Shown: positions 1 to 51,183 of the stretch, in pieces
How the letters are laid out: each line of letters opens with the position of its first letter
How positions within the stretch are numbered: position 1 is the stretch's first letter
Origin: Bacteroidales bacterium
GTDB lineage: Bacteria; Bacteroidota; Bacteroidia; Bacteroidales; UBA932
DNA: 51,183 bases
NCBI GenBank assembly: GCA_017443845.1
Contig: JAFSXX010000053.1
Span: 1 to 51,183, forward strand
Direction: 5' to 3'
The notes under the pieces: model-generated
Told to the model about the DNA's origin: nothing
Database searches by the model: none
Seen by the model: the letters and a program-made list of their open reading frames with translations, nothing else
Program-made: the position numbers and the translations under genes

Positions 1-2241
1 CTCTCCGCCGACCAGCCCATGAGCGGCTCCGCAGTGCTTTCCAACGGCATCCTCGGAGTCACCGAGGGCTCCGGAGTCACCCTCGACTGCGGTGAAGGAG
101 TGGCCATTGGTGCACAGGCCAAGCCCTTCCTCATCCATATCCCTGCCGGCTCATATACCGGTCTGCAGATCACCCTTGTCGCCACCGACGGCAAGGAGGC
201 TGTGGTCACCCTCAGCGACGCCACCGCATTCAAGGTGCTCCGCGGACAGGTGAATACCGTCAATGTAAACTCCGCGGTATTCGCCGCTCCCACCTCCGCC
301 AGGAAGGCGGTTCTTCGCAGTGGAAGTGACGTGAACGAATTGATGAAGCAGCTCTCGGACGCATCGGCGAAGTCAAGCAGCGGGAACACCACCATCAAGA
401 AGATAGTCCTCAAGGTCAACCAGTCCGGCAAGGGCACCACCCTCGTCAGCGAGGCTGGCGCTGAGCCCGTTTGGATCACCCTGGACCAGGGAATCCTTAC
501 TTTCACAACCAGGGCGGACGAGATTTACGCCAACCGCAATATGGGATTCATGTTCTCCCGTCTCCACGCCCTTACCGAAATCGAAGGACTCGAGCACCTC
601 AACACCTCGGAAACCGAGTACATGAGCGCCCTGTTCCGTGCGGACGCAGTTGCCAATCCCGCCCTCACCACTGTGGACCTGAGCTCGTTCGACACCAGGA
701 ACGTGGTCAGCATGACCTCTATGTTTGACTCGCTGGTCAACCTCAAGAGCGTCAATCTCTCGAATTTCAACACTGCCAGGTGCAAGTCCTTCGCTTCGAT
801 GTTCAATCATTGCAAGGCGCTGGAGAGCATCGACCTGAGCCACTTCGAGACCTCGCAGTGCGAGAGTATGTACCGTATGTTCCGCTATTGCGAATCCCTC
901 ACCGAACTCGACCTGCACAACTGGGATCTCTCGAAGGTCAACAATATGAACAGGTGCTTCCAGTACTGCGTCAACCTCAAGAAGCTCGACCTTGGCGGAG
1001 ACAAGTGCAACACCGAGTCAGTTACCGACGCCACCCACTTCGTCAATGCCTCCAACAGGATCACGGAGATGCGTTTCGGAAAGAACTTCCTGCTCCAGAA
1101 TTACGCATCGATGCCGGAACTCTTCTATCAGGGAATCGGCTACCTGCTCGCCACGGTCGATGATCCGCTTGTGATCACCTGCCCTCTCGAGTTCGTACAG
1201 AAGTCGCTCCGGACCTCGACCCAGGCGCTCAAGCATACCAACGACAGGTTAATGGTCTGGAAAAACATCGAAAACGGCGAGTACGCCCAGTTCGACCAGC
1301 CGGTCGGTTCGATGACCAATACCGTCAAGGTTATCGGTGTCGAGGATGCTCCCAAGACCTATATCGACGTCAAATCCGCAAGCGAATTCGAAGCTGCGGT
1401 CGCCCAGGTCAAGACCTTCGACCAGAAAGCGGAGCCCGTCATCAGGCTGCAGGCCGATTTCTCCTACGACAAGGAGGTCAATATGGGCAACGAGAACGGC
1501 ATACCCGTAACTCTCGACCTGAACGGACATACCCTTTCGACTTCGGTCAAGAACTTCATAACGGCCAACCTCGGCGAACTTACCGTCACCGACAGCGGCG
1601 CTTCGAAGGGAAAGATTACCAACAGCGAATCCTTCGTATTCTACGCCGGAGGCTCCGGTATCCTCAATCTCAGGGACTGCCGCATCGAGAGCACCAAGCC
1701 TCTCGGAGAGTCCTGGAACCAGGATGCGATGATGACCTGCGTCGGCAGCGCCACCATCAACATCATCGATTCGTGGGTCTATGCTACCGGCAAGCTCTCC
1801 ATCATCAGAATGAACAACAGCAGCGCCTACGTCAATGTCAGCGGTGATTCCGAGCTGGCAAGCGGCACCCAAGGCGAGGAAGGCTTCTACTGCATAGTCA
1901 ACATCGCCGGACACTTCACGATGAACTCCGGAAGCATCTACACCAAGTCGATCACTTCGGGAACGGCCCCCAGCGCCCTGCACCACGGCGGCTCCGGCGC
2001 ATATTCGACAGTCAACGGTGGTTACCTCTACAGTGCGGGTGCCCGCACAGTGAGCGCCGGAGGCGTCTATATGCCCAACATAACTCTCAACGGATGCTAC
2101 CTCGACAAGGAACCGTCACAGCGCCCTACAGGCGAGAACGTCACCTATGGCGCCGGCAAGTCTATCAAGAGCATCACTCCCGTGGTGAAGGTCAATCCGA
2201 TTACCGGAGCCACTCTCTCCTACAAGTACAAAGTGGAATAA
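1..2241 (+). CDS. Surface mosaic protein: fimbrillin-like, BspA-type repeats, beta-helix (5' partial)
   Basis: The reading frame is open from base 1, so the true start and signal peptide lie upstream of the window. The first ~95 visible residues look like the end of a fimbrillin/Mfa-like domain (strand-rich, ending near LRGQVNTVNV). Residues ~190-330 hold BspA-type (DUF285) repeats, seen as recurring LxxVDLSxFDTxxVxxMxxMF units of about 24 residues. After ~470 there are short strand-turn repeats rich in G, N and T (for example LDLNGHTLSTS and the segment around LNLRDCRIES), which suggest a right-handed beta-helix. Such proteins are usually surface-exposed adhesins in Bacteroidales. No catalytic motif was seen. 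It is followed after 15 bases by the first C26 lipoprotein, so the two may be co-transcribed. Family assignment of the middle is firm; that of the two ends is inference. Confidence 0.75.
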   Translation, partial: LSADQPMSGSAVLSNGILGVTEGSGVTLDCGEGVAIGAQAKPFLIHIPAGSYTGLQITLVATDGKEAVVTLSDATAFKVLRGQVNTVNVNSAVFAAPTSARKAVLRSGSDVNELMKQLSDASAKSSSGNTTIKKIVLKVNQSGKGTTLVSEAGAEPVWITLDQGILTFTTRADEIYANRNMGFMFSRLHALTEIEGLEHLNTSETEYMSALFRADAVANPALTTVDLSSFDTRNVVSMTSMFDSLVNLKSVNLSNFNTARCKSFASMFNHCKALESIDLSHFETSQCESMYRMFRYCESLTELDLHNWDLSKVNNMNRCFQYCVNLKKLDLGGDKCNTESVTDATHFVNASNRITEMRFGKNFLLQNYASMPELFYQGIGYLLATVDDPLVITCPLEFVQKSLRTSTQALKHTNDRLMVWKNIENGEYAQFDQPVGSMTNTVKVIGVEDAPKTYIDVKSASEFEAAVAQVKTFDQKAEPVIRLQADFSYDKEVNMGNENGIPVTLDLNGHTLSTSVKNFITANLGELTVTDSGASKGKITNSESFVFYAGGSGILNLRDCRIESTKPLGESWNQDAMMTCVGSATINIIDSWVYATGKLSIIRMNNSSAYVNVSGDSELASGTQGEEGFYCIVNIAGHFTMNSGSIYTKSITSGTAPSALHHGGSGAYSTVNGGYLYSAGARTVSAGGVYMPNITLNGCYLDKEPSQRPTGENVTYGAGKSIKSITPVVKVNPITGATLSYKYKVE

Positions 2242-2256
2242 AACATTCAAGATACT

Positions 2257-3033
2257 ATGAAAAGATTTCTCTTTTTGATCTTCATCGTCGCGCTGGCAAC
2301 CTCCTGCGGCGTTTCGAACCAGACCGCGGGCGGCAGCCGGAAAGTAACGGTCGGAATCTGTAAGAACGGTTCCAGAAAAGAAACCATCAGGTACTTCAAG
2401 AGATGCGTGCGTCACGCCGGCGCGAAGCCCTACTTCTTCCCCTATTATGCCACCACCGACGAGATGGCATCGGAGTATATGGCGAAGGTTGACGCCGTGA
2501 TCATCCCCGGCAAGGCAGGCGGCGACACCACCGGACGCGGCAAATACGACTACAAGGTCATCCGCGCGGCGCTCGCTCAGGGCAAGCCGATTCTCGGCAT
2601 CTGCCTCGGTCACCAGGAGATCAACAGTATCTACAAGGGCAATATCGGAAAGAACGTCGATCTTTTCCCCGAGTCGGAAATCAAGCACATGGACAAGGTT
2701 GACGGCTACAATGTCGGTCTCAATTCCGAAGCGCACCCCATTACCATCGACACCACCTCGCGCCTTTACAGGATTCTTGGCCAGGAGCGGATAATGGTCA
2801 ATACCAGCCACAATTTCAGCATCAAGAAGCTGGGCAATGGCCTCAAGGTGGTAGCTGTCGCCGATGACGGTGTGATAGAAGGCATCGAGGACAACGAGCG
2901 CAACGTTATGGGCGTCCAGTTCCATCCCGAGTTCCTCTACGGCAAGCTCCGCATCAAGAAGTTCCTCTCCATTTTCGAAAATCTCGTCAAGGAAGCCCGC
3001 GAAGTCAAGGCAGTCCAGCCTGCAACAAAGTAA
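2257..3033 (+). CDS. Lipoprotein of the C26 class I glutamine amidotransferase-like family (copy 1)
   Basis: 258 residues. It starts with a lipoprotein signal (LATSC, lipidated Cys17), so it should be anchored in the envelope. The rest is a peptidase C26 / gamma-glutamyl hydrolase-like fold. The nucleophile elbow is GICLGHQE with Cys116, and the His-Glu pair is in QFHPEF near the C-terminus. Known family members (PuuD, gamma-glutamyl hydrolase) cleave gamma-glutamyl amide bonds and are mostly cytoplasmic, so an exported lipidated form is less usual. A paralogue follows after 9 bases. The substrate is unknown; peptides or other gamma-glutamyl compounds in the periplasm are possible. Confidence 0.85.
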   Translation: MKRFLFLIFIVALATSCGVSNQTAGGSRKVTVGICKNGSRKETIRYFKRCVRHAGAKPYFFPYYATTDEMASEYMAKVDAVIIPGKAGGDTTGRGKYDYKVIRAALAQGKPILGICLGHQEINSIYKGNIGKNVDLFPESEIKHMDKVDGYNVGLNSEAHPITIDTTSRLYRILGQERIMVNTSHNFSIKKLGNGLKVVAVADDGVIEGIEDNERNVMGVQFHPEFLYGKLRIKKFLSIFENLVKEAREVKAVQPATK

Positions 3034-3042
3034 ACGACGGCT

Positions 3043-3792
3043 ATGAAGAAGTTGTTTCTTATCCTCTGCCTCGCACTGGCAGTGGCATCGTGCGGCGTAT
3101 CCAGGACCGCCGGCAATCCAGTTATCGTAGGAGTCAGCAAAACCGGCTGTTCGAAGTCGACTTTGGGCTATATCGAAAAGAGCCTCAGGGATGCCGGCGC
3201 CGCGGTGGTATTCCTGCCCTACTATGCATTGTACGAGGAGGATGCCGAAGCCTATATGGCCGCGGTCGATGCGCTGCTCATCCCCGGGCAGGGAGGCAAG
3301 GATACCGTCAAGCGCCGCGAGTGTGATTTCCGTCTCATCGAGGCCGCTATCAGGCAGGGAAAGCCTATCCTGGGTATCTGCGAGGGGCATCAGGAGATCA
3401 ACAAGTACTATGGCGGTACGACGGAAAGGCTTTCGAAGAATTTCCCGGAGACCCATCAGATCCACAAGGTTGTCAAAGACGGCGAGAATATCGGTGTCAA
3501 GACTCTCGCCCACCCTATCAATATCGACAGGTCCTCGAGGCTTTACAAGAGTCTGAAAAAGGATTGGATAATGGTTAATACCAGCCACTTTTACAGCGCT
3601 TACCGTATCGGTGAGGGCCTTACGGTTACGGCTACGGCCGATGACGGTGTGGTAGAGGCCATCGAGGATCCTTCCCACCACATTATGGGCCTTCAATTCC
3701 ATCCAGAGTACCTCTATGGCCGGATGGGCGTCAAGAAGTTCCTGTCGATTTTCAAGGATTTCGTCAAAGAAGCCCGCGAGATAAAGTATTAG
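3043..3792 (+). CDS. Lipoprotein of the C26 class I glutamine amidotransferase-like family (copy 2)
   Basis: 249 residues, a diverged tandem copy of the preceding gene. The lipobox is VASC with Cys17, followed by the same CGVS sequence as copy 1. The nucleophile is Cys113 in GICEGHQE and the catalytic His-Glu pair is in QFHPEY. Both copies keep the whole triad, so both may be active. The Leu to Glu change directly after the nucleophile (GICLGH in copy 1, GICEGH here) hints at a different substrate preference. The 197-base gap to clpB contains a GC-rich hairpin (3841-3857, CGGCGC arms) without a clear T-run. Confidence 0.85.
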   Translation: MKKLFLILCLALAVASCGVSRTAGNPVIVGVSKTGCSKSTLGYIEKSLRDAGAAVVFLPYYALYEEDAEAYMAAVDALLIPGQGGKDTVKRRECDFRLIEAAIRQGKPILGICEGHQEINKYYGGTTERLSKNFPETHQIHKVVKDGENIGVKTLAHPINIDRSSRLYKSLKKDWIMVNTSHFYSAYRIGEGLTVTATADDGVVEAIEDPSHHIMGLQFHPEYLYGRMGVKKFLSIFKDFVKEAREIKY

Positions 3793-3926
3793 TCCTGCCA
3801 TTCTTCGGTCCCCCCACGCGCGGCGGAACCTTTCCAGCCCCGGCGCCTGATGCGCCGTGTCCGGAAGAACCCGCCGCTCCACAACGCCCTCCCACAGGTT
3901 CTGCCATATTGTCAGTTATTTGCTGC

Positions 3927-3942
3927 TGGCAAGCATCTTGGT
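3927..3942 (+). promoter_or_regulatory. Candidate sigma-54-type promoter of clpB
   Basis: The sequence TGGCAAGCATCTTGGT has the GG-N10-G pattern of -24/-12 promoters; the only departure at the key bases is GG in place of GC at -12. It lies 48 bases before the clpB start, and no TAnnTTTG box was seen there. The match is imperfect, so this is an inference. Confidence 0.35.
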
Positions 3943-3989
3943 TGTTCATCTGTGCCCGATTGAATAACGGGCAAAAAGGAGAATGAAAG

Positions 3990-6038
<2,049 letters not shown>

Positions 6039-6071
6039 AATAGAGGCGGGACTATACCCTCATTTTTTAGT

Positions 6072-6098
6072 CCGGTACCTATCGGTGCCGGATTTTTT
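6072..6098 (+). terminator. Intrinsic terminator of clpB
   Basis: The 8-bp stem CCGGTACC / GGTGCCGG (one wobble pair) with loop TATC is followed by A and six T. Confidence 0.8.
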
Positions 6099-6099
6099 A

Positions 6100-6107
6100 T
6101 ATATTTG
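6100..6107 (+). promoter_or_regulatory. Bacteroidetes -7 box for the C10 protease cassette
   Basis: TATATTTG fits TAnnTTTG exactly and lies 25 bases before the first C10 protease. It starts directly after the T-run of the clpB terminator. No matching TTTG was found near -33. No other promoter was seen up to 15720, so it may drive the whole cassette block. Confidence 0.6.
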
Positions 6108-6132
6108 TGGGATTAAATAATTTAAAGATACT

Positions 6133-7917
6133 ATGCGCAGATTTATCGAACGATTGATTATCGCCGTATTCGTGCTGCTTGTCCCTATTGCAGCAACGGC
6201 TGAGGATATCACTCTTCAGAAGGCACGTTCCACCGCCGAACGCTTCTTCAGCAACTGCGGCGTCGCAACCAGGGCCGGTTCCGGCCTGACGCTTGTCAAC
6301 GCCAAGGAGATTGCCCAGACCAGGAGCGCATCGGAGGCTTATTATTACATCTTCAACCGCGACGGAGGAGGATTCGTGATTATCTCCGCTTTGGATGCGG
6401 CAATGCCGGTGCTGGGATACTCGCTCGAGCACTCCTTTGTCGATTACGAAGATTTGCCGGAGAACCTCGCGGAGATGTTGGAACTCTATCGTTACCAGAT
6501 AAAGGAGCGCCGAAAGAGCGGAGTCCCCGCCACATTGGAGGAACTCTCCCGCTGGAGTGCGGTCAACAATTCGACCCGCGCCGGGATTCCGGATGCCATC
6601 GACCTGCAGTCTCCCGACTGGGGACAGGGCGCTCCGTTCAACCGTTTCTGCCCCCTGGACACCGCGGGCAACAGGACCATCACCGGATGTACGGCCACCG
6701 CGATCAGCGAGGTGATGTACTTCCACAAGTGGCCCAAGGCGGGTCACGGCACCCTTCCCGGGTATTCCAAGACCAACGGCATCACTATTCCTGACACTCC
6801 CCTCGGACACGAATACCAGTGGGACAAGATGCTTCCCAAATACAAGAATGTGGAATATACCGACGAGCAGGCCGACGCCGTCGCGAGGCTGATGTCCGAT
6901 GTCGGCATAATGTGCCAGGCCAAATACGGCAAGAGTTCGACCAGCGCGGGCTCCAAGACGGGTATCCCCCGCCTTGCCACATATTTCTACTATGACAAGA
7001 ACATGACCCTGTTCCAGCACAACTATCTGACCGACGATGTATGGCGCGACGCCCTCCGCGAGGAGATCGGAAGCGGAAGGCCAGTTGTCTGCTACGCCAA
7101 CATTCCCGCAGGCGGTGCGGGCCACAACTTCGTCATCGACGGATACGACGCCGAGGGCCGCTTCCTCGTCAACTGGGGCTGGAACGCCGGTTCCAACGGC
7201 TACTACCACGTGGGAGCCTTCTACAACTCATATAACATCGGCCAGATCGGCTACACCCGCATAAGGCCGGACCAGGGCGGAGACTGGGAATATCTCATGT
7301 ACCTGAGGAAACACTCTCCCAGCGGAGTCAATTACAATGGAATGGTTTACACGGGCGGAACAGTGGCTCCCGGCAGTTCGTTCAACATCCGTTTCGGTGC
7401 CGTTTACAATGTAAGCTACGTCGAAATGGACGCCCAGATCCAGTTCGGCCTTTTCAACAAGAAAGGCGAACTCAAATGCTATCTGCGCACTTCTCCCCTC
7501 TCCAGCCATTTCACTGTCGGCAACTACAAATGGTGGAGCAGCGTGACTCTGACCGTCCCGTCGGACGCCACTATCGAAAGGGGCGATTATATGGAGCCTC
7601 TGTACAGGAATGCCGGACAGACCGAATGGAAGCATTTCGGCAATTCGGGCAACGAAAGCGATGAGATCACCGACAAGATGCCTCTCGATTTGCATTCCTC
7701 CACTTCCATAACCTACCAGAAAGGCACGAGCATCTTCACCATCAACTCCTTCATCGGTGTCAAGTGGTCGCTCTACAGGCCCGACGGAACCCTGATCAGG
7801 ACTTCAAACGCCACTTCGACGGCTACGAAACTGAACCTTTCGGCTTTCCCCAACGGGACCTACAAACTGGAACTTTCATACGCCGGCCAGGAGGCCACTA
7901 TCTATCTCACTTATTAA
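6133..7917 (+). CDS. C10 family (streptopain-like) cysteine protease, copy 1
   Basis: 594 residues. A signal peptide (ends near TAA-EDITL) is followed by a C10-type propeptide (about residues 22-150) and the catalytic domain. The catalytic Cys186 is in TGCTATAISEVMYFHKWP, which matches the streptopain motif TGCVATATAQIMKYHNYP. The catalytic His331 is in GHNFVIDGYD and is followed by VNWGW, as in SpeB; spacing and numbering are close to SpeB (Cys192, His340). About 230 C-terminal residues are strand-rich and not part of the core protease; they may serve surface attachment or recognition. Family members are secreted proteases activated by self-cleavage. The gene heads the first cassette and lies 30 bases before its lipoprotein partner. 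Confidence 0.93.
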   Translation: MRRFIERLIIAVFVLLVPIAATAEDITLQKARSTAERFFSNCGVATRAGSGLTLVNAKEIAQTRSASEAYYYIFNRDGGGFVIISALDAAMPVLGYSLEHSFVDYEDLPENLAEMLELYRYQIKERRKSGVPATLEELSRWSAVNNSTRAGIPDAIDLQSPDWGQGAPFNRFCPLDTAGNRTITGCTATAISEVMYFHKWPKAGHGTLPGYSKTNGITIPDTPLGHEYQWDKMLPKYKNVEYTDEQADAVARLMSDVGIMCQAKYGKSSTSAGSKTGIPRLATYFYYDKNMTLFQHNYLTDDVWRDALREEIGSGRPVVCYANIPAGGAGHNFVIDGYDAEGRFLVNWGWNAGSNGYYHVGAFYNSYNIGQIGYTRIRPDQGGDWEYLMYLRKHSPSGVNYNGMVYTGGTVAPGSSFNIRFGAVYNVSYVEMDAQIQFGLFNKKGELKCYLRTSPLSSHFTVGNYKWWSSVTLTVPSDATIERGDYMEPLYRNAGQTEWKHFGNSGNESDEITDKMPLDLHSSTSITYQKGTSIFTINSFIGVKWSLYRPDGTLIRTSNATSTATKLNLSAFPNGTYKLELSYAGQEATIYLTY

Positions 7918-7947
7918 TGGCGGTTAACATATAATTCACTCTTGATC

Positions 7948-10008
7948 ATGAAAGACAATAGAATATTGATATCAGTGCTCGCCCTCTCACTGGCAGCAGG
8001 AGCCTGCACAAGAGTTGACGAGTCATTGCTCATGGACAAAGCCGGCAACAATACCGTGGAGATTACGATAAACTGCCCGGCATCCCAGGATGATCCCACC
8101 CGTACGGACATCCAGGGCCTGAACCCCGTCTGGAAGGCCGGCGACGAAATCTGGATCAGCGACGGCGTGGATGCCGTGAGCGCAACCATCCCCAAGGAGT
8201 ACGACGGATTGACATACGCCAAGGTAAGCGTATCGGGCCTCAGGACCGACTCCACCTTCTACGCACTGTATCCTTATCAGGACAGCGCCTATGTCCATAA
8301 CGAGACCATTTATGCCTGGATTCCGACCAACCAGGACGGAACCTTCGCCAGGGCTCATCTGGCTGTCGGAGTAAGCCAGCCCGGAAGCGACCGCCACGTA
8401 GAATTCAAGAACGCCTGCGCGGTCCTGAAGTTCACCACCTTCCGCGAGGACCTCGCCGGACTGCAGATCCAGAACACCACAGCCAATTTCAGCGGCGAAT
8501 TCAGGATCGACCCCGCCACCGGTGCAAAGAAAGGCAACGGCAACTCCTTCAGGAGGATATGCCTCCCCTACGGCAGCAGGAACACCGGAGAAAAATATGT
8601 CTCGATGATGGAAAGCAACCTTCCCAAAGGAGCGAAGCTGACTTTCATCTCGCGCGACGGAAGGATGGGCTACATCTACACTTCGGCAAAGAACAGCCTC
8701 GAGAACGGATATCTCTACGACCTGGGGGACATCGACGATGCCATAACTATGGATGCTACCCCCGCCACCGACCTCGGAGAGGCCGGGACCGCCAACTGCT
8801 ACATAGTCAACGGCGGTGGCAGCTACCGCTTCGCGGCAGTGGAGGGCAACAGCAAGAAAGAGCTCGAAAATGTAGCCTATGCGGATGTGGTATGGGAAAC
8901 CGTAAACACTTCTACCGCTCCCTCAAAGTTCTCGATGGCTTCCGAAGTAGCATACTGTGAAGGTTATGTATATGTCAGGATTCCGGAAAACGTCCCCGAC
9001 GGCAACATACTCGTCTCGGTCAACGACGAATACGGCAACATCCTCTGGAGCTGGCATATCTGGATCCTCAAGGACGGCCTCACCGACCAGACCTGGCCCA
9101 GCGGAGCCGTAATGATGGACCGCAACCTGGGAGCGCTCAACGCCACACCTGGCAACGTACTTGCCAACGGCCTCCTCTACCAGTGGGGCCGAAAGGATCC
9201 ATTTATGGGAATCGGCAAGTTCAAGACCTCGACAGCGATGACAGCGGCCGGAACCGGCATCACCAATGTCGCACGAAACGAGGATAACGGCAGCGTGGAA
9301 TACGCCACCACCCACCCTACCCATTTCATCTACAAGAACGAGGGAGACTGGACCGACGACGACCTCGAACTCTGGTCCGCATCGAAGAAGACCAAATACG
9401 ACCCCTGCCCTCCCGGATACCACATTCCGTTCGAGTCTGTCTTCGAGGGAATGACCGCCGACAATGTCGTTTATGACGAAACCAATTACGGCCGTATGAT
9501 GACCTACGAATCCCAGCAGATCTGGTTCCCCTTCGCAGGCCGCAAGCAGTCAGGAACCGGCGGAGTCAACCTCGGTTACAGTTCCAATCCTATGTTCTAT
9601 CTCTTCTACGACCAGAACTCTTCCGAGAGCGCTTCCTGCTCGTGGGTCGGCACCTCCTCGACCCTCGTATTCGGAGGAAACGCATATCAGAAGTGCCACT
9701 CCAGCGGTTTCTCGGTACGCTGCCAGAAGATCGTCTCAAGTGGCATCACCAATACTATCAAGCTGAAATATAACGTAGAGGACGCATCCTACGGCGTAAA
9801 GGCTCCCTCCTTCACCGGAGAGTCCTATAGCGACCGCTTCATCGACTGGGGCGACGGAACCACCGAAAGGCTCGACGACCTTGAGCCCAAATTCTACCAC
9901 TACTACGGAGCTCCGGGTGCCTACTCGCTCGTTCTGACCGTCATGGATGCGACATCCATCACGGTGCCCATCGGCGATCTCACAGAAATAGATGTTACAG
10001 GATTTTAA
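7948..10008 (+). CDS. Fimbrillin-like lipoprotein with PKD-like C-terminus, copy 1
   Basis: 686 residues from the ATG; an in-frame TTG two codons upstream is not needed. The lipobox AAGAC gives lipidated Cys20. Residues ~40-260 resemble the fimbrillin/Mfa-like fold (VWKAGDEIWISDG, YALYPYQDSAY, MGYIYTS). Residues ~275-600 form a domain common in Bacteroidales surface proteins, marked by TANCYIVNGGGSYRF, ILWSWHIW, MMDRNLGA, LLYQWGRKDPF and CPPGYHIP (FISUMP-like). The last ~60 residues look like a PKD-type beta-sandwich (IDWGDGT, then YHYYGAPGAYSL). It is probably a surface adhesin or fimbrial tip-like protein. It lies between a C10 protease and a 42-residue peptide; proteolytic maturation by the neighbour is possible but not shown. 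Confidence 0.82.
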   Translation: MKDNRILISVLALSLAAGACTRVDESLLMDKAGNNTVEITINCPASQDDPTRTDIQGLNPVWKAGDEIWISDGVDAVSATIPKEYDGLTYAKVSVSGLRTDSTFYALYPYQDSAYVHNETIYAWIPTNQDGTFARAHLAVGVSQPGSDRHVEFKNACAVLKFTTFREDLAGLQIQNTTANFSGEFRIDPATGAKKGNGNSFRRICLPYGSRNTGEKYVSMMESNLPKGAKLTFISRDGRMGYIYTSAKNSLENGYLYDLGDIDDAITMDATPATDLGEAGTANCYIVNGGGSYRFAAVEGNSKKELENVAYADVVWETVNTSTAPSKFSMASEVAYCEGYVYVRIPENVPDGNILVSVNDEYGNILWSWHIWILKDGLTDQTWPSGAVMMDRNLGALNATPGNVLANGLLYQWGRKDPFMGIGKFKTSTAMTAAGTGITNVARNEDNGSVEYATTHPTHFIYKNEGDWTDDDLELWSASKKTKYDPCPPGYHIPFESVFEGMTADNVVYDETNYGRMMTYESQQIWFPFAGRKQSGTGGVNLGYSSNPMFYLFYDQNSSESASCSWVGTSSTLVFGGNAYQKCHSSGFSVRCQKIVSSGITNTIKLKYNVEDASYGVKAPSFTGESYSDRFIDWGDGTTERLDDLEPKFYHYYGAPGAYSLVLTVMDATSITVPIGDLTEIDVTGF

Positions 10009-10020
10009 CAAGGCAGAGTT

Positions 10021-10149
10021 ATGAAACAGATATATTACGCACCTTCGACGGAATCGGTCAGCCTCGCATCCTGGTCCGTGATAGCCGCAAGCGACGGCAA
10101 CCCGAGCGGCAACCTGCCCGGATTCAACAACGGCGACTTTACTCTTTAA
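10021..10149 (+). CDS. 42-residue conserved peptide, copy 1
   Basis: It encodes MKQIYYAPSTESVSLASW followed by a 22-residue tail running from IAASDGNPSG to NNGDFTL. It starts 12 bases after the lipoprotein stop and ends 22 bases before the next C10 protease. Copy 2 (14037-14165) has the identical 22-residue tail. In the DNA, 11 of these 22 codons differ, all silently, and the stop codon also differs. This is strong evidence that the peptide is translated and under selection. There is no clear signal peptide. The N-terminal pattern MK-x-IY-x-x-P-x-TE is, from memory, of a kind often seen in small Bacteroidales proteins of unknown role. Function unknown. Confidence 0.85.
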   Translation: MKQIYYAPSTESVSLASWSVIAASDGNPSGNLPGFNNGDFTL

Positions 10150-10171
10150 ACAATCAACTCTAAGAATCATA

Positions 10172-11962
10172 ATGAAAAAAAGAGCCCATCTCCTCTTACT
10201 GATACTGCTGCTCTCCGTTCCGGCAGTATCGCAAGCCGAAGACATCTCTCTTGACAAGGCCCGCAAGGTGGCAGAGACATTCTTCAACCGTTACGGAGTC
10301 TCAACCCGTTCCTCGTCACAGCTCACCCTTGTCAACGCGGATGAAGTCGCGGCGACCAGAAGCGCATCCGAAGTGGCGTTCTATATTTTCAACCGCCAGG
10401 GCGGCGGATTCGCGATCGTATCGGCGCTCGACGCCGCCTGCCCCATCCTCGGATACTCCCTCGACCACGAATTCGGCACGGGAGACGATATGCCCGCCAA
10501 TCTCGCGGAGTGGCTCGACCTCTACCGCCAGCAGATTTCGGAACGCCGCCGCAGCGGCAGACCGGCGACGGCGGAGGAGCTCGCGCGCTGGAACGAGGCC
10601 TCGTTCCAGACAAGGGCCGACCTCCCCGCTTCGGTCTTCCTCAACACCGCCGAATGGGGCCAGGGCGCACCCTACAACGGCCTCTGCCCCCTCGACACAG
10701 CAGGAAAGAAGTGTATTACAGGATGTACCAACACCGCCATCAGCCAGGTGATGTACTATCACCAGCATCCCAAGGCCGGCACCGGCACCCTCCCCTCCTA
10801 CACCAAGAACGGCATCACCTCGCCCAGCATCAAACTCGGCCACGAATATCAGTGGGACAAGATGATCCACAAGTACAAGGGCGCCACATATACCCAGGAG
10901 CAGGCCGATGCCGTAGCTCGGCTGATGTATGACGTCGCAGTGATGGGACAGGCCTCTTTCGGCAGCAGCGCCACCAGCACATCCACCACTTCGGCGGCCC
11001 CGAGGCTCCGCACCTATTTCGGTTATGACGCCGGAATGATCAGGTACGCCCGCAACTATACCGACGACGCGATGTGGAAAGCCCTGATGAAGGAAGAGAT
11101 CGGCAACAGGCGTCCGATCATTATGACCGCGAGCTCCGCTTCGGGCGGATCCCACGCCTTCGTAGTGGACGGATACGACTCAAACGACCGGTTCCACGTC
11201 AACTGGGGATGGAACGGCAGCAGCAACGGTTATTACTACATCAGCGCATTCGGCAGCTACACCATCGGACAGGTCATCTGGACGGGCCTGAAACCCAACG
11301 AGGGCAATCCCGAATATTATAATCTCGCACTCCGCAACACCACCCAGAGCGGCATCAACTACAAGGGAATCGAGTATATGAGCGGTTCAGCGACCCCGGG
11401 CAGCGCCGTATCGGTCCGCTTCGGCGCCGTTTACAACTACAGCATCTCGGGAGCCACCTTTTCCGGAGTGATCGGATTCGGACACTACAGCAAGGACGGC
11501 GTCCTCAAGGCTATGATGGATTGCACTCCCGAATTGAAGTTCTCCTCGCTCAGCAGCGGTTCCTACAGCTGGTCGTCAACCACGAGGGCCCTGGCAGTAA
11601 CCCAGCCGATCGAAAGGGGCGATTACATCGAGGCGCTCTACTTGCCGGAGGGCAAGAGCGAATGGCAGCATTTCTACAATGCCGGCAATCCCGACGACGA
11701 CATAATCGGCCGGATGCCGCTCCACATCAAGGACTTCTCCTCCATCAAGTATGCGCTTGGCAGCCGCAAGCTGGTCATCTGCACCTTCACAGGCTCGAAA
11801 TTCACCATAACCGACAAGGACGGCAACACCGTCCGCAGCGGCAACATAGGCAACACCGCATACAATATCAACCTCACCGACACTGAACGTTACCCCTCCG
11901 GGAAATACAAGGTCACTGTCACCTGCGGCGAGCAGTCATTCTCATTCGATCTGATTCTCTAA
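10172..11962 (+). CDS. C10 family (streptopain-like) cysteine protease, copy 2
   Basis: 596 residues, a full-length paralogue of the gene at 6133. The signal peptide ends near SQA-EDISL, and the propeptide is similar. The catalytic Cys185 is in TGCTNTAISQVMYYHQHP and His328 is in SHAFVVDGYD followed by VNWGW, so both catalytic residues are kept. The C-terminal ~225 residues align in length and pattern with copy 1 (for example IERGDYIEALY here, IERGDYMEPLY in copy 1). No terminator or promoter box was seen between the 42-residue peptide and this gene, so it is likely in the same operon. Divergence is spread along the protein, which suggests an old duplication. Confidence 0.93.
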   Translation: MKKRAHLLLLILLLSVPAVSQAEDISLDKARKVAETFFNRYGVSTRSSSQLTLVNADEVAATRSASEVAFYIFNRQGGGFAIVSALDAACPILGYSLDHEFGTGDDMPANLAEWLDLYRQQISERRRSGRPATAEELARWNEASFQTRADLPASVFLNTAEWGQGAPYNGLCPLDTAGKKCITGCTNTAISQVMYYHQHPKAGTGTLPSYTKNGITSPSIKLGHEYQWDKMIHKYKGATYTQEQADAVARLMYDVAVMGQASFGSSATSTSTTSAAPRLRTYFGYDAGMIRYARNYTDDAMWKALMKEEIGNRRPIIMTASSASGGSHAFVVDGYDSNDRFHVNWGWNGSSNGYYYISAFGSYTIGQVIWTGLKPNEGNPEYYNLALRNTTQSGINYKGIEYMSGSATPGSAVSVRFGAVYNYSISGATFSGVIGFGHYSKDGVLKAMMDCTPELKFSSLSSGSYSWSSTTRALAVTQPIERGDYIEALYLPEGKSEWQHFYNAGNPDDDIIGRMPLHIKDFSSIKYALGSRKLVICTFTGSKFTITDKDGNTVRSGNIGNTAYNINLTDTERYPSGKYKVTVTCGEQSFSFDLIL

Positions 11963-11975
11963 TTCCCTTCCAGTT

Positions 11976-14024
11976 ATGAAAAACGCATACAGAATCACCC
12001 TTTCCCTGCTGGCCGCAATCCTGTCGGCAGGAGCCTGCACCGTAGCTGAAGAGAATTTCATCGTCGATAACGGGAACAGGGATGCCGTCGAGATCACGGT
12101 AAACTGCCCCGCAAACGACGCGGAGCCCACCCGCACCGACATCACCGGCCTGAATCCGGTTTGGAAGGCCGGCGACGAGATATGGCTCAGCGACGGCATC
12201 AATGCAGTGAGCGCAGTGGTACCCAAGGAGTACGACGGAAAGAGCTACGCAAAGGTAACCGCGGTAGGACTCGACCCTGACGCCGATTATTACGCCCTCT
12301 ATCCCTATCAGGACAGCGCCTATGTCAAAGGCAACATCATATATGCCAGGATTCCCACCGTTCAGGACGGCAAATTCTCCGGCGCGCACCTGGCAGTCGG
12401 CGTCTGCAAGGCCGGAAGCGACCGCAACATTGAGTTCAGGAACGCCTCCTCGGTCCTCAAGTTCTCCACCTTCCGCGAGGATCTGGCAATGATCCAGCTG
12501 CAGAACATCAGCCTCGACTTCAGCGGCGAGTTCAAGATCAACGCCGATACCGGAGCCAAGTCCGGCAACTCCAATTCATTGAGGAAGGTTACCATCCCGA
12601 TCAGCAGCAGCGTAATCGGCGAGAAGTACCTCGGAGTTATGGAATGCAACCTCCCCAAGAACTCCAAACTGACCTTCATCACCAGCGACGGCAGGATGGG
12701 ATACATCTACACCTCGACGAGGAATGCCCTCTCCAACGGATACATCTACGACCTGGGCAATATCGACGATGCCATCACTATGGACAACGAACCGGCGGTC
12801 AACCTGGGCGCAGGTGAGACCGCAAACTGCTACATCGTCAACGGAGGCGGAAGTTACCGCTTCCCCGCGGTCGAAGGCAACAGCGGCAGCAAGATCTCAG
12901 ACATAGCTTACGGCGACGTAGTCTGGGAGACTATCAACAAAACCTCCGCCCCCGGAAAGTTCTCGCTCGCGGCCGAGGTCGCCTACAGCAACGGCTATAT
13001 GTACATCAGGATTCCCGAGGACGCGCCCGACGGCAACTTCCTCGTTTCGGCCTGCGACCAATACGGCAACATCCTCTGGAGCTGGCATATCTGGCTTCTC
13101 AAGGAAGGCGTCACCGACCAGACCTGGCCCAGCGGAGCCGTGATGATGGACCGTAACCTCGGTGCCCTCAGCGCCCTCCCCGGCAACGTGCTTTCCAACG
13201 GATTGCTCTACCAGTGGGGCCGCAAAGACCCGTTCCCCGGTTTGGCATCATACTCTTCCGCCACTGCGGCAGGAGTCGCCGGCTCGACCATTACCTCCAT
13301 CGGTTCCAGCGATGAGACCGGAACCGTAGAGTATGCCACCGCGCATCCGAACGCTTTCATCTACAAGAGCTCGGGCGACTGGGCAGGCGACGACCTCTCC
13401 TTCTGGTCAGCGCGGCTCAAGACCAAATACGACCCCTGCCCCGCAGGATATCACGTCCCCGCGGAATCGGCATACGACGGCCTGACCGCCGACAACACCG
13501 TCGACCAGAGCGGCAAATACGGCAGGCTGCTCACCCACGAATCACAGGAGATATGGTTCCCCTATGCCGGATGGAAGGCATCGGCAAGCGGCAGCCTCGG
13601 AAGCACCTCGAATTCGCACCTCTATATGTTCTATGACCAGAACACATCCGCCAGCGGCAAGTGCTCCTTCGCAGGCACTCCGACCAGCTTCGCGATAGGT
13701 GAAAGCGTCAGCCCCCACGCCAGCGGCTTCTCGCTCCGCTGCCAGAAGATCGTCTCGAGCGGCGATGTCAAGACAGTGAAGATGAAATACGCCGTGGAGG
13801 ATATTACCTACGGAGTCCTGGCGCCCTCGTTCACCGGCGACGCATACAGCGCCCGCCAGATCAACTGGGGCGACGGCGAAACCGAGAACCTGGCCCTCGA
13901 ATCTTATGTTTACCACTACTACAATGCCCCGGCGACCTATTCGATTACGGTGAGCACGGTCGATGCGACCTCCATAATCATTCCAGTCGGAGACCTCGTA
14001 GAACTGGATATTACCGGATTTTAA
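11976..14024 (+). CDS. Fimbrillin-like lipoprotein with PKD-like C-terminus, copy 2
   Basis: 682 residues, paralogue of the gene at 7948 with the same order of domains. The lipobox SAGAC gives Cys21. The fimbrillin-like part has PVWKAGDEIWLSDG and YALYPYQDSAYV. The middle domain has TANCYIVNGGGSYRF, ILWSWHIW, TWPSGAVMMDRNLGA and LYQWGRKDPF. The PKD-like end has INWGDGE, YHYYNAPATYS and the same final VTGF/ITGF ending. Conservation is highest in the WSWHIW to WGRKDPF segment and lower in the stretch after it (about residues 415-600), as expected if that face binds a ligand. It starts 13 bases after the C10 protease and ends 12 bases before the second small peptide. Confidence 0.82.
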   Translation: MKNAYRITLSLLAAILSAGACTVAEENFIVDNGNRDAVEITVNCPANDAEPTRTDITGLNPVWKAGDEIWLSDGINAVSAVVPKEYDGKSYAKVTAVGLDPDADYYALYPYQDSAYVKGNIIYARIPTVQDGKFSGAHLAVGVCKAGSDRNIEFRNASSVLKFSTFREDLAMIQLQNISLDFSGEFKINADTGAKSGNSNSLRKVTIPISSSVIGEKYLGVMECNLPKNSKLTFITSDGRMGYIYTSTRNALSNGYIYDLGNIDDAITMDNEPAVNLGAGETANCYIVNGGGSYRFPAVEGNSGSKISDIAYGDVVWETINKTSAPGKFSLAAEVAYSNGYMYIRIPEDAPDGNFLVSACDQYGNILWSWHIWLLKEGVTDQTWPSGAVMMDRNLGALSALPGNVLSNGLLYQWGRKDPFPGLASYSSATAAGVAGSTITSIGSSDETGTVEYATAHPNAFIYKSSGDWAGDDLSFWSARLKTKYDPCPAGYHVPAESAYDGLTADNTVDQSGKYGRLLTHESQEIWFPYAGWKASASGSLGSTSNSHLYMFYDQNTSASGKCSFAGTPTSFAIGESVSPHASGFSLRCQKIVSSGDVKTVKMKYAVEDITYGVLAPSFTGDAYSARQINWGDGETENLALESYVYHYYNAPATYSITVSTVDATSIIIPVGDLVELDITGF

Positions 14025-14036
14025 CGTTTCACAGTT

Positions 14037-14165
14037 ATGAAAGAGATTTACTCAACCCCTGTCACGGAAACGATGAAGCTCGCTGCGGAATCCCTGATCG
14101 CGGCCAGCGACGGAAATCCCAGCGGAAACCTCCCCGGTTTCAACAACGGAGATTTTACTCTTTAG
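14037..14165 (+). CDS. 42-residue conserved peptide, copy 2
   Basis: It encodes MKEIYSTPVTETMKLAAESL followed by the same 22-residue tail as copy 1. The N-terminal half has changed freely (12 of the 20 residues differ), whereas the tail is unchanged. Length is identical at 42 residues, and the gap to the preceding lipoprotein is 12 bases in both cassettes, ending in AGTT before the ATG. It is followed after 13 bases by the GH43-cystatin gene, where a third protease would otherwise be expected. Function unknown; it could be a ligand, a protease substrate or inhibitor, or a processed peptide. Confidence 0.85.
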   Translation: MKEIYSTPVTETMKLAAESLIAASDGNPSGNLPGFNNGDFTL

Positions 14166-14178
14166 AACATTGAATAAG

Positions 14179-15720
14179 ATGAAGTCAAGGACTCTGCTAT
14201 CCGTAATAATGGCCCTGGCCCTGGCCGCCTCCTCCACGGCGGCGAAGGCCCAGACGCTCTACAGCAATCCCGTTATCGGATTGAACTGCCCTGACCCGTC
14301 CATCATAGACGACCGCGGGCGCAGCGGCTACTTTTACCTCTACACCACCCAGACCTCATTCGAGTCGGCCCTCAGGAAAGACTCCTCCCCCGTCGTCCGG
14401 GGCGCAAGGATAATCAACCTGCCGATTTACAGGTCCACCGACCTGGTGAACTGGGAGTTTGTCGGCGACGGCTTCCCAAACGGCCATCCCGACTGGGTCA
14501 AGAATGCCAACCTTTGGGCACCCGACATCAATTACATCGACGGTAAGTATGTGCTCTACTATGCCCTCGGCAAGTGGGGCGGCATATTCAGTTCCGCCTG
14601 CGGAGTCGCCGTATCGGATTCTCCCGAAGGCCCCTTCGAGGATTATGACCGCCTGGTGGACTTCAGGACAATGGGGACCCTCAATTCCATCGATCCCAAT
14701 TACTTCAGCGACGAAACCGGCAGTTACCTCCTCTGGGGAAGCCTCGGAGGCGGAATATATGGCATCGAACTCACCGACGACGGCCTTTTCGTAAAGCCCG
14801 GAGCCAAGAAGAAACTGCTCACCGCCCTCAACACCGAGGGAGCCTTCCTCTATGAGAGGGACGGCTGGTACTATCTCTTCGCTTCAGCGGGTTCCTGCTG
14901 CCGCGGACAGGGCAGCACCTACCACATAATCGTGGGCCGCGCGAAGCATCCCCTGGGTCCCTACACCGGACCCGACGGGCAGTCAATGCTCAAGCTCAAC
15001 TACAGGAACACCATCCTCGCATCGAGCCGCGACAAAGTATTCATCGGCCCGGGGCACAACTCCGAAATCATCACCGACGATGAGGGCAACGACTGGATAT
15101 TCTACCACAGTTACAATGCCGCAGACGGCTATGCCTCCCGCCAGCTCCACCTCGACCGCATCAAGTGGAATTACAACGGATGGCCCTTTTTCGAGATGGG
15201 TGAGCCCTCGGGCAACGCAACCAGGCCGGTTTTCAGCGGAGCGCCTGTCAAACCCATCGCCAAGGCGTATGTCCCAGCACCCGGGGAGAACACCAAGGCG
15301 ACAGCAGATACTACTACAGTCAAGATTATGCCAAAGAAAGCAGCTGACACAGCCACAGGCCTTACAGGCGACACCGGCGACAAGAAGATAACGACGGGCA
15401 AGGACCCCGTAAAGGTCACCGAAACGATTCCGGAATTCAGGACTCCCCCGGATGATGAGTACATCCAGCTGCCCGGCGGATGGTCGCAGCACCGCGACGT
15501 CTCGCCCGAAGAGCTGGAGATGTTCCGCAAACTCACCAAGAACTCGGGTCTCATCCTCACCCCCGTCTCTGTCGCAACGCAGGTGGTAGCCGGCCTCAAC
15601 TACGACTTCGTCTGCAAAATCGAGGACGCAAGCCGCCGCTCCAACGGAGAGTGCCGCATCAGGATATTCAAGCCCCTGGCCGGAGAGCCCGAGATCACGG
15701 ATATGTCACTGATCAAATAA
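14179..15720 (+). CDS. GH43-type glycoside hydrolase with C-terminal cystatin-like domain
   Basis: 513 residues from the ATG; an in-frame TTG lies 9 bases earlier. A signal peptide ends near AKA-QTLYS. The five-bladed GH43 domain covers about residues 28-355. Candidate catalytic residues are the Asp of CPDPSIID (base), the Asp of SIDPNYF (modulator) and the Glu of NTEGAFLYERDGWYYLFAS (acid), as in arabinanase or xylosidase families. A Thr/Lys/Ala-rich linker follows (about 365-425). The last ~85 residues look like a cystatin: a Gly-Gly trunk (433-434, PGGW), the helix SPEELEMFRKL, the hallmark loop QVVAG (468-472) followed by LNY, and a second hairpin near IFKPLAGEPEIT. Cystatins block papain-like proteases by inserting these three parts into the active-site cleft. 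Location beside two C10 proteases supports an inhibitor or targeting role. Confidence 0.85.
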   Translation: MKSRTLLSVIMALALAASSTAAKAQTLYSNPVIGLNCPDPSIIDDRGRSGYFYLYTTQTSFESALRKDSSPVVRGARIINLPIYRSTDLVNWEFVGDGFPNGHPDWVKNANLWAPDINYIDGKYVLYYALGKWGGIFSSACGVAVSDSPEGPFEDYDRLVDFRTMGTLNSIDPNYFSDETGSYLLWGSLGGGIYGIELTDDGLFVKPGAKKKLLTALNTEGAFLYERDGWYYLFASAGSCCRGQGSTYHIIVGRAKHPLGPYTGPDGQSMLKLNYRNTILASSRDKVFIGPGHNSEIITDDEGNDWIFYHSYNAADGYASRQLHLDRIKWNYNGWPFFEMGEPSGNATRPVFSGAPVKPIAKAYVPAPGENTKATADTTTVKIMPKKAADTATGLTGDTGDKKITTGKDPVKVTETIPEFRTPPDDEYIQLPGGWSQHRDVSPEELEMFRKLTKNSGLILTPVSVATQVVAGLNYDFVCKIEDASRRSNGECRIRIFKPLAGEPEITDMSLIK

Positions 15721-15736
15721 TCGGATTCCCGCCTTC

Positions 15737-15882
15737 GCGGGAATGACGGTTTCGTGCCTTTGCGGGAATGACAACAAGGAGCGGGAATGACGGTTGGGAA
15801 ATAATAAGTCCGCTTCAGCGGACCGGCGGAGCAGAACGAAGGTTCTGCGGGAGCCGCGGGGGATCTAGGGGGCCGGGCCCCC
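15737..15882 (+). repeat. Cluster of short hairpins and GCGGGAATGAC repeats
   Basis: Three copies of GCGGGAATGAC (15737, 15762, 15781) are followed by three perfect hairpins: GTCCGC-ttca-GCGGAC (15808-15823), GCAGAAC-gaag-GTTCTGC (15831-15848) and GGGGGCC-g-GGCCCCC (15868-15882). It looks like a REP-type intergenic element and is non-coding. Confidence 0.6.
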
Positions 15883-15894
15883 TCACAATATCAC

Positions 15895-15923
15895 AAAAAA
15901 GGGAGCGAATTGCTCCCTTTTTT
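15895..15923. terminator. Bidirectional terminator between GH43-cystatin and tRNA-Arg
   Basis: A perfect 12-bp stem AAAAAAGGGAGC / GCTCCCTTTTTT with loop GAATT works for both converging transcripts. Confidence 0.85.
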
Positions 15924-15924
15924 G

Positions 15925-15998
15925 TGATTCGGAAGGGATTCGAACCCTTGACCCACAGCTTAGAAGGCTGTTGCTCTATCCAGCTGAGCTACCGAACC
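15925..15998 (-). tRNA. tRNA-Arg (anticodon TCT)
   Basis: On the minus strand, GGTTCGG pairs with CCGAATC as acceptor stem (one G-T pair), with discriminator base A. The D-arm GCTCAGCTGGATAGAGC, anticodon stem ACAGC/GCTGT with loop CTTCTAA (anticodon TCT) and T-arm AGGGTTCGAATCCCT are all present. No CCA is encoded. It reads AGA codons. Confidence 0.95.
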
Positions 15999-16017
15999 TA
16001 TCCCTCGTTTGAGGCTG

Positions 16018-16025
16018 CAAAGATA
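16018..16025 (-). promoter_or_regulatory. -7 box for tRNA-Arg
   Basis: Read on the minus strand, TATCTTTG fits TAnnTTTG and ends 19 bases before the tRNA 5' end. Confidence 0.55.
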
Positions 16026-16055
16026 TTCTTTTTTTATACCAAAACGAAATAAAGG

Positions 16056-17429
16056 TTATCCATTGTTCTCCTCCTTGAGCGTCAGACCCATAAAGAAGAT
16101 GGCCAGCAGGCAGGCGGCGATCAGCATCAGGAATGTCCAGTTCCAGCCTGCGCGCTGGGCTACGAAGCCTATGACGGTATTGGCGAGGATAAAGGTACCG
16201 AGGAAGTAGCCGAAGAAACCGGTAAGCCCCGCCGCGGTGCCGGAGGCATTCTTGGGAGCCAGGTCGAGCGCCTGGACGCCGATGAGCATCACCGGCCCGT
16301 AGATAAAGAAACCGATGCCTATGAGGCTTATGATGACCATCGTGAGATTGTCGATAAACAGCCAGTAGAGCACTACGAACACAAGCACCAGCGCCATGAA
16401 TATCATAGTCGGAAGGGCGCGTTTGCCGTGGAAGAGTTTGTCTGAGAGCCAGCCGCAGAGCAGGGTTCCCGTAATGGCGGCGAACTCATAGGCGAAGTAT
16501 GCCCAACCGGCGCTCTTGAGGTCGATTCCCTTCTCGGTAAGGATAGTCGGGGCCCAGTCGAGGCAGCCGTAACGCACCATATAGACGAATGCGTTGGCCA
16601 GGGCGATATACCACAGGAACTTGTTGTTGAGCACATACTTGAAGAAAATCTCCCTTGTGGTGAGGGTCTGCTCGTGCTTCTCGGAATAGTTCTTGGGGTA
16701 GTCGTCGCGCCACTCCTCGATGGAGGGCAGGCCGCAGGACTGCGGGGTGTCGCGCAGCAGGATCCACGCCAGCAGGGCGATGAAGAGGGCCACCGCAGCG
16801 GGGAATGCGAAGGTACCTATCAGGAAATAAAGATCGGCGCGCTGGCCGTAAAACCAGCTCCCGAACCACACTGCGCCATAGGTGGCCATCGGGCCGACAA
16901 GGGCACCTCCCACATTGTGGGCGCAGTTCCAGATGCTCATCATAGTCCCCCTCTCGCTGACCGAGAACCAGTGGGTCATCACCCTTCCGCAGGGAGGCCA
17001 TCCCATTCCGTTGAACCATCCGACCAGGAAGTTCAGGATACCCATTACCAGAATCGCCAATGCCTTGCGCTCCGCCCCTATCCACCGGATGGGCACGATC
17101 ATAAAGCACATCGATACCGCGGTCAGCACGAGCCCCAGCGGCAGGAAGACCCTGGCGTTGGAGCGGTCGCTGACGCTGCCCATCAGGAATTTGGAGATAG
17201 CGTATGCTGCGGCGTTGAGACCGAGCACGAAGCCGAGTTCCGTCTTCTCGAAGCCGAGCGGCTCCATCGCCGGAATGGCCATCGAGAGATTCTTGCGGAC
17301 CAGATAGAATCCCGCATATCCTATAAAGGCCCCGAGGAAGACCTGCAGGCGGAGGCGCCTGTAGCGCGCATCGGCCTCCGGTCCCCTCTGGGCGGGCTTA
17401 TATTCGGGTTGCCTTAGAAACTTCAGCAT
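16056..17429 (-). CDS. glpT: GlpT-like organophosphate:phosphate antiporter (MFS)
   Basis: 457 residues with about 12 membrane segments. Key GlpT residues are in place: the Arg in FYLVRKNLSMAIP (equivalent to Arg45), the His in WNCAHNVGG (His165) and the Arg in YMVRYGCLDWAP (Arg269), plus the signature FNGMGWPPCGRVMTHW. These bind the phosphate of glycerol-3-phosphate in E. coli GlpT, so exchange of an organic phosphate for Pi across the inner membrane is likely; the exact substrate is not certain. It lies 2 bases after the GH3 glucosidase stop on the same strand, so the two form an operon and the substrate may relate to sugar use. Confidence 0.9.
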   Translation of the reverse strand: MLKFLRQPEYKPAQRGPEADARYRRLRLQVFLGAFIGYAGFYLVRKNLSMAIPAMEPLGFEKTELGFVLGLNAAAYAISKFLMGSVSDRSNARVFLPLGLVLTAVSMCFMIVPIRWIGAERKALAILVMGILNFLVGWFNGMGWPPCGRVMTHWFSVSERGTMMSIWNCAHNVGGALVGPMATYGAVWFGSWFYGQRADLYFLIGTFAFPAAVALFIALLAWILLRDTPQSCGLPSIEEWRDDYPKNYSEKHEQTLTTREIFFKYVLNNKFLWYIALANAFVYMVRYGCLDWAPTILTEKGIDLKSAGWAYFAYEFAAITGTLLCGWLSDKLFHGKRALPTMIFMALVLVFVVLYWLFIDNLTMVIISLIGIGFFIYGPVMLIGVQALDLAPKNASGTAAGLTGFFGYFLGTFILANTVIGFVAQRAGWNWTFLMLIAACLLAIFFMGLTLKEENNG

Positions 17430-17431
17430 CG

Positions 17432-19678
17432 TCAGAGTTTAGCGGAGAGTTTGACCACGGATGCCTTCCTGACCTTGAAGGACGCGCTCTGGCGGATATC
17501 CTCCACCGAAGCGGCGAACTGCGCGGTATATTGGCCCGCATCGGTCACCCAGGCATTGAGAGCCTCGTCGAAGGAAGCCAGGCCGTATGTATCGAAGCTG
17601 ATGGTGACAGTCTGCGATTCGCCCGGAGCGAGCTCGCGGGTCTTGGCGAAGCCCTTCAGCTCGCGCAGGGGCTTCTCCATTGTTCCCTTGGGAGCGGAGA
17701 CGTAGAGCTGCACCACCTCCTTTCCGGGAACCGAACCGGTATTGGTTACGGTAACGGATGCCGTGAAAGCGCCCTTCTTCCCTGCCTTGACCACAGGATC
17801 CGAATAGCTGAAGGTGGTATATGAGAGGCCGTATCCGAAGGGGAAGGAGACCGGAACCCCGAAGGTCGCAAAGTGGCGGTAACCCACCCAGATGCCCTCT
17901 TCGTACTCGGTGAAGCCCTCATTGCGTTTGTTGGGATCGAAAGAGTCGCGGACGGGTCCCTTCTTCCAGCTGTTGCCCTCGAAATTGGAAGGGAAGTTCT
18001 TTGAGGAGGGAATATCATTGTATGCCACCGGCCAGGTCATCGGAAGACGGCCCGAAGGGTTGCAGCGTCCGGTGAGGATATCCACGACGGTATGTCCGGC
18101 CTCGACGCCCGGCTGCCAGGGAAGCAGGATTGCGTCTGCCATATCCTTCCAGGATACGGTCTCGATGACGCCGCCGGTATTGAGGAGCACTATGACCTTC
18201 TTGCCGGCCTTGTGGAAGGCCTCGGAGACGTTGGTCAGCGACGCACGCTCATTGTCTGTGAGGTAGAAGTCGCCCTTGATCTCGCGGCGGTCAACGAACT
18301 CGCCGGCGCTGCGGCGGATGGTGAATATCGCTATATCGCAGTCCGCTGCCCGCAGTTTGGCGAGCTTCTCTCCTATCTTGAAGTCGATCTTGACTCCGTC
18401 ATAGACGGCTGCAAGGTCTTCGTGGACCCTGAAGCCCTCTTCGACCAGGGCGTCGTAGACATTGACGATTCCGGTGGTATGGACGTTTCCGGAACCGGTG
18501 CCGCCCTGATAAATCTTATAGGAGCCGAATCCGAAGAGCGCCACCTTGGCATTTTTGTCGCGCAGGGGGAGTACGCCGCCCTCGTTCTTGAGGAGCACCG
18601 CTCCCTCGTCGGCGGCACGCCTCACGAGTTTGGCGTGGGCTGCCAGGTCGGGGGCGTTGGAGTATTTATATCCCTTGAAGGTAGGGGTCCTGAAAAGGAT
18701 GCGGAGCATGCGGGTGACCGCAAGATCGACATCGGCCATCGTGAGGGTGCCGTTTTTCACGGCTTCCTCGATCTGCTCCACCTGGACCTCGAGGCCGGGC
18801 ATCAGCTGCTCGTTTCCGGCCTTTATCTGAGCCGCGGTATTCCTCGGAAAATCGGTCCAGTCGGTCATCACGAAGCCGTCGAAGCCCCACTCGTCGCGGA
18901 GCACTTCAGTCAGCAGGGCGTGATGCTCGGACGCCGTCACCCCGTTGATCTGATTATATGCCGACATTATAGTCCAGGGCCTGGCCTCCTTGACGGCGAT
19001 CTCGAAGCCTTTGAGATATATCTCGCGGACAGCCCTCTGGCTCACCCTGGCGTCGTTCTCCCTGCGGAAAGTCTCCTGGCTGTTGACGGCGAAATGCTTG
19101 AGCGAGGTGCCGACTCCCTGCGACTGGACGCCCTGGATGGCGGCCGCGGCGACCTTCCCGGCCAGGAAAGGATCCTCGGAGTAATACTCGAAGTTGCGGC
19201 CGCAGAGCGGGTTGCGGTGGATATTGATAGCCGGGGCCAGAAGTATGTCGTTGCCATATTCGAGCACCTCGTTGCCCATCGCCTCGCCCACCTCGCGGAC
19301 AATGTCGGTATTCCAGGTGCTGGCCATCATCGTCGCGATAGGGAATGCTGTGCAGTAGAAAGTCTTGTCCGTCCCCTTCCTGGTCGGGTTGATGCGCACG
19401 CCCTGGGGCCCGTCGGTATAATATGCGTAGGGAATGCCCAGGCGGGAGATTTCGGCCGAGCCGCCGGCTGCGCCGGGCACCGCCTTGCGGGTGGTCCCGT
19501 CGGGATTCCTGCCATACGAATAGACGCCCACCAGAAGGGTCGCCTTCTCGTGGAGGGTCATAGCTTTCACCACATCTTCTACCTTGGAATCGGTCACCGC
19601 AGGACGGGACTGGGCACCTGCGGGAATAAACACCTGCGCGCAGAGGGCTGCCAGCAGGAGAGAACAAATCCGTTTCAT
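17432..19678 (-). CDS. bglX: Glycoside hydrolase family 3 beta-glucosidase, exported
   Basis: 748 residues from the ATG; an upstream in-frame TTG (19699) would add 7 residues before a clear signal peptide (MKRICSLLLAALCAQ, ending near AGAQS). The GH3 barrel is followed by the second alpha/beta domain and a fibronectin-III-like C-terminal domain (VTVTNTGSVPGKEVVQLYV). The likely nucleophile is Asp273 in GFVMTDW. Typical length and domain order of periplasmic BglX-like enzymes, which release glucose or other sugars from beta-linked oligosaccharides. First gene of an operon with the GlpT-like transporter. Specificity within GH3 is not decided by sequence. Confidence 0.92.
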   Translation of the reverse strand: MKRICSLLLAALCAQVFIPAGAQSRPAVTDSKVEDVVKAMTLHEKATLLVGVYSYGRNPDGTTRKAVPGAAGGSAEISRLGIPYAYYTDGPQGVRINPTRKGTDKTFYCTAFPIATMMASTWNTDIVREVGEAMGNEVLEYGNDILLAPAINIHRNPLCGRNFEYYSEDPFLAGKVAAAAIQGVQSQGVGTSLKHFAVNSQETFRRENDARVSQRAVREIYLKGFEIAVKEARPWTIMSAYNQINGVTASEHHALLTEVLRDEWGFDGFVMTDWTDFPRNTAAQIKAGNEQLMPGLEVQVEQIEEAVKNGTLTMADVDLAVTRMLRILFRTPTFKGYKYSNAPDLAAHAKLVRRAADEGAVLLKNEGGVLPLRDKNAKVALFGFGSYKIYQGGTGSGNVHTTGIVNVYDALVEEGFRVHEDLAAVYDGVKIDFKIGEKLAKLRAADCDIAIFTIRRSAGEFVDRREIKGDFYLTDNERASLTNVSEAFHKAGKKVIVLLNTGGVIETVSWKDMADAILLPWQPGVEAGHTVVDILTGRCNPSGRLPMTWPVAYNDIPSSKNFPSNFEGNSWKKGPVRDSFDPNKRNEGFTEYEEGIWVGYRHFATFGVPVSFPFGYGLSYTTFSYSDPVVKAGKKGAFTASVTVTNTGSVPGKEVVQLYVSAPKGTMEKPLRELKGFAKTRELAPGESQTVTISFDTYGLASFDEALNAWVTDAGQYTAQFAASVEDIRQSASFKVRKASVVKLSAKL

Positions 19679-19711
19679 GCGTCTAGTTTTTGGTTTCAAT
19701 GGCTAAAGTTA

Positions 19712-19719
19712 CAAAAATA
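19712..19719 (-). promoter_or_regulatory. -7 box for the GH3-glpT operon
   Basis: TATTTTTG on the minus strand fits TAnnTTTG and lies 33 bases before the GH3 start codon. It is divergent from the box at 19725. Confidence 0.55.
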
Positions 19720-19724
19720 TATGT

Positions 19725-19732
19725 TATATTTG
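19725..19732 (+). promoter_or_regulatory. -7 box for the C1B peptidase genes
   Basis: TATATTTG lies 32 bases before the first C1B peptidase start. No good TTTG partner was seen near -33. Confidence 0.6.
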
Positions 19733-19764
19733 CGGATACTGAACAATATCATCCTTAAATCAAT

Positions 19765-20961
19765 ATGAAAAGAGTACTTCTCCTCGCTGCTGCAGGTCTG
19801 ATGACCTTCACGGCATTCGCACAGCCCAAGGAAGAGAAAGACGGCTTCCAGTTCACCACCGTCAAGGCTAACCCTATCACCTCTGTGAAGAACCAGGCAA
19901 GTTCCGGTACCTGCTGGTGCTTCTCGGGCATCTCCCTCGCTGAGTCCGAGGCTATCCGTCTCGGCACCGCAACCCCTGAGACCATCGACCTCGCCGAGAT
20001 GTTCGTAGTAGGCAACACCTACATCGACAGGGCGGTCAAGTATGTCCGCACCGACGGCCACGTAAGCTACGGCCAGGGCAGTTCCTGCAAGGATGTCTTC
20101 TACTCGATGAAAGATCACGGCATCGTCCCCAACAGCGAGATGCCGGGCCTCAACTACGGCACCGAGAACCACAAGCACGCTGAGCTCGCAGCTGTCTGCA
20201 AGGGTTTCGTACAGGCTATCGCCACCAACCCCAACAAGACCCTCTCCCCCGCTTGGAAAAACGCCCTCAAGGGCATCGTCGAGGCCTATCTTGGCAAGTT
20301 CCCCGAGACCTTCACGGTAAACGGCAAGGAGTACACTCCGAAGAGCTACTTCGAGTCCCTCAAACTCAATCCCGACGACTATCTGGATTTCACCTCCTGG
20401 ACTCATATCCCCTACTACGAGCAGTCTCCCGTCGAGGTTGGCGACAACTGGCGCTGGGAATACGCATACAATGTACCTCTCGATGATATGATCAAGATCT
20501 TCGACTACGCCATCGACAAGGGTTACACCATCGCCTGGGGCGCAGACGTCAGCGAGCAGGGCTTCACCCGCAACGGCATCGCCATCGTTCCCGATCCCGA
20601 GGTGATCACCAAGGCAAAGGAGAAGGGCAGCGACGAGGCACGCTGGCTCGGCGTAACCTCCACCACCGCCAAGTTCGAGGTCAAGGGTCCCGTCAAGGAG
20701 ATGGAAATCACTCCCGAGAACCGCCAGAAAGGTTACGAGGAGAAGACCACTACCGACGACCACGGAATGCACATCTTCGGTATCGCAAAGGACCAGAACG
20801 GCAACAAGTATTATATGGTCAAGAACTCCTGGGGCGACAGCAGCAAGTACAAAGGCATCTGGTATGTCTCCGAGGCCTATGTCAAGTACAAGACAATGGA
20901 CTTCCTGATCCACAAGGACGCTCTCCCCAAGGATATCAAGAAAAAATGCGATATCAAGTAA
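19765..20961 (+). CDS. Secreted C1B cysteine peptidase (bleomycin hydrolase / PepC-like)
   Basis: 398 residues with a signal peptide ending near AFA-QPKEE. Catalytic parts of the C1B family are all present: Gln44 (KNQASSG), Cys50 in GTCWCFSG, His336 in HGMHIFG and Asn354 in VKNSWG. Family enzymes are usually cytoplasmic aminopeptidases that form hexamers; here the protein is exported and about 50-60 residues shorter than PepC. The C-terminal IKKKCDIK differs from the self-processing tail of PepC. It starts a probable operon with the next peptidase and pssA. Codon use is strongly biased to C-ending codons, which suggests high expression. Confidence 0.92.
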   Translation: MKRVLLLAAAGLMTFTAFAQPKEEKDGFQFTTVKANPITSVKNQASSGTCWCFSGISLAESEAIRLGTATPETIDLAEMFVVGNTYIDRAVKYVRTDGHVSYGQGSSCKDVFYSMKDHGIVPNSEMPGLNYGTENHKHAELAAVCKGFVQAIATNPNKTLSPAWKNALKGIVEAYLGKFPETFTVNGKEYTPKSYFESLKLNPDDYLDFTSWTHIPYYEQSPVEVGDNWRWEYAYNVPLDDMIKIFDYAIDKGYTIAWGADVSEQGFTRNGIAIVPDPEVITKAKEKGSDEARWLGVTSTTAKFEVKGPVKEMEITPENRQKGYEEKTTTDDHGMHIFGIAKDQNGNKYYMVKNSWGDSSKYKGIWYVSEAYVKYKTMDFLIHKDALPKDIKKKCDIK

Positions 20962-20969
20962 TCTGAAAG

Positions 20970-22097
20970 ATGAAACGATACTTCACTATAATGGCAGCAG
21001 TGCTCTTGAGCACTGCTGTCTTTGCTCAGAAGAACGTCCCCTACAAGCTCACGCCGGTGGCGGGCAACATCTCCACCCCCACCAGGTACCAGGGTCGCAC
21101 CGGCACCTGCTGGTGCCACGCAGGAATCTCGTTCCTCGAGTCGGAGCTTATCCGCCGCGGCAAGGGAGAGTATGACCTCTCCGAGATGTTCCTCGTGCGG
21201 CGGAACTATATTAACCGATTCTTCAGCAACCACATGCTCCACGGCAACGGCAATCTCGGCCAGGGAGGACATCCCCACCAGGTCATGAGGCTCGTCGCCT
21301 GGTACGGAGCCGTTCCCGAGAGCGTTTACAGCGGACTGCCCGCAGGCAGCACAGGGCACGACCAGAAGGCAATGAACAACAAGATCAAGGAGATGGGCGC
21401 AAAAGTCGCCCAAGCCAGGGCCTACACCGACGCCGACCGCGCGGAACTCTCCGCCCTTCTGGATGCCAATCTCGGCCCAGTTCCCGAGAAATTCATGTGG
21501 GAAGGCAAAGAGTACACTCCCAAGAGTTTTGCCGAGCATATCGGCCTTACCGAGAAGTATCTCGACGAAATCGTCAACTTCACAAGTTTCTCGCATTACC
21601 CTTTTTACCGTCCTTTCAGCCTTGAGGTCAAGGACAACTGGGACGGAGGACAGTATATGAACGTGCCCCTTGACGAGTTCACGGCCATCATCGACTACGC
21701 CCTCCGCCAAGGCTACACCGTAATCTGGAGCGGTGACACGAACGCCGGCTTCAACCGCAGCCACGAGATGGCGATCAATCCCCTTCCGGAGTATTTCGAC
21801 GAGGCCATGAAGTTCGAGAAGATCTATCCGGAAATCGAAGTCACCCAGGAAAACCGTCAGAAGGACTACGAGACCTTCCGCACCGTCGATCAGCACTCGA
21901 TGCATATCGTCGGCATCTGCCAGGACCAGAACGGCAACATCTTCTACAAGGTCAAGGAGTCTGCCTTCAAGAAGGGAAGCGACAACGGAGGATTCATGTA
22001 TATGTCGCGCAGTTTCGTGACGATGCGCGGTCTCTCGATCATGGTCCACAAAAAGGGAGTCCCCAAGGATATCCGCAAGAAATGCGGCATAAAGTAG
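20970..22097 (+). CDS. Secreted C1B peptidase paralogue lacking the catalytic Asn
   Basis: 375 residues with a signal peptide ending near VFA-QKNVP. It is homologous along its whole length to the gene 8 bases upstream, and both end in KKC(D/G)IK. Gln (in RYQGRTG), Cys47 (GTCWCHAG) and His312 (HSMHIVG) are kept. The VKNSWG motif has become VKESAF, with Glu330 at the Asn position, and the Trp-Gly is lost. In papain-like enzymes this Asn orients the catalytic His, and its loss lowers but need not abolish activity. It may be a weakened enzyme, one with changed chemistry, or a regulatory partner of the first copy. Confidence 0.88.
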   Translation: MKRYFTIMAAVLLSTAVFAQKNVPYKLTPVAGNISTPTRYQGRTGTCWCHAGISFLESELIRRGKGEYDLSEMFLVRRNYINRFFSNHMLHGNGNLGQGGHPHQVMRLVAWYGAVPESVYSGLPAGSTGHDQKAMNNKIKEMGAKVAQARAYTDADRAELSALLDANLGPVPEKFMWEGKEYTPKSFAEHIGLTEKYLDEIVNFTSFSHYPFYRPFSLEVKDNWDGGQYMNVPLDEFTAIIDYALRQGYTVIWSGDTNAGFNRSHEMAINPLPEYFDEAMKFEKIYPEIEVTQENRQKDYETFRTVDQHSMHIVGICQDQNGNIFYKVKESAFKKGSDNGGFMYMSRSFVTMRGLSIMVHKKGVPKDIRKKCGIK

Positions 22098-22098
22098 G

Positions 22099-22857
22099 AT
22101 GAAAAAGATTATCCCCGACCTCGTCACCCTGATGAACCTGGTATGCGGCACCTGCGCCTGCATCCTGGCCCTCTGGGGGGAATATTATCCGGCATTCATA
22201 TTCATCATCGGAGCGGCCTGCTTCGATTTCCTCGATGGATTCTGCGCCAGGCTCCTGGGCTCCTCTTCGGAACTGGGCAAGCAACTCGACTCGCTGTGCG
22301 ATATGGTGAGTTTCGGCCTCGCCCCCGCCCTGATGGCCTTCAACTGGATGATGCACTCCCCCGCGCGGATTCCCGCCCTCGCCTACTTCGCATTCGTATT
22401 CGTCTGCTGCGCGGCCCTGAGGCTTGCCAGGTTCAATATCGACAGCAGTCAGATCCACGATTTCAAAGGGCTTGCGGTACCCGCGGCGGCGATGGTTATG
22501 GCGCCCATGCTGGCCTTCGGCCAGGTCTGCGCTGAACAAGGCTTCAGCAGCATCCTGCTGCCCCTTCTGAATTCGAGCTGGTTTCTGCCGGCGCTTTCGG
22601 TACTTCTGGGGCTCCTGATGGTATCCCGCATCCCGATGTTCTCGCTCAAAGGCAAGAGGCTCTCCTTCAAGGATTACCCCAGGGAGTCGGTACATTTCCT
22701 GTCGGTGATTCTTTTGGCCGCGCCGCTTGCAATCGCCAAAGGCGCGCTTCTGAAAGTGCACTTCATCTACTCCACCCTTCCCCTGCTGATACTCTTCGCT
22801 ATGGTGCTGTATGTGCTGGTGAATCTGGTGGCTATCGGACGGCGGAATGAGGCTTGA
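22099..22857 (+). CDS. pssA: CDP-diacylglycerol-serine O-phosphatidyltransferase
   Basis: 252 residues, multi-pass membrane protein. The CDP-alcohol phosphatidyltransferase motif D-G-x2-A-R-x8-G-x3-D-x3-D is complete (DGFCAR through QLDSLCDMVSFG). It makes phosphatidylserine, the precursor of phosphatidylethanolamine, in the inner membrane. The ATG follows the previous stop with one base between, so it is co-transcribed with the peptidase genes, although no functional link is obvious. Confidence 0.92.
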   Translation: MKKIIPDLVTLMNLVCGTCACILALWGEYYPAFIFIIGAACFDFLDGFCARLLGSSSELGKQLDSLCDMVSFGLAPALMAFNWMMHSPARIPALAYFAFVFVCCAALRLARFNIDSSQIHDFKGLAVPAAAMVMAPMLAFGQVCAEQGFSSILLPLLNSSWFLPALSVLLGLLMVSRIPMFSLKGKRLSFKDYPRESVHFLSVILLAAPLAIAKGALLKVHFIYSTLPLLILFAMVLYVLVNLVAIGRRNEA

Positions 22858-22893
22858 AGCGTGGAGGCTTTCTGACTGATAATCAGTTCAATT

Positions 22894-22933
22894 ATGAAAA
22901 CAACCTCTCGTTTTTGCGAGGGGTTGTTTTCAT
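22894..22933. terminator. Bidirectional terminator between pssA and dciA
   Basis: A 17-bp stem (ATGAAAACAACCTCTCG / CGAGGGGTTGTTTTCAT, one wobble pair) with loop TTTTTG separates converging genes. Confidence 0.8.
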
Positions 22934-22969
22934 CATCAAACTGGCAGACAGCCGTTTAAGCTCCACGGC

Positions 22970-23287
22970 CTATGCGATTATTATCTTCTTAACCGTCTCT
23001 TCGCCAAGCAAAATGTTGACTTTGCGGCGGATGGGCTCCAACTGGAAGCGGAGCTGGGTACGGACGATGGAGGATGCCATAGTGCAGGTAAGGACTCCGT
23101 CGCGGAAGAATTTGCGGGAGGTAAGGGCCCCGGCCTGGAGGGCGCTCATCGAGGGGGCCGCCATATCGCGGATTACGCTTTCCCAGGCGTCGAAGACGTG
23201 AACGCGCTGCAGCCCCTCATCGAGATGGTTCTCCTCGATGAAGTCGGGCAGCAGTTCGGATATCGATTTGGTATTCTCGCGTTTCAT
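22970..23287 (-). CDS. dciA: DUF721 / DciA-like protein
   Basis: 105 residues. The length, the WE(S)VI motif near residue 35, the hydrophobic strand TCTMASSIVRTQL and the position next to recF match the DUF721 family. DciA members load the replicative helicase in bacteria that lack DnaC. Its start overlaps the recF stop by 4 bases (ATGA), so the two are translated together. The symbol follows family logic; activity in this organism is inferred. Confidence 0.8.
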   Translation of the reverse strand: MKRENTKSISELLPDFIEENHLDEGLQRVHVFDAWESVIRDMAAPSMSALQAGALTSRKFFRDGVLTCTMASSIVRTQLRFQLEPIRRKVNILLGEETVKKIIIA

Positions 23288-24387
23288 ATCAGTTGTCCCT
23301 CCCTTGCATAGACTCCGTTCTCGACGGTGAAGTTGGCGCAGTCGGCGCTGAAGGCCTCGACGATTCCCGATACGCGGACCTTATTGCTGTCGCTCAGGAA
23401 TATCTGGCCGAATTCGCTGGTGGCCACTATCGAGATGAGGTTCCCCACCCTCGCCATATCGAGTTTGTCGAATACATCGTCCAGCAGGAGTATCGGCTTG
23501 AGGCCATAGACATCCTGCATGAAGCGCATCTGGGCCAGTTTGAGGGCCAGCAGGAAACTCTTCTGCTGCCCTTGGGAGCCGCATTTGCGCAGCGGATGGC
23601 CGTCGAGGCTGAAGAGTATGTCGTCGCGCTGGATTCCCGCCAGGGTATAGCCCAGTACGCGGTCCTTCTCGGCATTGCGTTCCATCAGTTCATAGAAGCC
23701 GGCCTCGTCGAGGTTCGACCGGAAGTCGATGGTTATCTCCTCGCGTCCCCCGGAGAGTTTGGTATAGAACTCCTGCGCTATCGGGAGGAGCTGGGTGCAG
23801 AGCTGCCTGCGCGCCTCATAGACATACTGGGCGTGGGGTTCCATCTGCTCGGTTATGGTATCAAGCAGGACCTCCTGCGGGAAGCCGTCCTTGAGGATCT
23901 TGTTGCGCCTCAGCAGGTATTGGGTGTAGGTCTGGATATGGCGCAGGTAGTTGCGGTCGGTCTGCGAGAGGATGAAGTTCATATACTTGCGCCTCTCGTC
24001 GCCGGAGTCGTTTATCAGCGATGAGTCCGACGGGGAGACCATCACGATGGGCAGCAGGCCGATATGGTCGGAGAAGCGCTCGTAGGCCTTCCCTCCCCTT
24101 GTCACCGTCTTGCCGTTGCGGCGGATGGAGACGGCGACGCGCTCGTGGGTGCCGTCGTCCATAGCGTACAGTCCGCTTGCGATGGCCTCCTCGGTGCCGT
24201 AACGGAAGATGTACTGGTCGGACGAGGAGAAGTAGCTCTTGGTCATCGACAGGTAATAGACCGCGTCGAGCAGGTTGGTCTTGCCCGCCCCGTTGCTGCC
24301 GGTTATGCAGTTTATCTTGGGCGAGAAAGCCAGCGAAGCGTCGGCTATGTTCTTGAAGTCGCGGAGTGTTATCTTTTCGAGGTACAT
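23284..24387 (-). CDS. recF: DNA replication and repair protein RecF
   Basis: 367 residues from the ATG at 24387, which gives the standard N-terminus MYLEKITLRDFKN; a longer frame to 24441 is unlikely. Walker A is GSNGAGKTN, the signature-like region is CGSQGQQKSFLLALKLAQ and Walker B is ILLLDDVFDKLD. RecF binds gapped DNA and helps load RecA. It is the first gene of a two-gene unit with dciA. Confidence 0.95.
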   Translation of the reverse strand: MYLEKITLRDFKNIADASLAFSPKINCITGSNGAGKTNLLDAVYYLSMTKSYFSSSDQYIFRYGTEEAIASGLYAMDDGTHERVAVSIRRNGKTVTRGGKAYERFSDHIGLLPIVMVSPSDSSLINDSGDERRKYMNFILSQTDRNYLRHIQTYTQYLLRRNKILKDGFPQEVLLDTITEQMEPHAQYVYEARRQLCTQLLPIAQEFYTKLSGGREEITIDFRSNLDEAGFYELMERNAEKDRVLGYTLAGIQRDDILFSLDGHPLRKCGSQGQQKSFLLALKLAQMRFMQDVYGLKPILLLDDVFDKLDMARVGNLISIVATSEFGQIFLSDSNKVRVSGIVEAFSADCANFTVENGVYAREGQLI

Positions 24388-24441
24388 CGCATCGTAACTG
24401 TCAGGCAAAATTAACAAAAAATCACACTCCTTCGCAAACAA

Positions 24442-24568
24442 GTATCAGCTGATACCGGGACAGCATATCGCCTTCCGGGGGACGTAGCGTTTCGCATCCT
24501 GCGTCATCCGCTGCGCGGATAACTTGTCTGCTGCAAAGCGAATCCCCCTACTGGCGATACGCTGTCCC
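24442..24568. repeat. Structured palindromic intergenic element upstream of the TPR-yebC operon
   Basis: A perfect 14-bp palindrome GTATCAGCTGATAC (24442-24455) is followed by a pair of 16-base arms, GGGACAGCATATCGCC (24457-24472) and GGCGATACGCTGTCCC (24553-24568), with one mismatch. Smaller nested hairpins lie inside (ATCCG-ctgcg-CGGAT). No coding potential was seen. It may be a REP-like element or a structured RNA. Confidence 0.6.
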
Positions 24569-24645
24569 TGAGGAGACTTCGGGCTGCCGGGATTATTATC
24601 GTTAATAAGATGTTGGTTAAGCATATAGGGGAACGGAGCAAAATG

Positions 24646-24677
24646 TTTGGTGCTAATGCATTTTTGTTGTACTTTTG
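24646..24677 (+). promoter_or_regulatory. Full Bacteroidetes promoter of the TPR-yebC-mmd operon
   Basis: TTTG (24646-24649), 20 bases, then TACTTTTG (24670-24677) matches the TTTG-N19-21-TAnnTTTG consensus exactly. It lies 52 bases before the TPR gene. Confidence 0.8.
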
Positions 24678-24729
24678 CGAGATTGAATAATTATGGAAAA
24701 ACAATAAGAAAATAATACACAAACCTACT

Positions 24730-25398
24730 ATGGCACAGAACAAAAAGGCTCAGGAAGAGCCGCAAGTTGAAACCCAGAACAACAGTTTCGAAGATTTTAT
24801 CAAAAAGTACCAGAATATCATTTTCTGGACCGTCATCGGTATCCTGCTGATAGTTTTCGGCATCATGGCATACCAGAAGTGGATCCTCAACCCCGCCAAG
24901 GAAGAGGCCCGCAGCCAGACATTCGTGGCTGAGCAGCAGTTCCGCAACGGCAACTACGAGCAGGCCCTCAACGGTGACGGCAACAACCTCGGATTCCTCC
25001 AGGTGATTGACCAGTACGGCAAGAAGGCCGGCGAGGCTGTCTATTTCTATGCAGGCATCTGCCAGTACGAACTCGGCAACTATGCCGAGGCCGCAAGCCT
25101 CTTCAAGAAGTACAACGGCAAGGACGATATCCTCAAGGCAAGGGCTCTCTGCTGCACGGGTGACGCTTACGCCAACCTCGGCGACAACAACGCCGCCCTC
25201 TCCTGGTACAAGAAAGCAGCTGCCGCAGGCGAGAACGCCTACCGCGCAGGCTACCTCTTCAAGGCAGGACAGATGTACGAGACCCTCGGCAACGAGGCTG
25301 AGGCGCTCAAGTGCTACAAGGAGATCGAGACCCGCTATCCCCAGTCCATGGAGGCATACGACATCGCCAAGTACATTTCAAGGATCGAAAACAAGTAA
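24730..25398 (+). CDS. Membrane-anchored tetratricopeptide repeat protein
   Basis: 222 residues. A charged N-terminus is followed by one membrane helix (about residues 34-54, IIFWTVIGILLIVFGIMAY), then three to four TPR motifs (for example AVYFYAGICQYELGNYAEAASLF and AGQMYETLGNEAEALKCYKEI). The layout resembles YfgM-type proteins, which act with the Sec or BAM machinery on periplasmic proteins. First gene of the operon, 3 bases before yebC. The exact role is unknown. Confidence 0.85.
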   Translation: MAQNKKAQEEPQVETQNNSFEDFIKKYQNIIFWTVIGILLIVFGIMAYQKWILNPAKEEARSQTFVAEQQFRNGNYEQALNGDGNNLGFLQVIDQYGKKAGEAVYFYAGICQYELGNYAEAASLFKKYNGKDDILKARALCCTGDAYANLGDNNAALSWYKKAAAAGENAYRAGYLFKAGQMYETLGNEAEALKCYKEIETRYPQSMEAYDIAKYISRIENK

Positions 25399-25401
25399 GT
25401 T

Positions 25402-26145
25402 ATGGGAAGAGCATTTGAATTCCGCAAGGAAAGGAAATTCAAACGTTGGGGCCACATGGCCAAGACGTTTACCAAGATAGGCAAGGAAATCACCATCGCA
25501 GTCAAGCAGGGCGGTCCCGACGTGACGGGCAACCCGCGCCTCCGCGCCCTCCTGCAGACCGCACGCGGCGAGAACATGCCGAAGGAGAACATCGAACGCG
25601 CCATCAAGCGCGCCTCCGAGAAGGACCAGGCCGATTACAAGGAGATCGTCTATGAAGGTTACGGCCCCCACGGAGTGGCAATCCTCGTAGAGACGGCTAC
25701 CGACAACACCAACCGCACCGTGGCCAACATCCGCAGCTATTTCACCAAGCACGGCGGCAGCCTCGGCACCTCCGGCAGCGTGGCATTCATGTTCGACCAC
25801 AAGTGCGTCTTCAAACTCAAGAAGACCCCCGATATCGATATGGACGAGCTGGAGCTCGAGCTTATCGACTACGGAGCCGACGAAGTATTCGTGGATGTCA
25901 ACGACGAGGACGAGGACAACCCTCAGGAAGTCGTCAACATCTACGGCGAGTACACTGCCTTCAACCAGATCCAGAAGTACATCGAGGACAAGGGTTACGA
26001 GATGATCTCGGCCGGCTTCGACCGCTTCCCCAACGGCGAGATGAAGCATCTCTCGGCAGAGGAGCGCGTGGATCTCGACAAGCTCCTCGAGAAACTCGAG
26101 GACGACGAGGACGTACAGAACGTCTATCACAATCTTGCAGACTAA
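25402..26145 (+). CDS. yebC: YebC/PmpR family protein
   Basis: 247 residues, the usual length. The conserved N-terminus (FKRWGHMAKTFTKIGKEITIAVKQGG) and MPKENIERAIKRA place it in the YebC/TACO1 family. Members were described as transcription regulators, and more recently as factors that help ribosomes through difficult sequences. The start at MGRAFEF is the usual family start. Confidence 0.93.
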   Translation: MGRAFEFRKERKFKRWGHMAKTFTKIGKEITIAVKQGGPDVTGNPRLRALLQTARGENMPKENIERAIKRASEKDQADYKEIVYEGYGPHGVAILVETATDNTNRTVANIRSYFTKHGGSLGTSGSVAFMFDHKCVFKLKKTPDIDMDELELELIDYGADEVFVDVNDEDEDNPQEVVNIYGEYTAFNQIQKYIEDKGYEMISAGFDRFPNGEMKHLSAEERVDLDKLLEKLEDDEDVQNVYHNLAD

Positions 26146-26173
26146 ACCAAAATCATAAAATCAAAAATCAATC

Positions 26174-26584
26174 ATGGAACTCACACACATTGAACACCTC
26201 GGAATCGCAGTAAAGTCTCTTGAAGAGTCTATTCCTTATTATGAGAATGTACTCGGACTGAAATGCTATGCTATCGAAGAAGTCGCTGACCAGAAGGTCA
26301 AGACCGCTTTCTTCAAGATCGGGCAGACCAAGATCGAGCTTCTCGAGCCCACCAGCCCCGAAAGCACGATCGCAGGCTTCCTCGAGAAGAGGGGTGAAGG
26401 TATCCACCATATGGCATTCGCTGTCGCTGACGGCGTAGCAAACGCACTTGCTGAGGTCGAAGAGAAGGGCATCCGCCTCATCGACAAGGCTCCCCGCCGC
26501 GGCGCAGAGGGTCTCGACATCGCATTCCTGCATCCCAAGTCCACCAAGGGCGTCCTTACCGAACTTTGCGAACCCGGAAAATAA
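26174..26584 (+). CDS. mce: Methylmalonyl-CoA epimerase
   Basis: 136 residues, VOC fold with two beta-alpha-beta-beta-beta modules. Metal ligands are visible: His in IEHLGIAV, Gln in KIGQTKIELLEP, His in GIHHMAFAV and Glu near LTELCEP. It interconverts the (2R) and (2S) forms of methylmalonyl-CoA, linking the B12-dependent mutase to the decarboxylase encoded next door in the succinate-propionate pathway. Confidence 0.95.
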   Translation: MELTHIEHLGIAVKSLEESIPYYENVLGLKCYAIEEVADQKVKTAFFKIGQTKIELLEPTSPESTIAGFLEKRGEGIHHMAFAVADGVANALAEVEEKGIRLIDKAPRRGAEGLDIAFLHPKSTKGVLTELCEPGK

Positions 26585-26608
26585 TTCATACTTACTATAC
26601 AGAATAAA

Positions 26609-28171
26609 ATGAGCCAGCAACTCGAAAAAGTCAAAGAGCTTATCGCACTCAGGGAGAAAGCTCGCATCGGTGGCGGTGAAAAGGCCATCGAGAAACAGCA
26701 CGCACAGGGCAAGTACACCGCCCGCGAACGCATCAACATGCTCCTCGACGAGGGCAGTTTCGAAGAATTCGATATGTTTGTGACACATCGCTGCCACAAC
26801 TTCGGAATGGAGTCCAAATCATTCCTCGGTGACGGTGTCGTTACCGGTTATGGTACAATCGCAGGCCGCCTCGTGTACGTATTCGCACAGGACTTCACGG
26901 TTATCGGAGGTTCGCTCTCCGAGACCCTCGCTATGAAGATCTGCAAGGTAATGGACCAGGCAATGAAGGTCGGCGCCCCGATCATCGGTCTCAACGACTC
27001 CGGCGGAGCCCGCATCCAGGAAGGTGTCAACGCACTGGCAGGATACGCTGAGATTTTCCAGCGCAACATCCTCGCTTCCGGCGTCATCCCCCAGATCTCC
27101 GCAATCCTCGGCCCCTGCGCCGGCGGTGCAGTCTACTCCCCCGCCCTCACCGACTTCACCATCATGACCGAAGGAACCAGCTACATGTTCCTCACCGGCC
27201 CCTCTGTGGTCAAGCAGGTCCTCGGCGAAGAGGTTACCCAGGAGCAGCTCGGCGGCGCATCCGTGCACGCAAGCAAGAGCGGTGTGGCACACTTCGCATG
27301 CCCCAATGAGGACGAAGCTATCGCCACCATCCGCGACCTGATGAGCTATCTTCCCCAGAACAATATGGAGGAGCCCAACTTCCTTCCCACCAACGACCCC
27401 ATCGACCGTTGCGAAGACGCTCTCAACGAGATCATCCCCGACAGCCCGAACGCTCCCTACGATATGTACGAGGTCATCGGCAGCATCGTTGACGACGGCA
27501 AGTTCCTCGAGGTCCACAAGGACTACGCAAAGAACATCATCGTCGGCTTCGCCCGCTTCGGCGGCACCGCAGTCGGTATCGTTGCGAACCAGCCCAAGGT
27601 CATCGCAGGTGTGCTCGACATCAACTCTTCCCGCAAGGGTGCTCGTTTCGTCCGTTTCTGCGACGCATTCAATATTCCCCTCGTCACCCTCGTGGATGTC
27701 CCGGGCTTCCTTCCCGGCACCCAGCAGGAGTACGGCGGAATCATCCTCCACGGTGCTAAACTCCTCTACGCTTACGGCGAGGCTACCGTTCCCAAGGTTA
27801 CCGTATCGCTCCGCAAGTCTTACGGCGGAAGCCACATCGTGATGAGCTGCAAGCAGCTCCGCGGCGACATCAACTATGCTTGGCCTACCGCCAACATCGC
27901 AGTTATGGGCGCTGACGGCGCAGTCTCCGTCCTCTACGCCAAGGATCTCAAGGCAGTCGAGGATCCCGAGCAGAAGAAAGCTCTCGCAGAGGCAAAGAAG
28001 AAGGAGTACGACGACCTCTTCTGCAACCCTTACAACGCTGCCAAGTACGGCTATATCGACGACGTCATCGAGCCCCGCAACACCCGTTTCCGCATCATCC
28101 GCGCGCTCGAGCTGCTCGCCAACAAGAAACTTGTCAACCCTGCCAAGAAGCACGACAACCTGCCTCTCTAA
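26609..28171 (+). CDS. mmdA: Methylmalonyl-CoA decarboxylase, carboxyltransferase (alpha) subunit
   Basis: 520 residues with two crotonase-like halves. The CoA-binding and oxyanion regions are visible ([12 protein letters not shown] in the N-half, [25 protein letters not shown] in the C-half). It resembles both PccB and MmdA. Its neighbours (epimerase, biotin carrier, gamma and beta membrane subunits) and the lack of a biotin carboxylase gene point to a Na+-pumping decarboxylase that moves CO2 from methylmalonyl-CoA to biotin, giving propionyl-CoA. Confidence 0.92.
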
Positions 28172-28189
28172 TCAATACTGTACAACGAG

Positions 28190-29116
28190 ATGAAAAGAAT
28201 CAAAATCCTTTTTACGGTTGTCGGTTTGACATTGGCAGTCGCTGCAAGCGCCCAGAGCCAGGGTCAGATGCGTCTGAACGAGTACCTTGTCATCAACACC
28301 GATGACTTCCAGGACGACTTCGGACAGCAGAGCGCCTGGTTCGAGCTCTTCAACGCTTCGTACGGCACCGTCGATATCGGAGGCTGCTACCTTTCGGACG
28401 ATCCGACCGACCTCAAGAAATACCAGATCCCGGGAAGCGATGTGATGACCCAGATCAAGCCGCGCCAGCACGCTCTCTTCTGGGCTGACAACCAGCCTTT
28501 CCGCGGTACGTTCCACGTCAATTTCGACCTCGCGAACGCTAAAGAAATTATCTTCACCAAGGGTGACGGCAAGACCATCGTCGACCGCATCAAGGTCCGC
28601 CACGACCTCCCCGAGAATGTCTCCTTCGGACGTACCGAGGACGGCATCGGATCGGTTGACGGCAAGGGCGAAGGATGGGCAGTGCTCGACCGCACATCCC
28701 CCAGCACCAACAATGCAATGGTGGACAAGGCCGCCAAGCCCGACCGCATGAAGCAGATCGACCCTTACGGATGGATCATGGCCCTCACTGCAATGAGCGT
28801 GGTCTTCACCGCCCTCATCCTCCTCTACTTCCTGTTCAAGGCCATCGGCAATGCGAACATCAAGGCTTCCAACAAGAAAGCCGCCGCAGCTGCCGGTGCC
28901 GCTTCCGTCGCGGCTCCCAAGACCGACTTCGGTGAGGTTCCCGCAGAGACCTATGCGGCAATCGCAACTGCAATGCACCTCTATATGGTCGAAGAAGAGG
29001 CACACGACGAAGAGCCTTTCGTCGTCACGATGAATCCGGTGGACCGCACCTACACTCCTTGGAGCACCCATATCCAGGGCTTCCGCCAGACCCCTACCGT
29101 CATCAAAAAGAAGTAA
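28190..29116 (+). CDS. mmdD: Decarboxylase gamma/delta (OadG-like) subunit with N-terminal lamin-tail domain
   Basis: 308 residues. A signal peptide (ends near ASA-QSQGQ) is followed by a lamin-tail-like domain (about 25-170: LNEYLVINTDDF, SAWFELFNAS, GGCYLSDD, STNNA). One membrane helix (about 200-222) and an Ala/Lys-rich cytoplasmic tail follow, typical of OadG/MmdD. The gamma/delta subunit holds the membrane and soluble parts of the pump together. The lamin-tail domain should face the periplasm. Subunits in Veillonella or Klebsiella are only 80-115 residues, so the outer domain is extra. Confidence 0.85.
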   Translation: MKRIKILFTVVGLTLAVAASAQSQGQMRLNEYLVINTDDFQDDFGQQSAWFELFNASYGTVDIGGCYLSDDPTDLKKYQIPGSDVMTQIKPRQHALFWADNQPFRGTFHVNFDLANAKEIIFTKGDGKTIVDRIKVRHDLPENVSFGRTEDGIGSVDGKGEGWAVLDRTSPSTNNAMVDKAAKPDRMKQIDPYGWIMALTAMSVVFTALILLYFLFKAIGNANIKASNKKAAAAAGAASVAAPKTDFGEVPAETYAAIATAMHLYMVEEEAHDEEPFVVTMNPVDRTYTPWSTHIQGFRQTPTVIKKK

Positions 29117-29136
29117 TTTCAATAACGCGAACAACA

Positions 29137-29580
29137 ATGAAAGAATATAAACTCAAAATCAACGGCAACGACTACAACGTAGCCATCGACGAGGTTGAAG
29201 ACAACAAGGCGAAGGTGGAGGTCAACGGAACTCCTTACACCGTTGAGTTCGACAAGCCCGTCACCAAGAAGAAACCCGTCACCGTCATCAACCGTCCCGC
29301 TCCCGCAGCTGCAGGCGCAGCTCCCGCAGTGCAGGTCAACAAGCCCGCTGCAGCGGCTCCCGCAGGCGGAACCAAGCTCAACTCGCCCCTCCCGGGTGTC
29401 GTGCTCAGCCTCTCCGTCAAGGAAGGTGACGCAGTCAAGAAGGGCCAGGCAGTCCTCATCCTCGAGGCAATGAAGATGGAGAACACCATCGAGGCTCCCT
29501 GCGACGGCACAGTCAAACAGATACTTGTCCAGAAGGGCGACTCCGTCCTTGAGGGCGCAACCCTTGCAGTTATCGGATAG
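29137..29580 (+). CDS. mmdC: Biotin carrier subunit of the decarboxylase
   Basis: 147 residues from the ATG (MKEYKLKINGNDYNV). An N-terminal strand-rich part is joined by a Pro/Ala-rich hinge (about 58-75) to a biotinyl domain with EAMKMEN; biotin goes on Lys113. The flexible hinge lets biotin shuttle between the carboxyltransferase and the membrane beta subunit. It lies 20 bases after the OadG-like gene and 5 bases before the beta subunit. Confidence 0.93.
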   Translation: MKEYKLKINGNDYNVAIDEVEDNKAKVEVNGTPYTVEFDKPVTKKKPVTVINRPAPAAAGAAPAVQVNKPAAAAPAGGTKLNSPLPGVVLSLSVKEGDAVKKGQAVLILEAMKMENTIEAPCDGTVKQILVQKGDSVLEGATLAVIG

Positions 29581-29585
29581 TCACT

Positions 29586-30728
29586 ATGGGAAATATAGTT
29601 CAAAACCTCCAACAGTTCTGGCAGTTTACCGGATTTGCTAACTGCAACTTCCAGTATCTGATCATGATCTGCTTCGGTCTGATCTTCCTCTACCTCGGTA
29701 TCAAGAAGGAATGGGAGCCGATGCTGCTGGTCCCTATCGGATTCGGTATCCTCATCGGTAACATTCCCCTTTTCCAGGGCCTGAAGGTCAGCGTGTATGA
29801 AGAGGGCTCCGTGCTCAACATCCTCTACCAGGGTGTCAAGCAGGGCTTCTACCCTCCTTTGATCTTCCTCGGCATCGGTGCGATGACCGACTTCTCGGCA
29901 CTGATCTCCAACCCTAAGCTGCTGCTCATCGGAGCTGCCGCCCAGTTCGGTATTTTCGGTGCATACGCAATCTCCCTGGCCTTCGGATTCGATCCCGCAC
30001 AGGCAGGTGCCATCGGTATCATCGGCGGCGCAGACGGTCCTACCGCAATCTTCCTCTCCTCGCGACTGGCCCCTGATATGATGGGCGCCATAGCGGTGTC
30101 GGCTTACTCATATATGGCTCTGGTCCCTGTGATCCAGCCGCCTATCATGCGTCTGCTGACCACCAACAAGGAGCGCCTCATCCGAATGAAACCCCCGAGA
30201 GCAGTCTCCCCGACCGAGAAGAAGCTCTTCCCTATCATCGGCTTCCTCCTTACCGCATTCATCGTACCTTCGGGTATTCCCCTGCTCGGTATGCTGTTCT
30301 TCGGTAACCTCATCAAGGAATCCGGTGTGACCAAGCGTCTCGCGAACACCGCCAGCGGTCCGCTCATCGACATCGTTACCATCCTCATCGGTATCACCGT
30401 CGGTGCTTCGACCCAGGCCGACCAGTTCCTGCAGCTCCGCTCGATCTGGATCTTCATCATCGGTGCACTCTCGTTCGTCATCGCTACCTTCACCGGCGTC
30501 CTCTTCGTGAAGTTCTTCAACCTCTTCCTCAAGGAGGGCAACAAGATCAACCCGCTCATCGGTAACGCAGGTGTTTCGGCAGTCCCTGACGCAGCCCGCG
30601 TCTCCAACAACGTAGGCCGCGAGTACGACCCCAACAACTTCCTCATGATGCACGCAATGGGCCCCAACGTGGCCGGCGTCATCGGCTCGGCAGTTGCCGC
30701 AGGTATGCTCCTCGGCTTCCTCGGATAA
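29586..30728 (+). CDS. mmdB: Na+-translocating decarboxylase beta subunit
   Basis: 380 residues with about nine to eleven membrane segments. The conserved GGADGPTAIF motif holds the Asp needed for Na+ transport in OadB, and the conserved end MHAMGPNVAGVIGSAVAAG is present. It decarboxylates carboxybiotin and exports Na+. Last gene of the operon, followed by a strong terminator. Confidence 0.95.
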   Translation: MGNIVQNLQQFWQFTGFANCNFQYLIMICFGLIFLYLGIKKEWEPMLLVPIGFGILIGNIPLFQGLKVSVYEEGSVLNILYQGVKQGFYPPLIFLGIGAMTDFSALISNPKLLLIGAAAQFGIFGAYAISLAFGFDPAQAGAIGIIGGADGPTAIFLSSRLAPDMMGAIAVSAYSYMALVPVIQPPIMRLLTTNKERLIRMKPPRAVSPTEKKLFPIIGFLLTAFIVPSGIPLLGMLFFGNLIKESGVTKRLANTASGPLIDIVTILIGITVGASTQADQFLQLRSIWIFIIGALSFVIATFTGVLFVKFFNLFLKEGNKINPLIGNAGVSAVPDAARVSNNVGREYDPNNFLMMHAMGPNVAGVIGSAVAAGMLLGFLG

Positions 30729-30753
30729 TAATTGTTATCACGATACATTGCAA

Positions 30754-30785
30754 AGCCGGCCGGGATTTTCCCGGCCGGCTTTTTT
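30754..30785 (+). terminator. Terminator of the mmd operon
   Basis: A perfect 12-bp stem AGCCGGCCGGGA / TCCCGGCCGGCT with loop TTT and a run of six T. Confidence 0.9.
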
Positions 30786-30808
30786 GTGGAGCGGTTGGGC
30801 GGTTGAGT

Positions 30809-30925
30809 GTGGGAGGTTGGCGTGGGTGGTTGGCGTGGGTGGTTGGCGTGGGTGGTTGGCGTGGGAGGTTGGCGTGGGTGGTTGGCGTGGGTGGTTGGCG
30901 TGGGAGGTTGGCGTGGGTGGTTGTT
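30809..30925 (+). repeat. 13-bp G-rich minisatellite, nine units
   Basis: Eight full copies of GTGGG(A/T)GGTTGGC and a ninth that differs in its last two bases lie head to tail. Position 6 reads A,T,T,T,A,T,T,A,T along the array. Reading frames through it on both strands are low-complexity artefacts. G-runs could form four-stranded structures. Confidence 0.95.
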
Positions 30926-30995
30926 TGTTCGGTGCTCCGGAAGCAATCGTGGAATAGCGTGGAGGCAAAGTAGCTGGATATCAGCTGCTTCCTAT

Positions 30996-31029
30996 AAACA
31001 ACCCCATCAAAAAAGAGGGGGTTGTTTTT
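30996..31029 (+). terminator. Hairpin with T-run after the minisatellite
   Basis: AACAACCCC and GGGGTTGTT form a stem with an A-rich loop, followed by T. It may be a second terminator; no gene lies between it and 30785. Confidence 0.55.
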
Positions 31030-31415
31030 AACTTTACGCTAACAATCTGCAAGTTACCCTCCACGGCTTTTTAATCTAAATCCGCCACAGCCACCTTGCC
31101 GGTCACATCTTCGCCAGTTATTGGCGCGCCCCCCGGCCAGATTACGATTCCGGGCTTGATTCGAATTCCGGGCTTGGGCTCTGACTCGCCCCCGGGTTCG
31201 ATCTCAATTCCGATTCCTATCCCGATTCCTATCGCGATTCAGGCGCGGACCCGGACCCTGCTCGACCCCAGTTCCGTTTCTGCCAAACAGCCGCACAGCA
31301 ACCCCTCTCAGAATGCCATCGAAGGCTGATCCTTGTGCTTCGAAGGTCGATTTCGAGTAGCTAAGCACAAGTTATGGCCTCTGAGTACTCTCTATGCTGT
31401 ATCAACGTGCAGCTA
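31030..31415. other. Non-coding stretch with decayed short repeats
   Basis: No gene was found. There are short GA/TC-rich near-repeats (CGATTCC-x-GGGCTTG near 31145-31180 and GATTCCTATC repeats near 31205-31240). An inverted pair CTTGTGCTT (31332-31340) / AAGCACAAG (31363-31371) marks the point where base composition turns AT-rich. Confidence 0.5.
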
Positions 31416-31446
31416 TTTGGCAAAAACATTAATATTATTATATTTG
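31416..31446 (+). promoter_or_regulatory. Orphan consensus promoter
   Basis: TTTG (31416-31419), 19 bases, then TATATTTG (31439-31446) is a full match to the Bacteroidetes consensus. No reading frame of useful length follows. Confidence 0.65.
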
Positions 31447-31452
31447 TAGTGC

Positions 31453-31665
31453 CATCTACGGATGGAGACATAATGTGAAAACTGCTTTTTTGTTCTTGAA
31501 CTGAAATCTGGACAATTTCAATTGACCAAGACGAAAGCGGTTCCCTCGCTTGCTATGACTGCACTGCGTCATCTACGCATGCTTCATACGAGTGTGGAAC
31601 TGTTTTTATTTGGTCAAGGGTCGTCCAGAACCTCAGTTCAGATAAATGCCGTTCCACACTTTTTT
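31453..31665 (+). ncRNA. Candidate ~210-nt non-coding RNA in the AT-rich islet
   Basis: The span runs from the expected start of the orphan promoter to a T-run after the stem AGTGTGGAAC (31591-31600) / GTTCCACACT (31651-31660). A second inverted pair, TTGACCAA (31522-31529) / TTGGTCAA (31610-31617), overlaps it and could form an alternative fold. ATGs inside lead to stops within a few codons. No known RNA family was recognised; this rests only on promoter, terminator and folding. Confidence 0.35.
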
Positions 31666-31724
31666 ATTAATCAAACAATTATGATTAAAATGCATGTCTC
31701 ATATCACTGCTGTCCGGAGAGATT

Positions 31725-31973
31725 TTACCATAACATAAGTTGCTCGACATAGCCCGCCTCCGGAACAATCACAGGAACTGTCGGCTTATTATTAAGATCA
31801 CGGATATCAGTTCTCTGGAAGAGGACCTGTACGATCGAGTTAGAGATAGAATGAAGACTTGGAACCAGACTATATCGTTTCTTTATAATGAGCAGAAGGT
31901 AGTCGCAAACGGCTATCAAGATCTGTGTATAGACCGTGTTCTTGGTGGTTCCATAGAAGGTCTTGATGTGCAT
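31725..31973 (-). pseudogene. Remnant of an IS4-type transposase (C-terminal end)
   Basis: About 82 residues. The segment IKTFYGTTKNTVYTQILIAV followed by CDYLLLIIKK is the conserved C-terminal stretch of IS4-type transposases (after the YREK region: IKTF-GT-NAV--QI). The catalytic DDE region upstream is absent; similarity starts abruptly at HIKTFYG. The insertion sequence is therefore dead. An overlapping plus-strand frame (31740-32132) is considered a shadow or chance frame. Confidence 0.7.
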
Positions 31974-32241
31974 ATACTGCTATACTTTTTTTTATTAGCT
32001 TGTTTCATGATAATGGACTTAATCCTGGTAAAATTCGAGGAAACTGTTCTTAATAGAGGTTGGGTATATAGCAAGGCATACCAATATCAAACAAGTTGGT
32101 TATTCCATCACTTTGATTCTCGCTTTTATTAGTGTGCTCTGTTCAACGTGTTCATGCCAATCAACATCAGAGTCATACTTAATTATTGACACAATTAAAC
32201 TTTTAAAACATTATTTATCGCATCAATCGTAATTCATAATC

Positions 32242-33213
32242 ATGAAACGAATTTTTCTTTTCATCAGTATCATTCTGATAATTTCAGGGTGCAATGAGCA
32301 GAGTAATAGCCACGATAGTAAGTACACTAAAAGAATTACATCTGTAAAAGTCTTTAATAGTGATGACAGCCAATTTGCTGAAGTTATTTTTAGTTATGAT
32401 AATAAAAATAGGTTAAAGACAATAGACTGTCACTATAGTGATGATGACAGTGAGGTTTCCTATTGGGTTAATACGTTTTCTTACTCATCTTCTTCAATCA
32501 TTAGCGATTTTAACACCTCTCACAGTTATACGCCATATATGCAGGATACAGAAATTACTACTACCCTGAATTTCAGAGACACTATGATTTTAAAAGACGG
32601 GCTGTGTATTAAAGAAAACATGATGATCACTGTATCTGGAAAAGGAGTAATGGATAATCCACAATTATACCATTATCCATTCCATCATTATTACTATAGT
32701 TTTCTCAAAGATCCGATAACAACAATTCAGGAGAACAACGGGATCAAAACAATTACAATTTCCGATAACGGAAATGCTGAAAACTTGTATTCTGCCAATA
32801 GAGAACTTATTGCAAAAATTGGCTCCCATACAGGAACTGATTCTTTTTTCTGGAGTAATGGGAAACTGGTCGAGATTAAAGGATTTGGAAACGATGTCAT
32901 CACATTAGATTATTCGCCGATTATTAATCCATTCATTAACACAAGTTTAGAAATCATGTTTCCACTTTTGATTCTTGGAACTGGTTATTTTCCGTATGTA
33001 CCAGCTACAATTGCTCTCCCAAAAGTATTTGGATTAAATCCCCAACAACTCCTTAAGTCAATAGAGATTGATCACCATAGTTATATTGATTATTATGAAT
33101 TCCAATATGCATACAATTCAGAAGATTACATATCTTCAATATTAGTGTACTACACTGGGCCATACAGTTCACATTCATATCTTCGGAGCAGATATGAAAT
33201 TGAATATGATTAA
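32242..33213 (+). CDS. Unknown lipoprotein, AT-rich, probably acquired
   Basis: 323 residues. The lipobox ISGC gives lipidated Cys17. The rest is rich in aromatic residues and in repeated strands of the type FSYDNKNRLKTI, EFQYAYNSEDYISSI, which resembles Bacteroidales lipoproteins of the DUF4595-like group (RHS-like strand-turn pattern). No catalytic motif was seen. Codon use is AT-rich and quite unlike the neighbouring genes, which supports horizontal transfer. Upstream 32133-32241 is AT-rich and without a clear promoter box. Confidence 0.75.
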   Translation: MKRIFLFISIILIISGCNEQSNSHDSKYTKRITSVKVFNSDDSQFAEVIFSYDNKNRLKTIDCHYSDDDSEVSYWVNTFSYSSSSIISDFNTSHSYTPYMQDTEITTTLNFRDTMILKDGLCIKENMMITVSGKGVMDNPQLYHYPFHHYYYSFLKDPITTIQENNGIKTITISDNGNAENLYSANRELIAKIGSHTGTDSFFWSNGKLVEIKGFGNDVITLDYSPIINPFINTSLEIMFPLLILGTGYFPYVPATIALPKVFGLNPQQLLKSIEIDHHSYIDYYEFQYAYNSEDYISSILVYYTGPYSSHSYLRSRYEIEYD

Positions 33214-33220
33214 TATAAAA

Positions 33221-33485
33221 AACCGAGGGGAAAGAGCAGCGCGCCTTAAGGCTCAGGACAGAATCCAATCTATCTTATGGCACCCTTAATACCATCGATA
33301 GTGGCTCCGCACCCTTTCGATCCTGCCTCTGCGAAGGCGTTTGTACGACTTCACTTTGACAGGTCTCGCAACATCCACCCTTATGGAAATGCGAACAGTT
33401 TTGGGTCTTGTTCTTTTAGTCATGAATAATTATATGTAAGCGTGTAAGAACAACGGCCTCCCTGTATCAGTATCTCCCCTCGGTT
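33221..33485 (-). repeat. Complementary 11-base arms framing the small basic gene
   Basis: AACCGAGGGGA (33221-33231) and TCCCCTCGGTT (33475-33485) are perfectly complementary. They lie at the 3' end and in the leader of the presumed minus-strand transcript, so the RNA ends could pair around the coding region. Confidence 0.5.
33286..33423 (-). CDS. 45-residue highly basic protein
   Basis: It reads MTKRTRPKTVRISIRV, then DVARPVKVKSYKRLRRG, then RIERVRSHYRWY. About one third of residues are Arg or Lys, and the end VRSHYRWY recalls a short basic protein family found in Bacteroidales (from memory, unchecked). It is preceded by a promoter and a ~140-base leader with a hairpin, which is unusual for a chance frame. 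Charge suggests binding to RNA, DNA or the ribosome. Function unknown. Confidence 0.65.
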   Translation of the reverse strand: MTKRTRPKTVRISIRVDVARPVKVKSYKRLRRGRIERVRSHYRWY

Positions 33486-33570
33486 GTAAATCTATTAATA
33501 ACAACAGGCACCTATTAAGGGTAGATGCCTGAAGATTTTTACTTACAGTCAGAATTATTCATGACCAATG

Positions 33571-33600
33571 CAAAGGTATAAAAACTTTTCGATTCTCAAA
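33571..33600 (-). promoter_or_regulatory. Promoter of the small basic protein gene
   Basis: On the minus strand TTTG (33600-33597), 18 bases, then TACCTTTG (33578-33571). The leader runs ~140 bases to the ATG and contains a hairpin with CAGGCA / TGCCTG arms. Confidence 0.6.
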
Positions 33601-33620
33601 GTAGATTATTCGAAAAAAAG

Positions 33621-33650
33621 GAATGGTCGCAAGAATGCGACCATTCTTTT
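33621..33650. terminator. Perfect 10-bp hairpin between divergent promoters (terminator or operator)
   Basis: GAATGGTCGC-aagaat-GCGACCATTC is followed by TTTT and preceded on the other side by a run of A. No plus-strand transcript needs termination directly before it apart from the lipoprotein at 33213. It sits about 2 bases before the metH -7 box, so an operator role is also possible. Confidence 0.6.
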
Positions 33651-33651
33651 C

Positions 33652-33659
33652 TATATTTG
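33652..33659 (+). promoter_or_regulatory. -7 box of metH, directly at the start codon
   Basis: TATATTTG ends 6 bases before the metH ATG, so the transcript would begin at or near the start codon. Confidence 0.6.
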
Positions 33660-33665
33660 CACAAT

Positions 33666-36600
33666 ATGAACTGTGGAAAAGATATACGACAGGAGATTAA
33701 GAGGCGCATCCTAATTCTGGACGGTGCTATGGGCACTATGCTCCAGAGGGCGGGGAAGCGTTCGTCGAGCGGTGTGGGGGATCTTCTGAATCTTGAGGAT
33801 CCGGAGGCCGTTTTGGCTGTCCACCGCGCGTATATCGACGCCGGGGCGGATATTATCGAGACCAACACATTCAACAACGTCTCGCGAGAGGTAAATCTCG
33901 CCGGAGCAAGGTTGGCACGCAAAGCCGCGGACGAGGCCGGGCGCAAAGCCGCAGCAGCCAACGCGGACGGTGCCGGACAAAGAGCCGCGGACGCCGACAC
34001 GGCCGCATCTGAGACCAGGCGCAGAGTCTGGGTTGCCGGATCTGTAGGCCCCACCTCCAGGATGCTTTCGCTTTCGGCCGATGCGGCGCATCCCGAAGCC
34101 AGGCCGGCTACGTTCTGGGAGCTGGAGGCTGAATACGAGAGCCAGGTCGAAGCCCTGACCGAAGGCGGCGTGGACCTGCTGCTTATCGAAACCGTCTTCG
34201 ACCCGCTCAATGCGAAGGCCGCGCTCTACGCTGCTTCAAAAGCCGCCGAAAAGACCGGCAGCAGGCTGCCCATTATGTTTTCGGCCACCATCAATGACCG
34301 CAGCGGACGGCTGCTCACCGGGCAGGGCGTCGAGGCGTTATATCATACTGTCGAGAGCTACGGGCTCCTGAGTTTCGGTCTCAACTGCTCGTTCGGGGCC
34401 GAGGGGTTGGCGGCAACCGCCGCAAGCGTGAGCCAGTTCGCCGCCTGCGCCACCAGCATCCATCCCAACGCCGGACTGCCTAACGAGAACGGCGAGTATG
34501 ACGAGTCGCCCGAGTCGATGGCGAAGGCCGTCTCGAAGATGGCGGAGGAAGGTCTCCTGAATATCGCAGGCGGCTGCTGCGGCACGACCCCGGAGCATAT
34601 CCGCGCCATCCGCGAAGCCCTGGAGGGCATAAAGCCCAGGCAGATTCCGGCCCGCAAGGAGGGAATCCTCACGGTCACCGGCCTGGACTGCATCAATATC
34701 GATCTCAGGCAGAGCAATTTCGTCAATGTCGGCGAGCGCACAAACGTGGCCGGCTCCCGCAAATTCGCCAAGCTGATCGCGGCCGGAGATTATGAAAGCG
34801 CGGCGGCTGTGGCCCGAAAGCAGATAGAGGAAGGCGCATCGGTCATAGATATCAATATGGACGATGCTATGCTCGACTCCCGCGCCGAGATGGAGCGCTT
34901 CGTGCGTTACATAGCCAACGACCCGGACATCGCCAAGGCCGCATTCATGATTGATTCTTCCGACTGGGAGACCCTCCTGGCCGGCATCACCAATACCCCC
35001 GGACGCTGCATAGTGAATTCCATCTCCCTCAAGGAGGGCGAGGAGGAGTTCCTGCGCAAGGCGGCCGAAATCAAGCGCCTGGGCGCCGCGGTGATAGTGA
35101 TGGCCTTCGACGAAGAGGGCCAGGCTGTCACCCTCGACCGCAAGACCGCCATCTGCGGGCGTTCCTATCGGCTCCTCACGGAGAAGGCCGGCTTCCGCCC
35201 CGAAGATATAATATTCGACGTAAACATCCTTACCATAGCGACCGGTTTCCCGGAACATTCCCGTTACGCCATCGATTTCATCGAGGCCGTGCGCTGGATC
35301 AAAGCTAATCTCCCCGGTTGCCACACCTCCGGAGGAGTCTCGAATCTCTCTTTCGCCTTCCGCGGCAACAATACGGTGCGCGAGGCGATGCATTCGGTTT
35401 TCCTCTACCACGCCATCAATGCCGGGCTCGATATGGCGATAGTCAACGCCGGAGCCCTGCAGCCCTACGACAGCATCCCGCAGGATCTGCGCAAGGCTGT
35501 GGAGGATGTCATCCTCGACAGCGATCCCGAGGCCACGGAGCGCCTCTCCGCCCTTGCCACCAGGATCAAGGAGAGCGAGGAGAACGCCCCCCAGGCAACC
35601 GCGGCAAGAACCGGGGAATGGCGTGAGGGCACGCTTGAGGAGCGTCTCTCCCACGCCCTGGTGCGCGGCATATCGGATTATCTCGAAGAGGATCTGACGG
35701 AGGCACGGGCCTCCCTCTCCCCCGTGACCATTATCGAGGGCCCGCTCCTGAAAGGAATGGAGCAGGTCGGTGAGATGTTCGGCCAGGGAAAGATGTTCCT
35801 CCCGCAGGTCATAAAGTCGGCCAAGGTGATGCGCGACGCCGTCACCCTCCTCGAGCCCTATATGGAGAAAGGCACTTCCGACGGCCGCAGGAAGCGCCGT
35901 ATGATTCTCGCGACAGCCAGCGGCGACGTACACGACATCGGCAAGAATATCCTGAGCGTGGTGCTCTCCTGCAACGGTATTGATGTCACAGACCTCGGAG
36001 TGATGGTGGAGAATTCAGCCATCATCGAAGCGATAAAGGGTCTCAAACCCGACTTCGTGGGCATCAGCGGCCTCATCACCCCTTCCCTCGCCCACATGGA
36101 GGAGCTCTGCCGGATGATGGAGACCGAAGGTTTCACGATTCCGCTCTTCGTGGGCGGCGCCACCACCTCGGCCCTCCACACCGCGGTCAAGCTCGCGCCC
36201 CTCTACAGCCACGGTGTCATTTACACCTCCGGCGCCTCTGACTGCGCGGCGATGGTCAACAGGTTCATCATAGACCCTAAGGGATGCCTCGCGGCGGTCC
36301 GCGAATCGCAGGAGAAGATCAGGCAACTGCACGCCTCGCGCAACGAGAGTTTCGTAACGCCCGAAGAGGCCCTTGTCAAGGCTCCCCGCTATCCCCTCAG
36401 GAGTTTCATCCAGCCCGAAGGGTTCGGCGAGAAGGAGATCTTCGAGCAGTTCCTGCCGCTGGAGCGCATCTCGCGCCGCATCAACTGGCAGATGTTCCTC
36501 GCATTCTGGGGGTTCAAGGGGGATTTCAGGAAACTCATCGGGGAGAATCCCGAAGCGGAAAGGAGTTACGAAGACGGTATGCAGGAGCTGGCCAAGATGA

Positions 36601-37139
36601 TTATCAACCGCAGCGTGGAGGTCACCGTCAGGGCCCGTTTCTTCGATGCTTTTTCGGAAGGCGACGCGATTGTCCTGCCGGAGACCGGCTCCCGGTTCGA
36701 AGTGGGCCGCTCCACCTCCACCCTGACAGGATTCGTTTCGCTGGCCGATTTCTTCCCTCCGGCCGATAGCGGCGCGACTTCGAAGGCAGGGCTTTTCGTG
36801 GTCAAGGTCCGCGACCTCTCGCCCCACTGCGGCGGAGGATGCAAGGAGTACCCCCATCTGCTCAGGGAGGCCCTTTGCGCGCGCCTTGCCGAGGCTGCCG
36901 CAGAATGGCTCTCGGAGGAGGCTGCCTGCGGGGCCAATCTCATCCGTCCCGCATTCGGATACCCCTCCTGCCCCGACCACAGTCTCAAGGCGGAGGCATT
37001 CCGCCTGCTGGATGCGTCCAAACTCGGAATGGCGCTCACCAGCACCTACGCTATGATACCATCCACCTCCATCTGCGGAATGCTCATCTCGCACCCAGAG
37101 GCCAAATACATTACAATCCGGAATTATGAAGGTCACTGA
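33666..37139 (+). CDS. metH: Cobalamin-dependent methionine synthase
   Basis: 1157 residues from the ATG; an in-frame TTG three codons upstream lies inside the promoter box. Domain order: homocysteine-binding barrel with zinc ligands Cys241 (LNCSFG), Cys304 and Cys305 (GGCCGT); pterin-binding barrel (NVGERTNVAGSRKF); cap; B12 domain with the lower-ligand His756 in DVHDIGKN; AdoMet reactivation domain (YPSCPDHSLKAEAF, STSICGMLISHPEAKY). It moves a methyl group from methyl-tetrahydrofolate to homocysteine. It is ~70 residues shorter than E. coli MetH and has an Ala/Asp-rich insert near residues 85-120. It overlaps metF by 14 bases. Confidence 0.97.
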   Translation: MNCGKDIRQEIKRRILILDGAMGTMLQRAGKRSSSGVGDLLNLEDPEAVLAVHRAYIDAGADIIETNTFNNVSREVNLAGARLARKAADEAGRKAAAANADGAGQRAADADTAASETRRRVWVAGSVGPTSRMLSLSADAAHPEARPATFWELEAEYESQVEALTEGGVDLLLIETVFDPLNAKAALYAASKAAEKTGSRLPIMFSATINDRSGRLLTGQGVEALYHTVESYGLLSFGLNCSFGAEGLAATAASVSQFAACATSIHPNAGLPNENGEYDESPESMAKAVSKMAEEGLLNIAGGCCGTTPEHIRAIREALEGIKPRQIPARKEGILTVTGLDCINIDLRQSNFVNVGERTNVAGSRKFAKLIAAGDYESAAAVARKQIEEGASVIDINMDDAMLDSRAEMERFVRYIANDPDIAKAAFMIDSSDWETLLAGITNTPGRCIVNSISLKEGEEEFLRKAAEIKRLGAAVIVMAFDEEGQAVTLDRKTAICGRSYRLLTEKAGFRPEDIIFDVNILTIATGFPEHSRYAIDFIEAVRWIKANLPGCHTSGGVSNLSFAFRGNNTVREAMHSVFLYHAINAGLDMAIVNAGALQPYDSIPQDLRKAVEDVILDSDPEATERLSALATRIKESEENAPQATAARTGEWREGTLEERLSHALVRGISDYLEEDLTEARASLSPVTIIEGPLLKGMEQVGEMFGQGKMFLPQVIKSAKVMRDAVTLLEPYMEKGTSDGRRKRRMILATASGDVHDIGKNILSVVLSCNGIDVTDLGVMVENSAIIEAIKGLKPDFVGISGLITPSLAHMEELCRMMETEGFTIPLFVGGATTSALHTAVKLAPLYSHGVIYTSGASDCAAMVNRFIIDPKGCLAAVRESQEKIRQLHASRNESFVTPEEALVKAPRYPLRSFIQPEGFGEKEIFEQFLPLERISRRINWQMFLAFWGFKGDFRKLIGENPEAERSYEDGMQELAKMIINRSVEVTVRARFFDAFSEGDAIVLPETGSRFEVGRSTSTLTGFVSLADFFPPADSGATSKAGLFVVKVRDLSPHCGGGCKEYPHLLREALCARLAEAAAEWLSEEAACGANLIRPAFGYPSCPDHSLKAEAFRLLDASKLGMALTSTYAMIPSTSICGMLISHPEAKYITIRNYEGH

Positions 37140-38049
37140 GATCATCGAGCAGCGCAAAGGCAGACCATTTCCCTCGCTTGAGTTCGTTCCTCCCCTCAAG
37201 GGCCGGGACCTGAATCAACTCTACAATGCCCTGGAGCCGCTGATGGAATTCCGCCCTCCGTTCATGAACCTCACCTGCCACCGCGACGAGCGCGCCGACG
37301 GAAAGGTGGTAAGCAAGCGCCCGGGGACGGTAGCGATCGCGGCTGCGGTGATGAAGCGTTTTCCCGTGGAGGTCATCCCCCACCTGCTCTGCGCCTACGC
37401 CACGGCCGAGGAACTCGAGAACGAGCTCATCGACCTCAGTTTCCTCGATATCGAGAATGTCATGGCCCTGCGCGGAGAGACTTCGGCACCGGGAGCCTTC
37501 CGGGCCGAGCCCGGGGGCCACTCCCACTGCAGCGAACTCGTCTCGCAGATCAAGGCGATGAACCGCGGCGCCTATCTTGAGAATATCAAGGACGCGGTCC
37601 CTACCGATTTCTGCATCGGAGTGGCCGGATACCCTGAGAAGCATTACGAGGCTCCCGATATCGATACCGATATAATGCATCTCAAGGAGAAGGTGGACGC
37701 AGGAGCCGACTATATCATAACGCAGATGTTCTACGACAACTCCAAGTTCTATGAGTTCGTCGACAAATGCCGCGTTGCCGGAATCACCGTGCCCATCATC
37801 CCCGGACTCAAGCCACTGTCAATGAGCAAGCATCTGCATACTCTTCCGGAATCTTTCGCCATCACCCTTCCGGACGATCTCGTGCGCGAAGTGCTCGCCT
37901 GCCGCGACGAGCAGGCAGTCTATGACGCCGGTATGGAGTGGTGCATAGCCCAGAGCCGCGACCTTCTCGCCCACGGCGTTCCCGCCATCCACTACTACAC
38001 GATGGGGCGCACCGTCAACATCCGGCAGATTCTCGCCCGGGTCTTCTGA
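37126..38049 (+). CDS. metF: 5,10-methylenetetrahydrofolate reductase
   Basis: 307 residues, FAD-dependent TIM barrel. The motifs SLEFVPP, NLTCHRD, ENVMALRGE, GVAGYPEKH and ADYIITQMFYD match the MetF family. It makes the methyl-tetrahydrofolate used by MetH. The ATG lies inside the end of metH, so translation of the two is coupled. Confidence 0.96.
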   Translation: MKVTEIIEQRKGRPFPSLEFVPPLKGRDLNQLYNALEPLMEFRPPFMNLTCHRDERADGKVVSKRPGTVAIAAAVMKRFPVEVIPHLLCAYATAEELENELIDLSFLDIENVMALRGETSAPGAFRAEPGGHSHCSELVSQIKAMNRGAYLENIKDAVPTDFCIGVAGYPEKHYEAPDIDTDIMHLKEKVDAGADYIITQMFYDNSKFYEFVDKCRVAGITVPIIPGLKPLSMSKHLHTLPESFAITLPDDLVREVLACRDEQAVYDAGMEWCIAQSRDLLAHGVPAIHYYTMGRTVNIRQILARVF

Positions 38050-38194
38050 TCCAACAATTCTGTTTCAATGGCCAACAGCCACCGCTGAGGCGACAGGCAG
38101 GCCTCAATTGTTCTTGAGCCAATTATTGTTAATAAAAAGTTTCTAACATTTTCGCGGATTGATTTTTGCAGTAGCAAGTCTCGTTTTTTTTCGA

Positions 38195-38202
38195 TACTTT
38201 TG
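38195..38202 (+). promoter_or_regulatory. -7 box of the V-ATPase operon
   Basis: TACTTTTG lies 29 bases before the subunit E start. The nearest upstream TTTG is 26 bases away, longer than usual. Confidence 0.55.
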
Positions 38203-38231
38203 TATGATTGGAAAAATAATCTTTACAAGAT

Positions 38232-38846
38232 ATGCAAGACAAACTTCAAGAATTGATGGACAAGCTCTACAATGAGGGGCTTTCCAAGGGAAGAAAAGAT
38301 GCTGACGAGCTCGTAGCAAAGGCTGCCCGCGAGGCTGAGGAGATTATCTCCGACGCCAAGGCGAAGGCCGCCAAGATAGTTTCCAAGGCCGAGCAGGAGG
38401 CAGACGACATCAAGTCGCGCATAGCAAACGACATAAAGATGGCTTCAGCCCAGAGCATAACAGCTACCAAGCAGAGCATCGAAAATCTGGTCGTTGCAAA
38501 CGCCCTCAACGCAAATGTCGGCAAGGCGATGTCGGATACCGAATTCGTCAAGTCGCTGCTTACAACGGTGGTGAAGGCATTCAATGCCGCCAACCCCGAA
38601 TCCGTTCCTCTGGAGGTAATACTTCCCTCCGCTATGCAGAAGGAGCTTCAGAGCGCCTTCGCCACTGAGATTTACGACAACCTGGCCAAGGGCTCGGAAG
38701 TGAAGTTCGCAAAGGGAATGTCCGACGGCTTCAAGATCGGCCCCAAGGACGGCGGATATGTCATCGGCTTCACCGCTGACGACTTCAACGCCCTCCTGGG
38801 CAGCTATCTCCGTCCCTCCACGCGCAAACTCCTCTTCGGCGAATAA
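38232..38846 (+). CDS. ntpE: V-type ATPase subunit E
   Basis: 204 residues. A long Ala/Glu/Lys-rich coiled coil (about residues 5-85) is followed by an alpha/beta C-terminal domain, the layout of the peripheral stalk subunit E. First gene of the operon; the stop overlaps the next start (TAATG). Confidence 0.88.
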   Translation: MQDKLQELMDKLYNEGLSKGRKDADELVAKAAREAEEIISDAKAKAAKIVSKAEQEADDIKSRIANDIKMASAQSITATKQSIENLVVANALNANVGKAMSDTEFVKSLLTTVVKAFNAANPESVPLEVILPSAMQKELQSAFATEIYDNLAKGSEVKFAKGMSDGFKIGPKDGGYVIGFTADDFNALLGSYLRPSTRKLLFGE

Positions 38847-39415
38847 TGGCCAACTACCAATATATTATAGCGAGCCTTCCCGATTTCCAGCCCGACTTCG
38901 CGGCCGGCGGCTTCGATTATGACGAGACCGTAGGCTTCATCCGCAGCCAGTGTTCCGACAGGGACTGCGGCTACATCGACTGGCTGGAGGCGGGATTCGA
39001 CGAGAAGAACATCAGCCATCTCTTCTACTCCGCTGTCGAAGGGAGCCCCTGCAAATTCCTGCGCAACTGGTTTGCCTTCGACAGGCAGGTGCGCGAGGCC
39101 AAGGTAGCCTTCCTCGACGGGGCAAAGCCCGCCGAGGGCAACACCGAAGCCGAAGAGCTGCAGGGCATCTTCAACACGAAGAACCTCCTCGAAAGAGAGC
39201 GCAAGCTCGACAGCTACTACTGGAAGAAGGCCGACGAAATGGTCCTCTACGACCTCTTCGGCATCGACGTGATACTCGCATTCATCGCCAAGGCGCATAT
39301 AGTGCGCCGCTGGAACAGGCTCGACCCCGTGGTGGGAGCCGAATTCTTCAAGCAGCTCGTACAGGATGTACGGGGCACATTCAAGGGAGTCGAATACGAC
39401 CCCGACAAACAATAA
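38846..39415 (+). CDS. DUF2764 V-ATPase-associated protein
   Basis: 189 residues. MANYQYIIASLPDF and the LERERKLDSYYWKKADEM segment match DUF2764, a family found between subunits E and A in V-ATPase operons of Bacteroidetes, Chlamydiae and spirochaetes. It sits where the C subunit gene is found in other operons, so it probably replaces it as the link between the membrane rotor and the head. That role is inferred. Confidence 0.85.
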   Translation: MANYQYIIASLPDFQPDFAAGGFDYDETVGFIRSQCSDRDCGYIDWLEAGFDEKNISHLFYSAVEGSPCKFLRNWFAFDRQVREAKVAFLDGAKPAEGNTEAEELQGIFNTKNLLERERKLDSYYWKKADEMVLYDLFGIDVILAFIAKAHIVRRWNRLDPVVGAEFFKQLVQDVRGTFKGVEYDPDKQ

Positions 39416-39435
39416 TTCAGAGAAAATCCCAGACA

Positions 39436-41187
39436 ATGAAAAGTACAGGTATTGTAACGGGCATCATCTCCAACCTTGTAACGGTGCGCATATCGGGGCA
39501 CGTGGCCCAGAACGAGATATGCTACATCAACCTCGGCGGCACCAAACTGATGGCCGAGGTCATCAAGGTCAACGGTCAGGATGCGTCCGTCCAGGTATAT
39601 GAAAGCACCCGAGGCCTCAAGCAGGGCGATACCGTTGAATTCGAAGGGCACATGCTCGAGGTCGAACTCGGCCCCGGTCTGCTTTCGAGCAGCTACGACG
39701 GACTGCAGAACAACCTCGAGACGATGTCCGACGTATTCCTCAAGAGAGGAGAATACACCTCCCCCCTCGACCACGAGAAGCTCTGGCATTTCGTCCCCAT
39801 CGCAAAGAAGGGCGAAACCGTCATCGCAGCCGACTGGCTCGGCGAGGTCAAGGAGGGCTGGCTGCCTCACAAGATAATGGTCCCCTTCTCCTTCAAGGGC
39901 GAGTACAAGATCAAGAGCCTCGCTCCCGAAGGCGACTATACAATAGATGAAACCATCGCCGTCCTGACCAACGCGGAAGGCGATGACGTCAACGTGACCA
40001 TGACCCAGAAGTGGCCTGTCAAGGTCGCTGTGGGCGGTTATGTCGAAAAGCCCCGTCCCTACAGGATAATGGAGACGGGCGTCCGCTGCATCGACACGAT
40101 GAACCCCATCGCCGAAGGCGGAACCGGATTCATCCCCGGACCTTTCGGATGCGGCAAGACAGTCCTCCAGCACGCTATCGCACAGCAGGGCGACGCCGAA
40201 GTCATCGTGATGGCGGCCTGCGGTGAGCGTGCCAACGAGGTGGTGGAGATCTTCACCGAGTTCCCCGAACTCGTCGATCCACACACCGGCCGCAAGCTGA
40301 TGGAGCGTACCACCATCATCTGCAACACCTCCAACATGCCTGTGGCAGCCCGCGAGGCTTCCGTCTATACGGCGATGACCATCTGCGAGTACTACCGCGC
40401 GATGGGAATGAAGGTGCTGCTGCTGGCTGACTCGACATCCCGCTGGGCACAGGCGCTGCGAGAGATGTCCAACCGAATGGAGGAGCTTCCGGGCGCCGAT
40501 GCGTTCCCGGTGGACCTCTCGGCCATCATCTCCAACTTCTACTCCCGTGCGGGAATCGTCACCCTCAACAACGGGCAGACCGGATCGGTTACCTTCATAG
40601 GTACCGTCTCCCCTGCCGGCGGTCCCCTCAAGGAGCCTGTCACCGAATCGACCAAGAAGGCCGCAAGGTGCTTCTACGGCCTCGAGCAGGCGCGCGCCGA
40701 CAAGAAGCGCTACCCCGCCATCAACCCTCTCGACTCCTATTCCAAGTACCTCGAGTATCCCGAGATCATCGACTACCTCAACTCCAAGATCGCACCCGAC
40801 TGGGTGGAGAAGGTCAACCGCGCCAAGAACATCGTCCGCCGCGGTAAGGAGGTCGCCGAGCAGATCAACATCCTCGGTGACGACGGTGTGCCTATCAGCT
40901 ACCACGAGCAGTACTGGAAGAGCGAGCTCATCGACTTCGTCATCCTGCAGCAGGACGCCTTCGACAAGATCGACGCCCTCACCCCTATGGACCGTCAGGA
41001 ATATATGCTGACCCTCGTGCTCGATGTCTGCGACCACCAGTTCTCATTCGGCACTTTCGAGGACTGCAGCCGCAAGTTCAAGGAGATCATCAACATAATG
41101 AGGCAGATGAACTACTCGGAGTTCCAAAGCGAACAGTTCAAGAATTACTTAGACCAACTCCATAAAGCATTGAGCAATGAGCAGTAG
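39436..41187 (+). CDS. ntpA: V-type ATPase catalytic subunit A
   Basis: 583 residues from the ATG (MKSTGIVTGIISN); a longer open frame upstream overlaps the DUF2764 gene and is rejected. Walker A is GPFGCGKT, and the A-type non-homologous insert and the ADSTSRWAQALREMS motif are present. It binds and turns over ATP in the cytoplasmic head. The start of subunit B overlaps its end by 11 bases. Confidence 0.96.
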   Translation: MKSTGIVTGIISNLVTVRISGHVAQNEICYINLGGTKLMAEVIKVNGQDASVQVYESTRGLKQGDTVEFEGHMLEVELGPGLLSSSYDGLQNNLETMSDVFLKRGEYTSPLDHEKLWHFVPIAKKGETVIAADWLGEVKEGWLPHKIMVPFSFKGEYKIKSLAPEGDYTIDETIAVLTNAEGDDVNVTMTQKWPVKVAVGGYVEKPRPYRIMETGVRCIDTMNPIAEGGTGFIPGPFGCGKTVLQHAIAQQGDAEVIVMAACGERANEVVEIFTEFPELVDPHTGRKLMERTTIICNTSNMPVAAREASVYTAMTICEYYRAMGMKVLLLADSTSRWAQALREMSNRMEELPGADAFPVDLSAIISNFYSRAGIVTLNNGQTGSVTFIGTVSPAGGPLKEPVTESTKKAARCFYGLEQARADKKRYPAINPLDSYSKYLEYPEIIDYLNSKIAPDWVEKVNRAKNIVRRGKEVAEQINILGDDGVPISYHEQYWKSELIDFVILQQDAFDKIDALTPMDRQEYMLTLVLDVCDHQFSFGTFEDCSRKFKEIINIMRQMNYSEFQSEQFKNYLDQLHKALSNEQ

Positions 41188-42508
41188 AGCATTCCAGAGA
41201 ATATACACCAGGCTTGAGTCCATCACCAAGGCAACCGTGACGCTCAGGGCCGAAGGTGTGAGCAACGACGAGCTGGCCACAGTGGCCGGCCGCCTCGCAC
41301 AGGTTGTGAAGATCCGCAGGGGTGCCGTCACGCTCCAGGTTTTCGCGGGAACGGAGGGAATCCCTACCGACGCCGAGGTCATCTTCTTCGGCGAACCGCC
41401 GGCACTCAATGTCAGCACCGACCTCGCCGGACGCTTCTTCAACGCATACGGCGACCCTATCGACGGAGGTCCCGCAGTGGAGGGCGAGCGCCGTTTCATC
41501 GGCGGTCCCTCGGTCAACCCTTATAAGAGAAAGATGCCTTCGGAGCTTATCCCTACGGGTATCGCCGGCATCGACCTCAACAACACCCTGGTCACGGGAC
41601 AGAAGATCCCTTTCTTCGCCGACCCTGACCAGCCCTACAACCAGGTCATGGCGCAGGTGGCCCTGCGTGCCGATGTGGACAAGATCATCCTCGGCGGTAT
41701 GGGTCTCTCGAACGACGACTACCTCTACTTCCGCCACGAATTCGAGAACGCAGGAGCGCTGCACAAGATCATCAGCTTCGTCAACACCACCGACCAGCCC
41801 CCTGTGGAGCGTCTGCTTATCCCGGACATGGCCCTGACGGCAGCCGAATACTTCGCAGTGGACCGCAACGAGAAGGTCCTCGTCCTGCTTACTGACATGA
41901 CCCTCTACGCCGACGCCCTCTCGATCGTCTCCAACCGTATGGACCAGATCCCTTCGAAGGACTCGATGCCCGGATCGCTCTATTCCGACCTGGCGAAGAT
42001 CTACGAGAAGGCCGTCCAGCTCCCTACCGGAGGTTCGATCACCATCATAGCGGTCACAACGCTCAACGACGGAGACATCACCCACGCCATCCCTGACAAC
42101 ACCGGATACATCACCGAGGGCCAGCTCTTCCTGCGTCACGACACCGATACGGGCAAGGTCATTATCGACCCGTTCCGCTCCCTCTCGCGTCTGAAACAGC
42201 ACGTGCAGGGCAAGAAGACCCGCGAGGACCACTCGCAGGTGATGAACGCCTCGGTCCGTCTCTACGCCGACGCGCAGAACGCGAAGACCAAGCTGGAGAA
42301 CGGTTTCGACCTTTCCGATTACGACCTGCGATGCCTCGACTATGCCAAGGATTACGCCGTACAGCTGCTTTCGATCGACGTCAACATCCCCATCACCGAG
42401 ATGCTCGACACCGCCTGGAAGCTCTTTGCGAAGTACTTCTCGAAAGCCGAGACAGGTATCAAACAAGCAATGATTGACAAATACTGGCCATCTGAAAGGA
42501 TGGACTAA
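41177..42508 (+). CDS. ntpB: V-type ATPase subunit B
   Basis: 443 residues. The N-terminal barrel, the position of the degenerate P-loop (non-catalytic subunit), DMTLYADALSIVSNRMDQIPSK and GSITIIAVTTLNDGDITHAIPD match the B subunit of bacterial V-ATPases. It alternates with A in the head. Confidence 0.96.
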   Translation: MSSRAFQRIYTRLESITKATVTLRAEGVSNDELATVAGRLAQVVKIRRGAVTLQVFAGTEGIPTDAEVIFFGEPPALNVSTDLAGRFFNAYGDPIDGGPAVEGERRFIGGPSVNPYKRKMPSELIPTGIAGIDLNNTLVTGQKIPFFADPDQPYNQVMAQVALRADVDKIILGGMGLSNDDYLYFRHEFENAGALHKIISFVNTTDQPPVERLLIPDMALTAAEYFAVDRNEKVLVLLTDMTLYADALSIVSNRMDQIPSKDSMPGSLYSDLAKIYEKAVQLPTGGSITIIAVTTLNDGDITHAIPDNTGYITEGQLFLRHDTDTGKVIIDPFRSLSRLKQHVQGKKTREDHSQVMNASVRLYADAQNAKTKLENGFDLSDYDLRCLDYAKDYAVQLLSIDVNIPITEMLDTAWKLFAKYFSKAETGIKQAMIDKYWPSERMD

Positions 42509-42520
42509 AAAAGTCCTGCA

Positions 42521-43132
42521 ATGGCAATAAAGTTTCAATACAACAAGACATCTCTGACCAACCTCGGCAAGCAGCTGAAGGTACGCCAGAACGCCCTCCC
42601 TACCCTCAAGAGCAAGGAGTCGGCGCTGCGCGTGGCCGTACAGAACGCCAAGGCGGAGTCTGAAGCGCTCCTCAGGCAGCTCGACAGCTCGCTCAAGGAG
42701 TACGAGTATCTTGCGGGGCTTTGGAACGAATTCACTCCGGGACTCATATCCGTCAAGGATGTGGAGCTGACCACAGTCAAGGTGGCCGGCGTCCGCACTC
42801 CGGAGCTCAAAAATGTAACATTCGAAGTGCAGCCTTTCGACAAGTTCGCCAAGCCAATGTGGTATTCCGACGGCGTGGCGATCCTGCAGAATCTCGCCAA
42901 ACTCGGCATCGAATCCGAAGTTTATCTCGAGAAGGGGCGCATCCTCGACTTCCAGCGCAAAAAGACGACGCAGAAGGTCAATCTGTACGAAAAGGTGCAG
43001 ATTCCCGGTTACCAGGAGGCCATCCGCAAGATCAAACGTTTCATGGAGGATGAGGAGAACCTCTCTAAGGCTTCACAGAAGATAGTCAAAGCCCGCCATC
43101 AGGCCGAGGAAGAGGAGGAGGAAGCGGTATGA
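42521..43132 (+). CDS. ntpD: V-type ATPase subunit D
   Basis: 203 residues. Two long helices at both ends (TSLTNLGKQLKVRQNALPTL and IRKIKRFMEDEENLSKASQK) form the rotor coiled coil of subunit D. The stop overlaps the start of subunit I by 4 bases (ATGA). Confidence 0.93.
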   Translation: MAIKFQYNKTSLTNLGKQLKVRQNALPTLKSKESALRVAVQNAKAESEALLRQLDSSLKEYEYLAGLWNEFTPGLISVKDVELTTVKVAGVRTPELKNVTFEVQPFDKFAKPMWYSDGVAILQNLAKLGIESEVYLEKGRILDFQRKKTTQKVNLYEKVQIPGYQEAIRKIKRFMEDEENLSKASQKIVKARHQAEEEEEEAV

Positions 43133-44964
43133 TAGTCAAAATGACAAAATACTCCATCCTGCTCCTGACCGACAGGAAGGAGTCTGCACTGGAGAAGATC
43201 CAGAAAATAGGTCTGATGGACATTACGCGTTCCAGCAAGCCCATCGACAAGACCTCCGAAGCTATGCTCGAAGGCATTTCGGCAAGCCGCAGGACGATGG
43301 AGATCCTGTCGTCCATCGACCTGTCGAAGGAGGAGGACTACAACGAGATCGAAAAGACCGCGCGCGGCCTGAAGAAGGACACCCGCGATCCCCGCGTCTG
43401 CCTCGCAGAGGCCCAGGCCGGCCTCGAGGAGATGACCCAGAGGCTGCAGCAGGCCAATCTGGAGATGGAGGCGGCCCGCCACTGGGGCGAGTTCAACTCC
43501 AAGAAGATGGAGGCCCTCGCCAACGAGGGAATCAAGCTCCACTTCTACACGGTTCCCGTCAAGAAGTTCTCCGCCGACTGGACTGAGCGCTGGCCGATGT
43601 CGGTAATCTCCACCGACGACGACACCGTATGGTTCGTAGTTGCCGGAGATTTCGACGACATCCCCGCCGAAGAGGCCTCGAAGCCCGAGCACTCATACGC
43701 CGAGCTGACCAAGGAGATTTGGAACCTGCAGCAGGGAATCCTGGTCAACAAGGCCAGGATGGAGGCCCTCAAGGACCGCCGCGAGGAGGTGGAGCAGCTC
43801 TACAACGACCAGATCGGAGAACTCAACCTCTATCTGGCCAACGCCTCCGGCGAATCCGTGGCCGAGGACAAGATCTGCCTGCTCACCGGTTTCGCTCCCA
43901 CCGAGGACGAGGCTACGGTATGCGAGGCCCTCGACCAGATGGACCTCTACTACCTGAAGTCCCCTGCCACCAAGGAGGACAACCCTCCCATCAAGCTGCG
44001 CAACAACTGGTTCGCGCGCAACTTCGAGACCCTCACCGGAATGTACGGAATGCCGGTTTACGACGAATTCGACCCTACCCCTATCCTCGCGCCCTTCTTC
44101 CTGCTCTTCTGGGCATTCTGTATGGGCGACGCGGGATACGGCCTGGTGCTCATCGGCGTAGGCCTGCTGCTCCGCAAGTACAACATACTGGACCTCAAGA
44201 ACCACTGGAGGCTGGTGACCACCCTCGGAGTGGGCGCCACCGTCATAGGTCTCTTCCTGGGTACATTCTTCGGCATCAACCTCGCCGAGCTCGAGAGCAC
44301 TCCCGAGTGGATGAGGAATCTGATGCTGGCCGGAAAAGTACAGTTCGGAGGAGCGTCATACGATACCTCGATGGTCGCCGCAATCGCCATCGGTGTGTTT
44401 CACATCTGCCTTGCGATGATAATCAAGGCCGTGGGCCTCACCAAACGTTTCGGCATCAAGTCGGCCATCAGCGCCTGGGGCTGGGTTGTGCTCATAGTGG
44501 GCGGCCTTCTGGTCGCAGCAGGAGCCCTCACCAGCGTCCTCGACGCGCAGGCCACCAAGGTCGCGGTTATCGTAATCGGAGTCATCTCGCTGCTGAGCAT
44601 CTACATCTTCAACAAGCCGGGCCGCAATCCGCTCATCAATATCGGATCGGGCCTCTGGGATACCTACAACATGGCAACCGGTATCCTCGGTGACGTGCTC
44701 AGCTACATCCGTCTCTATGCCCTCGGCCTTGCCGGCGGCATGCTCGGCGGCGCCTTCAACGACCTGGCCGGAATGACCCTCGGTCCCAATCCTACCTGGC
44801 AGTGGATTCCCTGGCTCCTTATCGTCGTATTCGGCCACGCGCTGAACTTCGCGATGAGCTGCCTCGGAGCCTTCGTCCATCCTTTGCGTCTTACCTTCGT
44901 GGAGTACTTCAAGAACAGCGGCTACGAAGGCAAGGGTATCAAATTCAATCCTTTGAAGAAATAA
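43129..44964 (+). CDS. ntpI: V-type ATPase subunit I (membrane stator)
   Basis: 611 residues. The N-terminal cytoplasmic half (~330 residues) has coiled-coil stretches; the C-terminal half has about seven to eight membrane helices. The essential Arg is probably the one in SYIRLYALGLAGG, as in other subunit I/a proteins. It forms the ion half-channels with the K ring. Confidence 0.94.
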   Translation: MIVKMTKYSILLLTDRKESALEKIQKIGLMDITRSSKPIDKTSEAMLEGISASRRTMEILSSIDLSKEEDYNEIEKTARGLKKDTRDPRVCLAEAQAGLEEMTQRLQQANLEMEAARHWGEFNSKKMEALANEGIKLHFYTVPVKKFSADWTERWPMSVISTDDDTVWFVVAGDFDDIPAEEASKPEHSYAELTKEIWNLQQGILVNKARMEALKDRREEVEQLYNDQIGELNLYLANASGESVAEDKICLLTGFAPTEDEATVCEALDQMDLYYLKSPATKEDNPPIKLRNNWFARNFETLTGMYGMPVYDEFDPTPILAPFFLLFWAFCMGDAGYGLVLIGVGLLLRKYNILDLKNHWRLVTTLGVGATVIGLFLGTFFGINLAELESTPEWMRNLMLAGKVQFGGASYDTSMVAAIAIGVFHICLAMIIKAVGLTKRFGIKSAISAWGWVVLIVGGLLVAAGALTSVLDAQATKVAVIVIGVISLLSIYIFNKPGRNPLINIGSGLWDTYNMATGILGDVLSYIRLYALGLAGGMLGGAFNDLAGMTLGPNPTWQWIPWLLIVVFGHALNFAMSCLGAFVHPLRLTFVEYFKNSGYEGKGIKFNPLKK

Positions 44965-44985
44965 TCAAAAAGAACAAACAAATAA

Positions 44986-45462
<477 letters not shown>

Positions 45463-45480
45463 GATCGGAATACGCTCATA

Positions 45481-45516
45481 AAAAACGGCAGCCGATTGAT
45501 TCGGCTGCCGTTTTTT
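45481..45516. terminator. Bidirectional terminator of the V-ATPase operon
   Basis: A perfect 15-bp stem AAAAACGGCAGCCGA / TCGGCTGCCGTTTTT with a 5-base loop. The stop codon of the converging gene (45515) lies in its right arm. Confidence 0.9.
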
Positions 45517-46147
45517 AATACTTGACCATTGACTCGGCCCCTGAGTAAGAGATCCGGCCTACATCGAGCGACTCTCCGTTGTGGAATGTCTCGAAAACCG
45601 AAGCCCCGTAAACATTGGCTCCGGTATTGCGATATCCGATAGTAAAAGAAGCCCCTTGGGCGATATCGACAGTCAAAGATTCCTGCCGGCTGTTTGCGAC
45701 AGTCGCCGTAAAGCCGTTCTGGTCGTTCTCCTGGCCGGTGAAGTTCACCCTGTAAACCGTATTGCCGCCGCTTCGCTCCACAATGTCTATCTGACTGAGG
45801 AAGGTGAAATTCCTATAGACCGTCGCAACCGAATCCACATTGTGGTAAACTTGCCAAATATCCTGTCCAATACATTGTATCACCATATGGCAGTCGCGGA
45901 TGCGGTCGGAGGGATCCGGCAGAGTCACGGGATTGAATGAGCCCCTCACTTTGAACTTGGCCGAATCGGCTCCGGAGAGAGCTATATTGAGAGCCGAGAC
46001 GGGGGCAGCCACCATGGCATTCACCTGCCTGAAAGCCAATTCGGGCAGGGAGAGTCTGGGAGACTCGTTCCTGGAAAAAGTGACGCACGAGCTGCAGAGC
46101 GCCGCGGCCAGCGCCAGAAATGTGATTGATTTGGATATCTTGCTCAT
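45515..46147 (-). CDS. Unknown lipoprotein
   Basis: 210 residues from the ATG at 46147; a longer frame upstream overlaps the barrel gene and lacks a signal. The lipobox CSSC gives the lipidated Cys. The rest is strand-rich with no family recognised (VYRNFTFLSQIDIVERSGGNTVYRVNF). It lies 11 bases after the outer-membrane barrel gene, so the two may work together at the outer membrane. Its stop is inside the shared terminator. Confidence 0.75.
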   Translation of the reverse strand: MSKISKSITFLALAAALCSSCVTFSRNESPRLSLPELAFRQVNAMVAAPVSALNIALSGADSAKFKVRGSFNPVTLPDPSDRIRDCHMVIQCIGQDIWQVYHNVDSVATVYRNFTFLSQIDIVERSGGNTVYRVNFTGQENDQNGFTATVANSRQESLTVDIAQGASFTIGYRNTGANVYGASVFETFHNGESLDVGRISYSGAESMVKY

Positions 46148-46158
46148 AACATTGGCAT

Positions 46159-46782
46159 TTAGAACCTGTAACCCACTCCCGCACGGAGGAAATCGTAAAC
46201 ATCGCCGAAGCCGAACTCGGCAAAACCGAACAGCCTGTCGCCGAATTCGATGCCGGCCAGGCTCAGCTGCCATATAGCCTTGGCCTTCTTATCGCCGAAG
46301 CCTTTGAGGAAGGAGGCGCCTACTCCGACGGAGGAATAGAGCCGCAGGGCATCGTTGCAGATATAATAGTAACGGGCTTCGGGATAGATCGAAAAGACTC
46401 TTCCGCGGTCGGTACGGACGCCCTCGCCTGTGATGGAATTCTTCCAGCGGGCGGCGACCGGGGTAAACGACATATTCAGTCCGAAGCCGAAGCGGCCCTG
46501 CCAGTTGTAGCCGCCTTCGAGCGAGAATGTGCCGCGGGAGAAGACCTCCGAGCAATAATCCCTGTAATACTGGCTCATCAGCCCGGTATATGTATAGCCG
46601 TTATCGTGGCCGTCGTTATACCACTTGCCCACCTCGCCGGCGCTGCGGCCGTAACCGAGCCTTATGTAGAAGGCATCTCCAGAGCCTACCCTGCCGGTAA
46701 AACCGGGCAGTACCGGCAGCGCTGCATTCGCCGAAGGCAGGAACGCCATAAGGAACAGAATCGAATAGAATAACCTCTTCAT
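46159..46782 (-). CDS. Outer-membrane beta-barrel protein
   Basis: 207 residues with a signal peptide (ends near ANA-ALPV). Alternating aromatic/polar strands (FGFGLNMSFTPVAARW, EARYYYICNDALRLYSSVGVG, GFAEFGFG) and a final Phe (VGYRF) are typical of small eight-stranded barrels recognised by the BAM machinery. No enzymatic motif was seen. The promoter box ends 7 bases before the ATG. Confidence 0.85.
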   Translation of the reverse strand: MKRLFYSILFLMAFLPSANAALPVLPGFTGRVGSGDAFYIRLGYGRSAGEVGKWYNDGHDNGYTYTGLMSQYYRDYCSEVFSRGTFSLEGGYNWQGRFGFGLNMSFTPVAARWKNSITGEGVRTDRGRVFSIYPEARYYYICNDALRLYSSVGVGASFLKGFGDKKAKAIWQLSLAGIEFGDRLFGFAEFGFGDVYDFLRAGVGYRF

Positions 46783-46789
46783 AATATCG

Positions 46790-46797
46790 CAAAATTA
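46790..46797 (-). promoter_or_regulatory. -7 box of the barrel gene
   Basis: TAATTTTG on the minus strand ends 7 bases before the start codon, so the mRNA would have almost no leader. It is divergent from the box at 46819. Confidence 0.5.
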
Positions 46798-46818
46798 TGA
46801 ATTTTCCGGCACTTTAAC

Positions 46819-46826
46819 TACATTTG
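46819..46826 (+). promoter_or_regulatory. -7 box of the small lipoprotein gene
   Basis: TACATTTG lies 24 bases before the ATG at 46851. Confidence 0.55.
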
Positions 46827-46850
46827 CGAATAACATCAACCGACGAAAGT

Positions 46851-47231
46851 ATGGCAAAAGTCAAGATAATCTCAAAGGCTGCCGCCGTGGCGCTCACTGC
46901 AATTGCGGGACTGGCCCTTCTGCAGGCCTGCAGCAAGGAGAACCCTGAGAGTTATTCCGAAGAGAAGATTATCATGGGTAACGTGACGGATGAGATCGGA
47001 AGGCCCCTCCGTGACATTTTGGTCACCGTAGGTGGCAACCGCTTCGCCGTTACCAGCGCCACGGGGGATTTCAGCAACTTCGTACTCTCCAGCGGCTCTA
47101 CTTTCGAAGTCTCTTTCCAGGATGTCGACGGCGAGAAGAACTACGGCCTTTTCGAAGAGAAGACCCTCACGGTCACAGTTGGCAAGAGCTGGGTGGAAAC
47201 GCTTCAGGTGACCCTCAAAAAGATCAAATGA
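46851..47231 (+). CDS. Small lipoprotein with carboxypeptidase-regulatory-like domain
   Basis: 126 residues. The lipobox LQAC gives the lipidated Cys. The body is one Ig-like regulatory fold (MGNVTDEIGRPLRDILVTVGG, ATGDFSNFVL, VSFQDVDGEKNYG). The DVDGEKN-G pattern recalls small lipoproteins reported beside radical SAM enzymes in Bacteroidetes, but no radical SAM gene is in this window. Start chosen at the ATG that gives a standard signal. Function unknown. Confidence 0.8.
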   Translation: MAKVKIISKAAAVALTAIAGLALLQACSKENPESYSEEKIIMGNVTDEIGRPLRDILVTVGGNRFAVTSATGDFSNFVLSSGSTFEVSFQDVDGEKNYGLFEEKTLTVTVGKSWVETLQVTLKKIK

Positions 47232-47261
47232 TCAGGACACAGCCAAAGGCATAACATAAAG

Positions 47262-47296
47262 AGAGCCCGGACGCACACCAGCGTCCGGGCTCTTTT
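47262..47296. terminator. Bidirectional terminator between the small lipoprotein gene and rpmE2
   Basis: A perfect 13-bp stem AGAGCCCGGACGC / GCGTCCGGGCTCT with loop ACACCA, followed by T; it serves two converging genes. Confidence 0.85.
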
Positions 47297-47315
47297 ATCT
47301 TGAATCCTCGAGGAA

Positions 47316-47567
47316 TTACTTCTTCTTCTGACCGTAGCGGCTGTAGAACTTGTCAACGCGGCCTGCAGTATCGACGAGTTTCATCTTACCAGTATAGAAC
47401 GGGTGCGATGTGTTGGAAATCTCGACCTTCACTACGGGGAATTCAACACCGTCCACATCGATGGTCTCCTTCGTATTGACGCAGGAGCGGGTGATGAATA
47501 CGTGCTCGTTTGACATATCCTTGAAAGCTACAAGACGGTAGGATTCGGGATGGATACCTTTTTTCAT
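47316..47567 (-). CDS. rpmE2: Ribosomal protein bL31, type B (zinc-free)
   Basis: 83 residues from the ATG (MKKGIHPESYRLVAFKD). SNTSHPFYTGKMKLVDTAGRVDKFYSRYG is the conserved bL31 end. The CxxC zinc pairs of type A are absent, so it works without zinc. The in-frame TTG at 47576 is not needed. Confidence 0.96.
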   Translation of the reverse strand: MKKGIHPESYRLVAFKDMSNEHVFITRSCVNTKETIDVDGVEFPVVKVEISNTSHPFYTGKMKLVDTAGRVDKFYSRYGQKKK

Positions 47568-47603
47568 ATCTGTCAAATTTTAGTGAACATTCTTTTCGGG
47601 CCG

Positions 47604-47611
47604 CAAATATA
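47604..47611 (-). promoter_or_regulatory. -7 box of rpmE2
   Basis: TATATTTG on the minus strand lies 36 bases before the ATG; a TTTG is found 22 bases further upstream. Confidence 0.6.
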
Positions 47612-47653
47612 GGAATATTTTTTCGTAATCGGTCAAATAATTCCACTTTTTCA

Positions 47654-50461
47654 TCACTGCTGCGACAAATCACGGCGGTTGTCGAGCGGATAGAGGCTTC
47701 CGCAGCCGAAGCACGAAAGGGGTTCCGCGGTCCGGAAGAAGATCTCGGTGAAGGCATCCTGCCAGTCGATGCGGCCGGCATCGGGGACGAAGGCGCAGAG
47801 GGTGACTCCGTGATCGGGCAGTATCATGGCCAGGGAGCGCCATTTGCCGGCCGAGCCATTGTGCAGGAGCACTGTGCCGAGCTCGGGATTCTCCTCCACG
47901 ATCCATCCCATAGTCCGCCAGAGGCTGAACCTCTCCCTCGAATATTCAGGCGCCGCGACGTGGACCCTGCGTACCCCAAGGGCATCTTTCGCATACTGGT
48001 TGCGCTCATTCTCGGCCATGGCGAAGCGCAGGAAGGCGGTGAACTCAGCGGCATCGGTACGCATCGTGCGGGTGATATCGGAACCGGTATAACGGGTCCG
48101 TTTCATCCCAAGAGGTCCGAAGAAGTTCTTCCCGCATATCTCAGAGAAGGGCTTGCCCTCGATTCCTTCCACCAATGCCTGAAGCAGGAGATAGTTGACT
48201 CGCGACTCCGAATAAGTAGCACCCGGAGTGCGTCCCGTCTTGAAGAGGGAGTTGCTCATAGAGACCCCGGTAAGATGGCCGAGGCACTGGCGCGACGTGA
48301 TGCGGGACGCCGCCTCGAGCGAAGAGGCGTTGAATCTCTGCAGCAGGGCCTGAGAGTAATTCACCATCGGAGCGTCGAGATAGAGCCTCCCCTGCTCCAC
48401 CAGCCGCATAGCCTCGTAAACCAGCGGAAGGGCACCCAATTCGCCCGCAAGGCAGAGGGTCGAATCGTTGTAACTGCCCGACGATTTGCCATCGGTCACA
48501 GTCATCGCGGTAACACCGTTGCCGTCCGAATATGCGAACTCCATAGCGGGGATGCCGGAACGCTCGAGGATGGAGCGTACCGCGGCGCGCAGCGATGCCG
48601 TATCGGGGAGCGAAGGTGCGACCCTGGCGGCGTCAGAGTCCTGCACCCTCTCCTTTATCGGATTGGGATGGAAAGGAACCGCGCTGATGGCCGTGCGGGC
48701 CTCGCGCATAGAATCCGCCGTAGTTTCCCAACCGGGGACCGGAGTGCCGGCATCCGCGACCCAGAGCGTCCAGCTCATAGGTTCGCAGTGCGGGACGAAA
48801 AGGTCCAGAAGCGGATAATACATCGCATAATAGTGGCGGCTGTTGGTAAAGAACGAAAGGGCCGCGTTCCGTTCCAGGAAGGCGATTCCAAGGGAGCGGA
48901 AGGGGCCGTTGCGGCCGGTATGATATGTAACCGGACCGAGTTCGTCGTGAAGCTCAGTGCGGGTCGCGAGGCCCTGGAAGAGGGTTCCCCTCTCGAGCGA
49001 CTGGTCGGCCGCGGCCATATGGATGCCCTGGTCGATGAACTGGTTGAACATCTCCTCGCTCAGGTCGGCGCCCTCGAGGAACCAGCTCCAGAAGCGGTTG
49101 CACTCGGTCGAATTGGTGCGCCAGTGATACGATGTATTGTTGTCGATGCCGGTTCGGTCCTTGTCCCAGGGGAAATCCGAGTACTTTATAAAATCGTTCA
49201 CCAGCCAGTCCTTCTGCTTGTTGTAGGGCACCGTATCGGTGAACGCCGTCACGGCGAGGCTGTCGAATTCCGGCCGCCAGCTGTAACTGCTCAGCGGCAT
49301 ATCGCGCTTCGAATAGATATAATCCTGTGCCACCTCGTCGATGCGCTTCCCCTTGAGGTACTCTATCACATACTGGAGAATGGTGATATTGGAGTTGCGG
49401 TAATTGTGGTGATAGCCAGGATAGTAATCCAGCGGGATATTGCCGTAGCCGGCCCCGCAGCCTGAAGTATGCGTGAGGGCCATCCTGCCCGTGATGAGTT
49501 TGGCCTGTTCGCGATACCGCGGGTCGATACGGTTCAGAAGGCCGGGATAGTATTCATACAGAGGGGTATCGAGATCCACCTCGCCGTCATCCGCCATCTT
49601 GGCGAAGATATATCCGCAGGGAACCTTGCTCATCGAAGCTGCCTGATAGATGGAGTGCATATCGAAAGGACGCGTCACATAGCCCCTGCGGAGAGGCTTC
49701 TCGTCATAATAATCCTCGTTGACGACGACGAATCCGATGCTGTCGATATGGTCCTGGAAGGTAACCTGGCAGGAGGCTATGTTGCAGCGCTTGATGAGGT
49801 CCAGGACTTTGTCGCGGTAATACTTTTCATCGAAGATATGCTCTCTCGCGCTCCATCCATCCGTCAGGGCGGCGGGGATCATCTCCTTGACGACGGTGAC
49901 CGAACCCGCACGGAAGGCCTTCCCCTTCAGCGTCCTCTTATGGGAAACGATCTCTGTCGCAGAGCCGTCGGGGCTCCTGAGCCAGTACTCCAGGCTTATC
50001 CCGGTATTCTTCGAAGATGCCGGAAAGAGGTTGAAATAATAATTGTGGGGAGTCCCGTCAAGTGTGGCGTTTCCCATAACGTCGAGCACTACCGAATCCG
50101 CCAGGGCCGGCGTGAATGCCAACTGCGGCCGGTTCCCGTCATTCCCGAATATCGCATCGCCGGCAACGGGAATGCCTTCGGAAGTCATCGCGATCCTCAG
50201 CAGTGTCCACCCTTCGTACCGGCTTCCCGGTTCGCAGGCGAGCGAAATCCTCGCCGCCGAAAACCTTTTGTCGAATTCCACGGCGGTCTTGGAGGGCATC
50301 GCCACTACCGGATAGTAACCGCTGCGCATCAGATGTCCCGTCTCGTCAGGCCCCTTCTGGGTCTGGAACGGAGCAATCCTTACCCTGCCCGTTTCATAAG
50401 CGGCAGTATCCAAGCAGACCAAAATGGCCAGGCAAAGAAAAGAAATACGAAGAATCCTCAT
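47654..50461 (-). CDS. Serine beta-lactamase-fold hydrolase with a second, degenerate copy of the domain
   Basis: 935 residues, with a signal peptide ending near DTAAYE. An N-terminal strand-rich domain (~30-200) is followed by a beta-lactamase/esterase-like domain with the catalytic motif S276-M-S-K279 (YQAASMSK), a Tyr-x-Asn candidate in NYRNSN and a late HTSG-type turn. A second domain of the same fold starts near residue 635; at the equivalent place it reads LAGELGAL, so Ser is Gly673 and Lys is Gly676, and it cannot act by the same mechanism. Such exported enzymes cleave peptides, esters or cell-wall fragments. The substrate is unknown. The N-terminal domain may bind sugars or act in assembly. 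Confidence 0.85.
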   Translation of the reverse strand: MRILRISFLCLAILVCLDTAAYETGRVRIAPFQTQKGPDETGHLMRSGYYPVVAMPSKTAVEFDKRFSAARISLACEPGSRYEGWTLLRIAMTSEGIPVAGDAIFGNDGNRPQLAFTPALADSVVLDVMGNATLDGTPHNYYFNLFPASSKNTGISLEYWLRSPDGSATEIVSHKRTLKGKAFRAGSVTVVKEMIPAALTDGWSAREHIFDEKYYRDKVLDLIKRCNIASCQVTFQDHIDSIGFVVVNEDYYDEKPLRRGYVTRPFDMHSIYQAASMSKVPCGYIFAKMADDGEVDLDTPLYEYYPGLLNRIDPRYREQAKLITGRMALTHTSGCGAGYGNIPLDYYPGYHHNYRNSNITILQYVIEYLKGKRIDEVAQDYIYSKRDMPLSSYSWRPEFDSLAVTAFTDTVPYNKQKDWLVNDFIKYSDFPWDKDRTGIDNNTSYHWRTNSTECNRFWSWFLEGADLSEEMFNQFIDQGIHMAAADQSLERGTLFQGLATRTELHDELGPVTYHTGRNGPFRSLGIAFLERNAALSFFTNSRHYYAMYYPLLDLFVPHCEPMSWTLWVADAGTPVPGWETTADSMREARTAISAVPFHPNPIKERVQDSDAARVAPSLPDTASLRAAVRSILERSGIPAMEFAYSDGNGVTAMTVTDGKSSGSYNDSTLCLAGELGALPLVYEAMRLVEQGRLYLDAPMVNYSQALLQRFNASSLEAASRITSRQCLGHLTGVSMSNSLFKTGRTPGATYSESRVNYLLLQALVEGIEGKPFSEICGKNFFGPLGMKRTRYTGSDITRTMRTDAAEFTAFLRFAMAENERNQYAKDALGVRRVHVAAPEYSRERFSLWRTMGWIVEENPELGTVLLHNGSAGKWRSLAMILPDHGVTLCAFVPDAGRIDWQDAFTEIFFRTAEPLSCFGCGSLYPLDNRRDLSQQ

Positions 50462-50484
50462 AGCTGGAGATTATTAGCAGTACA

Positions 50485-50492
50485 CAAAGTTA
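50485..50492 (-). promoter_or_regulatory. -7 box of the double-domain hydrolase gene
   Basis: TAACTTTG on the minus strand lies 23 bases before the ATG. Confidence 0.55.
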
Positions 50493-50645
50493 TACTTTTT
50501 TCTGCTGCATAGCTGCGACGAAATGAAAGAAAGGGAGGATTGCGGGGGGCTGGAAGGCATTCCGTCGGCCAGCGCCAGAGAGCTTCACCCCCCCCGCAGA
50601 GAGCCTGCCCCGCAGAAGGATCCCCCCGGAGAGAGCCTAGCTCAC

Positions 50646-51183
50646 GGAAGGCGCAGCATAATCGCTCCGAAAGCGGTTCTCAGCCCATCGGCCTGCGCCT
50701 TACCTCATTCCTCGGCACGGAAGGCGCAACAAAATCGCTCCGCAGGCATCTCTCTGCCAATTGTCCTGCGCCTTACCCTCTTCCCCGTCTCGCAGAAGGC
50801 GCAGCAAAATCGCTCCGCAGGCATCTCTCTGTCCATTGTCCTGCGCCTTATCTTCTTCCTCGGCACGGAAGGCGCAGCAAAATTGCCTCGAAGGCATCTC
50901 TCTGCCCATTGTCCTGCGCCTTACCCTCTTCCCCGGCACGGAAGGCGCAACTAAATTGCCCCGCAGGCATCTCTCTGCCCATTATCCTGCGCCTTATCTC
51001 ATTCCTCGGCACGGAAGGCGCAACAAAATCGCTCCGAAAGCGGTTCTCAGCCCATCGGTCTGCGCCTTATCTTCTTCCTCGGCACGGAAGGCGCAGCAAA
51101 ATTGCCCCGCAGGCATCTCTCTGCCCATTATCCTGCGCCTTATCTCATTCCTCGGCACGGAAGGCGCAACAAAATCGCTCCGC
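50646..51183 (+). repeat. 73-bp tandem repeat, at least eight units, running off the window
   Basis: Units begin with (G/A)GAAGGCGCA at 50646, 50719, 50794, 50867, 50940, 51013, 51086 and 51159; spacing is 73 bases (75 once). Each has inverted arms AAGGCGCA / TGCGCCTT around a 35-40 base centre, so each can form a hairpin. Two centre types occur: one with GCAGGCATCTCTCTGCC (most units) and one with GAAAGCGGTTCTCAGCCC (units at 50646 and 51013). Because 73 is not a multiple of 3, the array is non-coding. The 50523-50645 stretch before it is GC-rich with no gene seen. Confidence 0.95.

Follow-up and report, generated by a model that had tools for sequence, protein, structure and literature searches.

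A GH43 arabinanase-like protein with a predicted stefin-type cystatin domain, encoded downstream of C10 protease genes in a Bacteroidales genome

Introduction

Why would a bacterial glycosidase end in a stefin-type cystatin domain, and which protease might that domain meet? The question is raised by a gene on a 51,183-nt contig of a Bacteroidales bacterium (JAFSXX010000053.1, assembly GCA_017443845.1), analyzed here over its whole length and called the window. Bacterial stefins presumably belong to MEROPS family I25. The first-pass annotation of the gene had described cystatins as mainly eukaryotic and their fusion to a GH43 domain as undescribed. The former view needs qualifying, since according to the available part of the work of Kordis and Turk, bacterial cystatins, fusions included, were already published in 2009 (PMC2784779); the latter still stands, as no description of a GH43-cystatin protein was found in the literature searched, judged from titles and excerpts. 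A 2012 review states, in the excerpt at hand, that more experimental data are needed on bacterial stefins (PMC3594739).

Results

Gene row and layout of the fusion protein

The region 6133..15720 holds seven genes on the + strand, separated by gaps of no more than 30 nt and closed by the GH43-stefin gene (Table 1). From this arrangement, the row is probably co-transcribed as an operon. The fusion gene had been described as following two C10 protease cassettes, and both C10 genes were indeed located upstream on the same strand; the Cys and His positions given for them in Table 1 are presumably their catalytic motifs. Lipoprotein-like gene a is taken by us to be FISUMP-like. The two 42-aa ORFs, each placed behind one of the lipoprotein-like genes in the C10 cassettes, resemble each other (MK-IY...GNLPGFNNGDFTL), and a relative lies just upstream of position 6001 of locus L005 in a second species. 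Terminator-like sites such as the one preceding the first C10 gene were found in near-shuffled numbers (11 against a mean of 9.2). The two C1B-like enzymes encoded farther downstream are other candidate targets of the stefin.

Table 1. Features of the GH43-stefin gene and its neighborhood in the window
Feature	Position	Strand	Basis
Terminator-like hairpin just 5' of C10a, possible transcription-unit border	6069..6094	+	consensus scan only
C10 protease a with I69 propeptide	6133..7917	+	PF01640 E 7e-57, PF13734 E 4.5e-21; GC motif, Cys186, His331
Lipoprotein-like gene a	7948..10008 (start 7942 TTG or 7948 ATG)	+	no Pfam family over cut-off
42-aa ORF a	10021..10149	+	
C10 protease b with I69 propeptide	10172..11962	+	PF01640 E 1.5e-60, PF13734 E 1.4e-22; GC motif, Cys185, His328
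Lipoprotein-like gene b, similar to a	11976..14024	+	both match same L014 genes
42-aa ORF b, 13 nt 5' of GH43-stefin gene	14037..14165	+	relative at same place in L005
GH43-stefin fusion gene, 513 aa	14179..15720	+	open frame; architecture matched in L005 6001-7563
Signal-peptide-like N-terminus, residues 1-25, without lipobox cysteine	14179..14253	+	by-eye sequence reading
GH43 catalytic domain, residues 28-336, endo-arabinanase-like	14260..15186	+	PF04616 E 5.3e-62
Linker, residues 341-424, variable, Lys/Thr/Pro-rich	15199..15450	+	alignment with P0004
KAADTATGLTGDTG block in linker, residues 387-400	15337..15378	+	alignment with P0004
Predicted stefin-type cystatin domain, residues 425-513 (89 residues, C-terminal)	15451..15717	+	fold and motif comparison
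LPGGW, residues 431-435, N-terminal trunk with Gly-Gly	15469..15483	+	aligned to stefin A PGG
QVVAGLNY, first inhibitory hairpin; QVVAG = residues 468-472	15580..15603	+	
FKPLAG, second hairpin	15667..15684	+	aligned to stefin A FKSLPG
Two C1B-like cysteine peptidase genes, signal-peptide-like starts	19765..22097	+	PF03051 E 2.9e-12, 1.4e-11

From its start, which resembles a type I signal peptide when read by eye, we infer that the fusion protein is exported. Between the two species, the 14-residue KAADTATGLTGDTG block of the linker is invariant and the remainder variable, with synonymous change saturated across the linker. The block contains a DTA triplet, which we take to fit the Bacteroidetes O-glycosylation motif.

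The C-terminal domain and the GH43 domain

The C-terminal domain almost certainly has a stefin fold. In its predicted model an antiparallel sheet of four strands wraps around a helix, and structural comparison of the domain with the PDB returned cystatins. The first-pass annotation had proposed comparing the predicted structure of residues 425-513 with stefins, and this gave a cystatin-like fold with stefin relatives; its reading of three cystatin hallmarks at the C-terminus was borne out as well, as the Gly-Gly trunk, QVVAG, and the second hairpin aligned to stefin A. The N-terminal trunk glycine, the QxVxG first hairpin, and a second hairpin of the stefin kind are thereby all present. Based on these motifs and the model, the domain is likely to inhibit some clan CA protease. 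A chance motif match was ruled out by a score of 80.4 bits, compared to a best value of 4.0 among 1000 shuffles. A T9SS sorting tail in place of a cystatin was also rejected, as P0001 gave no Por_Secre_tail match and the fold search gives cystatins.

The window's cystatin domain did not reach the PF00031 cut-off (no Pfam match). This is a limit of the library rather than a structural one. PF00031 does match a related bacterial fusion, L030 (1-1749, +), an amidohydrolase whose C-terminal cystatin domain lies over the cut-off (E 7e-8). The two cysteines of the domain are located on neighboring strands of the predicted model, and C479 and C492 presumably form a disulfide. Stefins are usually cytosolic, without signal peptide or disulfides; this rule has exceptions, since the title of 6i1m names a type 1 cystatin that is secreted, and the second cysteine would be expected of an exported, disulfide-bearing form.

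PF04616 matched residues 28-336 with 210.2 bits (curated cut-off 32.2), and the nearest PDB structures to this domain were endo-1,5-alpha-L-arabinanases (6a8h, E 2.4e-32). In the PDB alignments, D172 and E220 correspond to an Asp and a Glu of the arabinanases that we take to be their catalytic residues. D39, downstream of which these alignments begin, is found in a CPDPS context, presumably the GH43 general-base motif.

A second carrier and the constraint on both domains

The earlier claim of a cystatin domain fused to GH43 proved real, as the same fusion is encoded in a second species, by a metagenome-assembled genome (MAG) from water buffalo rumen (G213, JAFZXU010000059.1; locus L005, protein P0004). 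The two fusions are 65-72% identical, and the uninterrupted recurrence in a second MAG ruled out an assembly or frameshift chimera. Both carriers have the same kinds of neighbors in the same order, namely C10 genes, a lipoprotein-like gene, a 42-aa ORF, and the GH43-stefin gene, followed by MFS and GH3 genes on the opposite strand and then by C1B genes. In the buffalo MAG, the lipoprotein-like gene before the fusion is broken into two frames (L005 3787-4629 and 4729-5850), either by a real break or by a sequencing error.

The cystatin domain is about as constrained as the GH43 domain, and both are under purifying selection: between the two species, dN/dS was 0.158 for the stefin (95% bootstrap range 0.07-0.30) and 0.126 for GH43 (0.08-0.18), with overlapping ranges from which 61 undefined values were left out. 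P0004 (L005 6001-7563) has a Glu at the position of the window's Asp39, the presumed general base; judging from this residue, the second species may have a GH43 of reduced activity joined to an intact stefin.

Stefins in related bacteria

A single-sequence search gave a stefin match in 4 of the 40 genomes of the genus, the window's own included. Two of these, the window's own and G213, carry the GH43 fusion, and the other two carry stand-alone stefins that look like lipoproteins by eye. A wider GH43-cystatin family was not found in the genome-contig scan, where one of nine P0001-related loci (L005) pairs GH43 with a cystatin. The stefin is a recurrent module, often lipoprotein-like, in this bacterial family.

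A tree of 50 rows was obtained from a 55-row domain set after removal of duplicates and fragments (L066, L066b, L037, L032b, L021b). L031 (E 0.006, internal stop) was left out of the alignments, and neither L058, whose match contains two stops, nor L110, which matched in part and whose frame was unrecovered, ever entered. Columns are few in this tree, some branches are long (L030, L026b, L121, L114), and 12 forks are open; we used only its statement on one 7-row fork. This fork (support 87/96, below the starred level) contains both GH43-fused stefins; its other rows are lipoprotein-like stefins, of which one is fused to an unknown domain. The second cysteine (GxC) occurs in all seven of its rows compared to 0 of the 43 other tree rows. 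On this grouping, the fusion probably arose from a GH43 and a lipoprotein-like stefin already present in this bacterial family. As to a viral origin, one scan of viral contigs gave a single relative, L121, itself a long branch in the tree.

Other arrangements were also observed. Flavodoxin-type proteins with lipoprotein-like starts (L060, L116, L029, L111-L115) end in a cystatin-like domain that is not expected to inhibit, because QxVxG is missing; L060 is encoded in the window's own genome (contig C8, 1498-2505, -). At L108 (895-1749, +) and L109 (1279-2172, +), the stefin follows a look-alike unknown domain in one genome and precedes it in the other, and these opposite orders, with the likeness judged by eye, suggest independent fusions. 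In a phylum search, 15 of the 26 matching genomes fell in one family, f136 (part of L035-L057), where stefin-like proteins may therefore occur more regularly than they do in the order of the window.

Discussion

We consider the best explanation, with a probability of about 0.45, to be an exported arabinanase-like GH43 that carries a working stefin shielding the enzyme and the cell surface. The exported two-domain protein would consist of the arabinanase-like GH43, a flexible linker, and the stefin, whose Gly-Gly trunk, QVVAG hairpin, and PL hairpin would form a wedge filling the active-site cleft of papain-like (clan CA) proteases. In this way, the enzyme and the surrounding cell surface would be protected from outside proteases of protozoa, plant feed, or the host. 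The fold and motifs, which are those of papain-inhibiting stefins, argue for this, as do the constraint on the domain and its grouping with lipoprotein-like stefins that bear the second cysteine. In the window's own genome (93% complete), the papain family model PF00112 exceeded its cut-off for the window's two C1B genes alone, and a further match on contig C20 fell short of it; a classical papain target from the bacterium itself is therefore unlikely, and such a target would probably be external. That external papain-like proteases are the main target is a tentative proposal, which we hold at slightly short of even odds. As for possible sources, the available part of one study reports expression of papain-family peptidases in the rumen ciliate Entodinium and predicts signal peptides for three of its four highly expressed cysteine proteinases, secretion not being established according to that paper (PMC6925433); the rumen habitat is recorded for the second carrier only.

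Among the observations that speak against such a shield, the neighboring C10 genes point to an internal target, and the degenerate flavodoxin tails, one in the window's own genome, indicate that a cystatin fold need not be an inhibitor. Following the latter, the domain could be a non-inhibitory C-terminal accessory for docking, stability, or export that has kept its stefin surface by chance. In the excerpts at hand, a plant paper cites cystatin as a strongly stabilizing fusion partner of another protein, a precedent that also suits the shield; its authors themselves worked with inactive variants of cystatin, and still 14 of 16 fusions reached better accumulation than the single domains did, so stabilization without inhibition is possible (PMC6181212). 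However, none of the three inhibitory elements is lost from the GH43-fused domain, in contrast to the flavodoxin tails, and the domain groups with the lipoprotein-like stefins rather than with those tails, which makes an accessory role quite improbable.

Following the former, the stefin would inhibit the co-encoded C10 enzymes, or the nearby C1B enzymes, and so protect the producer's envelope during export. By analogy this is conceivable and the main rival of the shield, although we rate it as somewhat unlikely. It would fit the close-packed row with the fusion at its end, the C10 genes upstream in the same row in the second species, and the C10 matches in three of the four stefin-bearing genus genomes, compared to 25 of 40 overall. 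It would also fit Bacteroides fragilis, where, in the part of the paper available, two C10 genes share a transcript with inhibitors predicted to be staphostatin-like (PMC2873492); envelope protection has been proposed for the staphostatin-like Bfi proteins of this species, as for Spi with SpeB. Yet C10 genes are common in the genus (the window's own genome has five matches), which leaves their adjacency of modest weight, and the two carriers count once because their gene order was inherited in common. No C10 or C1B homologues were found nearby at the 14 other stefin loci (stretches of 6 to 20 kb), among which L071 is unconfirmed as a stefin; a general stefin-C10 linkage was thus not found, the other GH43 fusion being the sole positive of 15 loci. 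One stefin-bearing genome, G182 (80% complete), has no C10 match, and the C10 proteins bear their own I69 domains. According to the excerpts available, SpeB, the archetypal C10 enzyme, cuts human cystatin C both near its N-terminus and at IV|AG, in its inhibitory regions (PMC8745752), and staphopains (C47) cut human cystatins and are uninhibited by them (PMC3560952). The probable operon could alternatively mean that the stefin binds and speeds up a bacterial cysteine protease, as human cystatin C does for IdeS in the parts of two papers at hand (PMC3560952, PMC3594739); this analogy appears very remote, as the C10 enzymes belong to another family than IdeS.

If the domain inhibits, a carbohydrate-active enzyme would bear its own protease inhibitor, a trick used deliberately in plant biotechnology, and bacterial stefins would gain a concrete target to test in the two protease genes of the same row. 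It is doubtful, though worth stating, that the stefin of such a self-armored glycosidase also matches the C10 enzymes of its own operon, as the first stefin-type inhibitor partnered with C10. If true, the glycosidase would free plant or glycan-bound protein under its own proteases and at the same time protect both itself and the cell surface against these enzymes.

Among known systems, animal stefins A and B and the secreted type 1 cystatin of Fasciola (1dvc, 1stf, 6i1m) share with the window's domain the fold, the Gly trunk, QVVAG, and the second hairpin; however, identity in the structural alignments is 19-29%, and the window's domain is probably exported, fused to an enzyme, and without a PF00031 match. 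The flavodoxin lipoproteins (L060, L029, L111-L116) of the same bacteria likewise join a cystatin-like domain to the C-terminus of a different protein, whereas their tails do not have QxVxG. In SpeB-Spi and Bfp-Bfi, as here, a cysteine protease inhibitor domain is encoded downstream of a C10 gene on the same strand, but Spi is termed a propeptide analogue and Bfi staphostatin-like, and the text available presents neither of them as a cystatin or as glycosidase-fused (PMC2873492). The bacterial stefins surveyed in PMC2784779, in the excerpts at hand, likewise comprise a stefin-type domain in a bacterium with a patchy distribution and already include a Bacteroides fragilis stefin fused to chagasin; in contrast, the stefin is joined here to a GH43 glycosidase, in a gene that stands last in a probable C10 operon.
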